Below are positions 1 through 64,000 of a DNA stretch of 64,000 bases, piece by piece. The DNA comes from Chloroflexota bacterium (GTDB taxonomy: Bacteria; Chloroflexota; Anaerolineae; UBA4142; SHND01). The stretch is taken from NCBI GenBank assembly GCA_029778615.1, contig JAKOPZ010000274.1, forward strand, positions 1-64,000, read 5' to 3'. Made by a program: the position numbers and the translations under genes. Below the pieces are notes generated by a model. The model was not told where the DNA came from. It worked only from the letters and a program-made list of their open reading frames with translations, and ran no database searches. Numbering within the stretch: the stretch's first letter is position 1; each line of letters begins with the position of its first letter.

Positions 1-1518
1 CGACTCGAACCCGATTGGGCATTGCAAGACCCCGACGATTACATTCGCACGTTCAAGACCACCATTCCGGCGGTGTTGAAACAGAGCGGCGTTGACCCGA
101 ATGATGTGATTGGCGTCGGCATTGATTTCACCGCTTGCACGATGATGCCGACGCTCGCGGATGGCACGCCGTTGTGCAACGTTCCCGAATTTCGCAAGCG
201 CCCGCACGCGTGGGTGAAATTGTGGAAGCATCACGCCGCGCAGCCCGAAGCCGACAAAATCAATGCGACCGCGCGCGCAATGCATCAAGCTTGGTTGAAT
301 CGCTACGGTGGAAAAATTTCGAGCGAATGGTTTTTCAGCAAGACGCTGCAAATTTTGGAGGAAGCGCCCGAAATTTACAACGCGGCAGAGCGACTCATCG
401 AAGCGTCCGATTGGGTCGTGTGGCAATTGACGGGACACGAGACGCGCAACTCGTGTACCGCCGGTTACAAAGCCATGTGGTCGAAACGCGAGGGGTTTCC
501 GGACAATGCGTATTTCGCCGCGCTCGATGCGCGACTGGAGCAAGTGATTGACGAAAAAATGTCGCGCGACATTACACCCATCGGACAGCGCGCGGGCGAA
601 CTCTCGGCGCAAGCGGCGAAATGGACGGGACTGAAACCCGGCACCGCCGTTGCGATTGCGAATGTGGACGCGCACGTTTCGGTACCTGCCGCGACCGTGA
701 CCGAGCCGGGGCGCATGGTCATGATTATGGGCACCAGCACCTGTCACATGGTGTTGGGAACGAACGAGCGCGTTGTGCCGGGCATGTGCGGATATGTGCA
801 AGATGGAATCATTCCGGGCTATTTCGGATACGAAGCGGGACAATCGGGCGTCGGCGATATTTTTGCGTGGTTCGTGGACAACGCGGTGCCGCCGGAATAT
901 CACGCGCTGGCAAAGAAAAAGAAAAAAGATTTGCACAGCGTTCTCGAACACGAAGCGGCAAAATTGAAACCGGGCGAATCGGGCTTGCTCGCGCTCGATT
1001 GGTGGAATGGCAATCGTTCCGTGTTGGTGGATGTGGAACTGTCCGGTTTGCTCATCGGCGCGACGTTGGCGACCAAAGCGCCGGAAATTTATCGCGCGCT
1101 CATCGAAGCGACCGCGTTCGGCACGCGCGTCATTGTCGAAGCGTTGGCGCAGCATGATGTTCCGGTGAACGAACTCGTCGCGTGCGGCGGCTTGCCGGAG
1201 AAAAACAAATTGTTGATGCAAATCTATGCGGATGTGACGGGCCGCGAATTCAAAACTGCCGCGTCGAAACAGACCCCCGCGCTCGGCGCCGCCATGTTCG
1301 GCGCGGTCGCGGCAGGCAGCGCGCGCGGCGGCTACGATTCCATTTTCGATGCGGCAAAGAACATGGCGCGCTTGAAAAAAGAGACGTTTACGCCCAATCC
1401 GGCGGCGCAGAAAATTTACGACGAACTTTACACCGAATATGTGACCTTGCACGATTATTTTGGGAGAGGCGCGAATGATGTAATGAAACGATTAAAGAAA
1501 ATGCGGAAGAATACATGA
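1..1518 (+). CDS. araB: L-ribulokinase, 5'-truncated by window edge
   Basis: FGGY-family carbohydrate kinase that phosphorylates L-ribulose to L-ribulose-5-phosphate in cytoplasmic arabinose catabolism. The frame is open from base 1, so the true start lies upstream; about 505 codons are visible against the family's usual 550-570. Ribulokinase marks are WALQDPDDY near the left edge, the ATP-site motif [10 protein letters not shown] about residue 240, and CGGLPEKN in the C-terminal lobe. Xylulokinase was considered but fits less well. An AraD-type epimerase at 14893 supports the arabinose assignment. The gene ends just before a low-GC stretch. Confidence 0.9.
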
Positions 1519-1855
1519 TGCAGAGCAAGTACCTAATCTACCAAGAGCATGGACACTAATCACAATTTCTTTTGGATGAAGTCACCACCGACAGTTTGAG
1601 GAACACTAGCGGAGCTTCGAGCTTCATTGAAGCAGGGGCAATCTACTTGTAAGTAGAATTCCACTCCTCCGATTTCTGAACCGAACGGAGGTTCTATGAT
1701 CATATTCGCCTGACAGAGAGTCTCGGAAATTGATTCGGAAAAGGCAATAAGGTCGTTGTTTAGCGAAATCACAACAGGCTCTATGTAGTGCCTCGCGGTG
1801 TTACATTCCCAAGAGCTGTTGGGAGAACTTGTTAATTCAACTAAGGAGGTTGGAA
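1519..1855. other. Gene-free low-GC stretch
   Basis: No convincing gene is seen in these 337 bases. Base composition is clearly more AT-rich than the flanks. A minus-strand open frame (1560-1862) would need a TTG start lying on the ribosome-binding site of the plus-strand gene at 1856, so it is doubtful. The stretch probably belongs to the same acquired or decayed block as the following two genes. Confidence 0.5.
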
Positions 1856-2684
1856 ATGGCAAATGTCGTTTCGAATGGCTTACATTGGTGTAGCCCAGTC
1901 TTCAATCCCGGCAACACTACCGCTCAGAAAGTATACAACAATACCTAATGTGCAACACTTTTGTCCTTTCGAGCGGAGCGAGAAATCTCGCAAGGCGCGA
2001 ATGAGATTTCTCGCAATGACGGCTCGAAATGACATTTGTCCCACAAAAGAGTTGCACATTGAGTATGCCCTCATTGTCGACAAGGCTGTACGCAGATTTG
2101 GAATTCGCAACTTCCAAGTCCTAAATGAGCTGAATCTTGAGTACGAGACAACGTGTGGGAGTCGAACAACAATTGGTGGTTATATGTATAACTTGGCATA
2201 CCACCTCAAGCGACGAGCAGTTCAAGCGGGCACTTACCCAATTTATTTGGGCTTTCCGGGTCCTGGAGGGTCAAAATTTAGTGATGCCAATTGGGGACCT
2301 TACTGGAATGACTATAAGACATTCATAACCCGTCCGTTAGATTTTGTAGCTGACTTTGCCTACAATTGGCTGGCAGTCCATGTTTACGGAACAAGCGAAG
2401 CGGAGTGTGAGCAAAATCTAATAGGAGCGTACGATGATTTAAGGGTAAGGATTCCGCAGTATCCTCATCGTTACACAGAGTGGAGTATTCCAAACGATGT
2501 TCCTAACCGGGCAGCTGCTATGGCATCTGCATTAAGGAGTTTCCGCAATCATGTCTTAAACCAAAACGATGTTGATGTCTACGCCCTTCACGCTTATATC
2601 TCAAGAATATCAGACCCTGGATCTGGCGGCGATAGATACGGGCTAACGCCAGGCGGAGGAGGGCAGGTTGCGGGTGTTTTTTAG
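1856..2684 (+). pseudogene. Glycosidase-like gene broken by a small palindromic element
   Basis: A strong ribosome-binding site (AAGGAGG, 1843-1849) precedes ATG 1856. The frame reads MANVVSNGLHWCSPVFNP and on to VYNN, then stops inside the inserted element at 1943-2064. After the element another frame continues (ALIVDKAVRRFGI, then LNELNLEYE, HRYTEWS, VYALHAY) to 2684. Removing 124 bases rejoins the two frames. The NE and TEW motifs resemble the acid/base and nucleophile strands of (beta/alpha)8 glycoside hydrolases (clan A-like); this is inferred from motifs only. The N-terminal part is too short for a whole barrel, so the gene may also be truncated upstream. AT-rich relative to neighbours. 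Confidence 0.55.
1943..2064. mobile_element. MITE-like palindromic element, copy 1 (about 122 bp)
   Basis: The ends are inverted copies of AATGTGCAAC (1947-1956 and GTTGCACATT 2051-2060). The interior is a second palindrome: CGAGCGGAGCGAGAAATCTC against GAGATTTCTC...CTCGAAATGAC. It carries no coding capacity of its own. A second, longer copy with the same ends lies at 43793-43935. No clear long target duplication is seen here; only AT flanks both sides. It interrupts the glycosidase-like gene at 1856. Confidence 0.75.
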
Positions 2685-2797
2685 AAAGTCGCTGGTTGTG
2701 CAAGGCATAGTCTAAGATTTCGATGCTGGTATAGGCAATTTTGCTTATACCAGCCAATCTATATCTTAGCCCGCCTGAGCGAGTAGGAGGCTCGAAA

Positions 2798-3865
2798 GTG
2801 AATAAAAAGAAATACCAATCAATCTTTGCCATTTTACTTGCACTGGTGTTGCTCATGGTTATTTGGGGAGTAGTTCCGGTTTTTCGGAATTTGGGGATTA
2901 TAGATGATGTAATCATTAGCAGTCCAAGTCAAGTAGCAAACGCACAGACACGCTCCATAGTGCCTTCTAGCCCTCCTATAATTAATATTGTTTTTCCTCA
3001 AGATGGACAGGGAAATGCCGTTGCTGTCGAACAATCGCGTGCTGTGAATGTTAGTGCTTGGTATCCGGAAGCAGTGAACTGTAACCCACCAGAGCCCGCT
3101 TTGAGTTTATATTACTTGGGGCAGAGAATGTACGTTGCAAAGAATAATGAGCCATTAGAAGCAGTCAATATCAAACCCTATCTTACTGTCAAGAACTTGA
3201 CAGGCAGAAGCTTTCCCGCAATTGTGTTTGATAATATCCCTGTGAATCTATCCGAAGACCCTTCGAGCAAGTACTCTCTGGTTCTGGCTTCGCGCGATTC
3301 GGTTGGAAATGGGTCTGTGTGGATTCACGGAATCGATTCTCGAACCATCTCACCATATCCAATTTCTCCATTGGGTATTACTAAGGTTGACCCCAAAAAT
3401 GGTCCTTGGGACTTGGACAGTCGCATTCAAATTGTTTTTCCCCACGATGAACATGGAAGCTATACAGCATCCGAGTCTGCAACCTTTGTGAATGTCGCAG
3501 TGGATTTGTTCAAGCATGGAACACTTGAGTCTGTGCCCTTAGATTATCCCAATGCAGCTTTACAAAATTATGTTCGTGAACCCTATCTTCTGATAGCGGA
3601 GGGAAATCAACCTTTTTCCGAAGGCGAGAACAACAAGCGCTGGCTACCGCAGAAGACGACGTATACAATTAATGGCAAGACGTACCCAAGATGGGTCTTT
3701 AATGATATACCCGTCACGCCAGGCACTACTTATCACTTTATGGTTCTCGTGGGCCGCGGCTCAAGACCCCCGTGGGTTACTACCTTTCCCACCGTTTGGA
3801 CCCACGCTGCTGATACGCGCACCATCATGCCGGAGCCGCAGGTTCCACCAGCGTGCATACCCTAA
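2798..3865 (+). CDS. Secreted or membrane-anchored protein of unknown function
   Basis: GTG start at 2798 chosen because AGGAGG (2785-2790) sits eight bases upstream. The protein (355 aa) begins VNKKK, then one hydrophobic segment (about residues 8-28, AILLALVLLMVIWGVV), so it is either secreted or anchored by its N-terminus. The rest looks like two related beta-rich halves: INIVFPQDGQGN, FDNIPVNL and DSRTI in the first recur as IQIVFPHDEHGS, FNDIPVTP and DTRTI in the second. This indicates an internal duplication of about 150 residues. Family not recognised. Low GC like the gene before it, suggesting joint acquisition. Confidence 0.7.
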   Translation: MNKKKYQSIFAILLALVLLMVIWGVVPVFRNLGIIDDVIISSPSQVANAQTRSIVPSSPPIINIVFPQDGQGNAVAVEQSRAVNVSAWYPEAVNCNPPEPALSLYYLGQRMYVAKNNEPLEAVNIKPYLTVKNLTGRSFPAIVFDNIPVNLSEDPSSKYSLVLASRDSVGNGSVWIHGIDSRTISPYPISPLGITKVDPKNGPWDLDSRIQIVFPHDEHGSYTASESATFVNVAVDLFKHGTLESVPLDYPNAALQNYVREPYLLIAEGNQPFSEGENNKRWLPQKTTYTINGKTYPRWVFNDIPVTPGTTYHFMVLVGRGSRPPWVTTFPTVWTHAADTRTIMPEPQVPPACIP

Positions 3866-4013
3866 CTTGGATGGATTCGAAACCCCTACCATTTTGCCAA
3901 GGGACGAAGAATTCATCAAACGATTCTGTTACGCGAATCTTGTGTCAGTACGAACACTTCTAAATGGCGGTGGTTCATTTGGTGCAGTAATTGTGCATTG
4001 AACGGAGCGTACG

Positions 4014-5600
4014 ATGTCGTACAAAGTTTTCTTTGTCGAAGACGAAATCGTTACCCGAGAAGGGATTCGGGACAATGTGGACTGGCAAGCCGACGGGTTT
4101 GAATTGTGCGGCGAAGCGCCCGACGGCGAAATGGCGCTGCCGCTGCTGCAAACGACGAAACCCGATGTCTTGATTACGGACATCAAGATGCCGTTCATGG
4201 ACGGGTTGCAGCTCGCGCGCATCGTCCGCGAAAAAATGCCGCAAACCAAAATTGTCATCTTGAGCGGACACGACGAATTCGAATACGCGCAAGAAGCAAT
4301 CAAACTCGGTGTCACCGAATATCTGCTCAAGCCCGTCACCGTGCAAGATGTTCATCACGTCTTGCAGCGCGTCGCATCCAAGATTGACCGCGAACATCAA
4401 GAACAGGCAAAACTCGAACAACTGAAAACCCAAGTCCAGGAACATCGCGCCGCGCTCACAGAACGTCTCTTGCTCAAACTGTTGGTCGGCGCGATTTCGT
4501 TGACGGAAGCGATTGAGCAAAGCGAACTGTTGGAAATGGATTTGGTCGCGCGCTGTTATGCCGTCGTCGTCATTCGGTTTACGCGCGACGACGCGCAACA
4601 AAAATTTGATTACGCGGAATTTCAACACGCACAGGAAATTGTCGCAAAGGTTATCGGGAACAATCCCGATGTATTCATCATTCGCAAAGACCTCGAAGAA
4701 CTTGTGTTGATTCTCAAAGGAAACACCGCAACATACCTCGAAGAAGAACGCGATTTTTTGCTCGAACAAATTTCGCAGCACATCGCGCAAACGAATCTCG
4801 AATTAATCATTGGCATCGGCGCGCCGCGCACGCGCATGGCGGACATTGGACAATCGTTCATCGAAGCACTGGAGCAGGTGCAAACGCGCGCGCAAGAAAA
4901 TCGGAGCGAACCTGCGAGCCCCGTCGAGACGACGGAACTGCTCAAGGTGGACAAATCGGCAGTGGAAGATTATTTGAAATGCGGCGTCAAACAAGATTTC
5001 GACGATTTCTTTGACGCGTTTCTCGCGCCGCTCGGCGAGACCGCGTTTCATTCCGCGATTGTAAAAAATTACGTGTTTATGGATTTGGTGTTCACCACCG
5101 CGCGCTTTATTCAAAATTTGGGCGGCGCGGTGGAAGAGGTTTTGCCCGAACTCGAACAAGTAGAAAATGTATTGAGCGAAATCAAAACGCTCGAACAATT
5201 CCGCGAACACGCGCAGCAGCTGCTCACGCGCGCGCTCACGTTCCGCGACGAGCAGACGAATGGTTCGCACGCGGGCGTGATTCAACAGGCAAAAGAATTT
5301 CTCGAACGCAATTACATGGACGCCGAAATTTCGCTCCACGCGGTGGCGGCGCGCGTGGGACACAGCCCTTGCCATTTCAGCACCGTGTTTGGCGAAGAAA
5401 CGGGGCAGACGTTCAAAGAATACTTGACGGAACTCCGCATCAAGCGCGCGAAAGAATTGTTACGCACAACAACGCTGCGTTCGTCAGAAATCTCGGACCA
5501 AGTGGGCTACAACGACCCGCATTATTTCAGTCTTGTGTTTCGCAAAAGTACCGGAATGTCGCCCAAGGAATTTCGCCTCCAAACGCAGCTGCCGAAATGA
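4014..5600 (+). CDS. YesN-type response regulator, REC plus AraC helix-turn-helix
   Basis: Cytoplasmic two-component regulator (528 aa). The receiver domain spans about residues 3-120, with acidic pocket E9-D10, phospho-acceptor D56 (TDIKMP), the LSG switch serine and the LLKPV lysine. A middle region of about 280 residues, as in YesN proteins, is followed by an AraC/XylS DNA-binding domain (about 425-525; EISDQVGYNDPHYFSLVF and STGMSPKEFR). The GGAGCG stretch just before ATG 4014 can serve as ribosome-binding site. It precedes a YesM-type kinase and a CUT2 sugar importer, so it probably activates the importer genes in response to extracellular sugar. Confidence 0.93.
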   Translation: MSYKVFFVEDEIVTREGIRDNVDWQADGFELCGEAPDGEMALPLLQTTKPDVLITDIKMPFMDGLQLARIVREKMPQTKIVILSGHDEFEYAQEAIKLGVTEYLLKPVTVQDVHHVLQRVASKIDREHQEQAKLEQLKTQVQEHRAALTERLLLKLLVGAISLTEAIEQSELLEMDLVARCYAVVVIRFTRDDAQQKFDYAEFQHAQEIVAKVIGNNPDVFIIRKDLEELVLILKGNTATYLEEERDFLLEQISQHIAQTNLELIIGIGAPRTRMADIGQSFIEALEQVQTRAQENRSEPASPVETTELLKVDKSAVEDYLKCGVKQDFDDFFDAFLAPLGETAFHSAIVKNYVFMDLVFTTARFIQNLGGAVEEVLPELEQVENVLSEIKTLEQFREHAQQLLTRALTFRDEQTNGSHAGVIQQAKEFLERNYMDAEISLHAVAARVGHSPCHFSTVFGEETGQTFKEYLTELRIKRAKELLRTTTLRSSEISDQVGYNDPHYFSLVFRKSTGMSPKEFRLQTQLPK

Positions 5601-5643
5601 GCAGATATTTTTCTTGGTCGCGCTTTGAAAACGCGCATTTTCG

Positions 5644-5697
5644 CGAATCCATACGAATCGGCGCGAACGTGAAAATAAAATTATTCGTGTGGATTCG
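5644..5697. repeat. Inverted repeat between regulator and kinase genes
   Basis: CGAATCCATACGAAT (5644-5658) and ATTCGTGTGGATTCG (5683-5697) pair at 14 of 15 positions around a 24-base loop. It covers the upstream GTG at 5689 that would otherwise extend the kinase gene, which argues for ATG 5728 as its start. It could be an intercistronic hairpin that balances expression, or an operator. Confidence 0.6.
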
Positions 5698-5727
5698 TTC
5701 CGATGCGCGTTTGTTTCTTTCAAAACC

Positions 5728-7281
5728 ATGATTCGTAAAGAGCTGGCAACTTTTCCCGCAAGTATTCTTGCAAAATTTTCAACCGACGCGCGCGCGTGGG
5801 CTGGAATGCCGCGCCGTGTTGCCGCGCGCGTGGTAGATTTGTACGCGCGGCTCAATCTTTCCATTCGCGCGAAAATTTTATTGTCGCTCTGTTTTGTGAT
5901 TGTTTTGATGGGAACGATTAATGCGTTGTTGATGCTCCAAGTGTTGAACGTGAGTCGGCAGTACGATGCGATTATTACGAACGTGGCGACGGCGAACAGC
6001 ATCAGCGGCATCAAAACGGACATTGACGCGGAAATGTGGAACATTGTTGCGGGCAGAATTGATTTCGCGCAGGGCAGACAAAATAAAATTATCAACGACG
6101 TCAACTTGAAAGTGCGGTGGATGCAGGACAATACGGATTCGCCGCGCGCAAAAATCAAACTCGACGTAATACTGCGTTCGATGCAAACGTTGAACGAAGA
6201 CGTGGCGCGCATGGGCGAACAGATTGCGCGGCACAGCACTGCGTTCGAAAACGAAGCCGCGCTGGAAAAGATTCGCTTTGATTCGTCGGTGGTCGAGGAG
6301 GTCGTCCAGGACTATGTGTTGTTTGAAGTCCAACGCACCGAAAAGCAATATCAAGAAATGCGCGAGGGACTGACCCACTGGTTTTTTTCGTTTGTGGCGT
6401 TGACGCTCGTCGCCGTCGGGTTTGCCGTCATCGCCACGTGGGGCATTTCGCGCAGTATCTATTTGCCCATCAAAAAATTACACGATGTGACACGCACGCT
6501 TACGAAAAATGATTTGCAAGCGCTCATGACGCGCGATAACGTGGACGAAATCACCGAGCTCGGCATGAGTTTCAATATCATGATTGGAAAAATTCGCGAA
6601 CTGTTGGACGCGAAAATTCAAGAGCAAGAGAACTTGAAAAAGGCGGAACTGCGCGCGCTGCAAGCGCAAATCAATCCGCATTTTCTCTACAACACGCTCG
6701 ATACGATTATTTGGATGGCGCAATCGAAAAAGACCGACGATGTAATTGAAATCGTCAGCGCGCTGTCCAATTTTTTCCGCATCAGTTTGAGCAAAGGTAA
6801 AGATTGGATCACGATTGGCGAAGAGATTGAACGCACGCGCAGTTATTTGACGATTCAAAAGATGCGCTACCGCGACATTATGGACTTTTCGATTGAGGTG
6901 GATGACGCGGTGCGCCAAAACACGGTGTTGAAACTCGTGCTGCAGCCGTTGGTGGAAAACGCGTTGTATCACGGCTTGAAAACGCAGCGCCAGCGCGGCA
7001 CGATTACGGTCTGCGCGGAATTGAAAAACGAAAACCAAGTGTTGCTCCAAGTCCGGGACAATGGCATCGGCATTCCACCTGACAAGCTCGCCGAACTGCG
7101 CCGCGCGTTGAATCAAGATACCGAAACAAATCACGTCGAAAGCGGTTACGGCTTGGTGAATGTGAATCGGCGCATCCAACTCTACTATGGCAAACAGTAC
7201 GGGTTGGCGATTGACAGCGAATCTCTGCGCGGGACGCGCGCGGTGATTGTGATTCCGTTGACGCGCGAGATACAGACCTGA
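5728..7281 (+). CDS. YesM-type sensor histidine kinase
   Basis: Membrane histidine kinase (about 517 aa from ATG 5728; ATG 5806 is an alternative, and ribosome-binding sites are weak). A transmembrane helix (ILLSLCFVIVLMG) is followed by an extracytoplasmic sensor region of about 150 residues. A second helix (FFSFVALTLVAVGFAVIA), a HAMP linker, and the His_kinase domain with phospho-acceptor His about residue 318 in NPHFLYNTLDT come next. The HATPase domain has an N-box (LVENALYHG) and G-box (DNGIGIPPDKL). It pairs with the adjacent YesN-type regulator. Kinases of this class usually sense sugars or polysaccharide signals; a direct or binding-protein-mediated signal cannot be told from sequence. 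Confidence 0.92.
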   Translation: MIRKELATFPASILAKFSTDARAWAGMPRRVAARVVDLYARLNLSIRAKILLSLCFVIVLMGTINALLMLQVLNVSRQYDAIITNVATANSISGIKTDIDAEMWNIVAGRIDFAQGRQNKIINDVNLKVRWMQDNTDSPRAKIKLDVILRSMQTLNEDVARMGEQIARHSTAFENEAALEKIRFDSSVVEEVVQDYVLFEVQRTEKQYQEMREGLTHWFFSFVALTLVAVGFAVIATWGISRSIYLPIKKLHDVTRTLTKNDLQALMTRDNVDEITELGMSFNIMIGKIRELLDAKIQEQENLKKAELRALQAQINPHFLYNTLDTIIWMAQSKKTDDVIEIVSALSNFFRISLSKGKDWITIGEEIERTRSYLTIQKMRYRDIMDFSIEVDDAVRQNTVLKLVLQPLVENALYHGLKTQRQRGTITVCAELKNENQVLLQVRDNGIGIPPDKLAELRRALNQDTETNHVESGYGLVNVNRRIQLYYGKQYGLAIDSESLRGTRAVIVIPLTREIQT

Positions 7282-7374
7282 CAGTCTGCAAACATCTGCT
7301 TGACGAGTTAGAGATGATGCTGCACACCGCGTTCGCGCCACGTGAACCTGCGCGCTAAAAACCTGTCAGGTCTG
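7273..7374. repeat. Inverted repeat flanking the kinase/binding-protein gap
   Basis: CAGACCTGACAG (7273-7284) and CTGTCAGGTCTG (7363-7374) are perfect 12-base inverted copies 78 bases apart. The left arm covers the kinase stop codon and the right arm ends 13 bases before the binding-protein gene. The core AGACCTG/CAGGTCT recurs in the palindrome at 9636-9668, so the two are probably related. Confidence 0.6.
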
Positions 7375-7387
7375 GAGACTTGCGAAT

Positions 7388-8395
7388 ATGTCCAAGTTAA
7401 AAATTCTGTTTCGTTTAATTGCGTTGTGCGCGCTCATTCTCGTAATGAACTGCGCGCCGTCCCCGCGCGCCGCGTCTCCTTTGTCGTCGTACGCTGCGCA
7501 AGCTAGCCCCGCGAAAAAAAGTTATCAAGACCTTGTTGTCGGTTACGCGCAAATCGGCGCCGAGAGCGAGTGGCGCACGGGGAATACTGTTTCCATGAAA
7601 GAAGCCGCCGAACAACTCGGCGTCGAATTGAAATTTTCCGACGGACAGCAAAAACAAGAAAATCAAATCAAGGCGATTCGTTCCTTTATCGCGATGAAGG
7701 TCGACGTGATTGGGATTTCGCCTGTCGTCGAAACGGGCTGGGATGAAGTGTTCCGCGAAGTCAAGGCAGCGGGCATTCCACTCATTTTGGTTGACCGTCG
7801 CGCGGCAGTGTCCGAAGAGTTGTACGCGACGTATCTCGGTTCCGATTTTGTCGAAGAGGGACGCAACGCGGCACGCGTGTTGGCGCAAATCGTCAACGGC
7901 AAGGCGAATATTGTGGAACTCGTCGGCACGCTCGGTTCTGCGCCCGCGAATGACCGCTACAAAGGATTTCGCGAAATTTTGCAGGCGTATCCTCAAATGC
8001 AAATTATAGATTCGCAGTCGGGCGATTTTACGCGCGCGCGCGGCAAAGAAGTGATGCAAGAATTCTTGCGGCGGCACGGCAGCCAAATTACGGCGGTATA
8101 CGCGCACAACGACGATATGGCAATCGGCGCGATTAAGGCGATTGAAGAATACGGACTGCGCCCCGGCGTGGACATTAAAATTGTTTCGATAGACAGCATC
8201 CGCGATGCGTTTCAGGCGATGATTGACGGCAAACTGAACGCGACGATTGAATGCAATCCGCTGCTCGGTCCGCAGTTTTATGAACTCGCATTAAAAGTTG
8301 TGAACGGCGAAGCGGTGCCGAAATGGGTACCGTCGAAAGAAAGTATTTTTTTCCCGGAAAACGCGGCAGAGCTCTTGCCGACGCGAAAATATTAA
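7388..8395 (+). CDS. YtfQ-like sugar-binding lipoprotein of a CUT2 ABC importer (first copy)
   Basis: Extracellular solute-binding protein (335 aa) with a lipoprotein signal peptide (ALILVMNCAPS, lipid Cys about residue 22). The mature part matches the E. coli galactofuranose-binding protein YtfQ family closely: VGYAQIGAESEWR, DGQQKQENQIKA, SPVVETGWDEV, DSQSGDFTRARGKEVM and YAHNDDMAIGAI. The family binds furanose sugars (galactofuranose, arabinofuranose). GGAG at 7374-7377 serves ATG 7388. A second binding protein follows directly. Nearby araB and araD suggest arabinose or an arabinoside as ligand; this is inference. Confidence 0.92.
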   Translation: MSKLKILFRLIALCALILVMNCAPSPRAASPLSSYAAQASPAKKSYQDLVVGYAQIGAESEWRTGNTVSMKEAAEQLGVELKFSDGQQKQENQIKAIRSFIAMKVDVIGISPVVETGWDEVFREVKAAGIPLILVDRRAAVSEELYATYLGSDFVEEGRNAARVLAQIVNGKANIVELVGTLGSAPANDRYKGFREILQAYPQMQIIDSQSGDFTRARGKEVMQEFLRRHGSQITAVYAHNDDMAIGAIKAIEEYGLRPGVDIKIVSIDSIRDAFQAMIDGKLNATIECNPLLGPQFYELALKVVNGEAVPKWVPSKESIFFPENAAELLPTRKY

Positions 8396-8605
8396 TTCCA
8401 AAAATTTTTCCCCTCGCGCGAAAATTTTTCACCGCTCGACGCGCGGTTCAAACGAATACAAAACAATTCTCTACCAACGTCTCAAAAAAACTCATTCCCC
8501 ATAACGCCATCCCGATTTACACTCCTCATAGATGACAGCGCGTTCCCGGGACGCAATGCTGCATCCGTGTCGTCTAATTGTTTCATCCGAAAGGAGAGGA
8601 GAAAG

Positions 8606-9619
8606 ATGTTTTCGACAAAACGCCTCGTCAGTTATGCGGTGCTTTTCATGGCGCTGCTGGTTGTGATTGCTGCATGTGCCGCGCCTGCGGCGCCCGCCCC
8701 GGCGCCCGCCGCCACTGCCGCGCCCCAAGCCGCCGCGCAAAAAACGTACAAGGACATGACCTTGTGCTATCCGCAACTCGGCGCAGAAAGTGACTGGCGC
8801 ACCGCGAATACCGCATCCATCAAAGAGACCGCCGCCAAACTTGGCATCAAGCAATTGGTGTTCTCGGACGCGCAGCAAAAGCAAGAGAATCAGATTTCCG
8901 CAATGCGCGCGTGCATTCAACAAGGTGTGGATGTGATTGCGCTGCCGCCGGTGGTCGAAGATGGTTGGGAAGCCGTCTTGACCGAAGCGAAAAATGCAAA
9001 GATTCCGGTCATTATTGTTGACCGCAGTGTGAGTGCTGACCCGTCGCTGTATGCCGCGCACATTGGTTCGGACATGGCGCTGGAAGGCAAACGCGCTGCC
9101 GCCGAAATGAACAAACTGTTGAACAATCAAGGCGCGATTCTTGAATTGTCCGGCACCACCGGTTCGGGCGCTGCCGTCGGACGCGCCAAAGGTTTCCGCG
9201 AAGACCTCAATTCCAACATCAAAATCTTGGATTCGCAAACGGGCAACTTTACACGCGCCGAAGCGAAACCGGTCATGGAAGCGTTCTTGAAAAAATACAA
9301 ACCCGGTACGGATTTTCAAGGAATCTTCATCCACAATGACGACATGGGCATTGGCGCCATCGAAGCGCTCAAAGCCGCCGGCGTCAAACCCGGCGAAATC
9401 AAAATCGTCTCGGTGGATGGCACACGCGGTGGCTTTCAGGCGATGATTGACGGTTGGTTCCAAGCGGACGTAGAATGTAATCCACTGTTGGGTCCGCAAG
9501 TCTTTGAGATGGCATTGAAATTGATGAACGGTCAGCCGGTGGACAAGAATGTATTGACCAACGAGACCGTGTATTATCCCGACAAGGCGCAAGAATTGTT
9601 ACCGACACGTCAGTACTAG
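8606..9619 (+). CDS. YtfQ-like sugar-binding lipoprotein of a CUT2 ABC importer (second copy)
   Basis: Second solute-binding lipoprotein (337 aa), clearly paralogous to the product of 7388-8395. Start ATG 8606 is fixed by AAAGGAGAGGAG just upstream. The lipobox VVIAACAAP is followed by an Ala-Pro linker and the YtfQ signature (CYPQLGAESDWR, DAQQKQENQIS, PPVVEDGWEAV, DSQTGNFTRAEAKPVM, IHNDDMGIGAI). The strong ribosome-binding site and downstream hairpin at 9636 fit high expression of this copy. The pair may widen ligand range, or one copy may signal to the kinase. Confidence 0.92.
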   Translation: MFSTKRLVSYAVLFMALLVVIAACAAPAAPAPAPAATAAPQAAAQKTYKDMTLCYPQLGAESDWRTANTASIKETAAKLGIKQLVFSDAQQKQENQISAMRACIQQGVDVIALPPVVEDGWEAVLTEAKNAKIPVIIVDRSVSADPSLYAAHIGSDMALEGKRAAAEMNKLLNNQGAILELSGTTGSGAAVGRAKGFREDLNSNIKILDSQTGNFTRAEAKPVMEAFLKKYKPGTDFQGIFIHNDDMGIGAIEALKAAGVKPGEIKIVSVDGTRGGFQAMIDGWFQADVECNPLLGPQVFEMALKLMNGQPVDKNVLTNETVYYPDKAQELLPTRQY

Positions 9620-9635
9620 AATTCTCCCGAAGACG

Positions 9636-9668
9636 AGACGTGACAGGTCTTAAAGACCTGTCACGTCT
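9636..9668. repeat. Near-perfect intercistronic palindrome after the binding-protein gene
   Basis: Sixteen-base arms AGACGTGACAGGTCTT (9636-9651) and its exact complement (9653-9668) surround one A. Placed between the binding-protein and ATPase genes, it resembles the REP hairpins that stabilise upstream mRNA and keep ATPase levels low. No T-run follows, so a full terminator is unlikely. Confidence 0.7.
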
Positions 9669-9680
9669 TGACTAGTTTAT

Positions 9681-11195
9681 ATGGCAGCCGTTCCAAATTT
9701 GGTGACGATGAAAGGAATCACGAAGGCATTTCCCGGCGTGGTCGCGCTGGAAGATGTGGATTTCGCATTGCGGCGCGGCGAGATTCACGCGCTCATGGGC
9801 GAAAACGGCGCGGGCAAATCTACGCTCATCAAAGTTCTCACCGGCGTCGAACATCCCGACAGTGGTTCCATCGAATTGGAAGGCAAACCCATTCAAGTGC
9901 GTTCGCCGCTGCACTCGCAAGAGCTCGGCATCAGCACTGTGTATCAAGAAGTCAATCTGTGCACCAACATCTCGGTCGCTGAAAATATCATGCTCGGACG
10001 CGAGCCGTATCGTTTTGGCAGTATTGATTGGAAGACGATGAATCGTTCGGCAAAGACCGCCTTGAAACGTTTGGATATTGAAATTGATGTGAGCAGACCG
10101 CTCGCGGAATATTCGCTGGCGATTCAACAAATGGTGGCGATTGCGCGTTCGCTCGAAATCAGCGGCGCGAAAATTTTGATTCTCGACGAACCCACTTCTT
10201 CGCTCGACGCGAACGAGACCGCGCTGCTGTTTGACGTGATGCGAAAATTAAAAGGCGAAGGGCTGGGCATTGTTTTCATCACTCATTTTTTGGAACAAGT
10301 GTATCGCATCGCCGACCGCATCACCGTTTTGCGAAACGGCAAACTCGTCGGCACGTACGATGTTGCCTCGCTGCCGCGTTTGGAACTCGTCGCGAAAATG
10401 TTGGGGCGCAGTGTGACGGAACTCGACGCCATGTCGCAAGTGAAAACGCAGGCGGAACAAACGCAGGCAGTCAAGCCGGTTGTGCAAGCGAACGCGTTGG
10501 GACTGCACGGCGCGCTCGAACCGCTCGATTTGGAATTGCATCGCGGCGAAGTTCTTGGACTCGCGGGGCTGTTGGGTTCGGGACGCACGGAAACGGCGAA
10601 CTTGCTCTTTGGCGTGGATGCGCCGGACAGCGGCACCCTGGTCGTAAAGGACGAGGCGGTAAAGAAATTTTCGCCGAACGAATCGCTGAAACGCGGCATC
10701 GCCTTGTGTCCCGAAGACCGCAAAGCGGAAGGCGTCGTCGGCGAATTGACGATACGCGAAAATATCATTTTGGCATTGCAAGCGCGGTACGGCTGGTTCA
10801 AATTTCTCGACAAGCAAAAACAGTACACGATAGCGCAAGAATACATTCAATTGTTGGGCATTGTCGCGCCGAGTCCGGACCAATTGGTCAAAAATTTGAG
10901 CGGTGGCAATCAACAAAAAGTGATTCTCGCGCGCTGGCTCGCGACGAATCCCGACGTTTTGATTTTGGATGAACCGACGCGCGGGATTGATGTCGGCGCG
11001 AAAGCGGAAATTCAAAAATTGGTCTTGCAGCTCGCCGCGCAAAACAAATCCATCGTTTTTATTTCATCCGAGTTGGAAGAAGTGCTGCGTATCAGTCAAC
11101 GCATTGTCGTTTTGCGTGACCACAAAAAAGCCGCCGAGTTCACGGGAACGGTGGATGACCAAACCGTGATGCACGCGATGGCAGGGACGGTTTGA
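9681..11195 (+). CDS. YtfR-like double ATPase of the CUT2 sugar importer
   Basis: Cytoplasmic ATP-binding subunit (504 aa) with two fused nucleotide-binding domains. The first has Walker A GENGAGKST (about 40-48), the degenerate signature YSLAIQQMVAIARS and Walker B LILDEPTSSLD. The second has the altered P-loop GLLGSGRTE typical of the CUT2 (RbsA/XylG/YtfR) family, signature LSGGNQQKVILARW and Walker B LILDEPTRGID. It powers import through the two downstream permeases. ATG 9681 lacks a strong ribosome-binding site, in keeping with the hairpin just upstream; ATG 9708 is an alternative. Confidence 0.94.
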   Translation: MAAVPNLVTMKGITKAFPGVVALEDVDFALRRGEIHALMGENGAGKSTLIKVLTGVEHPDSGSIELEGKPIQVRSPLHSQELGISTVYQEVNLCTNISVAENIMLGREPYRFGSIDWKTMNRSAKTALKRLDIEIDVSRPLAEYSLAIQQMVAIARSLEISGAKILILDEPTSSLDANETALLFDVMRKLKGEGLGIVFITHFLEQVYRIADRITVLRNGKLVGTYDVASLPRLELVAKMLGRSVTELDAMSQVKTQAEQTQAVKPVVQANALGLHGALEPLDLELHRGEVLGLAGLLGSGRTETANLLFGVDAPDSGTLVVKDEAVKKFSPNESLKRGIALCPEDRKAEGVVGELTIRENIILALQARYGWFKFLDKQKQYTIAQEYIQLLGIVAPSPDQLVKNLSGGNQQKVILARWLATNPDVLILDEPTRGIDVGAKAEIQKLVLQLAAQNKSIVFISSELEEVLRISQRIVVLRDHKKAAEFTGTVDDQTVMHAMAGTV

Positions 11196-11197
11196 AT

Positions 11198-12364
11198 ATG
11201 ACCGAAAATCTTTCCACCGCCAAAGGCGCGAGCGAATCCCCCGCGTCCGCGCAAACGATGGGACGTTTCAGACCGCCGCGCGTGCCGTTGTTCAAACGCG
11301 TGCGCGAAAGCGCGTTATTTTGGCCCCTCGCCGCGCTCGCGTTGATTTTGGTCTTTGATGCGTTTTACGCGCCGAGTTTTTTCCGCATCGAAATTCAAGA
11401 CGGGCATTTGTACGGCAATCTGATTGATGTAGTGAACAATGCCGCGCCGTTGATGTTGGTCGCCATTGGCATGACGTTGGTGATTGCGACGGGCGGCATT
11501 GATTTGTCGGTGGGCGCGGTGATTGCAATTTCGGCGGCGATGGGCGCGGTGCTGATTAACCCCGCGCTCGGCAATCAGCTGATTACGAATGACATTTTGA
11601 CGCGCGATGCGACGAATACGCCGCTGCCGTTGATTGTGCTCGCCGATTTGGCAGCGGGAACCTTGTGCGGATTGTGGAACGGCTTTCTCGTTTCGCGCGG
11701 CAGAATTCAGCCGATGGTGGCGACGTTGATTTTGATGGTGGCGGGACGCGGCATCGCGCAATTGATTACGAATGGTCAAATTATGACCATCTATTACACG
11801 CCGTACTTTTGGTTTGGCAACGGCTTTATTTTGGGACTGCCTGTGGCGATTTATATTGTCGTGGGCGTTCTCATCCTCGCGTGGTTTGTTGTCCGCAAAA
11901 CTTCGATTGGGCTCTTTATCGAATCGGTGGGGCTCAACGCGAAATCGTCGTACTATACGGGCATCAACGAAAAGAACGTCAAACTTTTTGCGTACACGTT
12001 TTGTGGTTTTTGCGGCGCGATTGCGGGACTGATTTTGAGTTCGAATCTGCACAGCTCGGACGCCAACAACATCGGTCTGAATTACGAACTCGATGCGATT
12101 CTCGCGGTGGTCATGGGCGGAACGCTCATGTCAGGCGGACGCTTTTCTCTCGTCGCCAGCGCGATTGGCGCGCTCGTGATTTGGACGTTCACGATAACGG
12201 TGTACACCGTCGGCGTTCCGGCAAATGCGCTGCTCGCGGCAAAAGCGGTGTTGGTGCTTGCCGTCATTCTGTTGTATTCCGATTACACGCGCCGCTTGTT
12301 GAATCGCTTTGAACGGACGGACCGCAAGACCGCACCCTCAACGGATGTTGAGCAACGAGTGTGA
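11198..12364 (+). CDS. YtfT-like permease of the CUT2 sugar importer
   Basis: BPD_transp_2 family membrane permease (388 aa). A hydrophilic N-terminus of about 40 residues precedes 8-10 hydrophobic segments. The CUT2 EAA-like signature ATGGIDLSVGAVIA is present, as are YTGINEKNVKLFAYTFCGF and ILAVVMGGTLMSGGRFS. ATG 11198 is preferred; a TTG at 11192 would overlap the ATPase stop. It forms the heteromeric channel with the product of 12383-13417. Confidence 0.92.
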   Translation: MTENLSTAKGASESPASAQTMGRFRPPRVPLFKRVRESALFWPLAALALILVFDAFYAPSFFRIEIQDGHLYGNLIDVVNNAAPLMLVAIGMTLVIATGGIDLSVGAVIAISAAMGAVLINPALGNQLITNDILTRDATNTPLPLIVLADLAAGTLCGLWNGFLVSRGRIQPMVATLILMVAGRGIAQLITNGQIMTIYYTPYFWFGNGFILGLPVAIYIVVGVLILAWFVVRKTSIGLFIESVGLNAKSSYYTGINEKNVKLFAYTFCGFCGAIAGLILSSNLHSSDANNIGLNYELDAILAVVMGGTLMSGGRFSLVASAIGALVIWTFTITVYTVGVPANALLAAKAVLVLAVILLYSDYTRRLLNRFERTDRKTAPSTDVEQRV

Positions 12365-12382
12365 GAACGGGTGAGATAAAAG

Positions 12383-13417
12383 ATGGCACAAGAAATGAGC
12401 CAGCCGCGCGCAAACTTTAATCCCGCCTTGGCGAATGTGATGCAGTGGCTGCGTGCGAATGTGGTGCGGAATGGTCCGCTGTTGACGACGATTTTGATTT
12501 TTGCTGTCGCGTACGTCGTTGGCGGACAGCTGTATCCCGCGATGCAAAAGCCGCAAGTGTTTTTCAATCTGTTCATCAACAATGGCAGCTTGCTGCTCGT
12601 TTCGATTGGCATGACGTTTGTGATTTTGATGGGCGGGATTGATTTGTCTGTCGGCGGCATGATTGCGCTCACGACGACCGCGTCCGCCGCGCTTCTCAAA
12701 ATGGGTGTGAGTCCGTTCGTCGTCATTCCCTTGATGTTGGTAATGGGCGTGGTGTTTGGATTCACGCAGGGTTCTGTCATTCATTTCCTCAAAGTGCAGC
12801 CGTTCATTGCAACATTGATGGGACTCTTTTTTGCGCGCGGCGTCGCGTACATTATCAGTTTGAGTTCTATCACGATTACGGATAGTTTTTACAAAACGCT
12901 CGCGCTCACGTCACTGCCGATTCCGTTTATTGCCAATACGTACATTTACATTCCCACCCTCGTCGCGCCCATCATGCTGCTCGTCGCGGTGTATCTTGCA
13001 TTTTTCACGCGCTTTGGACGCACGTTGTACGCGATTGGGAATAACGAACAGTCCGCGCTGTTGATGGGTCTGCCTGTGGCGCGCACAAAAATTCTCTCGT
13101 ACACGTTCAGCGGTTTTTGTTCCGCGCTCGCGGGCATTGTGTTTTCGATTTCGCTGCTCGCGGGGTATGGACAATTTGCGACGGGGATGGAATTGGACGC
13201 GATTGCGTCGGTGGTGATGGGCGGCACGTTATTGACCGGCGGCGCGGGGAATGTCGTCGGCACGCTCTTTGGCGTTTTGATTTACGGCACCATCGTTTCG
13301 ATTCTGCAATTCAACGGCACATTGAGTTCATGGTGGACGCGCATCGGCGTCGGCGTACTCACGCTGATTTTCATCGGCATTCAAAGTCTCTTTTATTTTC
13401 GCAAAAAGCACGGATGA
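12383..13417 (+). CDS. YjfF-like permease of the CUT2 sugar importer
   Basis: Second BPD_transp_2 permease (344 aa), starting 18 bases after the first permease. The signature MGGIDLSVGGMIAL, the VARTKILSYTFSGFCSALAG segment and VVMGGTLLTGGAGNVVGTL are conserved. Binding protein, double ATPase, permease and permease is the order of the E. coli ytfQRT-yjfF galactofuranose importer. The stop codon overlaps the start of the next gene (ATGA at 13414-13417). Confidence 0.92.
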   Translation: MAQEMSQPRANFNPALANVMQWLRANVVRNGPLLTTILIFAVAYVVGGQLYPAMQKPQVFFNLFINNGSLLLVSIGMTFVILMGGIDLSVGGMIALTTTASAALLKMGVSPFVVIPLMLVMGVVFGFTQGSVIHFLKVQPFIATLMGLFFARGVAYIISLSSITITDSFYKTLALTSLPIPFIANTYIYIPTLVAPIMLLVAVYLAFFTRFGRTLYAIGNNEQSALLMGLPVARTKILSYTFSGFCSALAGIVFSISLLAGYGQFATGMELDAIASVVMGGTLLTGGAGNVVGTLFGVLIYGTIVSILQFNGTLSSWWTRIGVGVLTLIFIGIQSLFYFRKKHG

Positions 13418-14037
13418 ATATGTTTGTCATTTCGAACAGAGTGAGAAATCTCATTTTGCGCGCACGGTTGAGATTTCTCGCCTCCGCTCGAAATGACAGC
13501 TGGCGCGCAGGCTTGGTTCTCTTGACGGCGTTGAGCTTGCTCGTCGTCGCGTGCAGCGCTCCCTCTCCGTCAACTCCAACCGCTTCTGCCAAGCCCGAAT
13601 GGTTCGCGTACAAAATGGTTGATGTGCGAACAGGCGAAAGTTTCAGCATGAACGATTTTGCGGGCAAGGTAGTTTTGATTGAAACGATGGCAGAGTGGTG
13701 TCCGACGTGTCGCCATCAAGAAGACCAAGTAAAAAAATTGCACACGCTCATCGGAAACTCGTCCGACTTGGTTTCCATTAGTCTCGATGTGGATTTGAAT
13801 GAGGATGCCGCGTCGCTGCGAAAATACGCGGACGCGTTCGGCTATGATTGGTATTTTGCGATTGCGCCGCTCGAGGTGCAGCGCGCGTTGGGAAATTTGT
13901 ACAGCGCGCAATATCTGAATCCGCCGGTTGCGCCAATCCTTTTGATTGACCGCGAGGGAAAACAGTACGGCTTGCCGTACGGCGTAAAAAGCGCAGAGGC
14001 ATTGCAAAAAACTATCGCGCCGTATCTCGCGCGTTGA
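13414..14037 (+). CDS. TlpA-like thioredoxin-fold lipoprotein with repeat-derived N-terminus
   Basis: Extracytoplasmic thiol-disulfide protein (207 aa). The redox motif WCPTC (in EWCPTCRHQE) sits in a thioredoxin fold, with VAPILLIDREG as the cis-Pro region. The hydrophobic signal with lipobox VVACSAP lies about residues 33-48. The first ~28 residues (FVISNRVRNLI, RFLASARND) are encoded by a palindromic repeat (13426-13497), so the real start may be a later codon after the repeat. The ATGA overlap with the permease and direct coupling to CcdA suggest co-transcription. Likely role: reducing extracytoplasmic disulfides using electrons from CcdA. Confidence 0.85.
   Translation: MNMFVISNRVRNLILRARLRFLASARNDSWRAGLVLLTALSLLVVACSAPSPSTPTASAKPEWFAYKMVDVRTGESFSMNDFAGKVVLIETMAEWCPTCRHQEDQVKKLHTLIGNSSDLVSISLDVDLNEDAASLRKYADAFGYDWYFAIAPLEVQRALGNLYSAQYLNPPVAPILLIDREGKQYGLPYGVKSAEALQKTIAPYLAR
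13426..13497. repeat. GTCATTTCGA-type palindrome inside coding sequence
   Basis: The left arm begins GTCATTTCGAACAGAGTGAG and the right arm ends CGCTCGAAATGAC, with AAATCTC/GAGATTT pairing inside. It is the same family as 1962-2035, 14758-14849, 28367-28433 and the core of 43793-43935. It lies within the reading frame of the TlpA-like gene. Confidence 0.85.
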
Positions 14038-14042
14038 TTGGA

Positions 14043-14711
14043 ATGGAACTCGCGGTTTCTTCGTTCTTGTTCGGCTTGCTCGCCACCGCGAGTCCGTGCG
14101 TTTTGCCCCTCTATCCGGGCTTTTTGGCATACTTGAGTACCCAAACCCAATCGCAAGCCGCGCGCGGACGTTACTTGTTAGGCGTGTTTGTGCTTGCGGG
14201 CGTGTTGAGCATGATGCTCGCGCTCGGTGCGTTGATTGCGCTCCTCGCCATTCCCATCAGCCGAACGCTTGCCGTTCTCATTCCCCTCGCCGACGCATTG
14301 ATTTTGTGTTTGGGCATCCTCCTCGTTTTGAATCGCAATCCCTTCAAACACATTCCGCAAATTGCCATGCCGCTGCGCGACCGTCCTTTCGTCAATGCGT
14401 ATCTCTACGGCTTGATGTATGGACCCCTCACGCTGCCCTGTTCGGGTCCACTCGTCGTCAGCATCTTTGTGCTTTCGTTGACGTTGGGAGAAGCCTTGAG
14501 CAAACTGTGGCTCTTTGTTTGGTTTGGGGTGGGCTTTGGCATGCCGCTGCTGCTCTTGACCTTTTTGTCCGGCGCGCTGCAGCAACAACTCACGCGTTTG
14601 TTTGCGCGTCACAGCCGCCTCATCAATTTCGTCGGCGGAATCCTTTTGATTGGGATTGCGCTGTATGATGTGATTCAAAATTGGGACATGCTGCGCTTGA
14701 TGTATTCGTAA
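14043..14711 (+). CDS. ccdA: CcdA/DsbD-type membrane thiol reductase
   Basis: Integral membrane protein (222 aa, about six helices) of the CcdA family that moves electrons from cytoplasmic thioredoxin to extracytoplasmic thioredoxin-fold proteins. The two conserved cysteines are in ASPCVLPLYPGF (helix 1) and LPCSGPLVVS (helix 4). ATG 14043 follows the TlpA-like stop by five bases; TTG 14034 would overlap it. Its partner is the gene just upstream. Placement between the sugar importer and araD is unusual; no cytochrome c maturation genes are adjacent. Confidence 0.9.
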   Translation: MELAVSSFLFGLLATASPCVLPLYPGFLAYLSTQTQSQAARGRYLLGVFVLAGVLSMMLALGALIALLAIPISRTLAVLIPLADALILCLGILLVLNRNPFKHIPQIAMPLRDRPFVNAYLYGLMYGPLTLPCSGPLVVSIFVLSLTLGEALSKLWLFVWFGVGFGMPLLLLTFLSGALQQQLTRLFARHSRLINFVGGILLIGIALYDVIQNWDMLRLMYS

Positions 14712-14718
14712 AGTGGTA

Positions 14719-14739
14719 TGACAAATTTTGAATTTGTCA
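14719..14739. repeat. AAATTT-type small palindrome
   Basis: TGACAAAT and ATTTGTCA form arms of eight bases around TTTGA, eight bases after the ccdA stop. The same kind of core recurs at 54853-54871 and 62668-62686. With no T-run following, terminator activity is uncertain. Confidence 0.5.
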
Positions 14740-14757
14740 CTCATGTTACGCAGAATT

Positions 14758-14849
14758 GTCATTTCGAGCGGTCTTGCGAGAAATCTCGGTGGAAAAAACT
14801 GAGATTTCTCACAGAGTTTACCCCGAAGGAGTGAGGGGTTCGAAATGAC
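14758..14849. repeat. GTCATTTCGA-type palindrome
   Basis: The arms are GTCATTTCGAGCG...GAGAAATCTC and GAGATTTCTC...TTCGAAATGAC. It occupies half of the ccdA-araD gap and is intergenic. Same family as 13426-13497. Confidence 0.85.
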
Positions 14850-14892
14850 ATGCGTAAGGTGAATTTGTCATACGGATGCAAAGGAATCAATC

Positions 14893-15534
14893 ATGTTAGA
14901 AGCCATTCGTGAACAACTGTATCACCTGCATCTTGAATTACCGAAAAATAATTTGGTGGCATGGACGAGCGGAAACATTTCTGCGCGTGACCCCGAGTCG
15001 GGCAACATCGTCATCAAACCTTCGGGCGTACGGTACGAAGAATTGCGTCCCGAACATTTTGTCATTTTGAATTTGGAAGGATACATCCTCGAAGGCAATC
15101 TCAAACCGTCATCCGACACGGCGAGTCATTTGTACATTTATCAAAAACGCCCTGACGTGTTTGGCATCGTTCACACACACTCACCGTACGCGACGGCGTT
15201 CGCCGCGTTGGGCAAATCCATTCCGGTGTATCTCACCGCGCACGCGGACGAATTTGGCGGACCGATTCCGTGCGGCGGATTCGCGTTGATTGGCGGCGAG
15301 GAAATTGGGCAGGTGGTAGTTGACGCGATTGGAGATTCGCCCGCCGTGTTGTTGAAGAATCATGGCGTCTTTACCATCGGCAAAAACGCGGAAGCGGCAG
15401 TCAAAGCGGCGGTGATGGTGGAAGATGTCGCGCGCACCACCTGGCTCGCGCTCCAGATTGGGACCCCCGAAGAAATTGCTCCGGAGCATGTCGCGAAATT
15501 GCATCACCGTTACACGCACGTGTACGGGCAATAG
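14893..15534 (+). CDS. araD: L-ribulose-5-phosphate 4-epimerase
   Basis: Class II aldolase/epimerase (213 aa) converting L-ribulose-5-phosphate to D-xylulose-5-phosphate, the last arabinose-specific step. Family marks: ALPKHN-like LPKNNLVAWTSGNIS, phosphate-binding KPSGV, SSDTASH, zinc histidines in HTHSPYAT, HADEF and the C-terminal YGQ shared with E. coli AraD. The usual length is 230, so this is slightly short but complete. GGAATC precedes ATG 14893. With araB at the window start it brackets the sugar importer; no isomerase gene (araA) lies between. Confidence 0.9.
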   Translation: MLEAIREQLYHLHLELPKNNLVAWTSGNISARDPESGNIVIKPSGVRYEELRPEHFVILNLEGYILEGNLKPSSDTASHLYIYQKRPDVFGIVHTHSPYATAFAALGKSIPVYLTAHADEFGGPIPCGGFALIGGEEIGQVVVDAIGDSPAVLLKNHGVFTIGKNAEAAVKAAVMVEDVARTTWLALQIGTPEEIAPEHVAKLHHRYTHVYGQ

Positions 15535-15571
15535 CGCGCAGACGAACGCGTACGTGTAGTGCGCGCTTTTG

Positions 15572-16090
15572 TCAATGCGCCGCAAAATTTTTTTCGCCCG
15601 CCTCGATGCGTACGTTCAGACGATTTTCCGCAGGCGGAATCGGACAGCTCCATCGGTCGCCATAGACGCAGTACGGGTTGTACGCCAAATTAAAATCCAC
15701 CAGCAATTTTGTCGGACCCACGCGTTCGGGTTCCAGATAGCGTCCCGCGCCGTACGTTTCGTGCGGCGCGGTGGCGTCCGCAAAGGGCACAAAATATTCT
15801 CCCGGATTGTCTTCCGATTCGTACACTTGAAGCGTTACCTCTTGCCCGTTCACCGGAAATCGAATTTGCCCAACCTTAAGGAAATCGCGCAAGTCGCCCC
15901 GGCTCGTTTGCATCTGAATCGCTTCGGGCTGCGCGTAGGGTTCGAGTTCGAGCGTCAGGCGCAGCGCGTCATTTTCGGGAAAATAGTTCAGCCCCGTGAA
16001 AATTGCTTTTTGCGCGGCGCTCAGCGGCGATTGCGGGTGCTGCTTGAAAAACGCGTCTTTGTGTTGCCGAAATTCTTGTAGCGCGGACAT
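15572..16090 (-). CDS. DUF1684 family protein
   Basis: Soluble protein (172 aa) of the DUF1684 family. Diagnostic segments are EYFVPFADATAPHETYGAGR, LLVDFNLAYNPYCVYG and CPIPPAENRLNVRIEAGEKNF. Function unknown; some members are annotated as secreted, but no signal peptide is visible here. It is three bases from the DUF1269 gene upstream and is probably co-transcribed with it. Confidence 0.85.
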   Translation of the reverse strand: MSALQEFRQHKDAFFKQHPQSPLSAAQKAIFTGLNYFPENDALRLTLELEPYAQPEAIQMQTSRGDLRDFLKVGQIRFPVNGQEVTLQVYESEDNPGEYFVPFADATAPHETYGAGRYLEPERVGPTKLLVDFNLAYNPYCVYGDRWSCPIPPAENRLNVRIEAGEKNFAAH

Positions 16091-16093
16091 GGC

Positions 16094-16639
16094 TTATGCC
16101 TGTGCCATTTTCCCCGCCGCGTCGGACAACTGCGTGCGCAATTGTTCTTCGGCGTCTTTGTTCAGATTCGTGTACAAGACCTGCCCGCCAAATTTGGCGA
16201 GGTCGGGTTCCACTTTGTCGAGGGTGACACTGCGCGCGAGAATAAAAAGCGTCGAAGTGCCGGGCGTCATGTTCGCGGTCAAATTTTCCATGAACGTATC
16301 ATCAATCCCGAGGTCCGACGCTTTGCCCATCAACGCGCCTGATGCCGCGCCAATCCCGGCGCCTGCCGCCGCAATGCCGAGCCACGCGAGCGGCGCCATG
16401 AACGGGAATGGCAGCGTGATGAGCAGCCCAATCAGCAAACCCCAGAACGCGCCGTTGACCGCGCCCGCTTGCGTCAAATCCACCGCCTGATGCAAACGCG
16501 GTTTGCCGTTCGCATCTTTGGTCACATACACCGCGTCTTCCAAATCAATCAAATACTGCGTCTCTAATTTCCGCAATTCGGCGAGAACTTGTTGGGCGCG
16601 CTGTTCGTCCGGATACGTTACCGCAATCAATGTGCTCAT
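16094..16639 (-). CDS. DUF1269 family protein with glycine-zipper segment
   Basis: Protein of 181 aa matching DUF1269. The N-terminal half is soluble (LIAVTYPDEQRAQQVLAEL), then a hydrophobic hairpin (NGAFWGLLIGLLITLPFPF) and a glycine zipper (AAAGAGIGAASGALMG) at about 65-105. The C-terminus is soluble. Molecular role unknown. AAGGAG (complement of 16647-16652) is the ribosome-binding site. A promoter-like TGATACAAT lies at 16667-16675, so it may be transcribed separately from the sigma-factor gene upstream. Confidence 0.82.
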   Translation of the reverse strand: MSTLIAVTYPDEQRAQQVLAELRKLETQYLIDLEDAVYVTKDANGKPRLHQAVDLTQAGAVNGAFWGLLIGLLITLPFPFMAPLAWLGIAAAGAGIGAASGALMGKASDLGIDDTFMENLTANMTPGTSTLFILARSVTLDKVEPDLAKFGGQVLYTNLNKDAEEQLRTQLSDAAGKMAQA

Positions 16640-16666
16640 GTTTTGACTCCTTGTCTATTTTTTCAA

Positions 16667-16675
16667 ATTGTATCA
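16667..16675 (-). promoter_or_regulatory. Extended -10 promoter for the DUF1269 gene
   Basis: TGATACAAT reads on the minus strand 28 bases before ATG 16639. It is identical to the extended -10 at 42506-42514. No good -35 is evident. Confidence 0.45.
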
Positions 16676-16733
16676 CATGCCGCGTACAAAAAAACAGGAA
16701 CATTCTCACACATGCTCTTGTTGTTGAAACGTT

Positions 16734-17369
16734 CTACATGCTCGCCTGTGACGGCTCCAACATCACGCGCAGTTTGTCCAAGCCCAATCGCGCGCGCGTG
16801 TGAATAGTGCCGAGCGGCTGCCCCAGCCGGTTAGAGATTTCTTTGCGCGTCAGTCCTTCAAAGTACGCCAGCCAAATCACTTGGCGCTGTGCGGGCGGCA
16901 GCGCGTTCAACGCGTCCTGCACCGTGACCGCGTCCAAACGCCGCGCGACAATCTCGGTCACGTCGTCTTGGGGCGTCACATCGGCGGCAGATGCCACTTC
17001 GAGTTGTCGGTCTTCGCTCGGCGTCGGACGCGCATCGCGGCGGCGCAATTCGTCAATCGCCAAATGGCGCACGATGCCATAGAACCACGAAGCGAAACTG
17101 CCGCGTCCCGTTTCAAATTGGTCGGCGCGCTGCCACACGCGCCAGAACGCGTCCACCACCACTTCTTCCGCCAAATCACGGTCGCGCAAAATTTTGTACG
17201 CCAAACCCAACGCCTTTGCCGAAAAGCGCGCATACAAAACTTCCAACGCGCCGCGCTGGCGTTGTTGGACGCCGCGCAATAATTCCAGGTCGCTCCATTC
17301 TTGTTCTGCGCGCGGGGTGCGGCGAAAAAGGTTCGGTCGCGCGAATTCAAAAGTGGCTGACGTTCTCAT
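16734..17369 (-). CDS. ECF-type RNA polymerase sigma factor
   Basis: Sigma-70 family factor (211 aa) with region 2 (LGLAYKILRDRDLAEEVVVD, AFWRVWQRADQF, FASWFYGIVRHLAIDELRRR) and region 4 (LPPAQRQVIWLAYFEGLTRK, GTIHTRARLGLDKLR). ATG 17369 overlaps the photolyase stop as ATGA, the arrangement of translational coupling; an in-frame ATG at 17384 would add five residues. No anti-sigma gene is adjacent. It closes the operon headed by the B12 regulator at 22654, as ECF factor LitS accompanies LitR in Streptomyces. Confidence 0.92.
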   Translation of the reverse strand: MRTSATFEFARPNLFRRTPRAEQEWSDLELLRGVQQRQRGALEVLYARFSAKALGLAYKILRDRDLAEEVVVDAFWRVWQRADQFETGRGSFASWFYGIVRHLAIDELRRRDARPTPSEDRQLEVASAADVTPQDDVTEIVARRLDAVTVQDALNALPPAQRQVIWLAYFEGLTRKEISNRLGQPLGTIHTRARLGLDKLRVMLEPSQASM

Positions 17370-18865
17370 TCCATCATCTCCCATTCTGTTTGCAGTTCGG
17401 GACCACGCGCTGCGTCAAACGCCGAATGTATTTGCGCGCGACGATACAGCTGAAGCGCTTGCACGCGCTGCGCGGCGTGGTCCACCAACGGTTTTGGATA
17501 ATCTTGTCCCAATTCAAAATGCAGCCGATGCGCCAGTTCAACCGGCAAGGTCCACGGCGCGTGAAGGTATTCGTTTGGCACGTTTGCCAATTCGGGCACC
17601 CAGCGGCGAATGTAACTGCCGCCGGGGTCAAAGCGCATGCTTTGCAGCACCGGGTTGAAAATTCGAAAGTACGGCTGCGCGTCCGTGCCGGTCCCGGCAG
17701 TCCACTGCCAACCGCCGTTGTTCGACGCTATATCGCCGTCAATCAAGTGCTGTAGAAAATAGCGTTCGCCCGCGCGCCAATCCATCAACAAATCTTTGGT
17801 GAGAAACGACGCGGTCACCATCCGCGCGCGATTGTGCATCCAACCCGTCGCGTTCAGTTGGCGCATTCCCGCGTCCACCAACGGGAAACCGGTGCGTCCC
17901 TCACTCCATGCGGCAAACTGCGCGGGATTGGATTCCCATTTCAAAGCCGCATAGTTCGCGCGAAAGGACTCGCGCGCCGCATGCGGAAAGTGATACATCA
18001 CGTGATTGAAAAATTCGCGCCACACGAGTTCGTCCAGCCACACCTGCGCGGCGGCGCGCGTTTCGCGGCGTTTGGCTTGGCGCGGCGCGCTGCGCGCAGG
18101 CAAATTTTCGCGCGCCAGGCGCGCCAGTTCGCGCACGGACACGGTGCCAAAATGCAAATGCGGCGAAAGATGGGACGTCGCGTCCGCTGCCAAATCGTCG
18201 CGCGATTCTCCATACGCGTGCAGACCGTTTTGGTGCGCGGTGAACGCGCGTGCGAGTTCCGTGCCCGCGCGTTCGCCGCCGCGCGCAAATTGCGGATTTC
18301 GTTCTGTACGCCACGCGTTCAGCTCAAGCGATGGAATCTTGGGCGGCGTGCTGAGCGAACGTTTGGTTTCATAACGCGGCGGAATGGAAACCACACTCGC
18401 CCATCGCGCGCGATAACGCGAATACACTGTGTACGGGTTGCCATTGTCTTGGACCACTTGATGCGGGTCCGCAAGATACAGGTCGTTGAACGTTCGATGG
18501 TGGATGCCTGCCGCATCCAGCGCGGTGCACACACGCGCATCGCGCCGCCGCGCATAGGGCGTATAGTCCGCGTGAAAATACACGGCGTCGGCTTGCGTCT
18601 CGCGCGCGAGGCACACCAATTCGCGCGCCGCGTCGCCTTGCCGCACAATCAAGTATGCGCCGCGTTTTCGCAAATTCGCATCGAGCTCTGCGAGGGCGTC
18701 AAATAAAAATTGTCGTCGCGCGGGCGCCAATTTTTTGCTCGCCAGCAAAGTGGGGTCGAGAATGAAAATTGGCAGCACCGCGTCCGCGTCGTTCAACGCG
18801 TGATGCAAGACGACGGTATCGTTCAACCGCACATCGCGGCGCAGCCACCACAAGATTCGTTTCAT
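17366..18865 (-). CDS. phr: Deoxyribodipyrimidine photolyase
   Basis: Cryptochrome/photolyase family flavoprotein (499 aa) that repairs UV-made pyrimidine dimers using blue light. The N-terminal antenna domain starts KRILWWLRRDVRLND with PVFILDP. The FAD-binding domain shows LSPHLHFGTVSVREL, WREFFNHVMY, GFPLVDAGMRQL, GWMHNRARM, ASNNGGWQWTAGTGTDA and YFRIFNPVLQS, typical of class I CPD photolyases. ATG 18865 comes five bases after the ABC ATPase stop. It belongs to the B12-regulator operon, matching known light-induced photolyase genes. Confidence 0.95.
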   Translation of the reverse strand: MKRILWWLRRDVRLNDTVVLHHALNDADAVLPIFILDPTLLASKKLAPARRQFLFDALAELDANLRKRGAYLIVRQGDAARELVCLARETQADAVYFHADYTPYARRRDARVCTALDAAGIHHRTFNDLYLADPHQVVQDNGNPYTVYSRYRARWASVVSIPPRYETKRSLSTPPKIPSLELNAWRTERNPQFARGGERAGTELARAFTAHQNGLHAYGESRDDLAADATSHLSPHLHFGTVSVRELARLARENLPARSAPRQAKRRETRAAAQVWLDELVWREFFNHVMYHFPHAARESFRANYAALKWESNPAQFAAWSEGRTGFPLVDAGMRQLNATGWMHNRARMVTASFLTKDLLMDWRAGERYFLQHLIDGDIASNNGGWQWTAGTGTDAQPYFRIFNPVLQSMRFDPGGSYIRRWVPELANVPNEYLHAPWTLPVELAHRLHFELGQDYPKPLVDHAAQRVQALQLYRRAQIHSAFDAARGPELQTEWEMME

Positions 18866-18869
18866 TTTT

Positions 18870-19691
18870 TTACAGTGCCAGCGCAGGGATGCTCTTGAGT
18901 TCGCGCAGCTCCGGTTTGCCGTTGCCGGAAAGGAGGTGGCGCGTGTCGGCAGTCGCTTCGGGCGAGATGCCTTTGGTGGCGAGGGCATTGATTTCATCGC
19001 GCGCGCGAATTTCGCGGCGCACGTGTCCGTCCACCATTTGCACCACGCGGTCGGCGTACTGCACCATGCGTAAATCATGTGTGACCATAATGCCCGCGCG
19101 TCCCTGCTCGTGAATCAGATTGGCAAACGTTTGCACCACCTGATGCGCGCGTTCGGTATCGAGCGACGCGGTGGGTTCGTCCGCCAGCACGACGGCGGGA
19201 TTGTGCACGAGCGCGCGCGCAATCGCCACGCGCTGTTGTTGTCCGCCCGAAAGTTGGCGCGGCAGATTGTTCATGCGGTCGCCAAGTCCGAGCCGTTCCA
19301 TCAACTCGCGCACGCGCAGCGCGCCCGCTTTGTCGAGTGTACCGTTCAAGCGCAGCATCACTTCTACATTTTCACGCGCGGTGAGAAACGGCAGCAAGTT
19401 GTTGGTCTGAAACGTGAAACCGATTTTTTCGCGGCGAAAGCGCGTGCGCGCGGCATCGGACATTGCCGCGAGGTTTGTGCCGTCAATGAAAATTTCGCCG
19501 TCGGTGGGACGGAGCAGCGCGGCGAGCATCGAGAGCATGGTCGTTTTGCCCGAACCCGACGGACCCACGAGCGCGAGAAATTCTCCCGATGCGACGTGCA
19601 TCGAAACATTTTCCACTGCCGTCGTCAATACATTGCCGCTTCCGTACACTTTTTTTACACTGCGCGTTTCCAACGCGTACTGATTCGTCAT
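18870..19691 (-). CDS. MacB/LolD-type ABC exporter ATPase
   Basis: Cytoplasmic ATPase (273 aa) of the MacB/LolD/DevA class. It has Walker [11 protein letters not shown]-loop [16 protein letters not shown], signature [15 protein letters not shown], Walker [13 protein letters not shown] and the switch TH in VTHDLR. An unusual C-terminal tail of about 45 residues follows the ATPase core. ATG 19691 is preferred because AAGGATGG precedes it; an earlier ATG at 19730 lacks a site. It pairs with the FtsX-like permease just upstream. Substrate unknown; the operon suggests a stress-related lipid or pigment. Confidence 0.9.
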
Positions 19692-19736
19692 GGTTGTTCC
19701 ATCCTTATTTTGGTGATTCATTTTTGTCATTCGTCA

Positions 19737-20888
19737 TCACGCGCCGAACCCGATTGCCGTCAGCGGTTCCACGCGGAGCGCATAGCGAATTGAAACCAGA
19801 CCGCCGATAGGTCCGATGAGCAGCAGGGCAACCACGGCGGCGAACACCGCACTGCCGGTGAATACAATCGGGAACGTGGGCGGAAACGTGAGCGACAAGG
19901 CGAGCGAAAGCGCCGTGCCCATGGCTACGCCGAGCGTCGTGACAAGCACAATTTGCGCGAGCGCGGCGAACGCGACCACCCAATTCGACGCGCCAATCGC
20001 TTTTAACATGCCGATTTGCGGAACTTTTTGCAGCGTTTGAATTTGGAAAAATCCGCCGACGACGAGAATGCCGATGATGAACGCGAAATAACGCTGGGTG
20101 TCGAGTGTGTTTTGTTGTTCTTTGTAACCCGGCGTCGCGGTGTACGCCGTCTGCAAATCCACCACCTGCAAATCGCCGACTTGTTGTTCAATTTCTTTTG
20201 CCATTGCCGCTTGGTCATTCGGATTCTGCAATTGAATCGCGACGATGTTGGAAACCATTTGCGAGGTGTTGACATTCACAACGCCCGGACGAATGCGTTC
20301 CCACGTGAGATGCGGCAGAATGACGCTGGGCTGCAAAAAGAACGAACGTCCGTCCGTAATGCCCACCACGCGCACATCATAAAATTGTTCTTTGGTGCCC
20401 TGAATTGTTTTCAACGTCAGCGTGTCGCCAACCTTAAGGTTTGTACGCAGCGCGGTATTGCGGTCAAGCAGCGCTTCGCGCGCGCTCAAATCATCCAGTT
20501 GTTTCCCTTGCGTGACGGGCGGTTCGCCGGGGCGCCCGGGTTCCACGCCCAAAATCGAAACATTTACGTCCGGTTTGCCGTCGGACAAGACCACCGTCGC
20601 GGTGGACGCGCTGATTTGTCCCACATCACGCACACCGCGCACGCGTCGAATGTCCTGCGCGGTGGGGCGGTCGAGCCGCGAGGTTTGTACGGACAAATTC
20701 ACATCCGCTTTGTACGCAATCAAATCCGCATTCAATTTTTCGATATATTCGCGGTTGCCGTTGCCCAGTCCTTCCGCCAACGCGGCGACAAACAACACCA
20801 ACAGCGTAATCAACGCAATCACTGCCGCAATCAACAGAAAGCGTCCTTTGAGTCTCCACATTTCTTTGGCGGCTAGATAAAATGGCAT
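19737..20888 (-). CDS. FtsX/DevC-like ABC exporter permease
   Basis: Membrane permease (383 aa) of the FtsX/MacB class: one N-terminal helix (FLLIAAVIALITLLVLFVAA), a large extracytoplasmic domain (about 40-260) and three C-terminal helices (FAFIIGILVVGGFFQIQTLQ; VLVTTLGVAMGTALSLALSL; AVVALLLIGPIGGLVSI). The QVPQIGMLKAIGAS-type coupling segment is present as KVPQIGMLKAIGAS. This layout fits DevC of heterocyst glycolipid export and MacB. One base separates it from the methyltransferase gene, so it is within the operon. Confidence 0.88.
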   Translation of the reverse strand: MPFYLAAKEMWRLKGRFLLIAAVIALITLLVLFVAALAEGLGNGNREYIEKLNADLIAYKADVNLSVQTSRLDRPTAQDIRRVRGVRDVGQISASTATVVLSDGKPDVNVSILGVEPGRPGEPPVTQGKQLDDLSAREALLDRNTALRTNLKVGDTLTLKTIQGTKEQFYDVRVVGITDGRSFFLQPSVILPHLTWERIRPGVVNVNTSQMVSNIVAIQLQNPNDQAAMAKEIEQQVGDLQVVDLQTAYTATPGYKEQQNTLDTQRYFAFIIGILVVGGFFQIQTLQKVPQIGMLKAIGASNWVVAFAALAQIVLVTTLGVAMGTALSLALSLTFPPTFPIVFTGSAVFAAVVALLLIGPIGGLVSIRYALRVEPLTAIGFGA

Positions 20889-20889
20889 C

Positions 20890-21717
20890 TTATGCTCTCC
20901 CTTTCGTTAACAGACTAAACAAGACAATCCCTTTTGGTTCTTGCTTGCTCACATTCCATCCCGCGTCGTGCGCCATCGCGCTAAATTCATTTGCGGTCGG
21001 GAATTGGATTCCGCTTGCGCGCAACATGTTCTGCACCGCGCTGCCCAACGGTTTCGGCGCGTTCTGCAAACTCATCACAAACATTCGTCCGCCGCGTTTG
21101 GTGACGCGAAATGCTTCGCGCAGTGGATGGATAAACGTCTGCATTTCATTGAGCGAACCGCCGACGACCACCGCGTCCATACTCGCATCTTGAAACGGCA
21201 ATTTTTCGGCGGGCGCGCGCAGCAGAATAATTCCATTGCGTTGTTCGCGCGCGATATATTGTTTCGCTTCGCGCAGCATGGCGTATGCCAAATCCACTGC
21301 AAAAATCGTCGCGCCGCGCGCGCTCAAACTGCGCGCATACAGACCCGTTGACGTTCCCAAATCCATCACCCACTCGTTTGCCTGCACATCCGTCCATTCA
21401 TTGAGCAAGTTCAATTCGCGCGCTACTGAAAAACTTTCGCCCGTGAGCAAACTCAACGCGCGTTTGCGCCAAATGCGTTCGTACCCTTGCGGCGTCGGAA
21501 AAAAATCGTTGCTTTTGCCCGCGAGGGTGAGCGGCAATTTTTTTTCATACACTGCCATATCCAAAATCTGTTCCGCAATCGGATACAAATGATTACAGCG
21601 GTCGCAAACGGCGTAACCATATTCGGGCAGCGCCGCTTTTGTAAACGCGTCGGGCGTGCTCGAGCGCAAGCCAACGCCTTGGCAATTTGGACAAACCAAG
21701 CCGGAAAAAATTTCCAT
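20890..21717 (-). CDS. SAM-dependent methyltransferase with zinc-ribbon N-terminus
   Basis: Protein of 275 aa. The N-terminus has two CxxC pairs (CPNC about residue 9 and CDRC about 38), a Trm112-like ribbon. A class I methyltransferase follows, with motif I DLGTSTGLYARSLSARG, AVDLAYAMLREAK, LPFQDASMDAVVVGG and RVTKRGGRMFVMS. This architecture resembles bacterial UbiE-like and rRNA guanine methyltransferase groups; the substrate cannot be named. ATG 21717 follows the epimerase stop by four bases. Presence in a light-regulated operon suggests a lipid or quinone substrate, as inference. Confidence 0.85.
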   Translation of the reverse strand: MEIFSGLVCPNCQGVGLRSSTPDAFTKAALPEYGYAVCDRCNHLYPIAEQILDMAVYEKKLPLTLAGKSNDFFPTPQGYERIWRKRALSLLTGESFSVARELNLLNEWTDVQANEWVMDLGTSTGLYARSLSARGATIFAVDLAYAMLREAKQYIAREQRNGIILLRAPAEKLPFQDASMDAVVVGGSLNEMQTFIHPLREAFRVTKRGGRMFVMSLQNAPKPLGSAVQNMLRASGIQFPTANEFSAMAHDAGWNVSKQEPKGIVLFSLLTKGRA

Positions 21718-21721
21718 GCGT

Positions 21722-22657
21722 TTAATCTTTCGCAAAGGCATCGCGCAGTGCGCGTCCAAACGGCAACCGATTCAGGTACGAAATCACTTCGGCATAACGA
21801 CGCGGCTTGAAACCAAAATTCTTTTCGACCGCATCGGGCGTTGCCGTGTTATCCACGTTCAACAGCTCGAGCAAGCCGGTGGTCGCGGGCGGTTTGGGCA
21901 AAACAATTTCCATCCCCTTGATGACGGGGCGCATCAGCGGCACCGGCACCTTGACCAATAAACGCTTGCGCTGCAACGCGAACAAAATTTGTTTCACCAT
22001 CGCCTCATACGTGAGAATTTCGGGTCCGCCGACCTCGTAGGTTTGATGCACGGTGCGCGGTTCCTTCAACGCCTGCGCCATCATCGTAACCATGTCCTCA
22101 ATCCAGAGCGGTTGAAAGCGCGCCTGTCCGTCGCCGACGAGCGGAAACGCAAGCGGAGTGATGACAAGCCAACGCGCGAGCGCGTTCGTAAATTCATCTT
22201 CGGGACCGACGAGCACCGACGGACGAAAAATAGTCCAATCGAGTTGGCTCGCGCGCACCGCGTCTTCGCCTTGCCCTTTGCTGCGGAGATAGGCGTAGGG
22301 CGATTTGGAATCGGCGGCGAGCGCGGACTGGTGAATAAAACGTTTCACACCGGCGGCTTGCGCCGCCTGTACAATATTGCGCGTCCCATTCACATTGAGC
22401 GCGTCAAACGTGGCGCCGCCTTTTTCAAAAGGAATCGCGACGAGATGCACCACCGCGTCCATGCCTTGCACCGCAGCGGGCAAGGATTCCGGGCGGGTCA
22501 CGTCTCCGGCAACCAATTCGACCGCAACATTTTTATCGAGATGCCCGCGCGCGTTCACGTCGCGCACAATGCCGCGCACGCGGTGTCCTTGCTTGACAAG
22601 GTATGCGGCAAGATGACTGCCGACGAAACCGGTAATTCCCGTAATCAAAATGTTCAT
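21722..22657 (-). CDS. NDUFA9-like NAD(P)-binding epimerase/reductase
   Basis: Atypical short-chain dehydrogenase (311 aa). The Rossmann motif GITGFVGSHLAAYLVKQGH is at the N-terminus, followed by GDVTRPESLPAAV, VVHLVAIP, FIHQSALAA and the YAYLRSKGQGE active-site region with Tyr and Lys. The C-terminal half (VGPEDEFTNALA, YEVGGPEILTYEAMV) matches the complex-I NDUFA9-like group. It overlaps the regulator gene by four bases (ATGA). Reaction unknown; relatives act on lipids, quinones or carotenoids. Confidence 0.85.
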   Translation of the reverse strand: MNILITGITGFVGSHLAAYLVKQGHRVRGIVRDVNARGHLDKNVAVELVAGDVTRPESLPAAVQGMDAVVHLVAIPFEKGGATFDALNVNGTRNIVQAAQAAGVKRFIHQSALAADSKSPYAYLRSKGQGEDAVRASQLDWTIFRPSVLVGPEDEFTNALARWLVITPLAFPLVGDGQARFQPLWIEDMVTMMAQALKEPRTVHQTYEVGGPEILTYEAMVKQILFALQRKRLLVKVPVPLMRPVIKGMEIVLPKPPATTGLLELLNVDNTATPDAVEKNFGFKPRRYAEVISYLNRLPFGRALRDAFAKD

Positions 22658-23952
22658 GGTGCGTCCTCCTTTAGCGCCTGTGCGGGGTCTGTCGCCGCGC
22701 CAAGCCGTTCGACCAATTCACTGACTTGCGCTGCCGTGTCCGCGTTGAGGTGCCGCGCGCTCGCCGCGCGATACACATCCAAAAACTGATGAAAGGACGA
22801 CATGGCAACTCGATGCGCGGGCATGAACACGTTTGCCCACACCCCTTGCAAATCCATTAACTCGGGCACGCCGAACGCGAACGCGCAAATGCACGCGTCG
22901 GTGAGAAACAACGCGGCGTGCGTCATGTCATGCCGAAATTCATCGCGCTGTGAATTTTTCAATTTGGGAAGCGCGGCAACATATTTGTTCGCCGCGTCGC
23001 TGGCAAGCTGCAAGCGCACCGCGTCGAGCGCGCGCGCCGCATTCAACATCCGCCGCGCGGGTTTCCATTCCGCAAGGCGCGGCGCGCGTGTGACGAGCTG
23101 TTGAATCGCGGTCACGCCGTCCTTGCCGAGATAGGCGCCGGGCAGATGTTCGCGCAGCGCGGGAAGCATACGAAACACTTCGCCGCCAAAGAGTAACGGC
23201 GCGGGCGGCAGTGGTTCGCTCCACAGGGGGAGCAGGGAAGCAAGCCCCGTCACGGTCGAAACCGAAAGCAGAATGAACTGCACGTCAGGTGGGATGTGAC
23301 GCAATTCCGTGAGCGGTGTGCGTTGTCCCAAATACGTGACGTTCCAGCCATGCCGCCGCGCCAACAGCGTAAACATCAAGAGTCCCAAATCGTGCTGTTC
23401 TTCCGGCGCGCACGCGGCGACGAGACGCGACGCGCTCCACAGCGGCGCGGGCTGGGCTTGAAGCAGCGCGTGCAAACGTTGGCGCACGAGATTGCTTGCA
23501 AAATGTTCTTGTTCAACCGATAATAGATTGCGCTGCCAGTTGTCGCCGATGCGGCGCAGCGTCGGCTCCAAAATTTCCGTAATCATTTGTTCGGGTGAAA
23601 GGATGCTCCACGCCTCGTTCAAAATTTTTTGCGCCGCGGCTTCATCGCGCGCGAAAAACGCGTCGTACAACGCATCCGCGCGAGAGGTGAGGAGGGTCGC
23701 CGGCGCGAGCTGGATTTCCGGCGCGCCGCGCGCGTGTTCGCGCAACAGCGCGCTGGCTTGGGCGGGGGAAACACCCTGTTCAACCTGGCGTTTCATCCAC
23801 AGCACATCGGCGATGTCCTGCTCGTCGTACAGCCGATAGCGATTTTCGGCATTGCGTTCCGGGCGGGGGATGCCGTACCGACGCTCCCACGCGCGCAGAG
23901 TGTGCAGGGGGACACCGGTGCGTTCCGAAACCGCTTTGATATTTAGACTCAT
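22654..23952 (-). CDS. CarH/LitR-like B12-binding MerR regulator with extra C-terminal domain
   Basis: Light-sensing repressor candidate (432 aa). The MerR helix-turn-helix (about 4-70) contains VPLHTLRAWERRYG. The cobalamin-binding helical bundle holds the CarH Wx9EH motif, W139...E149-H150. The Rossmann B12 domain has ExHxxG at E185-H187-G190, plus LSVSTVTG and LLFGGEVF. CarH proteins bind adenosylcobalamin, form tetramers on DNA in the dark and dissociate in light. About 140 residues beyond the usual CarH end (about 290-432) form an unrecognised helical extension. Promoter and inverted-repeat operator lie at 23965-24020, arguing for autoregulation. Confidence 0.92.
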   Translation of the reverse strand: MSLNIKAVSERTGVPLHTLRAWERRYGIPRPERNAENRYRLYDEQDIADVLWMKRQVEQGVSPAQASALLREHARGAPEIQLAPATLLTSRADALYDAFFARDEAAAQKILNEAWSILSPEQMITEILEPTLRRIGDNWQRNLLSVEQEHFASNLVRQRLHALLQAQPAPLWSASRLVAACAPEEQHDLGLLMFTLLARRHGWNVTYLGQRTPLTELRHIPPDVQFILLSVSTVTGLASLLPLWSEPLPPAPLLFGGEVFRMLPALREHLPGAYLGKDGVTAIQQLVTRAPRLAEWKPARRMLNAARALDAVRLQLASDAANKYVAALPKLKNSQRDEFRHDMTHAALFLTDACICAFAFGVPELMDLQGVWANVFMPAHRVAMSSFHQFLDVYRAASARHLNADTAAQVSELVERLGAATDPAQALKEDAP

Positions 23953-23964
23953 GCTTTAACCTTC

Positions 23965-24020
23965 GACAAACACTATACAACATATCGCTTGTGTTGTCAA
24001 TAGTTTGTATAATGTTTGTC
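23965..24020. promoter_or_regulatory. Inverted-repeat operator of the B12 regulator
   Basis: GACAAACACTATACAA (23965-23980) and TTTGTATAATGTTTGTC (24004-24020) are inverted copies with one mismatch over 15 bases; the arm starts are 39 bases apart. A further TTGTGTTGTC (23989-23998) resembles a third half-site. The repeat overlaps the -10 of the regulator's promoter, as in CarH-repressed promoters. Confidence 0.75.
23972..24000 (-). promoter_or_regulatory. Promoter of the light-responsive operon
   Basis: Reading on the minus strand: -35 TTGACA (23995-24000), 17-base spacer, -10 TATAGT (23972-23977). The -10 sits inside the left operator arm, so bound regulator would block RNA polymerase. A plus-strand TATAAT at 24008-24013 in the other arm may serve the DUF4139 gene, but no good -35 accompanies it. 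Confidence 0.7.
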
Positions 24021-24085
24021 AAGACTTTTTCCAACCTCGCTTTTTGCCGGGTTCTAACCTATTTTTGAGCCAAAAAGGAGCCCCT

Positions 24086-25645
24086 ATGCCCATCCTCGAT
24101 ACGAACATTACCGCCGTCACCGTCTATCCCGACCGCGCGCGCGTCACGCGCACGGGACACATGCAGCTGGAGGCGGGCGCGCAAACGCTCACCGTTCCTG
24201 CCCTGCCGCACACGCTCGATGAAGCGTCGGTGCGCGCGAGCGGGCGCGGCGCGGCGCGACTGACCGGCGTTCAAACCGAGCGTCATACGGACGCGGACGC
24301 GCAAGCCGGACCTGCCAAAGACGCGCAGGACAAATTGCAGGCGCTGCTCGACCAGGACAAGATTCTTGCCGACGAGCAAGACGCGTGGACACAGCGGCTG
24401 ACCATTGTGAAGCAAATCGGCGCGGGCGGCGGTGAGAATTTTTCGCGCAGTGTCGCGCGCGGAAAACTTTCATTAGAGGGCTTGACCGGCGTGCTTGATT
24501 ATTTGTCGCAATCGCACGAAGCCGCGTCAAATATTTTGCGCGACCTCATCGTGCGCCGCCGCGACCTGCAAAAACAAATTGACGCGGCAAAACAGGATGC
24601 GGACAAATTACAGAATGCCGCCGCGCTCGAAACGGTGAATGCACACGTGCGCGTAGAAATGCAAGCGGCAGGTGAAATTGAAATCGAATTGAGTTACACC
24701 GTGTACGGCGCGAGTTGGCAAGCGCTGTACGACGCGCGGCTCGAAGGCGCCACGCTCGAATGGAATGCGCTCGCCCAAGTGCGCCAACAAACGGGCGAAG
24801 CTTGGAGCGCGCCGTACGCGCTCACCCTTTCCACCGCCTCCCTCGCGACCGGATTGGACAAACCCGAACTCGCCCCGTGGCGCGTGGACGCGTATCGCCC
24901 TCCGCAGCCGCGCATGATGCAAACGCGCGGCGCAGGTCCGATGATGGCAGCCGCGCCCGCCGCCGAAATGGCAATGCCCGCCGATGCGATGCCGATGCAA
25001 AAAATGACATACGAACAAGCGCAGGTCGAAACCGGCGCCGCAAGCGTGACGTACAAAATTCCAACCGCCCCGGCGATTCCTGCCGACGGCGAACCGCATC
25101 AAGTTCATATCACGACTCGTTCGCTCGACGTGCGGCTCGATTATTTTTGCGCCCCAAAAGTGGACGCCCACGCGTTCATCCGCGCCGAATTTACCAATCC
25201 GTCCGACTATATCTTTTTGAGCGGGCAGGTGAATTTGTATCACGGCGCGGACTTTGTTGGCACGCGGCACACCGAAACCATTGTGCCCCAACAAAACGTC
25301 GAATTGTTTCTCGGCGCGGAGGAACGCCTTTACGTCGAACGTCAAGAGACCAAACGCGCGGTGGACAAATCACTGCTCGGCAACACCGCACGCACCGCGC
25401 TCGCGTATCGCATCACGATTCAAAATCCCGCGCTCGATCTGGCGCGGCTCACCGTGCTCGACCAAATTCCAATTTCGGCGCATCCCGACATTCGCGTGAA
25501 ACTCAATCGCGTCTCACCCGAAGTTTCGCCGAACGAGCAGGGCGAGCTGGAATGGAAGCGCGATTTGAAACGCGGCGAGCAAGCCGATTTTGAATTTGAA
25601 GTGACCGTCGAATACCCGAAAGAAATGCGCGTGGTGGGGTTATGA
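24086..25645 (+). CDS. DUF4139 (MuiA-like) domain protein
   Basis: Protein of 519 aa of the DUF4139/mucoidy-inhibitor-A-like family. The N-terminal DUF4140 part (TAVTVYPDRARVTR, TLTVPALPHTLDEASVRA) leads to a coiled-coil stretch (about 65-185) and a beta-rich DUF4139 region (SYTVYGASWQALYDARLEG, LEWNALAQVRQQTGE, NPSDYIFLSGQVNLY, LDQIPISAHPDIRVKL). No signal peptide is visible. ATG 24086 follows AAAAGGAG. It is divergent from the B12-regulator operon across the shared operator. Molecular function unknown. Confidence 0.88.
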   Translation: MPILDTNITAVTVYPDRARVTRTGHMQLEAGAQTLTVPALPHTLDEASVRASGRGAARLTGVQTERHTDADAQAGPAKDAQDKLQALLDQDKILADEQDAWTQRLTIVKQIGAGGGENFSRSVARGKLSLEGLTGVLDYLSQSHEAASNILRDLIVRRRDLQKQIDAAKQDADKLQNAAALETVNAHVRVEMQAAGEIEIELSYTVYGASWQALYDARLEGATLEWNALAQVRQQTGEAWSAPYALTLSTASLATGLDKPELAPWRVDAYRPPQPRMMQTRGAGPMMAAAPAAEMAMPADAMPMQKMTYEQAQVETGAASVTYKIPTAPAIPADGEPHQVHITTRSLDVRLDYFCAPKVDAHAFIRAEFTNPSDYIFLSGQVNLYHGADFVGTRHTETIVPQQNVELFLGAEERLYVERQETKRAVDKSLLGNTARTALAYRITIQNPALDLARLTVLDQIPISAHPDIRVKLNRVSPEVSPNEQGELEWKRDLKRGEQADFEFEVTVEYPKEMRVVGL

Positions 25646-26673
25646 CACTTGCCCAGCGTCAAGCGCAAGTTGCAAATTGGCGCCGCGCACTGTACCTTTT
25701 GCCATTTGCGCTTGGCGTGTTGGTCTCTGCGTGCGGCATCGCCCCCCCCCCTGCGAACGGCTGGGCGATTGTGGCAGCGGACCCTCAAACGGGCGACGTC
25801 GCCGTCGCGGGCGCCGCGTGTAGTGAATATCCGTACGACTATCGCGCGGGGCTCGTGCCGAATTTGGGCGCGGGCGCGCAGTTGGGCGTTGGCAGTCCAC
25901 TGCATCGCGACCGCTTTCGCGCATGGATTCAAAATCCGTGGGACGCGTCGCGCATTGTCCAAGCGATTACCGCGCCGCATCAAGACGCGCAAGTGGACAC
26001 GCGGCAGTATGGCATTGTCACAATTCAAAAGGGAAACGCGCACGTAGCGACCTTTTCCGGAAATGCGACCGCGCCGTACGCGAACGCGCTGCAAGATGAA
26101 ACGCATGCTGTCGTCGTTCTGGGCAGTGGCTTGGTGAATGAAAAAGTTTTGCGCGATTCGCTCGCGGCATTCCGCGCGTCGGAAAATGTCGCGCTCACGC
26201 TGTCGGATAAATTGATGCGCGCGCTGGAAGCGGGTTCGGCAGCAGGCGGCGCGGCGTTGTGCAACGAGCGCGGCGCGGCGCAAACCGCGTCCACCGCGTT
26301 TATCATGCTCGCGCGCGGTGGAGATGAAATGTTTAACGTCGCGACACTGGGCAACAGCGCGCCGCAGGAACCGCATCCGCCGTACCTCGCGCTGTCGGTG
26401 CTCGAACCGATGGGCGGGCAAAACGCCGTGCAGACGCTGCGCGCGCAGTATAACGCGTGGCGGCAGCAGCACTTGCCCGCGTGCGCGGAATGTTTGGAAA
26501 CGCGGGTCGTGCTTGCGCCCGGCGGCGCGTTGACCACCGCGCCCAACGCGTTCGTAGAACGCAATGCGTTGCTGCTGGTCGCGTTGTTTGTAATTGCGGT
26601 CATGGCGGCGACGATTGTTTATTTGGTTGTGCGTCCGCGCACGGGGCGCTCGATTCATTTGGCGGAGGAATGA
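25642..26673 (+). CDS. DUF1028-like lipoprotein with C-terminal helix
   Basis: Protein of 343 aa overlapping the DUF4139 stop (ATGA). It has an N-terminal signal and lipobox (VLVSACGIAPP), then a DUF1028-type Ntn-hydrolase-like domain (WAIVAADPQTGDVAVAGAAC; GLVPNLGAGAQLGVG; VVLGSGLVNEKVL). A C-terminal membrane helix (ALLLVALFVIAVMAATIVYL) and short tail follow. DUF1028 function is unsettled. A run of ten C (25742-25751) lies just after the lipobox codons, where slippage would switch the protein off. Confidence 0.75.
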   Translation: MTLAQRQAQVANWRRALYLLPFALGVLVSACGIAPPPANGWAIVAADPQTGDVAVAGAACSEYPYDYRAGLVPNLGAGAQLGVGSPLHRDRFRAWIQNPWDASRIVQAITAPHQDAQVDTRQYGIVTIQKGNAHVATFSGNATAPYANALQDETHAVVVLGSGLVNEKVLRDSLAAFRASENVALTLSDKLMRALEAGSAAGGAALCNERGAAQTASTAFIMLARGGDEMFNVATLGNSAPQEPHPPYLALSVLEPMGGQNAVQTLRAQYNAWRQQHLPACAECLETRVVLAPGGALTTAPNAFVERNALLLVALFVIAVMAATIVYLVVRPRTGRSIHLAEE

Positions 26674-26674
26674 G

Positions 26675-27301
26675 ATGCTTTGGGAGACAACCGATTGCAA
26701 AATGTGGAAGAAAACGCGCGCGGAATATGAGGCGCTGATTCTCGCCCACGCGGTGAATCAACTGCCCGAACTGGACGCGTGGTATCGAAACGAATTGCCA
26801 AATATGCTCGCGGCGCGCAAACCCGCGTATGTGACTAAAGATGAATTTTTAGAAATCTTGCGCTGGAAAATGAAACGCGGCGATTGGCGCGAGTGGAATC
26901 GTGTGCGCGTGGCAAACGCTGACGCGCACACAATTAAAAAAGCCGCGCAGGATGCCTTTGCCGCGGCGCGCGATTTGGAGGAATCTGTCCCCACCGCTTC
27001 GAAAGAGTACAAAAAGCCGATTCAAATTTTGAGCGAGATGGACGGTGTGGGTCCTGCCACCGCATCCGCCGCGCTCGCCGCGTATCGTCCCGAACTGTAT
27101 CCGTATTTTGACGAATGGATTGCGAAACAGATTCCCCATTTGGGCAAAGTGGCGTTCACCGCGTCGTACTATTGGAAATACGCGGACGCGCTGCGCGGCA
27201 AAGCAAAAGAATTGCAGAAAAAATGTAGAGATACATGGAACGCGCACGAGGTGGGACACGCGTTGTGGGTGGCGAGTGGGGGCAAGGTAAAAGTGAAATA
27301 A
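26675..27301 (+). CDS. Helix-hairpin-helix protein of unknown function
   Basis: Soluble protein (208 aa) starting at ATG 26675, with GGCGGAGGAATGAG upstream overlapping the previous stop. It is mostly helical and basic. Around residue 117-135 it shows MDGVGPATASAALAAY, a helix-hairpin-helix of the kind used by DNA glycosylases and other DNA-binding proteins, followed by PELYPYFDEW. No catalytic Lys-Asp pair of the Nth/OGG type is evident. Some eukaryotic hypothetical proteins have a similar look. Ends in the hairpin at 27301. Confidence 0.6.
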   Translation: MLWETTDCKMWKKTRAEYEALILAHAVNQLPELDAWYRNELPNMLAARKPAYVTKDEFLEILRWKMKRGDWREWNRVRVANADAHTIKKAAQDAFAAARDLEESVPTASKEYKKPIQILSEMDGVGPATASAALAAYRPELYPYFDEWIAKQIPHLGKVAFTASYYWKYADALRGKAKELQKKCRDTWNAHEVGHALWVASGGKVKVK

Positions 27302-27329
27302 AAAAATCCGTGCCCGACACGGATTTTTT
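27301..27329. terminator. Bidirectional terminator between convergent genes
   Basis: AAAAAATCCGTG, loop CCCGA, CACGGATTTTTT. It has an A-run on one side and a T-run on the other, so it works for both the plus gene ending at 27301 and the minus gene ending at 27328. Confidence 0.85.
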
Positions 27330-28356
27330 ATTGGGTGTTCAACAACTGCTCCACCCGATACCCCTTTTCCAAAAAATATCCCAACTCTTCCGCGTTGAAA
27401 TTCAAATCAATCGGGGTGGTGCCGGTGAGTTTGAAAAATTCGCCTTCGAGTTCGGCGGCGCGCCCGCGCGGCAAATGTCCGGCGGGGTCAAACGTTTGCC
27501 AAAATTCTCGCCAAAGGTTTTGTGCGCGCGGCGGCAAATGATTCACGTTGACAAAGGGACGCGGTTTCGTTTCAATCCACTTTTTTTTCAACGCATCAAT
27601 CAACATATAACCGTGCGTTTCGCTCGCGTCACGATATTGTTCCCCATACGGCGGCGTCATGCGTTCAAAAATCCACGAATCGTCCACGAGCAAATAATAA
27701 ATATCCCACGTCGGTTCGAGTTGCGCCATCCACTGCACGCCAAATTTTTTGGTCATGTCAACGGGCTTGGAAAAACCGACGAGCGTCAAATCGCGCGGGT
27801 CGTTCGTGTAACCGCTGTAATAGTACGGATAGTACGTTTCCGCCAATTCGCGCAGCGTAAAAAATTCGGCGTCGCGTCCGCCGAGATGTGGATAGCCCGA
27901 ATGTGCATTGCAGCCCCAGCGCACCGCGTGTTGGTCTTGATACACCACGAGATTGTGGTCCACATCACGCGTGCCTTCCAGCAGCATCCAACGCGGCTCA
28001 AAGCCGTGTAAATAATTCACCGCATAGGCAAAGAGCGCGCCTTCAAAACAATGCGCCATGCCCGTTCGCAATACCATGCGCGGCGATATCGAAGTTTCTT
28101 CTTGTTCAATCGTCGCGTGGTCGTTGTTGTAATAAATTTCATTATCGAGAAACCACTGCACGCGGCGCGGAGTGTCGAGCGCGGCAAGAATCAAAATTTC
28201 GTCGTCGGAAAAATCGAGATTGAGTTCGCGCACGCGCGTATGAATTTTTTCCAGCGACGCGGGATGAATTTGTGCGCGCACGCGTTGGACGAAATACGCG
28301 AGTTGTTGTGCGGGCGACAATTGGGGGGGGGCGAACGTGGGCGAGAGTTTGCTCAT
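27328..28356 (-). CDS. Transglutaminase-like cysteine-protease-fold protein
   Basis: Soluble protein (342 aa from ATG 28356). The segment GMAHCFEGALFAYAVNYLHG followed by LLEGTRDVDHNLVVYQD resembles the Cys...His-Asp arrangement of transglutaminase-like proteins (Cys in AHCFEGA, His in DHN). Aromatic-rich strands follow (ETYYPYYYSGYTNDPRD). The fold call is by motif only. A nine-G run on the plus strand (28323-28331) falls in codons 9-11 (APPQ), a possible slippage site. The GTCATTTCGA-type palindrome and tandem array lie directly upstream. Confidence 0.55.
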   Translation of the reverse strand: MSKLSPTFAPPQLSPAQQLAYFVQRVRAQIHPASLEKIHTRVRELNLDFSDDEILILAALDTPRRVQWFLDNEIYYNNDHATIEQEETSISPRMVLRTGMAHCFEGALFAYAVNYLHGFEPRWMLLEGTRDVDHNLVVYQDQHAVRWGCNAHSGYPHLGGRDAEFFTLRELAETYYPYYYSGYTNDPRDLTLVGFSKPVDMTKKFGVQWMAQLEPTWDIYYLLVDDSWIFERMTPPYGEQYRDASETHGYMLIDALKKKWIETKPRPFVNVNHLPPRAQNLWREFWQTFDPAGHLPRGRAAELEGEFFKLTGTTPIDLNFNAEELGYFLEKGYRVEQLLNTQ

Positions 28357-28366
28357 ACGTCTGGAT

Positions 28367-28433
28367 GTCATTTCGAACGCAACGAGAAATCGGGGTTAAC
28401 ACAAAAGAGATTTCTCGCTCCGCTCGAAATGAC
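28367..28433. repeat. GTCATTTCGA-type palindrome next to a tandem array
   Basis: The left arm GTCATTTCGAACG...GAGAAATC pairs with GATTTCTCGCTCCGCTCGAAATGAC. Its right end (CGAAATGAC) runs straight into the 19-bp array, whose unit contains the same CGAAATGAC. Confidence 0.85.
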
Positions 28434-28634
28434 GGACAACAATCGGAATGACGCGCAACAATCGGAATGACGCGCAACAATCGGAATGACGCGCAACAAT
28501 CGAAATGACGCGCAACAATCGAAATGACGCGCAACAATCGAAATGACGCGCAACAATCGAAATGACGCGCAACAATCGAAATGACGCGCAACAATCGAAA
28601 TGACGCGCAACAATCGAAATGACGCGCAACAATC
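28428..28634. repeat. 19-bp tandem array, 11 copies
   Basis: The unit is AATGACGCGCAACAATCGA, with units starting every 19 bases from 28428 to 28618 (last one partial). The first unit has GGAC for GCGC, and the first three end CGG rather than CGA. Copies are otherwise near-identical, implying recent expansion. The array touches the stop codon of the aldo/keto reductase gene (28633-28635). Units are contiguous with no spacers, so it is not CRISPR. All frames through it are open in places, giving spurious cysteine-rich peptides. Confidence 0.95.
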
Positions 28635-29562
28635 ATCCTTCCAAAATCGAGCGCACCTCTTTGACTTGGTCCGCGCTCAATTCCCACTCGCTTGCGTGCG
28701 CGTTGGCAGAAACTTGGTCGGCGTTCGTTGCGCCTGAAATGACCGAACACACCTGCGGTTCACTCAGCAGCCACGCCACTGCCAGTTCGCCCAGTGTATG
28801 TGCGTGGTGCGCTACGAACGCGCGCAGTTGGTCGAGGATTTCAAAATTGCGTTCGGTGAGAAACGGCGTCACATAGTTTACACGCGTCGGACTGATGGCA
28901 TCGCCGCGTTGATATTTGCCGGTGAGGAATCCGCCCGCGAGCGGAAAGTACGGGACGATGCCGAGTTTTGCATAGCGCGCGTAGGGAAGCACTTCGCGCT
29001 CCAAATCGCGATAGAGCATGTGATATTCTTCTTGCGTCACCACAAATTGACTCCACCCGCGCATTTCCGCAATTGCCTGTGCGCGCGCCAGTTGCCAGCC
29101 CGCAAAATTGCTCGCGCCGATATAGCGCACTTTGCCGCTGCGAACCAAATCGTCGAGCGCGCGCAGGGTTTCTTCGAGCGGTGTTTCCGCGTCCCATTCA
29201 TGAATATAGTACAAATCAATGTGGTCGCTTTTCAAACGGCGCAAACTGTTTTCGACGCCGTTTAGGATATGATAGCGGGATGCGCCGCGCTCATTCACAC
29301 CTTCGCCCATCTTGGCGCGAACTTTGGTCGCGAGCACAACGCGGTCCCACAGCCCTTCAAGCGCTTGTCCCAGCAGAGTCTCTGACATTCCGGGCGGCGC
29401 GCCGTACACGTCCGCCGTGTCAAAAAAATTGATGCCATTATCGAGGGCGCGGTGGATGATGGCTTTGGCGCCGTCCAAATCTACTGTGCGCCCGATGCGA
29501 TTGCAGCCGACGCCGACGACTGAAATTTTTACGCCCGAATTGCCAAGCGAACGATAGCGCAT
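28633..29562 (-). CDS. Aldo/keto reductase
   Basis: NADPH-dependent oxidoreductase of the aldo/keto reductase family (309 aa). Marks are FDTADVYGAPPGMSETLLG (Asp, Tyr), the active-site lysine in VVLATKVRAKMG, His in IDLYYIHEWD and GASNFAGWQL. The C-terminal ISGATNADQVSANA binds the cofactor. ATG 29562 is set by AAGGAG 13 bases before it. L-galactose/L-fucose dehydrogenase-type relatives exist, but substrate is not assignable. The final codons abut the 19-bp tandem array. Confidence 0.92.
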   Translation of the reverse strand: MRYRSLGNSGVKISVVGVGCNRIGRTVDLDGAKAIIHRALDNGINFFDTADVYGAPPGMSETLLGQALEGLWDRVVLATKVRAKMGEGVNERGASRYHILNGVENSLRRLKSDHIDLYYIHEWDAETPLEETLRALDDLVRSGKVRYIGASNFAGWQLARAQAIAEMRGWSQFVVTQEEYHMLYRDLEREVLPYARYAKLGIVPYFPLAGGFLTGKYQRGDAISPTRVNYVTPFLTERNFEILDQLRAFVAHHAHTLGELAVAWLLSEPQVCSVISGATNADQVSANAHASEWELSADQVKEVRSILEG

Positions 29563-29573
29563 TGCGTATCTCC

Positions 29574-30824
29574 TTATTTTTCTTTTTCGCTGCTTGCTTG
29601 TTGAACTGCCACGCGCTCGTACACGCTTATAAATTTCCGCGCGACATTTTCCCAATTCAAATTTTCATGCACCTGCGCGCGCGCGCGTGTGCCCAAACGT
29701 TCGCGCAACGTTTCATCGCGCGCGAGCCGCACAATCGCGCGCGCCAACGCAGCGGAATTTTTTTCCTCGACCAAAATGCCGCTCGCGTCGTTTTCAAGCA
29801 CATCGGGAAAACCCGCGATATTGCTCGCCACAATCGGTTTGCCCGCCGCCATGCCTTCGAGCACAACGTTCGGCAAACCGTCCACGTTGCCCGCGTCGTC
29901 GCGTACCGAAGGCACGCTGATAATATCCGCCGCCGCAAAGTACGCCGCAATCTGTTCGCGCGGCACGCGTCCCGCAAACGTGACGTGTCCGTTCAAGCCG
30001 CGCGCGCGCGCTTGCGTTTCCAGTTCCTCGCGCAAATCGCCGTAACCGACGAGCACCAACCGCGCGTGGGGCGCGTCCTGCAAAATTTGCGGCATCGCGC
30101 GTACGAGATATTCAAAACCTTTTTTGTACACCAGGCGTCCCACTGCGAGAATCATTACTTGGTCGCGCTCCAAGTTCAATTGTGCGCGCACGCGCGCGGC
30201 ATCTTCCGGCTGAACATGAAACGCTTTCGCGTCCGCGCCATACGGCACAAGTTCGGTCCTGCTTTCCTCCGCGCCCACCGCCATCGCGCGCTGCATCAAA
30301 TCATCGCTGCACGCGGTGAGCCACGCGGCATTATCGAAACACCACCGCGCCGCCGCGCCAAACGCGCGATTTTTTTCTGCCATGAATACATCACTGCCGT
30401 GCATTGAAATCACGAGCGGCAATTTTCGCCACCGCGCGACGAGCGCCGCCGCCGGCGCGTTCGGCAAGACCCAATGCGCGTGTATGACATCAAATTTTTC
30501 GCGCGCGGTGAGTTGCATCATTTTTTGAAACGACGCGGTGAGCGCAAAGGGCGCGAGCGCGTACACGCCGCGTTTTAATTTCACATCGCCGCGCAGCGCT
30601 TCCGCGTATCCCCACAGCGTCCATTCCGGTCGCAACGCGTATTTGTACGGATGAAAATGTACGCCATCTTCCACTGCGCCGCGTTTCAATTCGCGGTGTT
30701 CGGGCAGCACCACATGTACGTCAATATGTTGACGCGCGATATTTGTGGCGATGGATTCAATAAAGGGCGCCGTCGTATCGCCGCGAAATTTTGGATACGA
30801 CGAGGTGAGCATCAAGACGTTCAT
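29574..30824 (-). CDS. GT4-family glycosyltransferase
   Basis: Cytoplasmic or membrane-associated transferase (416 aa) with GT-B fold. The N-terminal domain has PFIESIATNIARQHIDVHVV, IHAHWVLPNAPAA and ISMHGSDVFM. The C-terminal domain has VGRLVYKKGFEYLVRAM and the nucleotide-sugar E-x7-E motif in GLPNVVLEGMAAGKPIVAS. Downstream of a flippase-like and a GT2 gene on the same strand, so probably involved in envelope glycolipid or polysaccharide assembly. Confidence 0.92.
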   Translation of the reverse strand: MNVLMLTSSYPKFRGDTTAPFIESIATNIARQHIDVHVVLPEHRELKRGAVEDGVHFHPYKYALRPEWTLWGYAEALRGDVKLKRGVYALAPFALTASFQKMMQLTAREKFDVIHAHWVLPNAPAAALVARWRKLPLVISMHGSDVFMAEKNRAFGAAARWCFDNAAWLTACSDDLMQRAMAVGAEESRTELVPYGADAKAFHVQPEDAARVRAQLNLERDQVMILAVGRLVYKKGFEYLVRAMPQILQDAPHARLVLVGYGDLREELETQARARGLNGHVTFAGRVPREQIAAYFAAADIISVPSVRDDAGNVDGLPNVVLEGMAAGKPIVASNIAGFPDVLENDASGILVEEKNSAALARAIVRLARDETLRERLGTRARAQVHENLNWENVARKFISVYERVAVQQASSEKEK

Positions 30825-30831
30825 TTAGGAT

Positions 30832-31806
30832 TTAGGATTTCGGATTTATGATTTCGGATTGAGGAAGCATTGTCGTTGGTCGTTCGTCGTCTGTCGTCCG
30901 TCCTTCCAACACCCACACCGCGAAACCCACAATCCCATTCACGAGCTGCAATAAAAACAAGAGCGCAGACAACGCGAGCGCTTGCGCGGCGGTAATGTGC
31001 AGCGTTGGCGCGAGCAAGAGCAGCAATGCTTCGCGCGTGCCGACGCCGCCGGGAATGACGGCAAAGAGCTGCACGATGCTGACGAGTGACATGGAGGCGA
31101 CGAACGGGAGAGGCGGGAGGAAAATTCCAATTGCGGCGGCGGCGAGAAACAAACGTCCATAGACGACGAAGGTTGCCAACACGCTGATGGCGAATTGAAT
31201 CAAAATTTGTTTGGGGGTGAACGCGACGGGCGCGTAGGCGGCATCTGTGGTTTTATTTTTTCGCATCCGCAGAAAAATATCAAACAAGATTTTTTGGGTG
31301 CGCGGATGAATCGAAATCGCGAGCGCCGCAATCGTCCCGCCGCCGAGCAGCGCAAGCATGAGCCATTGCCCGATGGCGATTTGTGAAAAAAGAAAAATGC
31401 CGCTCCCCGCGAGCAGCAGCAGAATCAACACATCCCAAATGCGGTCGAGCACCACCGAGATGAGCGATTGACTAAAGCCGCGTTCGCGAAAATACGCGAC
31501 TTTGATGGCATCGCCCACATTGCCTGGCGTAAGCATTCCCGCGCCCAGTCCCAACGCGTACAAACGTACTGCCTCGCGCCAGGGAATCGGCACACCGAGG
31601 TCGCGCAAAATGATTTGCCAGCGCCACGCTTTCACGAGCAAAAAAGGAATAAAGCCGAGCACGGACAGCGCGACGAGCCAGACATTGGCGCCCGCGAGAA
31701 TGCCAAACATTTCGCGCAAGTCTATTTTCAAAAATAAAACGAGGGCGATGAGCGCGAGAACGGTGAGGATGCGGAGAGGAGTTTGGTAACGTTTGAGGAA
31801 TTGCAT
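30832..31806 (-). CDS. LPG_synthase_TM/UPF0104 flippase-like membrane protein with repeat-derived tail
   Basis: Polytopic membrane protein (324 aa, about 7-8 helices) of the lysylphosphatidylglycerol-synthase TM/AglD-like family, often found with dolichol- or undecaprenyl-linked glycosyltransferases. Conserved parts: WRWQIILRDLGVPIPW, GLGAGMLTPGNVGDAIKVAY, LDRIWDVL and VIPGGVGTREALLLLL. The last ~25 residues are not family-like: TTDDERPTTM comes from a CGTCGT-type short repeat and SEIINPKS from a GGATTT repeat. Tail additions like this suggest read-through into intergenic repeat. Confidence 0.85.
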   Translation of the reverse strand: MQFLKRYQTPLRILTVLALIALVLFLKIDLREMFGILAGANVWLVALSVLGFIPFLLVKAWRWQIILRDLGVPIPWREAVRLYALGLGAGMLTPGNVGDAIKVAYFRERGFSQSLISVVLDRIWDVLILLLLAGSGIFLFSQIAIGQWLMLALLGGGTIAALAISIHPRTQKILFDIFLRMRKNKTTDAAYAPVAFTPKQILIQFAISVLATFVVYGRLFLAAAAIGIFLPPLPFVASMSLVSIVQLFAVIPGGVGTREALLLLLAPTLHITAAQALALSALLFLLQLVNGIVGFAVWVLEGRTTDDERPTTMLPQSEIINPKS

Positions 31807-31866
31807 GATGGGCGTAGCAGGTATCAGGGCGTAGGTAGCACGGAACCCCTTACTGCTTGCTGCGTG
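31807..31866. repeat. GTAGCA-type imperfect intergenic repeat
   Basis: GTAGCAGGTATCAGGGCGTAG and GTAGCACGG...GCTTGCTGCGTGCTAC form an imperfect hairpin in the 60-base gap. Similar GTAGCAG words form the hairpin at 46518-46573. Confidence 0.4.
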
Positions 31867-32742
31867 CTACTCCTTTTCCACGCGCTCGAAACGCAGCGCG
31901 GCGATTTGTTCGGCGACGAGCCCGATGAGAAAAATCAAAATCGTCATCGTGAACAAAAGCACGGCGGAATTGGTGATATAGAGCCGGTGCGAGAACAACA
32001 AAATATCTATGATTGTATAGACGAGCGCAATCACAAACAGCGCGCCGCTCACGGGCAAAAACAATTTCATTGGCGCGAACATGGTACTCATGCGAAACGC
32101 GATGATGAGAAAACGCGTGCCGTCGCGCACGGGTTTGATTTTGCTCACGCCGCCCTGTCGTTTCAACATTGTCGTCGGCACAAATTTCACCGAATAGCCC
32201 GCTTTGATAAACGCGAGCGAAGTAGTCACGGGCGTGGAAAAACCGTTGGGCAACAGATGAATAAACTGCATGAGGTCCGCGCGTCGCGCCACCCGAAAGC
32301 CCGACGTGGCGTCCGGCACGCGCACACCCGACAGGTACGTCGCCAAAAGATTCAAGATGTGATGATACATGCGGCGCCCAAAATCGGTCTGCGAATTTTC
32401 GTCGCGCGCGCCGATGACCAAATCGTATTCCCCCACACAGTCCGCGAGTTTTTCAATATCGCGCGCATCGTGCTGTCCATCCGCATCGAAAATTATTACC
32501 AGCTCGCGCGAGGCATTGCGTAAACCCGTTTTCACCGACGCGCCGTTGCCTTTGTTGTACGGATGACGCACCACGCGCGCGGCGTGTGCTTGCGCGAGCT
32601 GTGCCGTCGCATCGGTAGAACCATCGTCCACTACAAGAATTTCGGATGAGGGATAAAGCGCACGCAGTTGAGGAAGCACATCGCCGATGGTTTCGGCTTC
32701 ATTGAACGCGGGGATGAGAATGGTCAGTTGTTCCGAACGCAC
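31867..32742 (-). CDS. DPM1/ArnC-like GT2 glycosyltransferase
   Basis: GT-A transferase (291 aa) with TILIPAFNEAETIGDVL, ILVVDDGSTDATAQ, the metal-binding DADGQHD (DXD-like) and SGFRVARRADL. Two C-terminal helices (LPVSGALFVIALVYTIIDIL; SAVLLFTMTILIFLIGLVA) anchor it. Such enzymes charge polyprenyl phosphate or extend membrane glycolipids. GTG 32742 is preferred because the protein begins VRSEQLTILIP there and a TGCTATAAT promoter ends six bases upstream, implying a leaderless message. Confidence 0.88.
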   Translation of the reverse strand: MRSEQLTILIPAFNEAETIGDVLPQLRALYPSSEILVVDDGSTDATAQLAQAHAARVVRHPYNKGNGASVKTGLRNASRELVIIFDADGQHDARDIEKLADCVGEYDLVIGARDENSQTDFGRRMYHHILNLLATYLSGVRVPDATSGFRVARRADLMQFIHLLPNGFSTPVTTSLAFIKAGYSVKFVPTTMLKRQGGVSKIKPVRDGTRFLIIAFRMSTMFAPMKLFLPVSGALFVIALVYTIIDILLFSHRLYITNSAVLLFTMTILIFLIGLVAEQIAALRFERVEKE

Positions 32743-32748
32743 GGCGGA

Positions 32749-32757
32749 ATTATAGCA
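32749..32757 (-). promoter_or_regulatory. Extended -10 giving a leaderless GT2 transcript
   Basis: TGCTATAAT on the minus strand ends six bases before GTG 32742. Transcription would start at or next to the start codon. The arrangement repeats at 32840 and 35573. Confidence 0.6.
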
Positions 32758-32839
32758 CGAGTGGGAGATAGCCGATGTCGGATGCTCCATCGGCGGAGCG
32801 GCGCTTGGTTCGCTTCTATTCGCCATTGTCTATCGGCTA

Positions 32840-32848
32840 TGCTAAAAT
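32840..32848 (+). promoter_or_regulatory. Extended -10 giving a leaderless transcript
   Basis: TGCTAAAAT ends seven bases before ATG 32856. It is divergent from the GT2 promoter about 90 bases away. Confidence 0.55.
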
Positions 32849-32855
32849 CGCCGCC

Positions 32856-33401
32856 ATGTGGTTCAAGGTGGAACACAGTTATCGTTTTGATGCCGCAGGA
32901 AAATTGGACGCGGACGATTGGGTTTTGATTCCGCGCGCACAGCTGCGTGACGATTTTGTCCTCGATGCTGCGTTCGCCGACGAAATGGCGCGACGCTATT
33001 TTGAATTGGTCGAGCGTTCCACGCCTCTGCTGCGCGTGGTGCGCGACGCGCAAGGCGTGCGTTATGCGGTGCCGGCGGGAAAAACCGCGCTGCTGTTGGC
33101 GGATGGGGAACGCGTGGTGGATGCCGAGCGCGCGGAAATCAGTTGGCGCATTGCGGGTGGTTTTTTGCTCGCGCATCATGTCAATTACGGCGGACGTTTT
33201 TATCTCGGCGGCGAATGGACGAAACCGGATGCGTTGAAATTGTACACGGTCATTCGCCGTTATCCGCCGCGTTGGACCAATTGGTTCGGCGTCGCACTCG
33301 GCAGCGCGTTGTATGAACGCACGCAAGGGATTGCGCACAAACGGATGGGCGAAACTTTTTTGCGCGCGCTGTCGGCGGATGTATCGCGAGCCGCGCCTTG
33401 A
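32856..33401 (+). CDS. Conserved-looking hypothetical protein
   Basis: Soluble protein of 181 aa, MWFKVEHSYRFDAAGKLDAD at the start. It has mixed alpha/beta character, no signal peptide and no recognised motif (segments LLADGERVVDAERAEISWRI, FYLGGEWTKPDALKLYTVIR). ATG 32856 is chosen because of the extended -10 seven bases upstream; an ATG at 32775 would place the promoter inside the gene. Divergent from the GT2 gene. Confidence 0.6.
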   Translation: MWFKVEHSYRFDAAGKLDADDWVLIPRAQLRDDFVLDAAFADEMARRYFELVERSTPLLRVVRDAQGVRYAVPAGKTALLLADGERVVDAERAEISWRIAGGFLLAHHVNYGGRFYLGGEWTKPDALKLYTVIRRYPPRWTNWFGVALGSALYERTQGIAHKRMGETFLRALSADVSRAAP

Positions 33402-33429
33402 AATTTAGCGCGCGCGTACTGTTATCCTA

Positions 33430-33458
33430 TTGTAAGAATTCGCAAACGGGCATATATT
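33430..33458 (+). promoter_or_regulatory. Promoter of the pilin gene
   Basis: -35 TTGTAA (33430-33435), 17-base spacer, -10 TATATT (33453-33458), followed by about 38 bases of leader with AAGGAGG before ATG 33503. Confidence 0.7.
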
Positions 33459-33502
33459 TGCAATATCAATCTGGCAGAAAATTTATCCAAGGAGGATTTG
33501 AT

Positions 33503-33664
33503 ATGCTTTATCTGCCCCGCAAGGAAGAAGAAGGACAAGGTTTGGTAGAATACGCGCTGATCCTGGTCCTCGTGGCGATCGTCGTGATTGCGATTCTCGC
33601 GATTCTCGGTCCGCAAATCGGCAACATTTTCAGCCGTGTGACCAACGGTCTCGCAGGCACCTAA
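33503..33664 (+). CDS. Flp/Fap-type pilin, solitary
   Basis: Small prepilin (53 aa) with AAGGAGG seven bases before ATG 33503. A short charged leader (LYLPRKEEEG) precedes the processing motif G-QGLVEYAL with Glu at +5, then a hydrophobic helix (ILVLVAIVVIAILAILG) and a short tail. This is the Flp pilin pattern cleaved by TadV-like peptidase. No tad assembly genes are in the window. Its own promoter and terminator make it a monocistronic, probably abundant message. Confidence 0.9.
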   Translation: MLYLPRKEEEGQGLVEYALILVLVAIVVIAILAILGPQIGNIFSRVTNGLAGT

Positions 33665-33681
33665 GCCAAAACGTTCGCCCA

Positions 33682-33717
33682 AAAAAATGCCCCAACCGAT
33701 TGGTTGGGGCATTTTTA
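33682..33717. terminator. Bidirectional terminator after the pilin gene
   Basis: ATGCCCCAACC, loop GAT region, GGTTGGGGCAT with A-run before and T-run after. It lies between the convergent pilin and GT39-like genes. Confidence 0.88.
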
Positions 33718-35565
33718 TCTCACCGCAAAATTTTTCAGTTCGATGACATCGCGGTTGTCCGCCGCGCTTAAACGGTCTTGCGTCAACGTATCGTACCAAC
33801 CAACGCGCAAAACATATTCGCCCGCCGGAACCGTGCGCGGCAAACGCAAGCGATAGGTCTCGCGCACCATTTCGTCTTGCGCCCAACGCGGTGTGGGATA
33901 AATTCCATTCAGCGGCTCGTGGTCGTCTTGCGCCAGCTTGGCGCCGTCCTCTGTTTCAAGATGCGCAAAGGTTGTAAACCGCGCGGTTGGTTTTTGCGCG
34001 GCGCGCCACACAATGCTCAAGACCATCTCCTCGCCGCCGCGCAATTCGTCCGGCGCGAGCGACCATCCCACCAATTCAAACGTATCGCCCAGCGTCACAC
34101 GCGGTCCAAAATGGGCGAGCGGCGCGGGTTCGTACACCACATAGCGCGCATCCGCGCCCGTCATCGCGTATCCGTAATCCAACGCGGAAACGAACGCGTG
34201 TGTGAAATTTCCGAACGCGTCCACGTCCTCACGCGTGCCGCGATTCAAAATCACCAGCGGAAAATTGCCCGCGCGCAAATTTTCGACTTCCCATTTTTGG
34301 TCATAGCGCCCCGCGCGCGCGAGGGTGCTGTACACAAAACTATAGTATGTGACCGGTTTCCCGTTGCCCCAAAGCAAGCCCATGTCTTCGGCAATGACCG
34401 TACCCGTCGTATTCTGAATGAGCGGCGCAACGTGTTCATTTCCCGCGCGCACCTCGTCAAATAATTTTTGCGCGAGGCGCGGGTCATGTTCATTCCAAAA
34501 GAGCGCGAGCTGCGCGAGGAGCAAAACGGGAATCACCCATTGCAAACGCGGCAGCGTTTCAAGGGCATGGATGCCAACGCCTGCAAACACGCACGCCACC
34601 GCAATCGTTTCTAAAAAATAATTTTCCCACGCGCCTTCGCGTCCCGCCAGCGCGAGCGACAACACAGAAACGAGCGCGTAGATTTCCAGTACGCCGAAAT
34701 GCTTGGCGCGCACGCGCGCGAACCAACCGACGGTGGCGAAAACAAGCACGACGGCGTACGTGACCAAGAAACTTGTCAGCAGCGGCACAAACACGCGCGG
34801 CGTCCATACGGTCGCGTTCAACGCGAGAATGCCAAAACTCCAACCGCCCTGTGTCAAAATTTCCAGCAGCAAAAAAACCGCGCCGCCCAGCGCGCCCAAC
34901 GCGAGCGCAAACAAAATGCCCGCGCGTTGGTTTCGCAAAAAAATCGCAAGCGTCGCCGCCGTCGGCGCGACAAACAGCGATTGCTTTGTGTACAGCGCGA
35001 GCAGAAAAAATAGAATGGCACCGCCCAAGAGTACAAGCGTGCGTCGTTCGTCGTCCGTCGTCCGTTGGCGGCTTTGCCACCGCCTGACACAAAAAATTCC
35101 GGCAAAGGAAAATGCCACGCCGACCAAATCCACGCGATACAGCGGCAGCCAATGATAGACGAATGTGGAACCCAAAAACAAACCTGCCATCAAAAATGCC
35201 AAGCGCGGATTGTTGGTTCGCGCACGCACCAAACGAATAATGAATGCGGCGAGGATGAGCGCCGCCGCGAAATTCAACCAACGTCCGAACGTCAGCGTAA
35301 CGCCAAACAGCGGGACCATGACTGCGGTCAGCAACATCGCCACAGGCGGATAATTCGCCGAATCGAACGGCGGACTCGATGCGAGAGTGGTGTAAATATT
35401 CATGCCGCGCGCGAGCTTGAGGGTAAACCAAAACACATCGCCTTCGCCGTAATCGAGCACATACGGAAACAAGATGGCGCGGAACACGAGCCAAAACGTC
35501 AACGCCAGATAGAACGCGATGCCAACGCCGACCACAGTCCACACCGCGCGCAGTGTCCATTTCAT
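33715..35565 (-). CDS. GT39/PMT-like multi-pass membrane glycosyltransferase
   Basis: Protein of 616 aa with about 10-12 membrane helices in the first 400 residues and a soluble beta-rich C-terminal domain. An early acidic loop (YVLDYGEGDVFWFT, with FDSANYPPVAMLL) matches the catalytic loop of polyprenyl-phosphate-sugar transferases. The C-terminal part ends with LRVGWYDTLTQDRL, typical of GT39-like Chloroflexi proteins. Residues RTTDDERRTL in a loop come from a CGTCGTCCGT repeat shared with the flippase-like gene. ATG 35565 is favoured by a TGCTAAACT promoter seven bases upstream. Confidence 0.75.
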   Translation of the reverse strand: MKWTLRAVWTVVGVGIAFYLALTFWLVFRAILFPYVLDYGEGDVFWFTLKLARGMNIYTTLASSPPFDSANYPPVAMLLTAVMVPLFGVTLTFGRWLNFAAALILAAFIIRLVRARTNNPRLAFLMAGLFLGSTFVYHWLPLYRVDLVGVAFSFAGIFCVRRWQSRQRTTDDERRTLVLLGGAILFFLLALYTKQSLFVAPTAATLAIFLRNQRAGILFALALGALGGAVFLLLEILTQGGWSFGILALNATVWTPRVFVPLLTSFLVTYAVVLVFATVGWFARVRAKHFGVLEIYALVSVLSLALAGREGAWENYFLETIAVACVFAGVGIHALETLPRLQWVIPVLLLAQLALFWNEHDPRLAQKLFDEVRAGNEHVAPLIQNTTGTVIAEDMGLLWGNGKPVTYYSFVYSTLARAGRYDQKWEVENLRAGNFPLVILNRGTREDVDAFGNFTHAFVSALDYGYAMTGADARYVVYEPAPLAHFGPRVTLGDTFELVGWSLAPDELRGGEEMVLSIVWRAAQKPTARFTTFAHLETEDGAKLAQDDHEPLNGIYPTPRWAQDEMVRETYRLRLPRTVPAGEYVLRVGWYDTLTQDRLSAADNRDVIELKNFAVR

Positions 35566-35572
35566 CGCCACG

Positions 35573-35581
35573 AGTTTAGCA
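35573..35581 (-). promoter_or_regulatory. Extended -10 giving a leaderless transcript
   Basis: TGCTAAACT on the minus strand ends seven bases before ATG 35565, the same geometry as at 32840-32856. Confidence 0.5.
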
Positions 35582-35697
35582 TACAACTTTCGCAATTCAT
35601 TATTCGTTATTCGCAATTCGTTATTGGGTATTGGTTATTGGTTACAGGCTGCGCGTCCTTGCCGCCCTGCGCGTTTGGCATTGTGCGTGGGTCATTG

Positions 35698-35706
35698 TGC
35701 TATAAT
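35698..35706 (+). promoter_or_regulatory. Extended -10 promoter of the DUF3048 gene
   Basis: TGCTATAAT followed by CGCCGTCAGTG. The start site would be near 35713, leaving a leader of about 35 bases that carries CGGAG before ATG 35748. Confidence 0.6.
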
Positions 35707-35747
35707 CGCCGTCAGTGTTTTCGTCGCTTGTCCCATCGGAGTTGTCC

Positions 35748-37079
35748 ATGCCTCGCCGCGCACTTGCGTTTTTAATTCTCAGTGTCCTTTGCTTTTTGTT
35801 CGCCGCCTGTTCTGCCGAACCCACGCCAACACCCGCACCTACACGCCGCCCGACGCGGACACCGCTTCCGCCGGTCACGTTGAAACCGCCTGCCACCAAA
35901 ACGATTCCTACGGCAACCGCATTGCCCACCGAAACGCTTACGCCGTCACCCGAACCTGCAACCGCCGAACCGACCAAAGCCGCGCAGAATTCTTCCAACA
36001 ACAACAATAGCGGATTGACGGTGTGGACGATGGCACCGCTCGTAAATTATTTTTCCAAACTGGCGCCCTCGACGCAAGAAGGCATTACGCGTCCGGCAAA
36101 TGTGAATCCGCTGACAGGTCTGCCGGTGAGCGACCCGGCACTGTTGCAGCGACGCCCCGTGCTCGCGCGGATTGGGAATGATCCCAGCGCGCGCGACATT
36201 CACGCGGGCTTTAACCAAGCCGATTTGGTCTTTGAAGAAATGATTGACCAAAAAAATATGGTGTTTGCGGTGACGCGCTTTACGCTGGTCTTTTACGGAC
36301 AGAACGCAACCTTTCGTCCGCTCCGCAGCGCGCGCGCAGTGAATGCTTCGCTGATGCCGATGTTTGATGGCGTGCTGATTAGTTCGGGCGGAAGCAAAGG
36401 CACGCGGTTTATGCTTTCGCAGCTGCCGTGGAAAGACCGCAATCTTGACGGTGATTTGCAAGGCACCACCATTTGTATCGCGCCCGGCGATTATCGCGTG
36501 CGCGTCGCGTCCAGTGTCCAGCATGTGCAAGATTACGTGACGGCAAAAGGACAAGAAAGCGCGGTCTCACTGCGCGGCTTTCAATTTTCCGACAGCGCGC
36601 CAAACGGCTCGCCCGCGCCGAGTGTGGCATTTGACCATTCGCCGTGGCCCTTTCGCGCGGCGGGTCTGACCGAATGGCGGTATGATGCGGCGAGTGGCAA
36701 ATATCTGCGGTTTGTAAACGGCGCGCCGCACAATACAAAAAATTACGCGCTGGATGGAAAATGGGGCGGCAGCTGCAATCTGCCCGAACCACAATCGGAA
36801 CAAATTGCCGCATCCAATGTAATCGTTTTGAATGTAAAATATGAGCCGACGGATTTTGTCGAAGACACGCTCAATTCGTACAGCGCGTTTGTGGAAATGA
36901 CGGGCAGCGGCACGGCGCAAATTTTTCGCGATGGCGTAAAAATCGACGCGCGCTGGGAACGTCCGACGCTGACCGATTTTTTTAAATTCACGGATGCGGC
37001 AGGCAGCGAAATTGCGTTGAAACCGGGTAACAGTTGGTTTGAACTTGCGCCGCTTGGTTATCAACCAACGGTAAAATAA
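35748..37079 (+). CDS. DUF3048 (YerB-like) lipoprotein
   Basis: Extracytoplasmic lipoprotein (443 aa): signal with lipobox LFAACSAEP, a Thr-Pro-rich linker of about 60 residues, then a DUF3048 domain. Family segments are NPLTGLPVSDPALLQRRPVL, DLVFEEMID, TRFTLVFYGQ and PLRSARAVNASLMP, followed by a C-terminal DUF3048 half. B. subtilis YerB is the best-known relative; its role is unclear. It has its own extended -10 promoter. Confidence 0.88.
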   Translation: MPRRALAFLILSVLCFLFAACSAEPTPTPAPTRRPTRTPLPPVTLKPPATKTIPTATALPTETLTPSPEPATAEPTKAAQNSSNNNNSGLTVWTMAPLVNYFSKLAPSTQEGITRPANVNPLTGLPVSDPALLQRRPVLARIGNDPSARDIHAGFNQADLVFEEMIDQKNMVFAVTRFTLVFYGQNATFRPLRSARAVNASLMPMFDGVLISSGGSKGTRFMLSQLPWKDRNLDGDLQGTTICIAPGDYRVRVASSVQHVQDYVTAKGQESAVSLRGFQFSDSAPNGSPAPSVAFDHSPWPFRAAGLTEWRYDAASGKYLRFVNGAPHNTKNYALDGKWGGSCNLPEPQSEQIAASNVIVLNVKYEPTDFVEDTLNSYSAFVEMTGSGTAQIFRDGVKIDARWERPTLTDFFKFTDAAGSEIALKPGNSWFELAPLGYQPTVK

Positions 37080-37082
37080 AGA

Positions 37083-37138
37083 GACCGGAGACTAGAGGTT
37101 TGTCGTGGCGACACACCTCTAATCTTTAATCTCTAATC
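37083..37138. repeat. CTCTAATC-type imperfect intergenic hairpin
   Basis: GACTAGAGGTTTGTCG pairs imperfectly with CGACACACCTCTAATC. Runs of TCTCTAATCTC continue to the patatin start. Related words occur at 42575-42605 and 45681-45746. Confidence 0.5.
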
Positions 37139-37141
37139 TCT

Positions 37142-38065
37142 ATGATTGCATGGGCACTTTCCGGCGGGGGAAATCGCGGACCGATTCAAGTCGGCGCAAT
37201 GCGCGCGCTGTTTGAACGCGGCATTGTGCCCGACATGTTGGTCGGCACGAGTGCGGGCGCGTTGAACGCCGCGTTTATGGCGACGAATCCAACCGCGCAG
37301 ACGAATGAACAACTCGCGCAGTTGTGGCTCGGCACCAAGAGCGCGGACATTTTTCCGAAACCGCGTTGGTTGATGATTCTGCGCGCGGTGTTTTCGGGCA
37401 ACGGTTTGGACGATGACCGCGCGCGCACCAAAACGTATCAACGTTATTTGCCCCCGGGTGTGACCACCTTTGGCGACCTGAAAATAAAATTATATTTGAC
37501 GGCTGCTGATTTGCAGACGGGGCGTTTGTACTTGTACGGCGATGACCCGTCCGCGAAATTGATTGAAGCGGCGTTGGCGAGCAGCGCGCTCCCGGTGGTG
37601 TGGGACCCGGAGATTATCAACGGGCACCAGTTTGTGGATGGCGGCGTCATTGCCAATGTGCCTATCAGCATTGCTATGGACCGCGGCGCGACGACAATCT
37701 ACGCGCTGGATTTGCAAGACGGCGGACCGTACACATCCAAAAAAGGTGTTATCCAAATCGCGCTGCACACTATCGGCGTGCAAACGTACCAGCAAGCGCT
37801 GCGCGATATTCAACGCGCGATTGACGCGGGCAACATCACCCTGCATTACATTTCACTCGGCGATATTTTCAACACGATTGATTTGCAGGACTTTGGGCAT
37901 ACGGCGGAAATGATTGAGCAGGGTTATCAACGCGCGAAAAAATATTTGGAGAATCCAACGCCGAACCGTTTGCCCGGCGGCAAGCCCGGCGTATTGGCGC
38001 CCGGCGAACCTGCCGCCGACCCGAACACGCCGCCCGGCGCAGTGCCGTATCAACCGCGATTCTGA
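37142..38065 (+). CDS. Patatin-like phospholipase
   Basis: Lipid acyl hydrolase family protein (307 aa). The oxyanion hole is SGGGNRG (about 7-13), the catalytic serine lies in GTSAG (about 35-39) and the catalytic aspartate in the DGG of FVDGGVIANVP. The C-terminal ~40 residues are Pro/Gly-rich and probably disordered. No signal peptide. It is followed after four bases by the CoaE-fusion gene, suggesting co-transcription. Confidence 0.92.
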   Translation: MIAWALSGGGNRGPIQVGAMRALFERGIVPDMLVGTSAGALNAAFMATNPTAQTNEQLAQLWLGTKSADIFPKPRWLMILRAVFSGNGLDDDRARTKTYQRYLPPGVTTFGDLKIKLYLTAADLQTGRLYLYGDDPSAKLIEAALASSALPVVWDPEIINGHQFVDGGVIANVPISIAMDRGATTIYALDLQDGGPYTSKKGVIQIALHTIGVQTYQQALRDIQRAIDAGNITLHYISLGDIFNTIDLQDFGHTAEMIEQGYQRAKKYLENPTPNRLPGGKPGVLAPGEPAADPNTPPGAVPYQPRF

Positions 38066-38068
38066 AAA

Positions 38069-39328
38069 ATGTACATCATCGGCTTGACCGGAAACATCGC
38101 AACGGGCAAAAGCACCGTATGCAATATCCTTGAACAGCTCGGCGCGCGCGTGATGGACGCGGACAGTGTCGCGCACGCGGTGTTGAAACGCGGCTCGCGC
38201 GCCTGGCGCGGCGTGGTGGACGCGTTCGGTTATGACATTTTGCAATATGACGGAAACGTGGACCGCCAAAAACTCGGCGCGGTTGTTTTTCAAAACGCGG
38301 CGAAACTGCGCACGCTCGAACAAATTACGCATCCGGCGGTTGGCACCGAATTGGCGCTGCTCGTGCGCGACGCGTTGAACGAGCCCGACGCGGGCGACAC
38401 GATTTTGGTGGTCGAAGCGGTCAAGCTGTACGAAGCGGGAATGCACGAATACATGGACGCGCTGTGGGTCGTTACCGCGCCCATCGAGGAACAAAAACGC
38501 CGCTTGATGCAAGAGCGCGGAATGACAGAGGAACAGGCGAGCATGCGTTTGCAGGCGCAACCACCGCTCGATGAAAAATTGAAACGCGCGGATGTGGTCA
38601 TTAACAACGGCGGCAGTATCGAAGAAACGCGCGTGCAGGTGCTGCGCGCGTTTGCCGCGCTGGACCCCGCGCACACGACGGACAAGACGCCGCTGCTCTT
38701 GCGGTGGCTCCGCATTGCGCCGAATACGCAAAACGCCTCTGCCGCCCCCGTTTCAAATGGTGAACATGAAGCAACGGACGCTGCCACTGCCGCGCCGCTG
38801 GCTGCGGCAGCCACGGCGACCGAACCCGCGATTGCCGAAAGCGAATGGGTGGTGCGCCGCGCGAAACCGAGCGATGCGCGGATGCTGGCGGACTTGTTGA
38901 CGCGCATCGAAGGACGCACCGAACCATTGGGGCGCGCAGAAATGTTGGAACGCCTCGGCAAGTACGGTTATTGGCTGGTGCGCACCCGCGAACAAACGCT
39001 CGCGCTCGCCGCGTGGCAAGCCGAAAATCTCGCCGCGATTGTTCACGAATTATGGGTGGCGAATGTGGAAGATGCCCCGCGCGCGTTTCCGAAATTGCTC
39101 GCCGCGATTCAAGACGAAGCCAACGCGCTGACGTGCGAAGTGGTTGTGCTGCTCGTGCCCGAACGCGCCGCTGCGCTCGCGCAAATCGCCGCGCACGCCG
39201 CCGAGTATGAACCCATTGCGCTTGACGATTTGCACAAACTCTGGCGCAGTGTTATTGAGCCGCTGTATCAAGACGGACAGGTGATGTACGCCAAGCGGCT
39301 CCGCGAAATGGTAACGAAACCGATTTAG
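38069..39328 (+). CDS. coaE: Dephospho-CoA kinase fused to an extra C-terminal domain
   Basis: The N-terminal part (about 1-200) is dephospho-CoA kinase, the last step of CoA synthesis: P-loop GLTGNIATGKST, DADSVAHAV, ITHPAV and the LID-like RRLMQERGMTEEQA. A linker rich in Ala and Thr (about 220-255) leads to a domain of about 160 residues (WVVRRAKPSDARMLADLL, YWLVRTREQTLALAAWQAE, LWVANVED) that looks GNAT-like. CoaE alone is about 200 aa, so this is a fusion. The added domain may be an acetyl-CoA user or a regulatory module; no motif fixes its substrate. Confidence 0.88.
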   Translation: MYIIGLTGNIATGKSTVCNILEQLGARVMDADSVAHAVLKRGSRAWRGVVDAFGYDILQYDGNVDRQKLGAVVFQNAAKLRTLEQITHPAVGTELALLVRDALNEPDAGDTILVVEAVKLYEAGMHEYMDALWVVTAPIEEQKRRLMQERGMTEEQASMRLQAQPPLDEKLKRADVVINNGGSIEETRVQVLRAFAALDPAHTTDKTPLLLRWLRIAPNTQNASAAPVSNGEHEATDAATAAPLAAAATATEPAIAESEWVVRRAKPSDARMLADLLTRIEGRTEPLGRAEMLERLGKYGYWLVRTREQTLALAAWQAENLAAIVHELWVANVEDAPRAFPKLLAAIQDEANALTCEVVVLLVPERAAALAQIAAHAAEYEPIALDDLHKLWRSVIEPLYQDGQVMYAKRLREMVTKPI

Positions 39329-39410
39329 AATTTAGGATTTCGGATTTGTGATTTATGATTCTCGGAGAAATGCGCGAAATCCAAAATCATAAATCATAAA
39401 GCATAAATTT
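39329..39410. repeat. GGATTT-type AT-rich intergenic repeat
   Basis: TTTAGGATTTCGGATTTGTG followed by ATTTATGATT, and the reverse words AAATCCAAAATCATAAATCAT. Together they form an imperfect hairpin. The first half matches the sequence encoding the tail of the flippase-like gene (30832-30855). Confidence 0.6.
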
Positions 39411-39412
39411 CA

Positions 39413-39658
39413 ATGAACGCTCTGAAAGCATTTGCCTCACAACATCCGCGCATTACGGCATGGATTGTTCTTGCGATTGGCATGGTCGTCATTTTACTTT
39501 GGGCATCCAAAGATGTTGGGCTTTTGCCGACCCAGCTGCTCGCCCTCGTCATCGCCACCATCGCGTTGGCGGGACTGTGCGTGTGGATTATTGGCTGGGA
39601 AGACAATGATGACGACGAAGCGGACGCGGCTGCCTCAACGCCCAAGTCCGCAAAATAA
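39413..39658 (+). CDS. Small two-helix membrane protein
   Basis: Protein of 81 aa: a short basic N-terminus, helix ITAWIVLAIGMVVILLWAS, a loop, helix LLALVIATIALAGLCVWIIG and an acidic, Ala-rich tail (NDDDEADAAAS). Family not recognised. It lies in line with the CoaE-fusion and the next gene. Codon usage resembles neighbours, supporting a real gene. Confidence 0.65.
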   Translation: MNALKAFASQHPRITAWIVLAIGMVVILLWASKDVGLLPTQLLALVIATIALAGLCVWIIGWEDNDDDEADAAASTPKSAK

Positions 39659-39678
39659 TTTCTATTGCGCGTTTGAAC

Positions 39679-40119
39679 ATGCGGGTTAACGAATTTCTCA
39701 ATCTCGTCGCGCAAGAAACGCGCGCCGCGCTGCCCATACGCTTTCGCAAATTTCACGCGTGGAAACGTTATACGCTGATTCAACTGTTTTACGCGCGCCG
39801 CTCAATTCATTATGAAGTGTGGGTGCGCGGCGGGAACGTCCACGCGCTCGAAATCGGTTTGCACTGCGAAGCGGACGCCGCGACCAATCGCGCGGTCTTG
39901 GAAAAATTGGACGCGCATTTGTTTGAAATCAAGCACGCGCTCGGCGACCATATTGAAGCCGAGCAGTGGACCAAGAGCTGGACGCGCGTGCACGAATTGA
40001 TGCCGTACCAACATTTGGACGATGCCACAGCGCGCGCGTGCGCGAAAAAGCTAGCGCGCATGATTGAGACCCTCCAGCCGCTCGTCGGAAATCCCTTCTT
40101 GTCCAAAAAACAAACATGA
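39679..40119 (+). CDS. Hypothetical soluble protein
   Basis: Protein of 146 aa from ATG 39679 (a TTG at 39673 is possible). Alpha/beta pattern with FRKFHAWKRYTLIQLFYARR, YEVWVRGGNVHALEIGLHCE and a helical C-terminus. No known motif. It overlaps the next gene by four bases (ATGA at 40116), so the two are probably translated together. Confidence 0.65.
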   Translation: MRVNEFLNLVAQETRAALPIRFRKFHAWKRYTLIQLFYARRSIHYEVWVRGGNVHALEIGLHCEADAATNRAVLEKLDAHLFEIKHALGDHIEAEQWTKSWTRVHELMPYQHLDDATARACAKKLARMIETLQPLVGNPFLSKKQT

Positions 40120-41141
40120 GCATTGAACGCTGGAAAAAATATCTCCGCTACGACCCCACGCGCTGGCTCCTCGAAACGAACGACCCCTCGCTTTTGCTTT
40201 GGTATCAACTCGACATCGCGGATCGTCCTGAAGATGCGCCCCGCGTGATGGAAACGCGCGAACGCGTGTTGTATTCCGAACCCGTCCAAACGATTTTCGC
40301 CGCACAGAACGCAATGGGTTTTTGGGGCGAGCCGGAAAATTTATCCCAGCCGCACTATACCGCGACGTTGTGGAATCTCGCGCTGCTTGCGGAACTGGGC
40401 ATCCCGCGCGCCAGCCGCCGCGCGCGCAACGCGTGCGAATTTGTTTTGCAAAATTTTCTAACAGAGGATGGAACGTTCGCGGAATTGAACGCGATGGAAA
40501 GCGGTTATTTGCTGCGCGCGTTCGGGTATTTCAATTACGCGAACGATGCGCGCGTGCTGCGCGCGGCGCGCACGTTACGCGAGCGTGTGGATTCGTACAC
40601 CGCGCGTGTGACCGCGTTGTGGGGCTGGCGCGCGTTTGTACACGATAGGGAAATTGAGGATGCGACGCGTGAAAATGTCGAGCGCGTGTTGAATGAGGCG
40701 CGTACAGGAAACGCGGCGGCGAGGACAGGGAACGCGGCGGCGATGGAACGGAACGCGGCGGCGAGGACAGGGAACGCGGCGGCGATGGAACGGAACGCTG
40801 CGGCGATGGAACGGAACGCGGCGGCGTTGACAGGGAACGCTGCGGCGAGCGTTCCCTACACGTTTCCGCAATTTGAACCGCGCGATGAATTGTTTGTGTT
40901 GCGCGTGGTGTCCGAATATGACCGTGTGAATGATGCGCGTCTGGCGCCGTTGATGGACGCGCTGGTTTCAAAACAAAACGAACGCGCGCAGTGGACGCTG
41001 GAACGCGATTTGAACGCGCAGCTGGTTACGCCTTTTGAACGCGCGGGCGAACCAAGTCGGTGGATAACGCTGAATGCGTTGAGAGTGGTTGTGAAACTCG
41101 TTATGCGTGAAACAGAAAACGTCATGGGGAATGCTCCATGA
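40116..41141 (+). CDS. Helical-repeat protein with in-frame 21-bp tandem repeats
   Basis: Protein of 341 aa. The order of short helices and segments such as GFWGEPENLSQPHYTATLWN, YLLRAFGYFNYANDARVL and TALWGWRAF resembles alpha/alpha-barrel repeat proteins of the prenyltransferase/terpene-cyclase-like type; low certainty. Residues about 195-243 are seven 7-residue units (ARTGNAA or AMERNAA) encoded by a 21-bp tandem repeat. Such a tract is unlikely to be structural and is probably an inserted loop. The stop codon lies within a perfect terminator stem. Confidence 0.6.
   Translation: MSIERWKKYLRYDPTRWLLETNDPSLLLWYQLDIADRPEDAPRVMETRERVLYSEPVQTIFAAQNAMGFWGEPENLSQPHYTATLWNLALLAELGIPRASRRARNACEFVLQNFLTEDGTFAELNAMESGYLLRAFGYFNYANDARVLRAARTLRERVDSYTARVTALWGWRAFVHDREIEDATRENVERVLNEARTGNAAARTGNAAAMERNAAARTGNAAAMERNAAAMERNAAALTGNAAASVPYTFPQFEPRDELFVLRVVSEYDRVNDARLAPLMDALVSKQNERAQWTLERDLNAQLVTPFERAGEPSRWITLNALRVVVKLVMRETENVMGNAP
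40698..40844. repeat. In-frame 21-bp tandem repeat, seven copies
   Basis: Units start at 40698, 40719, 40740, 40761, 40782, 40803 and 40824. Two unit types alternate: GCGAGGACAGGGAACGCGGC-like and GCGATGGAACGGAACGCGGC-like. It begins near CGTACAGGAAACGC and ends at GCGTTCCCTACACG, which are inverted relatives, so the array may have grown inside a small palindromic insert. Confidence 0.92.
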
Positions 41142-41161
41142 CGTTTTCTGTTTCACTTTTT
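41107..41161. terminator. Perfect 21-bp-stem bidirectional terminator
   Basis: The left stem is 41107-41127, the loop GGAATGCT and the right stem 41136-41156, perfectly complementary, then TTTTT. It contains the stop codon of the plus gene (41139-41141) and lies just past the minus gene's stop (41160). Confidence 0.9.
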
Positions 41162-42422
41162 AATTGTCCCAACTGAATTTCCTCACGAACGGCGGAATCT
41201 TTTTTACTGCCTCTATCGTCAGTGTGCGGTTTCCTGCGAACGAATCGTACCACGCGCCCGCTTCGTCCCCGCCGGCAAGCATCCACATATTGAATGCAAA
41301 CAAATAATCGGGCAGGGCCGCGCCGTTGGACAATTTCCCCGTGCGGAACCAATCGTACACCGCGAGCGTGTAATCGCGATGCAATTCTTCGCTGACCTTT
41401 GGAAAACGATTGTCTTCTTGCGAATCAATCTTCCAACCGCCTTCGCCTACAATGAACGGCGGCACGAATCCCAGCCGTTTGTAAAAAATCGTCGCGTAGG
41501 CGCGAAAACCCAAAACGCCGGTCGTATCTTGTTGATAAGCGGGCGGATGATTTACGCCGTACGCGTGCGGAATAAAAAACATACGGTGGAATAACGCTTC
41601 GCCTTGGCGCGCGTAAACCTGATTGATAAACTCGCGCAGCCAGTCCTCGTCGAGCAATTGAATGCCGGGGTAGCCGCCCGCGTTGTATACATCTTTTGCC
41701 GCCGTCAACAGGTTCAAAATGTACTGGTCGCGGTCTTGCGGGTGGTCATCCCATTCAACTTCGAGTTCCGCTTCGTTATACAGCTGCATGTACGGCGGCA
41801 GATTGTATTTTTTGATAATGTCAATGTCGCGCTGCCAGGCAAAATATCTCTGGAAGGGTTTCAACGTTTTGCGCCATACGACAAAAATGCCCGCTTCCGA
41901 AAATTTGCGCGCGGCAATCTCCAAATGATTTTCGTCCGTATAAACCACCGTCGCCCATTTGAGATGCAGCTCTTGCATGCGCGCGATTTGTTTGTCCAAT
42001 TCTGCTTGGTCGTAATAACCGCTGGCGATAAAGTGAATGCCGAGCCCGTTGTCGTTTGGCGGGCGCGGAAAATCTTGGAGCGTAAGCGGCGGCAAATCAT
42101 CGCGCAGAGGCAAACGCGGAGGTGCGGTAGGCGTTGGCGTTGTCGTCGTTGTGATAACGGCAGTGGATGTCAATGTCGCCGTTAGCGTTTGCGCGGCGGC
42201 AGCCGTAGCGGTGGAAGGAAGATAAAGCGCGGTGGTGGCTTGTTGGCGCGGGGTGGGGAGCGGAAACATGTCCGTTGCTTGCGCAGCGACATTCACGCTC
42301 ACCGTCTCTGGCGAAACAGCTTGGGCGATTTTTGCGGGCGCAGAATTTGCCGTCGAGGCACAGCCCAAAATCGTCAGCGCAAAAACAAACAGGGTGAAAA
42401 TTGTTAAATGTGTTTTGTGCAT
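41160..42422 (-). CDS. Glycoside-hydrolase-like lipoprotein
   Basis: Extracellular lipoprotein (420 aa): signal with lipobox LTILGCAST, a Thr/Ala-rich linker to about residue 110, then a domain of about 300 residues. The motifs YNEAELEVEW and FIVGEGGWK lie at positions expected for the acid/base and nucleophile glutamates of (beta/alpha)8 hydrolases. The repeated aromatic and acidic loops fit a glycan-active barrel. Family number cannot be given. Similar in style to the broken gene at 1856-2684. Confidence 0.65.
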   Translation of the reverse strand: MHKTHLTIFTLFVFALTILGCASTANSAPAKIAQAVSPETVSVNVAAQATDMFPLPTPRQQATTALYLPSTATAAAAQTLTATLTSTAVITTTTTPTPTAPPRLPLRDDLPPLTLQDFPRPPNDNGLGIHFIASGYYDQAELDKQIARMQELHLKWATVVYTDENHLEIAARKFSEAGIFVVWRKTLKPFQRYFAWQRDIDIIKKYNLPPYMQLYNEAELEVEWDDHPQDRDQYILNLLTAAKDVYNAGGYPGIQLLDEDWLREFINQVYARQGEALFHRMFFIPHAYGVNHPPAYQQDTTGVLGFRAYATIFYKRLGFVPPFIVGEGGWKIDSQEDNRFPKVSEELHRDYTLAVYDWFRTGKLSNGAALPDYLFAFNMWMLAGGDEAGAWYDSFAGNRTLTIEAVKKIPPFVRKFSWDN

Positions 42423-42486
42423 TTGGCTTGCATCTCTAGCGGAGAGACCATTTCATTATAGATGAATTACGAATTAGAACAATTCA

Positions 42487-42514
42487 TTGACCGCGCGTTT
42501 TTCTATGATACAAT
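42487..42514 (+). promoter_or_regulatory. Promoter of the threonine dehydratase gene
   Basis: -35 TTGACC (42487-42492), 16-base spacer, extended -10 TGATACAAT (42506-42514). The leader of about 85 bases includes CTCTAGTCTCTAGTCTCC repeat words. Confidence 0.6.
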
Positions 42515-42606
42515 CGCGGCGGTTTGGCAAATCGCTAACAGCCACGCGCATCGCGCCCTTTCCAACGATTTCACAATCTCTAGTCTCTAGTCTCCAATTT
42601 CCAACT

Positions 42607-43560
42607 ATGCAAACACCCACTTTCCTCGACATTTTGCGCGCCAAACAAACCATTGCCCCGCATTTGCCGCGCACGCCGTTGTTCAAATATCCCGCGCTCG
42701 ATGCGGCAACCGGGCTTGATTTGTACGTCAAACATGAAAATTATCAGCCGATTGGCGCGTTCAAAGTGCGCGGCGGCATCAATCTCGTTTCGCAGTTGTC
42801 CGACGATGAAAAAACGCGCGGCGTGATTTCGGCGTCAACGGGCAATCACGGACAATCTATCGCGTATGCGGCGCGTCTATTCAACGTTCCCGCAACGATT
42901 GTGGTTCCCGAAAATGCGAATCCCGTCAAAGTGGATGCAATGCGCGCGCTCGGCGCGACCATTATTTTTCACGGACCCGATTTCGATGCGGCGCGCGAAC
43001 ATTGCGAAGCGGTGGCAGAAGAAAAACATTTGCGTTATGTGCATTCGGGCAACGAGCCGCATCTCATCGCGGGCGTCGGCACGCATACGCTGGAAATTCT
43101 GGAAGACGTGCCCGATGTGGATGTAATCATTGTGCCCATCGGCGGCGGGAGCGGCGCGGCGGGCGCGTGCATTGCGGCAAAAGCGATTAATCCGAACATT
43201 CGCGTGATTGGCGTGCAAGCCGAAAAAGCGCCTGCCGCGTACAAGTCATGGAAAAATCGCGCGCTTCTTGAAGATACCAACGCGACCTTTGCCGAAGGAC
43301 TCGCAACGCGCACCGCGTTCGCGCTGCCGCAAAAAATTTTGTGGGAGATGCTCGACGATTTTATTTTGGTGAGTGAAGAAGCCATGCGCGCGGCGATTGT
43401 GATGTATTTGCAAAAAGCAAAAACATTGTCGGAAGGCGCGGGCGCGTCATCGCTCGCGGGCGCGCTGCAATTGCGCGAACAATTACAGGAAAGAAAAGTT
43501 GCGTTGATTTTGAGCGGCGGCAACATTACGCCCGAACAATTGAAACAGGTGTTGGCATGA
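42607..43560 (+). CDS. Threonine ammonia-lyase (PLP-dependent)
   Basis: Fold-type II PLP enzyme (317 aa) of the threonine/serine dehydratase family, making 2-oxobutanoate and ammonia from threonine. PLP lysine is in GAFKVRGG; other marks are the substrate loop STGNHGQSIAYAA and phosphate-binding IGGGSGAAG. The C-terminal ACT regulatory domain of IlvA is absent, so this is the short, catabolic type (or a serine racemase relative). ATG 42607 has a weak ribosome-binding site. Overlaps the next gene by ATGA. Confidence 0.88.
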   Translation: MQTPTFLDILRAKQTIAPHLPRTPLFKYPALDAATGLDLYVKHENYQPIGAFKVRGGINLVSQLSDDEKTRGVISASTGNHGQSIAYAARLFNVPATIVVPENANPVKVDAMRALGATIIFHGPDFDAAREHCEAVAEEKHLRYVHSGNEPHLIAGVGTHTLEILEDVPDVDVIIVPIGGGSGAAGACIAAKAINPNIRVIGVQAEKAPAAYKSWKNRALLEDTNATFAEGLATRTAFALPQKILWEMLDDFILVSEEAMRAAIVMYLQKAKTLSEGAGASSLAGALQLREQLQERKVALILSGGNITPEQLKQVLA

Positions 43561-44310
43561 GTGAGCGGAAAGCGGGTGACGCGCTCACGATTCGCAAAAT
43601 GAAATACCGCAATCCGGAGTTGTGGATGATGTGGCAGTGGGACGAAATCATTTGGCATGTCAACAATGAATTTTTTGTCGCGTTTGAAACACCAGGAAAA
43701 ATCTTTGAACGCCCGGACAAAACATTTATCGGAACGAATTATGCGTTGTTTTATTTTTATCCGAACCAACCCTTTTATTTTTATGAATTGTACCTAATGT
43801 GCAACACTTTTGTCATTTCGAGCGGAGCGAGAAATCTCGCAAGGCGCGAATGAGATTTCTCGCAAAACTTGTCCCGAAGCATTGAGGGAACGGCTCGAAA
43901 TGACATTTGTCCCGCGAAAGAGTTGCACATTGAGTGAATTGTATCTGCCGGAGCCGCCGCATCTCTTGAAAAGTTGGTATTGCAACATCAATGCTGTGCC
44001 GCAGCGCACACCCGACGGCTATGCGTTCATTGATCTCGACCTTGATATTTGGTTGTATCCTGATTTGACGTATGACCTTTTGGATGAGGACGAATACCGC
44101 GAACATGCAGACAAATATCAGTACACCAACGAGATGCGACAGACTGCGCGTTCAACGCTTGATACCTTGCGCGAGCGAATTGCGCGCGTCGAATTTCCAT
44201 TTCGGCATAATGTAAAAACGCTTGAAGCAGAAATTGAAACGTTAGGCAAACAATTCAACGCGCCCATCTCTACTCTCCAGTCACAAATCTCGAATCTCCA
44301 TGCTGCCTGA
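43557..44310 (+). pseudogene. DUF402 gene split by a 143-bp element
   Basis: The reading frame starts at ATG 43557 (overlapping the previous stop) and gives a DUF402-type N-terminus (WDEIIWHVNNEFFVAFETPG, NYALFYFYPNQPFYFYELYL). It then runs into the element at 43793. After the element the frame resumes as ELYLPEPPHLLKSWYCNINA and FIDLDLDIWLYPD...LLDEDEY, the DUF402 core. Deleting the element and one target copy (151 bases) restores a continuous protein of about 200 aa. Intact relatives are nucleoside diphosphate phosphatase-like or RNA-binding; as it stands the gene is probably inactive. The last residues overlap the next gene's start. Confidence 0.88.
43793..43935. mobile_element. MITE-like palindromic element, copy 2 (143 bp) with target duplication
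   Basis: Terminal inverted repeats AATGTGCAAC (43796-43805) and GTTGCACATT enclose the GTCATTTCGAGC-type palindrome. GAATTGTA is present on both sides (43785-43792 and 43936-43943), an 8-bp target duplication. There is no coding capacity, so a transposase would act in trans. Compared with the 122-bp copy at 1943-2064 it has about 20 extra bases in the centre (AACTTGTCCCGAAGCATTGA region). Confidence 0.9.
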
Positions 44311-44710
44311 ATTGAAAAAAATCGGCGTCACTGCCGGACAAAAAATTTTGGTGCATCGCGCGCCCAAAGCGTTCACGCAAGAACTGCGCGACCAAGCGCC
44401 GCCCGAAACATTGATTTCGACGCGGCTGACAAAACGCGCGCGGTACGACATGATTTTTCATTTCGCCGCGCCCGATGAAAACTTGGACGCGTTGTTTGAA
44501 ATGATGCAGACCGCGTTAAAAGCCGACGGCGCGCTGTGGGTGATTATGCCAAAACAGAAACAACAAAAACAACTCGGCTATGTGTTTGATTGGAACATGT
44601 TGATTGCGTCCGCGTTGAAAACCACATTGGTGGACAACAAGACGCTCACGTTTGGACCGGAAGAATATGGCACGCGGTTTGTGATTCGCAAAGAAATGCG
44701 CGAGACGTAG
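44300..44710 (+). CDS. DUF3052-like protein
   Basis: Small soluble protein (136 aa). Its pattern resembles the DUF3052 family: IGVTAGQKILVHRAP near the start, YDMIFHFAAPDENL, ALKADGALWVIMPK and a C-terminal region ending RFVIRKE. Function unknown. ATG 44300 lies 11 bases inside the end of the broken DUF402 frame. The stop is followed by a small GGAACGTT/AACGTTCC hairpin (44711-44732). Confidence 0.7.
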   Translation: MLPELKKIGVTAGQKILVHRAPKAFTQELRDQAPPETLISTRLTKRARYDMIFHFAAPDENLDALFEMMQTALKADGALWVIMPKQKQQKQLGYVFDWNMLIASALKTTLVDNKTLTFGPEEYGTRFVIRKEMRET

Positions 44711-44741
44711 GGAACGTTCGCTGTAACGTTCCATCTATCCA

Positions 44742-45677
44742 ATGAAGATTTTTGTTACAGGCGGGACAGGCGTTTTGGGGCAACCGACGATTCGCTTGCT
44801 CGTCGCGCGCGGGCATCAGGTCACGGCGTTGGCGCGGAATGAACAGCGCGCGCAGTTGGCTGCCGAATTGGGCGCGACGCCGCTGCTTGGCGATTTATTC
44901 GATGCAAATTTTGTGCGCGCAGCCGTACACGACGCGGACAGCGTTTTGCATCTCGCCACCGCGATTCCGAAAAAAGCGGCGGCGGGCGCGAACGATTGGG
45001 CATTGAACGACCGCATTCGACGCGAAGGCACAAAAAATTTATTGGACGCCGCGCAGCAGCACACGCTCCACTCGCTCGTGGTGCAGAGCATTGCGTTTTT
45101 GTACGGCGATACACGCGGCGAATGGAAACGCGAAGAGGACCCGCTGCCGCGCAAGCTCCCGCGCCATCTAAAATCGGCAGCAGAGATGGAAGCGCACGCG
45201 CTTGCCGAATACAAAGTTAACGCGACTCCCGTTGTGATTTTGCGCGGCGCGTTGTTTTATGCTCCCGCATCGCACCGCACGCGCGCGATGCTCGATGCCA
45301 TTCGCCATCGCCGTTTTCCCATCATCGGTTCGGGCGACCAGTACTGGCATTGGATTTATGTGGACGATATGGCGCGCGCGGTGGTGCTGGCTGCCGAACA
45401 TCCCGCGCCCGGCGAAATTTTCAACGTGGCGGATGATTGGGCATTTCACGCTAAAGACGGAATAAATTACATGGCAGCGCAGCTGAACGCGCCCGCGCCC
45501 TACAAAATGTCGGTGGCGCTCGCGCAGATTTTTACCGGCGGCACCGCGCAATTTCAGGCGCAGAGCGCGCGCTATCGTACCGACAAAATCAAAAAAATGC
45601 TCGGCTGGGCGCCAAAATATCCGACGTACCGCGAAGGGTTGGCGGAAATTTTTCGGACGATGGGGAAAAGAACATAA
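44742..45677 (+). CDS. NAD(P)-dependent epimerase/dehydratase
   Basis: Extended short-chain dehydrogenase (311 aa): Rossmann GGTGVLGQPTIRLLVARGH, LLGDLFD, VLHLATAIP, VVQSIAFLYGDTRG and WHWIYVDDMARAVVLAAEHP. A Tyr-x3-Lys pair is not in the usual spacing (AEYKVNATPV carries Tyr and Lys), so catalytic competence is uncertain. Substrate unknown. Not obviously co-transcribed with neighbours; a 31-base gap with a small hairpin precedes it. Confidence 0.82.
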   Translation: MKIFVTGGTGVLGQPTIRLLVARGHQVTALARNEQRAQLAAELGATPLLGDLFDANFVRAAVHDADSVLHLATAIPKKAAAGANDWALNDRIRREGTKNLLDAAQQHTLHSLVVQSIAFLYGDTRGEWKREEDPLPRKLPRHLKSAAEMEAHALAEYKVNATPVVILRGALFYAPASHRTRAMLDAIRHRRFPIIGSGDQYWHWIYVDDMARAVVLAAEHPAPGEIFNVADDWAFHAKDGINYMAAQLNAPAPYKMSVALAQIFTGGTAQFQAQSARYRTDKIKKMLGWAPKYPTYREGLAEIFRTMGKRT

Positions 45678-45680
45678 AAG

Positions 45681-45746
45681 AGATTGGAGACTAGAGATTG
45701 GAGATTAGCAACCAGTCGCCAGTAATCAGTCTCTAATCTCCATTCT
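45681..45746. repeat. GATTGGAGA-type imperfect intergenic hairpin
   Basis: AGATTGGAGACTAGAGATTG is followed across CAACCAGTCGCCAGTAATCA by CTCTAATCTCCATTCTCC. The two sides are imperfect inverted copies built from short repeated words, like 37083-37138. Confidence 0.55.
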
Positions 45747-45757
45747 CCAGTTATGCT

Positions 45758-46537
45758 ATGGCAATTCATCTGGGAACTCAAGGTTGGTCGTACAAAAGTT
45801 GGGATGGTGTGTTTTATCCAAAAGGCACGCCGCCCGGTTCGTATCTCGCGCATTACGCGACGCAGTTTCAAGCGATTGAAATTGATTCGTCATTTTACGG
45901 CACGCCGCGCAAAGCGTTTTTGGAAAAGTGGGACCGCGACACGCCCGCCGATTTTCGATTCGCCGCGAAATTTCCAAAACTCATTACGCATGAAAAAATG
46001 TTGGTGGACGCGCAGAACGATGCAAAATATTTTTTGAGCGGCATGAGTTTGCTCGGCGAAAAACTGGGTCCGTTGTGTTTGCAATTTTCGTACGAGTTCA
46101 AACCCGAATCGCAAAATTTGCTCGACGAATTTCTTGCGTCACTGCCAACCGAATTTCGCTACGCGGTGGAAGTGCGGAATCGCGGTTGGTTCAAGGATTG
46201 GTTTTTTGAACTTTTGAAAAAACATCGCGCCGCGCTCGTCCTCGTTGACCGCGTGTACATGCCGAAACTCGAAGAGGTCACAACCGATTTCACGTACATT
46301 CGCTGGCTCGGCAATCGCAAAGACATTCCCGATGACGAATACACGCACGTTCGCATCAACCGCGACAAAGAACTGAACGAGTGGGCAGACGTGATTCAAC
46401 AACTGCACGAACGCGATGTGGAGGTGTGGGGCTTTGCCAACAATCATTACATGGGACATTCGCCCGCGACGCTGCGTGAGATACAGGCGCGGTTGCAGCA
46501 GAGAGGGATTAAAGTGCAAGTAGCAAGTAGCAGGTAG
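45758..46537 (+). CDS. DUF72 (YecE-like) TIM-barrel protein
   Basis: Cytoplasmic protein (259 aa) of the DUF72 family: LGTQGWSYKSWDGVFYP, IEIDSSFYGTP, FRFAAKFPKLITH, LGPLCLQF, YAVEVRNRGWF and DFTYIRWLGNR. These are the family's conserved strands. Function unsettled. The last residues (VQVASSR) are encoded by the start of a GTAGCA repeat. Confidence 0.9.
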   Translation: MAIHLGTQGWSYKSWDGVFYPKGTPPGSYLAHYATQFQAIEIDSSFYGTPRKAFLEKWDRDTPADFRFAAKFPKLITHEKMLVDAQNDAKYFLSGMSLLGEKLGPLCLQFSYEFKPESQNLLDEFLASLPTEFRYAVEVRNRGWFKDWFFELLKKHRAALVLVDRVYMPKLEEVTTDFTYIRWLGNRKDIPDDEYTHVRINRDKELNEWADVIQQLHERDVEVWGFANNHYMGHSPATLREIQARLQQRGIKVQVASSR

Positions 46538-46573
46538 AGTGTTCCTTGCTACCTACTACCTGCTACCTCCTAC
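46518..46573. repeat. GTAGCAG-type hairpin at a gene end
   Basis: CAAGTAGCAAGTAGCAGGTAG pairs imperfectly with CTACCTACTACCTGCTACC. It includes the DUF72 stop codon and could act as a factor-dependent terminator or simply be a repeat. Confidence 0.5.
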
Positions 46574-46580
46574 TCCAACC

Positions 46581-47237
46581 ATGACCAATTCCGATTTACC
46601 CGAAACCTTCCGGCGCCTCCGCGCCGCCGCCACACATTGGGTTGTGCCGATGGTGTACGCGATGAAGCAAAAGGGCGCGACGCCGTATGAAATTTTGATT
46701 GCGTCGTTACTCTCCGCGCGCACGCTCGATACGACGACCACTGTTGTTTATCCCGAATTGTTCAAGTTGGCGAACACGCCCGAAAAAATGTTGAGACTGT
46801 CGGAAGCGCAAATTGAGCGCGTGATTCACCGCGTCGCGTTCAGTAACGCCAAAGCGAAACAGATTTTGGGCTTGTCGAGAATTTTGGTGGAACACCACGA
46901 CGGACGCGTTCCCGATACGCTTGAGGAATTGGATGAACTGCCGGGCGTTGGGCGCAAAATTGCGAACCTCACGGTGACGATGGCGTTCGACAAACCCGGC
47001 ATCACGGTTGATACGCACGTGCATCGCATTGTCAATCGCTGGGGCTATGTGAAAACGAAAACACCCGACGAAACAGAAATCGCACTGCGCGAAAAATTGC
47101 CGCGCGCGTATTGGATTGAAATCAATGGACTGCTGATTCCGTTCGGACAAAACATTTGTCGCCCGACGAATCCGTTTTGTTCCAAATGTCCGATTTATGA
47201 ATTTTGTGAACGCGTGGGCGTAAGCAAAAGCCGCTAG
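46581..47237 (+). CDS. nth: Endonuclease III
   Basis: Base-excision repair DNA glycosylase/AP lyase (218 aa). The helix-hairpin-helix LDELPGVGRKIANLTVTMAF contains the catalytic lysine; the aspartate is in VDTHVHRIVNRWG. The C-terminal iron-sulfur loop is complete: C-x6-C-x2-C-x5-C in CRPTNPFCSKCPIYEFC. ATG 46581 (MTNSD) is chosen over an upstream ATG that lies in repeat sequence. Confidence 0.95.
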   Translation: MTNSDLPETFRRLRAAATHWVVPMVYAMKQKGATPYEILIASLLSARTLDTTTTVVYPELFKLANTPEKMLRLSEAQIERVIHRVAFSNAKAKQILGLSRILVEHHDGRVPDTLEELDELPGVGRKIANLTVTMAFDKPGITVDTHVHRIVNRWGYVKTKTPDETEIALREKLPRAYWIEINGLLIPFGQNICRPTNPFCSKCPIYEFCERVGVSKSR

Positions 47238-47311
47238 CGCGTTTGGAATTATCCGCGTCTCGGTGTTTAATGACGCGCGCTTTGCCTGTGTTTCCACTCA
47301 AGGATGCTGAA

Positions 47312-48277
47312 ATGAAATTTCGCGTATTATTTTTCGTAGGACTCGTTTCGATTTTTTTCACTACCGCGTGCAGCGCGCTCACGCCGCCAACGCCGACGTC
47401 CACTCCCGCGCCGACGGAAACAGCAACGCCCGTGCCTACCAACACTCCCGAACCCACGCGCCCGCTCGCGACGGCGACGGCGGCGAACGCGGTCCCGCCC
47501 GCCATTTCTTTTGCGCTGAACAAAACACAGAACGCGCGCAGTATGCAATTTGAATTCGAGTCGAGCGTGACGACGGTGCAAGACGGACAAACGAAAAAAA
47601 TTCCGGGACTCGCTCTGCAGGGAATGGACAGCACGCTGAACCGCAATATCACCATCAGCGGTACGACGAGCGATACCAATGAATTCATCACGTATCAGGT
47701 CATTGTGCTGGGCGAAGCGGTTTACATCAAAGGGATTAGCGGTAACGGCTTGGACCCGCAGGAGTGGTACGACTTGCCCGAGGCGGTGCAAGCGGGCGTG
47801 CGGCGTCTGCCAACCGCGCGCGGCTTGATTGCAAGTTTTGACCCGGCGGATGTGAGCAGCGCGCAATTTCAAGCGGCGGGCAGTGAAACCGTTGACGATG
47901 AAAATTGTTCGGTGTGGACGGCGAACAATGCGAAATACGCGCAAACGCTCGTCGGCGTCACCGCAGACAGCGAACTGGGAAAACAATTGGGGCAAGTGGA
48001 CAATGCGGAATTCAAGATTTGGACGTGCGCGGACGGCTACATTCATCTCATGACCGGGCAGGTGCTGGGACACGCCGCCGCCAAGACTCAAGACACTACA
48101 ACCGTCACCTTGCGTTTTCACATGAACCGCTTTGAAGAGGCGTTCAAATTTCAAGCGCCTGCGAATTTCAAACCCTTCCCCGGTGCGCCCCAAGCACAGC
48201 CGACTGCCAACGCGACGAAAGCAACCGGCGCAACTCCCACGCCAACGCGCAGCGCAACGCCTTCGCCAACGCCTTGA
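47312..48277 (+). CDS. LppX/LprG-like lipoprotein, low-certainty family
   Basis: Secreted lipoprotein (321 aa): signal with lipobox FFTTACSAL, Thr-Pro-rich linker (about 25-65), then a beta-rich domain (MQFEFESSVTTVQDG, LGEAVYIKGISG, WYDLPEA, NCSVWTANNAKYAQTLV) and a second Thr-Pro-rich tail. The domain resembles mycobacterial LppX/LprG-type lipid carriers in outline only. ATG 47312 is set by AAGGATG. The membrane kinase-like gene follows after 34 bases. Confidence 0.6.
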   Translation: MKFRVLFFVGLVSIFFTTACSALTPPTPTSTPAPTETATPVPTNTPEPTRPLATATAANAVPPAISFALNKTQNARSMQFEFESSVTTVQDGQTKKIPGLALQGMDSTLNRNITISGTTSDTNEFITYQVIVLGEAVYIKGISGNGLDPQEWYDLPEAVQAGVRRLPTARGLIASFDPADVSSAQFQAAGSETVDDENCSVWTANNAKYAQTLVGVTADSELGKQLGQVDNAEFKIWTCADGYIHLMTGQVLGHAAAKTQDTTTVTLRFHMNRFEEAFKFQAPANFKPFPGAPQAQPTANATKATGATPTPTRSATPSPTP

Positions 48278-48311
48278 GCTCAAACGCTGCCTTGACCCCG
48301 CGACGCGCATC

Positions 48312-49802
48312 ATGGAACCCGACAACAACGTCCCTGCCGACGCCGATGCGAAACCCCCGACGCCTGCCGCGCGTTATGACGTGGGTTTGATTGGTGTGTC
48401 GGTCCTCGGCGGATTTTTTGTCGGTATCATCTTCGTCCTCGCCTATCTCGGCGCAATTCCCTCCGATATTGTTCTTTGGTTTGGCGCGGTAATCCTTTTC
48501 GGGATTGCGGCGCTCTTTTTCCTTGTACGTCAGCGGAATGCGCGTCATACTGCCGCACTCGCGCAATGGGCGCGCGAGGGAATCCATCCGTCTCCGGCAA
48601 GCGGTGTCCGCGTGCCGGTCATTTATGGCTCGCACGAACTCGGCGGGGACGAACAAGAAATTGCGCCCAAACTCGCGTTGTTGGCGGAATTGTTTCGCGG
48701 TCAGCGACAAATCCAAATTGTCAAACGCTTTCTCGGCGGACATCGTAATCGCGGCGTGTACTTGATTCGTTCCTCCGCCGAAGCAGAACGCGTAGTAAAA
48801 ATTGCGCGCGCGGCGGACATTCGCGCCGAGCAAAGCGCGCAAGAATTAATCAATCGTTTTTCACAAAACAACGGCGGGCAGTTTGTGCGCGCGGTCGAGA
48901 GCGAGGACGAGAACGCGTTGGGCGGTGTGGTGTACCGTCTTGCCTCGCTGCGGCGCACTGCCGAGATTTCAAATTTTGAAACGCACTATCGCGAAACGCG
49001 AGACATCCGCGCGCTCGCCGCGCTGGTCGAACAGTTGTACAGCGATGTTTTGCCGCACAGTCAGTTTCGCGAAATGTATACCGCCGCGCCGTTTCAAGAA
49101 TTTGCCATCCCGCCGCGTCTCGTGACCAAAGTACAGAACGCGCTGCAAAACATTCCCGCGTTGTCACAACTGGAATGCGATGCGGAATGGCTCGACCTGC
49201 CGCACACAACGACTCCGATGCGTAATCCGTTATATTGGGCAGAGCGCGTGATGTCGCGTTTTGAGAGTTTGCAAATGCCTATGGTGCGCGGCGTGGTACA
49301 CGGCGATTTGCATTCGGGCAATCTCTTGATTCAGCAGCCGGGTCCGAATCTTTGGATCATTGATTTCGCCAAAACGCGCGACCATGCGCCCACGCTGCTC
49401 GATTATGCGCGGTTTGAAGCGGACCTGAAATTTTATCTTTTGGATGTACAAGGCGACGCGGATTTGAGCGAGGCGCTGCGTTTCGAGGCGCAGCTGCTTG
49501 TGCCGCAGCGGAAAACGGAATTGGATGCGCCGCTGTCAGCACTCGAAAATTTTGCGGACGAGTTTCAAAAAGCCGGGGCGTGCCTCGCGGCATTGCGCCG
49601 CATGGCGTACAGTCATCGGCGCCGCGCGGACGACGAGGTTGGCGGGCATTTCGGGAACGATTCGGTTCTGCCGTACTATTTGGCGTTGTTTGGTTTCACG
49701 CTGCGGAGTCTGACATACGAACAATGCAGTGTGCGGCAAAAGACGTTTGCGTTGCTTGCCGCGAGCATGTTGGCGGAACGCATCACTCAGCTGGTTACGT
49801 GA
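48312..49802 (+). CDS. Membrane-anchored kinase-like (APH-fold) protein
   Basis: Protein of 496 aa from ATG 48312. Two N-terminal helices (VGLIGVSVLGGFFVGIIFVL; IVLWFGAVILFGIAALFFLV), a cytoplasmic region with YLIRSSAEAERVVKIARAAD, and a phosphotransferase core with catalytic loop VVHGDLHSGNLL (about 327-338) and metal-binding IIDFAKT (about 350). Phosphotransferase-like modules of this sort (ternary-complex-associated domains) are known with NTPase-based signalling or conflict proteins. It converges on a P-loop NTPase gene with a 16-bp 3' overlap. Substrate unknown. Confidence 0.7.
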   Translation: MEPDNNVPADADAKPPTPAARYDVGLIGVSVLGGFFVGIIFVLAYLGAIPSDIVLWFGAVILFGIAALFFLVRQRNARHTAALAQWAREGIHPSPASGVRVPVIYGSHELGGDEQEIAPKLALLAELFRGQRQIQIVKRFLGGHRNRGVYLIRSSAEAERVVKIARAADIRAEQSAQELINRFSQNNGGQFVRAVESEDENALGGVVYRLASLRRTAEISNFETHYRETRDIRALAALVEQLYSDVLPHSQFREMYTAAPFQEFAIPPRLVTKVQNALQNIPALSQLECDAEWLDLPHTTTPMRNPLYWAERVMSRFESLQMPMVRGVVHGDLHSGNLLIQQPGPNLWIIDFAKTRDHAPTLLDYARFEADLKFYLLDVQGDADLSEALRFEAQLLVPQRKTELDAPLSALENFADEFQKAGACLAALRRMAYSHRRRADDEVGGHFGNDSVLPYYLALFGFTLRSLTYEQCSVRQKTFALLAASMLAERITQLVT

Positions 49803-51109
49803 TATTCGATATGCCAGGCGGTGCGCGTGGTCAGATTCAGGCGATACCCTTGTTTGCGCTGCGGTAGAATCGCGTTAAAGGTCGCGTCTTGCGTGAGACC
49901 GCTCAAAACTGTATTCAACATTTTCCGCAGACGCTTGATTTGCGCGGACACCGCTTCACGTGAATTGGCGGGGTCGCCCGAGTACAAAAGGCGCGCAAGC
50001 TGCGCGTGCGTGTAAATTCGTTCCGGCGCTTGTGCCATCGCGCACAACAGCTGTGCTGCGTTGGGATTCAAATGCAGGACGCGCGTTTCGCGCCAGGATT
50101 CAAATTGCACGGCGCCTGCGGCATTGACTTGAATTTGTACGACGGGTGTCGTTTGCGCCATGACAAAGGTTTTCCACAGCGGCGAAAAAATCTGCGGCGT
50201 CGCGCGCACAAGCCGCACCAGTCCTGCCTGCGCAAGAAACGCGAACGTTTGTGTATTCACATCCACAGCCGCGTTGGCGCCAAGCGACTGCAAGGTTCGC
50301 CGCTCGTCCGCACCCAGTTCTGACCACAAGTCGCCGCAAACGTGTTGAATCGCTTCGGGCGCGCTCAATTCTTGCAGCAAGGTTGAAGCATTGGCGCGCA
50401 TATGGACTTGGTTGTACAAGTCTGCCACATTTTTCAAAAGCCCCGCGTGTCCGCCGGTCAGAGACACGAGCAATTCTTTTGCGCGTTCCGAAAATTGAAT
50501 GCCAAGCCGCTGTTCATCCCGCGCCAGCGAATCGAGCGCGTCTTGATGCGCGAGCGGCGGCACCCAGCAAGCATCCACAAAAAGTTCCTGCAATTCTCCT
50601 AACGGCGTCGGCGGACGCCGCGCGCCGAGCACAAAAACCACATTCCCCTGCAAATCGCGCAAGCCGCGCAAGTACGCCCAAAAGTGCGATTCAAAATGGC
50701 GAAACATTTGGTCGAGCGGGTCAAACATCAAGACGATGACGCGTTCCGCGTCCGCGTGTTCGATGCGGGATTCAATCGCATAGCGCAGGTAAAGAGAACG
50801 CGCCGGATTCGCCGGTACTTTTAAACCTGCGCGTTCCAACTCGACATCCAAACGTTCCAGCAGCGCGTCCTCGCGGCGTGGGTCAACCAAATTGCAATCA
50901 ATAAAAACAAAGAGAAACTGCGCGGCGTCAGTGAGATACTGCGCGCGGACATGCGGCTGCGCGACGATAAAGCGAAAGAGGTTGGATTTGCCCATGCCCG
51001 CGAGACCAAACACGCCGATGCTGCGGCGATGCTGCACCGCGTGTAGTATCTGGCGCACTTGCGCCGCGCGATAGGTGGAAGAAAAGGTGGCTTCTTTGTA
51101 ATTGGGCAT
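49787..51109 (-). CDS. P-loop NTPase with C-terminal OmpR-type winged helix
   Basis: Cytoplasmic protein (440 aa): AAA/STAND-like NTPase with Walker A GLAGMGKSN (about 35-43) and Walker B VIVLMFDPLD (about 124-133). A helical region and a winged-helix segment (about 230-330) follow. A C-terminal OmpR/PhoB-type DNA-binding domain (about 335-430) has LNPNAAQLLCAMAQAPERIY, SREAVSAQIKRLRKML and a GYRL wing. Fits a signal-gated transcription factor. Convergent with the kinase-like gene. Trigger unknown. Confidence 0.78.
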   Translation of the reverse strand: MPNYKEATFSSTYRAAQVRQILHAVQHRRSIGVFGLAGMGKSNLFRFIVAQPHVRAQYLTDAAQFLFVFIDCNLVDPRREDALLERLDVELERAGLKVPANPARSLYLRYAIESRIEHADAERVIVLMFDPLDQMFRHFESHFWAYLRGLRDLQGNVVFVLGARRPPTPLGELQELFVDACWVPPLAHQDALDSLARDEQRLGIQFSERAKELLVSLTGGHAGLLKNVADLYNQVHMRANASTLLQELSAPEAIQHVCGDLWSELGADERRTLQSLGANAAVDVNTQTFAFLAQAGLVRLVRATPQIFSPLWKTFVMAQTTPVVQIQVNAAGAVQFESWRETRVLHLNPNAAQLLCAMAQAPERIYTHAQLARLLYSGDPANSREAVSAQIKRLRKMLNTVLSGLTQDATFNAILPQRKQGYRLNLTTRTAWHIEYHVTS

Positions 51110-51303
51110 TGGCGTTCAACTCCGCAAGCGAACTTCCAATCAATATATCACGCTCTGAAAATTGTTCAATCGCGTTTCACGGACACGCGCGGGATTGTCC
51201 GCGATTGTCGGCAAAGTGTCCGCAAACTGTCCCGTTCGGCGGCTGATTTGCAGATAGAATGGCAGGTGATTCGGGCGCGCATTCATTGAGGAGGTTCGCT
51301 GCA

Positions 51304-52800
51304 ATGCACCCGCGCTGGCTCGGCGTTTCCATCACGCTCTTTGCGCTCTTTTCCTCTCTTTTGGGATTTCGCTTGTATGAATCCCTTCTTGCGGCGCGGC
51401 TCGCCGCAAGCAATCCCACCATTTTCTCTTTACGTCTTTTGTCTCCGGTCTCCTTTGGTACAAGTCGGGCAGGAGTGCTAACTGCCAACCCATACACGAA
51501 TCAAATCTTTGCCGCACAAGAGGATGTCCCGGCGCTGGCAAGCATTGACGCGCAGACGAACGTGATTGCGGCGACGATTCCGCTGCGCGGTTATCACACG
51601 GGTATGACCATTGATTTGTTAAAAAACGAAATCTATGTCGCCCAAGAATTTTCGCAAACGGTGCGCGTGATAGACGGCACACGCCTAAATCTTGCGCGCG
51701 AACTCGCGGTCCCGGGCGGGTCGCCCATTGGCGAACTCGCGTTTGATTCCAACACCGCGTTTCTGTACGTCATTCAAAACGACATCCCGTCTATCGCGAT
51801 TCTCAATCCTTTCAATGGCGAGCTCGTCGGCACACTGCCGTTTAACGCGCACTATGGCGATTTGGCAATCAATCCGCAAACGCAGCGGTTGTATGTGGTG
51901 AGCCCGCTGGAAAATAAATTGACGGTGGTGGACACTGCGAGTAACACGCGCATTGCGACGATTCCGCTCGGCAACGATCCAACCCGCGTGGCGGTCAATC
52001 CCGCGACAAACCGCATTTATGTTACGGTGAGCGCGGATAATGTTCTTGCGGTGATTGACGGCGCGACGAACGCGCTTGCGGAAACGATTCCGGTAGGTGA
52101 TGGTCCGGTGGACGTGGCGGTCAATCCGTTGACGAATCGGATTTATGTGGCGCATTTGGAGAGCAAGGATGTGCTGGTGATTGACGGCAACGACCGGCGC
52201 GTCTTGTCACGCGTGACGTTAGAGACGCAGCCCGGTTGGCTTGCGCTGCTGCCCGCGCTCAATCGCGTTTATGCTTCGACGGATGTGGGACACGGCGTTT
52301 TTGTGCTTCAGGATTTTCCCGCCAGCGCGGGCGATGAAATTTCGCTGGAGAGTGATGCCAACACGCGCGTAATGGATTTGCAAAATGGTGCGCCGCCCGC
52401 GAATTGGCAGCAGGTGAATTTCGATGACGCCTTGTGGAGCAGTGCCGCACCCATAGAGTGTCTCGCGGTGCCGAGGCAGCGACTCAATACAAAGGCGCTA
52501 TGGATTTGGGCGCCGGGTTGTTCGCAATACGCGCAAACGGTATTGCTGCGCAAAACCTTTGAATTGCCCTCGCGAAATTTCCAAGGCGTTCTCTATCCGC
52601 GCGCGGACGATACCGCGCAAGTGCATTTGAACGGTGAGTTGCTCGGCGCGACGCAGCATTGGACAACGGAATACTGGTACGACCTCACGCCGCGTTTGCG
52701 CGCGGGGAAAAATGTATTGGCGATTCAAGCATGGAATGGGGAAGGTGGCTATGGCGGCGTCCTCTTTCGCGCCGCGTTGCGCGCTGCGAATGTCCGATGA
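51304..52800 (+). CDS. Secreted YVTN-type beta-propeller protein with C-terminal galactose-binding-like domain
   Basis: Exported protein (498 aa) with AGGAGG nine bases before ATG 51304 and an N-terminal hydrophobic helix. Residues about 55-350 form YVTN-type blades of about 42 residues (FDSNTAFLYVIQNDIPSIAI, INPQTQRLYVVSP, VNPATNRIYVTVSADNVLAV, VNPLTNRIYVAHLESKDVLV). The C-terminal part (WQQVNFDDALWSSAAP, LRKTFELPS, VHLNGELLG, GKNVLAIQAWN) resembles a galactose-binding-like carbohydrate module. Probably a surface binding protein. Its stop overlaps the next gene as ATGA. Confidence 0.85.
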   Translation: MHPRWLGVSITLFALFSSLLGFRLYESLLAARLAASNPTIFSLRLLSPVSFGTSRAGVLTANPYTNQIFAAQEDVPALASIDAQTNVIAATIPLRGYHTGMTIDLLKNEIYVAQEFSQTVRVIDGTRLNLARELAVPGGSPIGELAFDSNTAFLYVIQNDIPSIAILNPFNGELVGTLPFNAHYGDLAINPQTQRLYVVSPLENKLTVVDTASNTRIATIPLGNDPTRVAVNPATNRIYVTVSADNVLAVIDGATNALAETIPVGDGPVDVAVNPLTNRIYVAHLESKDVLVIDGNDRRVLSRVTLETQPGWLALLPALNRVYASTDVGHGVFVLQDFPASAGDEISLESDANTRVMDLQNGAPPANWQQVNFDDALWSSAAPIECLAVPRQRLNTKALWIWAPGCSQYAQTVLLRKTFELPSRNFQGVLYPRADDTAQVHLNGELLGATQHWTTEYWYDLTPRLRAGKNVLAIQAWNGEGGYGGVLFRAALRAANVR

Positions 52801-53081
52801 TTTCTCAAGCTAACTCTCGAGTTCTCGATGCGCCTATTTTGGTCAAGATGTCGCAATCGCTTTCAGAGGCGCAAGTGCAATTGCTATTGCAATATTTATT
52901 TAGTGAGCGCGCTGACATTCGCCGTGAAGCAATTTGCAATGTCGGAGAACAACGCTGGTATCACGCCGACGTCGTGCATGCGTTGGAAGAGTTGGCAGTG
53001 TTGGACAATGTAGCGGAGGTGCGGGCGGCGGCATGCGAGGCGCTGCAGATACTGCGATGTGGTGATACAACGCGAGCATAA
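52797..53081 (+). CDS. Small HEAT-repeat-like protein
   Basis: Protein of 94 aa with ATGA overlap to the propeller gene, so translation is probably coupled. Two helix pairs resemble HEAT repeats: LLLQYLFSERADIRREAICN and ALEELAVLDNVAEVRAAACE. No signal peptide, so it stays in the cytoplasm although its neighbours are secreted. Followed by AAGGAGAG of the next gene. Confidence 0.7.
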   Translation: MISQANSRVLDAPILVKMSQSLSEAQVQLLLQYLFSERADIRREAICNVGEQRWYHADVVHALEELAVLDNVAEVRAAACEALQILRCGDTTRA

Positions 53082-53091
53082 GGAGAGCCGG

Positions 53092-54081
53092 ATGAGTCGT
53101 CTAAAAATCATTGCGATGGTCATTACCTTGTTTGTCACTGGTGCGGCGTTCCTACCGATGCACGTGTATGCCGACACAAAAATTTTTGAGCAAAGCGGTT
53201 GGATTGTGGATGGCGCGACGGACAGCGCACCGAACGCACGTAAAATTCGCGTGACGGTGAATGGCGTTCTCAAGGGCAAGTTTTCCGAACTAAAAATTTT
53301 TCGCGCGGTGGGCGTGGGAGATTTTCGCCAAGTATTTTCCGTAAAGGGGAGCGGCGCGCTGCGTCCGTCTATGCCGAACGGTGTCTTTGGCGGAACGTTT
53401 TACGGTGCGGGATATTGGGATTGTGACCCAAATGTTGGAAATGATGGATTCGTCCAACATCTCTTTATCAACAAATTGGACCTCTCGCTCGATGCAGGCA
53501 ATGTGTTGCGAATGAGGGGCAAAGCGGCGAACGGCAATTCTTTGCGCGCGCCGGATTTCACGCTGCGGTTTTTTCCATCGGTGAAAAAGAAAATCATCGC
53601 GGAAGTGAATTACAAACTCGTTGCGACGCGCGATTTTTGCCTAGACGAAACGCGCCAAGACCAGCACGAAGGATTTCGCATTGCGCGCATTGCCTCGAAT
53701 TACATTTCGCCTGCGGTGCACGACAGTGATGTGGCGCGCTATGTCAATGCAGCGCAGCAAACCGTTTGCGCGAATTTGCAGAATCAAAATGGTTTCATCT
53801 TGAATGAACCAACGACGTTGGGTCAAGCAGCGCTTACGCTCGCGCACACGAGCAATCTGCCTGAAAAGGACCCGACGCTTGCAATCGAGTTCATCCAGCC
53901 GCCGCTTTCGCAAATCACGCCGCAAGGATACGTGAGCGAGTCGAGCGACCCGAATGACGACAATGTGGATTTTTGGGCGAATTGGGACGGCGCGCGGGCG
54001 AGTTATCTGAAAGGTGAAGTGGTGCGACGCTTTGCATACAAGCTCAAGGCAAGTGCGCCGGGAGCGGTAGTTTGCCAATAA
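53092..54081 (+). CDS. Secreted protein of unknown function
   Basis: Protein of 329 aa with a signal peptide ending at VYADTKIF and ATG 53092 set by AAGGAGAG. The mature part is beta-rich in its first half (KIRVTVNGVLKGKFSELKIF, GVFGGTFYGAGYWDCDPNVG, FINKLDLSLDAGNVLRMRGK) and ends with a helical segment. No family recognised. It belongs to the co-oriented secreted-protein island. Confidence 0.72.
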   Translation: MSRLKIIAMVITLFVTGAAFLPMHVYADTKIFEQSGWIVDGATDSAPNARKIRVTVNGVLKGKFSELKIFRAVGVGDFRQVFSVKGSGALRPSMPNGVFGGTFYGAGYWDCDPNVGNDGFVQHLFINKLDLSLDAGNVLRMRGKAANGNSLRAPDFTLRFFPSVKKKIIAEVNYKLVATRDFCLDETRQDQHEGFRIARIASNYISPAVHDSDVARYVNAAQQTVCANLQNQNGFILNEPTTLGQAALTLAHTSNLPEKDPTLAIEFIQPPLSQITPQGYVSESSDPNDDNVDFWANWDGARASYLKGEVVRRFAYKLKASAPGAVVCQ

Positions 54082-54106
54082 CCAAAGGACGAAGCAAGGG
54101 GTACCT

Positions 54107-54760
54107 ATGATGCTTTCATCCAAATTTCTCGCGTCGTGTGTGCTGATGCTTTCTATTATGTTGACGATGGGCTGCGAGGCAGTCGGTTTTGGGTCTACAC
54201 CAACGCCAACGCCTAACACAATTGCTTCACGCGTGGCGGAAGAATTGTCCATTGCGGCGACTTTGACGGCAAGGGCGCCGACCAAAACGTCTACCCCAAC
54301 GGCGACTTTGACACCAACATTCACACCGACTGCGACGCCGAGCCGTACGCCAACTTTTACGCCGACGCCTACGGCGACGAATACTTCGTCACCGACAGCC
54401 ACGGAATTGCCAGAACCCAAAGCCGGTCACTGGATTGGTGAACCTGAAGTTGCGTTTGATGTGAAAACGTCAAATGTTCTTTCAGATTTCAAAATGGTGA
54501 TTCCATTCATAGTGTCGTGCAGTTTTTCAGTATCAAGTGTTGTCTTGGACGCAGACAATAGCTTTGTGCTCAGTCAGGATTTCACCGCCAATGACGGAAC
54601 GGTTTATATCCAAAGAATCAAGGGGCAGTTGGAAAGCGGCACCAAGTTTTCAGGGACATACGAGATTGGCTTTTGCAGCGAGACGGAGGGACGTGCGCTT
54701 GTTTCGACGATCGGAAATACACGTGGCGAGTGGAGTGCGGAATGGTCAAGCGCGGATTGA
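54107..54760 (+). CDS. Thr-Pro-linker lipoprotein with shared C-terminal domain (1)
   Basis: Lipoprotein (217 aa): lipobox LTMGCEAV, conserved segment IASRVAEELSIAATLTARAP, a long Thr-Pro-rich linker, then a domain of about 110 residues (HWIGEPEVAFDVKTSNVLSD, FKMVIPFIVSCSFS, SGTYEIGFCSE, RGEWSAEW). The domain is related to those at 54895-55518 and at the end of 57616-60480. Likely anchored to the membrane and facing outward. Function unknown. Confidence 0.75.
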   Translation: MMLSSKFLASCVLMLSIMLTMGCEAVGFGSTPTPTPNTIASRVAEELSIAATLTARAPTKTSTPTATLTPTFTPTATPSRTPTFTPTPTATNTSSPTATELPEPKAGHWIGEPEVAFDVKTSNVLSDFKMVIPFIVSCSFSVSSVVLDADNSFVLSQDFTANDGTVYIQRIKGQLESGTKFSGTYEIGFCSETEGRALVSTIGNTRGEWSAEWSSAD

Positions 54761-54852
54761 TGGAATGACTTGGTATAACTAGATTTGCCAAGTCAAGGAG
54801 TTGAAGATGTATCCCGATACACCCCTGTCGAATGAAAATGTGGGTGCGGTAG

Positions 54853-54871
54853 GGCAAATTTGAAATTTGCC
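54853..54871. repeat. AAATTT-type palindrome
   Basis: GGCAAATTTGAAATTTGCC is a perfect palindrome around a central G. It lies 24 bases before ATG 54895. Same core at 62668-62686. Just upstream, AAGGAG and ATG 54807 open an 18-codon frame that ends in this palindrome, perhaps a truncated gene start. Confidence 0.6.
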
Positions 54872-54894
54872 GTACATTTTCAAGAGAGCTACTC

Positions 54895-55518
54895 ATGTTG
54901 TCAATTCAATGTGCAATCGGCGTATCGCTTGGCGCAATTTTGTTCTTGACGAATTGCGCGTCCCCGCCAACTCCGACACCGGACATCGTCGCGACGCGTG
55001 TTTCAGAGGAACAAGCGATTGCAGCAACTTTGACGGCGAGCGTACCCACTTCCACTTTTACGCCCACGGCGAGCGCGACGCCCACTGCAACAGCAACTCC
55101 AACTTGGACACTGACTGCGACACCAAGCCCTACGCGAACTTGGACGCCGACACCAACGCCCACCGTTGCCACAAGCACACCAACGCCTATTCATTTCGAT
55201 GGAACTTGGATGGGCAAGTCGAGTCAGGGAAAGCCAATTTCTTTTGTAGTGGTCAAGAACGCGTTGACCTCGTACAAAGTTGAGGTCCAAGCGCCGGGCT
55301 GCAGCTTTACCTTTGAAGCGAAAGGTGGCACCGCAACGGCAATTAAAGAAAATGCGTTTCAATCCACGACAAAAATGCTCTCGACCACGGTTCTGCTGAC
55401 TGGACTCTTTTCTTCACCTACTACAGCATCCGGCACACTCGAAGTAGAGGACAAGGGACAAGCGGGCTTGCCGGGCTGTGGCAAGGTGCAAGCGAAATGG
55501 ACAGCCGAAAAGCAATGA
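54895..55518 (+). CDS. Thr-Pro-linker lipoprotein with shared C-terminal domain (2)
   Basis: Lipoprotein (207 aa): lipobox LTNCASPP, segment VATRVSEEQAIAATLTASVP near-identical in pattern to the neighbours, Thr-Pro linker, then the shared domain DGTWMGKSSQGKPISFVVVK...LTSYKVEV...GCSFTFEAKGG...GCGKVQAKWTA. Two cysteines (GCSF and PGCG) are conserved with the NHL protein's C-terminus and may form a disulfide. ATG 54895 has AGAGAG upstream. Confidence 0.75.
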   Translation: MLSIQCAIGVSLGAILFLTNCASPPTPTPDIVATRVSEEQAIAATLTASVPTSTFTPTASATPTATATPTWTLTATPSPTRTWTPTPTPTVATSTPTPIHFDGTWMGKSSQGKPISFVVVKNALTSYKVEVQAPGCSFTFEAKGGTATAIKENAFQSTTKMLSTTVLLTGLFSSPTTASGTLEVEDKGQAGLPGCGKVQAKWTAEKQ

Positions 55519-55528
55519 TGGAGGGAAA

Positions 55529-56059
55529 ATGTGTCACCGACCACGCGTGGCGGCAAGTTGGATTTTCATCTGGTTCTTATTTCTACCTGCATGCGCGCCC
55601 GCTGCAACGCCGACGCCTGATGTGGCAGCCACGCGCGCTATCGAACAAGCTGTCGCGGCTACGCTCACTGCCCAAGCGCCAACGGCGACGCCGACGCCCG
55701 TTCCTTCCCCAGAAGTGAAAACAGGGTTTGGTACGCTAATTATTACGGAGGTTGCCTTTTCCGAGAAAACTCCTTCCGGGGATGTTGCCTTGTCAGGATA
55801 CAAGGTTCTAACGATTTGGCTCGAGCGCCAAGATGGGCAAGCCATGGATTATGACCAATCTTTCGGACTGCTCGATTTGGGAATTTATATTCAAGCCGAG
55901 AGTGGGGCGCAGAGTAAGATTTTCTCAATAAATGGAACGCTTGCAGACGGACAAGGATTCATGATGAAGCGGATTGGACTGAGTGCAACGCCCATTGAGG
56001 CAGACAAGAACTTTACATTGTTCTGGCCCGACAATGCACCAATTCCGCTTGGAAAATAA
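55529..56059 (+). CDS. Thr-Pro-linker lipoprotein, different C-terminal domain
   Basis: Lipoprotein (176 aa) with GGAGG before ATG 55529. The N-terminal block (LPACAPAATPTPDVAATRAI, EQAVAATLTAQAPTATP) is like the two preceding genes, but the C-terminal domain (GTLIITEVAFSEKTPSGDVA, GYKVLTIWLERQDG, LDLGIYIQAESGAQSKIFSI) is not. A shared front with a swapped domain suggests gene duplication followed by domain exchange. Confidence 0.72.
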   Translation: MCHRPRVAASWIFIWFLFLPACAPAATPTPDVAATRAIEQAVAATLTAQAPTATPTPVPSPEVKTGFGTLIITEVAFSEKTPSGDVALSGYKVLTIWLERQDGQAMDYDQSFGLLDLGIYIQAESGAQSKIFSINGTLADGQGFMMKRIGLSATPIEADKNFTLFWPDNAPIPLGK

Positions 56060-56148
56060 ATCAACCATACCGCCACGAAATTTGCACACCCTGCTTTCAT
56101 TACTTGGTTACCAATCCAACTATCAGCACAACGGAGTGTAGCAGCGCT

Positions 56149-57576
56149 ATGAAATATCTCCTGTGGCTCATTGCCATTTTAATCCTTGCAGTAGGTTTGC
56201 AGCTCGCCGCTCCCGCCGCAAGTGCAGTTAGTGCCGGTTCGACCACACTCACTGCCGGACAATCACTTGTCATTCGCGCCAACGGTTGCACACTCCATTT
56301 GACGAAAAATACTCCCGCCGTAGTCAAAGCGAAATGTGTTGCTTCGAACAATGCAAATGTTGCCCGCGCGCGTGTTGACACCAAAGTGGTCTTGGACGCA
56401 GGGCAAAGTCACAAAGTGGAAGCAAATCAGTGTCGCTTGAACGTCACCAAAAACACTTTAACTATTGTGAAGGTTGTCTGCGTCGCGGTTTTCTCCACCA
56501 CAAAAATTACGCTCCCCGGCACGCAGCTTACCGCATTGGCAGCGTACGAAACCGGCAACAAACTCTTTGCGGCAGATGATAACAGCGAATCTGTCTTGGT
56601 CTTGGAGGGGACGACCTACCAAAAATTGGCGACGATTCCAAACGTCGGTGGTGCGGTCTTTGCAATGGTCATCAACGAGACCTACGGCAAGGTTTATGCT
56701 GCCAGTGATTTGGCGTGTTGCACGAGCGGAATCACGCCGGGCACGGGCAAAGTTGCAGTGATTGACGCTTCCACCAATCAGCTCATTAAAGAAATTGACC
56801 CGGGGGAACATTATTCTTTTTCTTTTTTTCTGCTGGGACATGATGAAGTGCACGACAAGGTCTATGTGACATGGCAGGGAGGTGTCGGAGTGATTGATGT
56901 CGCCACCGACCAATTTATACCAATTGTCGGTGCGGATTATCCCTATCCCTATTTGGACAAAATGGCAATCAACACTGTCACCAATCAAATCTTTCTACCG
57001 CACTTTGGCACGGACCGCCTTTATATCATTGACGGAGGCACCCTTGCCGTGTCCTTTTTCGACCTTGCGACCACGCGTGGCTACGAGCCATTGGATATTG
57101 TGGCAAATGAAAAAGAAAACAAAGTGTACCTCACGATGGTTGATGTTCCGGGGCAAGGCGAAATGGGAATTCTGGCGCTTGATATGGACACGCGCAAGTA
57201 CAGGTTCGTCGGGAAGGAAGATTTGGAGCCGCTTGTCTTTAATCAGAAATCAAATCAACTCTTTGCTGGCGTCCAAGTGGGTTCGCGCGGCGCAATTGTG
57301 GACGGAGAAAACAACGCGCTGACTTATGTTCCGATGGGCAATGGCGGGGTCGGCGCGGGCAATCTCCGCACCGCGACAAACCATGCCTATTTCGCCACAA
57401 CCGACGAAACCTACATCGTGGATGGCGCATTAAAGAAAGTAGTAAAGAAAATTCCGTCCGGCTTTAATTCCGGAGGTGGAATTTTTGTATGGTCTGTCGC
57501 AATCAATCAAAAGACGGGCAAAGTGTACGTTGTCAACAATGACCACAAAGGAGTTATTCAGGTAATTCAGGATTGA
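56149..57576 (+). CDS. Secreted YVTN-type beta-propeller protein
   Basis: Exported protein (475 aa) from ATG 56149 with a signal peptide ending near APAASAVSAG. Residues about 30-115 hold two related short units (LTAGQSLVIRANGCTLHLTK and LDAGQSHKVEANQCRLNVTK). The rest is a propeller of about seven blades (YETGNKLFAADDNSESVLVL, INETYGKVYAASD, VHDKVYVTWQGGVGVIDVAT, INTVTNQIFLPHF). No lipobox. Probably a cell-surface scaffold or binding protein in the secreted island. Confidence 0.82.
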   Translation: MKYLLWLIAILILAVGLQLAAPAASAVSAGSTTLTAGQSLVIRANGCTLHLTKNTPAVVKAKCVASNNANVARARVDTKVVLDAGQSHKVEANQCRLNVTKNTLTIVKVVCVAVFSTTKITLPGTQLTALAAYETGNKLFAADDNSESVLVLEGTTYQKLATIPNVGGAVFAMVINETYGKVYAASDLACCTSGITPGTGKVAVIDASTNQLIKEIDPGEHYSFSFFLLGHDEVHDKVYVTWQGGVGVIDVATDQFIPIVGADYPYPYLDKMAINTVTNQIFLPHFGTDRLYIIDGGTLAVSFFDLATTRGYEPLDIVANEKENKVYLTMVDVPGQGEMGILALDMDTRKYRFVGKEDLEPLVFNQKSNQLFAGVQVGSRGAIVDGENNALTYVPMGNGGVGAGNLRTATNHAYFATTDETYIVDGALKKVVKKIPSGFNSGGGIFVWSVAINQKTGKVYVVNNDHKGVIQVIQD

Positions 57577-57615
57577 GTTTGGAAAGTTTGTCGTACATCC
57601 TCAAAGGGGGGTTCA

Positions 57616-60480
57616 ATGAAGCCGCGCATTTCCGCAACACTGTGGTTCTCGCTTTTCTTTGCGTTGATTTTCGTCTCGGTGTCCAGCAGTATTCTGTTCG
57701 CGAATTCTGCACCTGCAAGTCCATCCGCCTCCGAATGTTTTGCGCGCGCTCAAAACAAAATTGCGCGCATCAAAGAAAAACTCGCGCGCATTGAGCAATC
57801 TGCTCCTTCTGTGTTATTGCCACGCATCGTGGCGCGTCAACTCGAACAGCGCAAAGCAGGGACATTGGCAAAATGCAGCGCGTTGGCGCGCGCGGCGGAA
57901 TCTTCCCTCGCACCCGCCGCACAATCTTATTCATTCGTGCGTCAATGGGGAGATACTCCGCCCGATGGAGAAATTTCGTATCCTGTCGGGATTGCCGTTG
58001 ACAGTTCCAATAATGTGTACGTTGCCGATACGCGCAACAATCGCATTCAAAAGTTCGATAGCGCAGGGAATTTTGTTCTGCAGTGGGGCCAAATCGGAAA
58101 TGTGACCGGTCAGTTCTGGCAGCCGGAGGGAATTGCCATAGACAGCAGTGGCAATGTGTTCGTGGCGGACACGCGCAACGACCGCATTCAAAAATTCAGC
58201 AGCAGCGGCGCATTTATCTCGGCGTGGGGTGGTTATGGTTTTAGTAACGGACAGTTTGATTCGCCGAGCGGTGTTGCAGTGGACGCGAATGGAAATGTAT
58301 TTGTTGTAGATTCTGGAAATAGCCGTATTCAAAAATTCTCAAACACCGGAACGTTCCTCACCAAATGGGGCGACTTTGGAAGTGGTGACAGTGAATTCTT
58401 TGAACCAAAAGGTGTGGCGGTAGATTCGAATGGAAATGTCTTTGTAGCGGACTCGTGGAACAATCGGGTTCAAAAATTTTCAAATACAGGAGTTTATGCC
58501 GCGCAATGGGGCAGTTACGGCGCTGGCAATAGCGAATTCGACCAACCCGAGGGTGTTGCGGTTGAATCGAACGGAAATGTCTTTGTTTCGGACATGTATA
58601 ATGACCGTATTCAAAAATTCACCAACGCGGGCGAATATTCAACTCAGTGGGGCGATTATGGCAGCGCCAATGGAAATTTTGTTTTTCCCGAGGGGCTTGC
58701 CACGGATACGAGTGGCAATCTGTTTGTTGCGGACTCGTGGAACAATCGGATTCAAAAATTTAGCAACGCAGGTGCGTTCAGCGCAAAATTTGGCTATGGC
58801 GCGGCGGATGGGCAAATGCAGTATCCGTACGGCGTTGCGATTCAAACCAATGGACACATTTTGGTTGCCGATTCCAACAACCAACGAATTCAAGCATTCA
58901 GCAATGTCGGCGCATTCGTCGCCAAGTGGGGCAGCTATGGTTTCGGCAACGGGCAATTCTCATACCCGGATGGCGTTGCCGTTGATATGAACAGCAACGT
59001 CTTTGTTGCCGACACCTTCAATAATCGCGCTCAAAAATTCAATAGCGCAGGGACATTCCAGACAACGTGGGGCGGTTTGAATCTGCCCGAAGGCATCGCC
59101 GTTGATACAAATGGCAATGTCTTTGTTGCCGACACACAAAACAACCAAGTACAAGAATTCGACAATACCGGAACATTCGTACGGTCTTGGGACGGCTCCG
59201 CTTCGGGAAACGGTTCGTTCTACCAGCCCGAAGGAATTGCAGTGGACGCGAACGGTAACGTGTATGTTGCGGATACCGGAAACCATCGCGTTCTCAAATT
59301 CAGCAATACCGGTTCCTTCTTAACGGAATGGGGAAGTGAAGGATTCAACGATGGAGAGTTTGAGTATCCGCGCGGCATCGATGTGGATATGAATGGCGAC
59401 ATATTTGTCGCGGACAGTATCAACTCGCGGATTCAAAAATTTACCAGCACTGGTGCCTTTGCCGCGAGTTTTGGTGCGAATGGTCCCGGCAGTGGGCAAC
59501 TGTATATTTCAGAAGGTGTCGCGGTGGACGCAAATGGGCATGTCTTTGTGGCGGATACATTTAACAACCTGATACAAGAATTCCAACCGGACCAAACTGG
59601 AACTTTGACCTCGACGCCGACATCAACCTCAAGTACGCATACGCCAACGCGCACATTCACCCCGCAAGCTACAGGTTCAGTTACTGCTACGCCGAGTCCC
59701 ACGATTACGGTAACGCCAACCGCTACGAATTCAGCGACGCCGACAATCACACCGACGGTTTGCGCCAAACCACCGAAACCCCTCCTGCTCGCGCCGCCCA
59801 ACAAAAGTATTTCTAAAAAACAGCAGGTCAAGCTGGACTGGGACGATACAATTTGCGCAACCAAATACCAAATTGTGATTCGCCAAGATTCCAAAAAAGG
59901 ACCCAAAATTGATTCAAAAAAGAATCTGCTCGCGTCAAAATACAAGACCAAATCGCTTACTCCAGGGAAAACTTTTTTCTGGCGCAGTAGCGCTTGTAAC
60001 GGCGAGGGTTGCAGCAACTCTATCTGGTGGCGATTCTCTATCAAAGCACCTCCTACCCCCACTCCGAGCCCGACTCGAACGAGGACGCGAACACCGGTCG
60101 GTCCTACGCCCACAAGCACCGGACCGACGGTAACACCGCCACCGGGCGGAGCCGTTAAGGACGGACGGTGGACCGGAACCACCAGTCAGGGTAAGGCGCT
60201 CTCATTTAACGTTACCGGAGGTGGCAAAGCGTGGAACACGTTCAAAGTCCAGATTGTCATTGGCGCATGCCAGATTGATAATACAATCTCACCCGGGTCT
60301 ATTCAAGGCAACACGATGGAAGTATATGTTCCTATTGGTTTTGGGCATGTTACATACAACGGAACATTTACCAGTAGCACAACCTTGAGCGGTACTTATA
60401 CTGCTAGCAACGCAAGTCCTCCTGGCTGTGGAGGCTCATTAAGCAACGGCAGTTGGACTGCCCACTGGACATCTCCCTGA
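57616..60480 (+). CDS. Secreted NHL-repeat double propeller with Fn3-like and shared C-terminal domains
   Basis: Large exported protein (954 aa). A signal peptide is followed by a coiled segment (about 35-95), then 12 NHL repeats of about 47 residues, each with a GVAVDANGNVFVAD.GNSRIQKF-like core; this equals two six-bladed propellers. A Thr-Pro linker, an Fn3-like domain (KPPKPLLLAPPNKSISKKQQ ... FFWRSSACNGEGCSNSIWW), a second linker and the shared domain GRWTGTTSQGKALSFNV...PPGCGGSLSNGSWTAHW complete it. AGGGGGG precedes ATG 57616. The layout suggests glycan or protein binding at the cell surface. Confidence 0.88.
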   Translation: MKPRISATLWFSLFFALIFVSVSSSILFANSAPASPSASECFARAQNKIARIKEKLARIEQSAPSVLLPRIVARQLEQRKAGTLAKCSALARAAESSLAPAAQSYSFVRQWGDTPPDGEISYPVGIAVDSSNNVYVADTRNNRIQKFDSAGNFVLQWGQIGNVTGQFWQPEGIAIDSSGNVFVADTRNDRIQKFSSSGAFISAWGGYGFSNGQFDSPSGVAVDANGNVFVVDSGNSRIQKFSNTGTFLTKWGDFGSGDSEFFEPKGVAVDSNGNVFVADSWNNRVQKFSNTGVYAAQWGSYGAGNSEFDQPEGVAVESNGNVFVSDMYNDRIQKFTNAGEYSTQWGDYGSANGNFVFPEGLATDTSGNLFVADSWNNRIQKFSNAGAFSAKFGYGAADGQMQYPYGVAIQTNGHILVADSNNQRIQAFSNVGAFVAKWGSYGFGNGQFSYPDGVAVDMNSNVFVADTFNNRAQKFNSAGTFQTTWGGLNLPEGIAVDTNGNVFVADTQNNQVQEFDNTGTFVRSWDGSASGNGSFYQPEGIAVDANGNVYVADTGNHRVLKFSNTGSFLTEWGSEGFNDGEFEYPRGIDVDMNGDIFVADSINSRIQKFTSTGAFAASFGANGPGSGQLYISEGVAVDANGHVFVADTFNNLIQEFQPDQTGTLTSTPTSTSSTHTPTRTFTPQATGSVTATPSPTITVTPTATNSATPTITPTVCAKPPKPLLLAPPNKSISKKQQVKLDWDDTICATKYQIVIRQDSKKGPKIDSKKNLLASKYKTKSLTPGKTFFWRSSACNGEGCSNSIWWRFSIKAPPTPTPSPTRTRTRTPVGPTPTSTGPTVTPPPGGAVKDGRWTGTTSQGKALSFNVTGGGKAWNTFKVQIVIGACQIDNTISPGSIQGNTMEVYVPIGFGHVTYNGTFTSSTTLSGTYTASNASPPGCGGSLSNGSWTAHWTSP

Positions 60481-60501
60481 CAAATCACAAATTCAGAAAA
60501 C

Positions 60502-60530
60502 AACGGCGAGGACAATTTGTCCTCGCCGTT
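60502..60530. terminator. Hairpin between convergent genes
   Basis: AACGGCGAGGACA (60502-60514) and its complement TGTCCTCGCCGTT (60518-60530) form a 13-bp stem with a three-base loop. On the minus strand it is followed by a T-rich GTTTTCTG, so it better suits the minus gene ending at 60562. Confidence 0.65.
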
Positions 60531-60561
60531 CCGCTTCATCACTAAAAAAATTTCCGTGCCC

Positions 60562-61542
60562 TCACACGCTCTCAATATCCGTGCGTATCTCCTCAATACT
60601 CTCCACACTCAGGACGCCGATTTTTTTCTGCGGCGGCGCGATGGCGGTTTCTTGCGCGCGGACGATTTCATCGGCTTTCTCCGCGCTCACCTCGCCCGGC
60701 GTTGGACCTTCGACCCAATAATCCGTGTCGGACGCGAATTCTTTTTTCCATACCGGCAAAATTACTTTGAGGCGTTCAATCGCATAACGACACGCGCTGA
60801 ACGCTTCCGCGCGGTGCGCGGCGGACGCGGCAATGATGACGGATGCTTCGCCGATTTGCAATCGTCCAACGCGATGCGCGATGGCGATACGAACATCACT
60901 CCAACGCTCGTTCACTTCGGCGCCAATTTGCGCGAGCATCCGTTCCGCGAGTTCGGGATACGCTTCGTATTCCAAAAATTTTATTTGCTTGTCATGCGCG
61001 TTGTCGCGCACGACGCCAATAAATGTTGTGATGCCGCCCGCACCGGGGTGTGAAACGCGCGCGACGAGAGAATCGAGTGAAAGCGGTTCAATCGTGACAA
61101 GAAAATTCCGTGTCACGTTAGAGACCGCGCGTTCCTTGCGGGCTTCCAATGGCGGCTTGCCGACGGCTGGTTTGGTTTCCGCTTTCGGTTGCGGTGAGGA
61201 TGGACCACCGCGCCGCGTTTTGCGTCTTGGGCGCGGTGCCGGTTCTTTTTGCGGCGGACGCGGCGCAAGTTTCGGCAAACGTTCGGGGCGATTGCCCGCG
61301 CCGCCGCTGACGGGCGGAAGGAATCCCACCTCTTCGCCGCCGTTCAAAATGGTTTCGGGTTTCGCTAACCGTTGGTTCACCGAGAATGCCGCGCGGATAT
61401 TTGCCACGCGCGGATTTTTAGCATTCGCCGTGTACTGATTCCAAAGTTCTTGTACGGTGATGCCCGGTTCGATTTCGCGCCAGTCTTCTTTGAGACCGAC
61501 ATATTCGCGAAAAATGGCAAAGAATTTTACATGCACTTTCAT
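60562..61542 (-). CDS. MoaD-MoaE fusion, molybdopterin synthase
   Basis: Both molybdopterin synthase subunits in one protein (326 aa), making molybdopterin from cyclic pyranopterin. The N-terminal MoaD part (about 1-81) ends in the sulfur-carrying VSGG. A basic Pro/Arg/Lys-rich linker (about 82-140) leads to MoaE, with GGITTFIGVVRDNA, HRVGRLQIGEASVIIAASAA, HRAEAFSACRYAIERLK and the substrate-binding VPVWKKE equivalent LPVWKKEF. MoaD works only with a free C-terminal Gly-Gly, so cleavage after the second Gly is expected, as shown for mycobacterial MoaX. Overlaps the TerC stop by one base. Confidence 0.92.
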   Translation of the reverse strand: MKVHVKFFAIFREYVGLKEDWREIEPGITVQELWNQYTANAKNPRVANIRAAFSVNQRLAKPETILNGGEEVGFLPPVSGGAGNRPERLPKLAPRPPQKEPAPRPRRKTRRGGPSSPQPKAETKPAVGKPPLEARKERAVSNVTRNFLVTIEPLSLDSLVARVSHPGAGGITTFIGVVRDNAHDKQIKFLEYEAYPELAERMLAQIGAEVNERWSDVRIAIAHRVGRLQIGEASVIIAASAAHRAEAFSACRYAIERLKVILPVWKKEFASDTDYWVEGPTPGEVSAEKADEIVRAQETAIAPPQKKIGVLSVESIEEIRTDIESV

Positions 61543-62528
61543 TACGATTCGTTACTCTCCTGCAGACGCGCAACTTGCTGTTCTTCACGCCGCTGCGCAA
61601 GAACGGACGCGACAATGGATATGGTCAGCGTTATCGCAATCACGCCGAGCGAGGCGAGAATCGGAATTTCGATATGAATGCCGATGAGGTCGGTCGCACC
61701 AATCAACATTTTCACGCCGACAAAGCCGAGCACAAACGAAAGCCCTAGTTTGAGATAACGGAAACTGCCGAGAACGCCGGCGAGCAAAAAGTAGAGGGCG
61801 CGCAAACCGAGAATCGCAAACACATTCGACGTGAACACAATGAACGGGTCAGTCGTAATCGCAAAAATTGCGGGGATGGAATCGAGCGCGAAAACCACAT
61901 CCGTCGTTTCGACCACCAACAGCACAATCAATAACGGCGTTGCCATCAACGCGCCTTTGGCAGCGCCATCCGCGCGCGTAAAAAATTTTGCGCCGTCAAA
62001 ATCTTTGCTGACGGGCATCACGCGCCGCACGATATTGATGAGCGGATTTTTTTCGGGATGAACCCCTTCGTCGGTTTGCGTACCGAGCTTGTACGCGGTG
62101 TAAATGAGGAACGCGCCGAAAAGATAAATGACCCATTCAAATTGATGAATCAGCGCGGCGCCGAGTCCAATCAACGTGCCGCGCAAAATCAGCGCGCCGA
62201 GAATGCCGAGAAAGAGAACGCGGTGTTGATATTTCTGTGGGACCTGGAAATAGGCAAAGATGACAACAAAAACAAAAATGTTGTCAACCGATAACGCTTT
62301 TTCGATGATATAGCCGGTGAAAAATTCGAACCCCGCCGTCGTGCCGCGTTCGTAAAACACAAATGCATTAAAGGTGAGCGAAATCCCGATCCAAAACATG
62401 CTCGTCCAAAATGCTTCTTTTGTTTTGATTTCATGCGGATTGCGGTTGATGACAAACAAGTCCAGCGCGAGCAAAAACGCAATCAGCCCGCCAAACGCAA
62501 TCCATAACATCGTACTATTTAAAACCAT
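61542..62528 (-). CDS. TerC/Alx family membrane protein
   Basis: Integral membrane protein (328 aa, about eight helices) of the TerC/Alx family, now linked to metal (manganese or calcium) export in the secretory path. Family marks: a charged loop in INRNPHEIKTKEAFWTSMFW, the acidic helix ALSVDNIFVFVVIFAYF, and VVETTDVVFALDSIPAIFAI. AGGAG lies eight bases before ATG 62528. The MoaDE gene overlaps its stop by one base, implying one transcript. No yybP-ykoY riboswitch could be recognised upstream. Confidence 0.9.
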   Translation of the reverse strand: MVLNSTMLWIAFGGLIAFLLALDLFVINRNPHEIKTKEAFWTSMFWIGISLTFNAFVFYERGTTAGFEFFTGYIIEKALSVDNIFVFVVIFAYFQVPQKYQHRVLFLGILGALILRGTLIGLGAALIHQFEWVIYLFGAFLIYTAYKLGTQTDEGVHPEKNPLINIVRRVMPVSKDFDGAKFFTRADGAAKGALMATPLLIVLLVVETTDVVFALDSIPAIFAITTDPFIVFTSNVFAILGLRALYFLLAGVLGSFRYLKLGLSFVLGFVGVKMLIGATDLIGIHIEIPILASLGVIAITLTISIVASVLAQRREEQQVARLQESNES

Positions 62529-62850
62529 TCACGCACTCCTGAGAAAGCATGGGTGCCGAGTGTGGTCGCCAAGAACTCACAACACAACTCGTCGCGGAAA
62601 ACGGTCGGACCCGAACATTACGCACTTTTGTTACGCACAATGCGGAAAAATTCGTCTGCAAAAGTTGAACAAATTTGAAATTTGTTTTACCGGTGCGTAG
62701 CATCAGTTACTGAGTAACGGGGTAGGGCACTTGCTTACGTCATGGTTTTTGACGTAGAGCGTCCAACCGTCGAGCCAATCCCCAACCATTCTAACAGACG
62801 CAGACGGATTTGCAAGAGGAAATTTGTCCACTCTATTTGCGTCACGAATA
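62529..62850. other. Intergenic region upstream of terC
   Basis: No gene is supported. It holds the palindrome at 62668-62686, TTACTGAGTAAC (62706-62717) and a TACGTCATGGTTTTTGACGTA hairpin (62735-62755). These may be regulatory for the minus-strand terC transcript. Confidence 0.5.
62668..62686. repeat. AAATTT-type palindrome
   Basis: AACAAATTTGAAATTTGTT, perfect around a central G. Core identical to 54853-54871. Confidence 0.6.
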
Positions 62851-62890
62851 AAAATGCGCGGGTCTCCCAAACGGAACCCGCGCATTTTTT
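62851..62890 (-). terminator. Terminator of the PNPase gene
   Basis: AAAAATGCGCGGGT (62851-62864) pairs perfectly with ACCCGCGCATTTTT (62877-62890) across a 12-base loop. It lies 14 bases past the pnp stop. On the minus strand a T-run follows. Confidence 0.9.
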
Positions 62891-62904
62891 TCAACACAAG
62901 CAAT

Positions 62905-64000
62905 TTAGGAGCGACGGGGTGGACCCTCGCGACGCGGGCGGTCATACCCGCCGCGTCCGCCGCCGCCGCGACTGCCGCCGCGATCTCCGCCGCGATTAAA
63001 ACCACCGCGGTCCCCATCACGGCGCGGTCCGCGACTCGCACCGCGATCTCCGCCACCGCCGCCGAGTTTCGGGTCGGCTTCGCGCGCTTGCTCCACAGTC
63101 CAACCTTCGAGCACCGCGCGACGCGAGAGGCGAATCTTTCCTTGCGCGTCAATGTCGGTAATCATCACCATCACGTCGTCGCCTTCTTTGACAACATCAC
63201 GCGGGTCTTTGACTTGATAGTCCGCGAGCTGCGAAACGTGCACGAGACCGTCAATCCCCGGCGCAATTTCGACGAACACGCCAAATTCCGCGAGGCGTAC
63301 AACTTTGCCCGTGTAGATGGCGCCGAGTTTTGGTGATTCGGTCATGGCGCGAATGCGTTCCATCACGCTCGCGGTGCCTTCGCCATTGACGCCGGAAATG
63401 AAAACGGTGCCGTCTTCTTCCACATCAATCTTGACATCGAATTCTTCTTGCAGCCCGCGAATCGTTTTGCCGCCGGGTCCGATGAGCGCACCAATTTTTT
63501 CTTGGTCAATCTTGATAGTGGTAATGCGCGGCGCGTACTGTGAAAGCTCGGCGCGCGGTGCGGCGATGGTGTCGGTAATGACTTTGAGAATTTGCATGCG
63601 CGCATCTTTGGCTTGCGCCAGCGCTTCTTTGAGAATGGCGGGCGCGACGCCTTGCAATTTCAAATCGAGCTGCAGCGCGGTAATGCCCATGCTCGTGCCT
63701 GCGACTTTGAAATCCATATCGCCGAGCGCGTCTTCCATGCCGAGAATGTCCGTCAGGACCGCGTGCCGACTACCTTCCACAATCAAGCCCATCGCAATTC
63801 CCGCGACGGGCGCGCTAATGGGCACCCCTGCATCCATCAACGCGAGCGTCGAACCGCAGACGCTTGCCATCGAGGTCGAACCGTTCGACGACATGACTTC
63901 GGAAACCAAACGGATGGTGTACGGAAATTCTTGTTCGGTGGGAATGACGGAACTGAGCGCGCGTTCTGCCAGCGCGCCGTGTCCGATTTCGCGGCGTCCG
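62905..64000 (-). CDS. pnp: Polynucleotide phosphorylase, C-terminal part, truncated by window edge
   Basis: 3'-5' exoribonuclease/polymerase of the RNA degradosome. About 365 C-terminal residues are visible and the frame stays open to the edge. In order: second RNase PH core ([58 protein letters not shown]), KH domain ([18 protein letters not shown]) and S1 domain ([30 protein letters not shown]). An unusual tail of about 55 residues rich in Arg-Gly-Gly ([19 protein letters not shown]) ends it; such tails bind RNA and are not part of the usual PNPase core. Confidence 0.95.

Follow-up and report, generated by a model that had tools for sequence, protein, structure and literature searches.

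What has broken the DUF402-domain gene at positions 43557..44310 (plus strand) of the window, the 64,000-nucleotide stretch of Chloroflexota DNA analysed here? From 43785 to 43942 the window reads GAATTGT, then ACCTAATGTGCAACACTTTTGTC...CGCGAAAGAGTTGCACATTGAGT, then GAATTGT again, and the DUF402 frame as it stands meets a stop inside the intervening element, 98 codons in. Deletion of 151 bases (a 144-bp element plus one 7-bp copy of the repeat) yields a frame of 200 codons that reads ...FYELYLPEPPHLLK..., and the joined protein matches Pfam PF04167 (DUF402) with an E value of 3.3e-12. These results bear out a preliminary description of this DNA, according to which a DUF402 gene is split by a non-coding element, bounded by AATGTGCAAC as inverted repeats, and regains its frame once 151 bases are removed. 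An uninterrupted DUF402 homologue of 203 codons (L197) is found in another genome of the same genus (G001, contig C164), where the gene immediately preceding it is homologous to the upstream neighbour in the window and encodes a PLP-dependent enzyme. It aligns with the joined protein over the full length (101 identical positions in 203 columns), with no gap at the insertion point. The empty site that the preliminary description hoped to see in relatives was thus obtained in part, as an uninterrupted homologue in the same genus and not as an empty site of the same species.

The limits of the element can be read from its other copies. The host genome, a draft assembly of 372 contigs, contains 46 matches to the element, and 35 of these are complete copies with both flanks readable, the flanks differing between copies. 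Twenty-two of the complete copies measure 144 bp and 13 measure 122 bp; an additional 122-bp copy (L089) comes from G001, of the same genus, and stands outside the 35. The copy in the DUF402 gene occupies 43792..43935 on the plus strand and runs ACCTAATGTGCAAC...GTTGCACATTGAGT, its inverted ends being AATGTGCAAC. A second copy in the window, of the 122-bp class (1943..2064, plus strand), has no recognisable target duplication. In all 35 complete copies the element begins with A at both ends, but the base that follows the duplication is A in just 7 of the 30 copies with a clear duplication (one of the 30 coming from G001), so that the eighth repeated base at our locus is the terminal base of the element itself. 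The length of 143 bp and the 8-bp target duplication given previously therefore become 144 bp and 7 bp, the two copies of GAATTGT lying at 43785..43791 and 43936..43942.

Of the 35 complete copies, 29 lie between exact duplications of 5-9 bp, most often 6 bp, as the copy-by-copy listing called for in the preliminary description reveals. This is far above chance, since mispaired combinations of flanks, used as a control, gave a duplication of at least 5 bp in 7 of 1260 cases (0.6%). Among the other six copies, four have a duplication with a single mismatch and two have none, one of the latter being the other copy in the window. The duplications are AT-rich, with a G+C content of 27% vs 47% in the flanks. 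Because their length ranges over 5-9 bp among the copies of a single genome, it singles out no transposase family, and the suggestion that an 8-bp duplication narrows the families in question has to be withdrawn. In only 7 of the 35 copies does the insertion point fall inside a mechanical reading frame of at least 120 codons, whereas 81% of positions drawn at random from these flanks do so; insertion within a gene, as in DUF402, is thus the less common case.

Seventeen of the 22 copies of the 144-bp class are identical in sequence, which indicates a recent spread, and the 122-bp copies are more diverse. Together with the target duplications and the uninterrupted homologue in the same genus, this gives good support to the view, already put forward in the preliminary description, that the frame was broken by a recent jump of a mobile element, here a gene-free one of 144 bp. 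A variant, ACTTTAGTCC, is common to two 144-bp copies (L022 and L062) and one 122-bp copy (L036); its presence in both length classes suggests gene conversion or repeated gain and loss of the 22-bp stretch. We also observed a 47-bp element (L199, G000:C269:993-1039) that consists of little beyond two IS982-type ends, ACCGAATGTGCAAC...GTTGCACATTGGGA.

The assignment of the element to a transposase family was made by its ends, which point to IS982, instead of by the length of the duplication. The left end is ACCTAATGTGCAACACTTT (43792..43810, plus strand) and the right end is ACTCAATGTGCAACTCTTT (43917..43935, minus strand). Scanning 199 genomes of the class with an IS982 transposase model yielded L156, a locus found by transposase homology alone, in which the C-terminal coding sequence is followed after a few bases by ...AAAGTGTTGCACATTAGGT, an end identical to the left end of our element at 19 of 19 positions. 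A protein search of 396 genomes yielded L162, an intact IS982-family element of the same class, 1014 bp long and flanked by a 7-bp duplication (ATAGTTT), whose transposase of 296 aa matches NF033520 over the cut-off (E 9.3e-56) and also PF13612. Its end on the 3' side of the transposase agrees with our left end at 20 of 21 positions and its end on the 5' side with our right end at 18 of 19; even the A/T difference between the two ends at position 15 is kept. The IS982 element at L163 (304-2480), from the same group and class, likewise has ends almost identical to those of our element, with a 10-bp duplication and extra ORFs inside the ends. The extra ORFs, two in number (169 and 191 aa), look like an inserted IS630-type element.

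IS982 partners with matching ends were found in G003 of the same genus and in G304, G324 and G040 of the class. In G003 the contigs break inside elements with ends RCCTAATGTGCRACTCTTT, and these ends adjoin IS982 transposase sequence (60% identity over the N-terminal 42 aa and 80% over the C-terminal 15 aa); to judge from these fragments, the putative autonomous partner type occurs in the genus itself. The IS982 elements of G001 and G005, both of the same genus, make no obvious partners, as their ends differ (ACTCTATCTATGGG in G001). Related elements with the ends of our element are present in G001 and in G008, a genome from another family of the order, and 6 of the 7 examined there have duplications of 6-8 bp with no more than one mismatch. 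The end was also seen in records from Anaerolineales and Thermoflexales. An exact 19-mer search of viral contigs and a blastn search of plasmids gave no match.

We conclude that the 144-bp element is a MITE with IS982-type ends, a new example of a kind that is already known. Its two length classes (144 and 122 bp) are below 300 bp and contain no transposase coding sequence, its terminal inverted repeats measure 14-19 bp, and no fewer than 35 complete copies are dispersed in the genome; MITEs usually, though not necessarily, share their genome with an autonomous partner. IS982 elements have AC ends, with the end consensus AC(N)6T(N)5TT, and their duplications, when present, vary from 2 to 10 bp (PMC7335449). 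In the 35 copies of the MITE all ends carry the terminal AC, except for one copy with AT at its left end. The AC and the T at position 9 fit the consensus; both ends have C at position 16, and at position 15 the left end has A and the right end T, and L162 departs from the consensus in the same way. The MITE resembles IS982-family insertion sequences (PMC7335449) in its AC termini, inverted ends of about 19 bp and variable duplications, but these are about 1000 bp long and encode a transposase, whereas the interior of the MITE is unrelated to the IS982 coding region. Since no DDE transposase gene lies inside it, the element is not filed as IS982 proper.

An IS982-derived MITE, MITECca01, was reported in Cardinium, where it derives from ISCca4 of the IS982 family (PMC9769881). 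Like our element it is short, lacks a transposase, has IS982 ends and exists in many copies. In contrast to it, MITECca01 is about 240 bp long, belongs to the Bacteroidota lineage and has its parental insertion sequence in the same genome; the Chloroflexota MITE has no parent in the assembly, and the repeat in its interior also occurs elsewhere. In a literature search on MITEs of Chloroflexi or Anaerolineae, titles and abstracts made no mention of the present element.

Is an IS982 transposase, then, the enzyme that moved it? The preliminary description proposed looking in the same genome for a transposase gene with the same terminal repeats. Searches of the assembly with PF13612, NF033520 and the L156 transposase gave no IS982 transposase, none of the ends inspected in this genome lies beside IS982 coding sequence, nor were they seen to adjoin a transposase of any other sort; the matching elements sit in relatives. 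The partner may have been lost from this genome or may have failed to assemble. The same result would suit a different DDE family (e.g. IS4, IS5 or ISAs1) whose ends are similar by chance, the more so as duplications of 6-8 bp are produced by several transposase families. However, an intact IS982 element carries both matching ends, down to the A/T difference, and in a relative of the same genus the stretch immediately within the same ends is IS982 transposase sequence. These matches largely refute the involvement of another family, which we regard as improbable.

The interior raises another possibility, that of a REP/BIME-type palindrome which owes its dispersal to recombination or to a TnpA-REP transposase (IS200/IS605-like, HUH), the inverted repeats outside it being incidental. 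The palindrome GTCATTTCGAGC...GCTCGAAATGAC (43812..43904) does occur 114 times in the genome when both orientations are counted, mostly outside the MITE, and the element folds far better than shuffled sequences (z -6.8), with a strong hairpin potential. Yet 29 of 35 copies carry target duplications, whereas HUH elements are not known to leave any, and the copies end exactly at the IS982-type ends; on these grounds such an origin of the whole element was rejected as very unlikely. An assembly artefact, or an insertion ancestral to the gene, might come to mind in a draft genome of 372 contigs. It is refuted by the 35 copies with differing flanks and by the same-genus homologue that aligns without a gap through the site, and we give it next to no credence. 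The MITE was thus very probably mobilised in trans by an IS982 transposase when it inserted into the DUF402 gene. According to this model, which we infer from sequence comparison, the transposase would bind the ends of about 19 bp, mobilise the element and integrate it where the DNA is AT-rich, giving duplications of 5-9 bp, mostly 6. Insertion into GAATTGT within the DUF402 gene would have broken the frame, and the transposase would have been lost from this genome, or would have escaped assembly.

The least ordinary feature of the MITE is its palindromic interior, a dispersed repeat found across the order. Outside the MITE the palindrome is solitary or lies between other inverted ends, and one such copy (L229) has the ACTTGTCCCGAAGCATTGAGGGA stretch that separates the 144-bp from the 122-bp class. 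Copies of the core GTCATTTCGA...TCGAAATGAC without IS982-type ends are seen in the window at 13426-13497, 14742-14865 and 28367-28433, and at L214, L220, L229 and L230; they stand alone or between other inverted repeats, for instance AGGACTTTCGCTT and CTTACGCAT. At 28420-28630 of the window a core palindrome is directly adjoined by a tandem array of some ten 19-bp units (AATCGAAATGACGCGCAAC). Searching the literature for the core turned up unrelated papers only. Like REP/BIME-like repeats, the interior is palindromic and of high copy number; unlike them, the mobile unit is defined by target duplications and fixed IS982-type ends. With this in mind, one may tentatively speculate that the element is modular: a GTCATTTCGA core, which circulates in the order either by itself or framed by inverted ends of several unrelated kinds, may have been captured by IS982 ends and then amplified, with the core being exchanged between different ends.

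Our analysis corrects the attempt to deduce a transposase family from duplication length, and gives an abundant repeat of uncultured Chloroflexota its exact boundaries, a list of its copies, statistics on its duplications and a transposase family. Within the literature searched, Chloroflexota is the second bacterial lineage for IS982-derived MITEs. With its shared palindromic core, the element is a tractable example for studying how MITE interiors are swapped between different transposon ends; if the modular reading is true, this core would be a repeat that spreads by borrowing, time and again, ends from different transposons.
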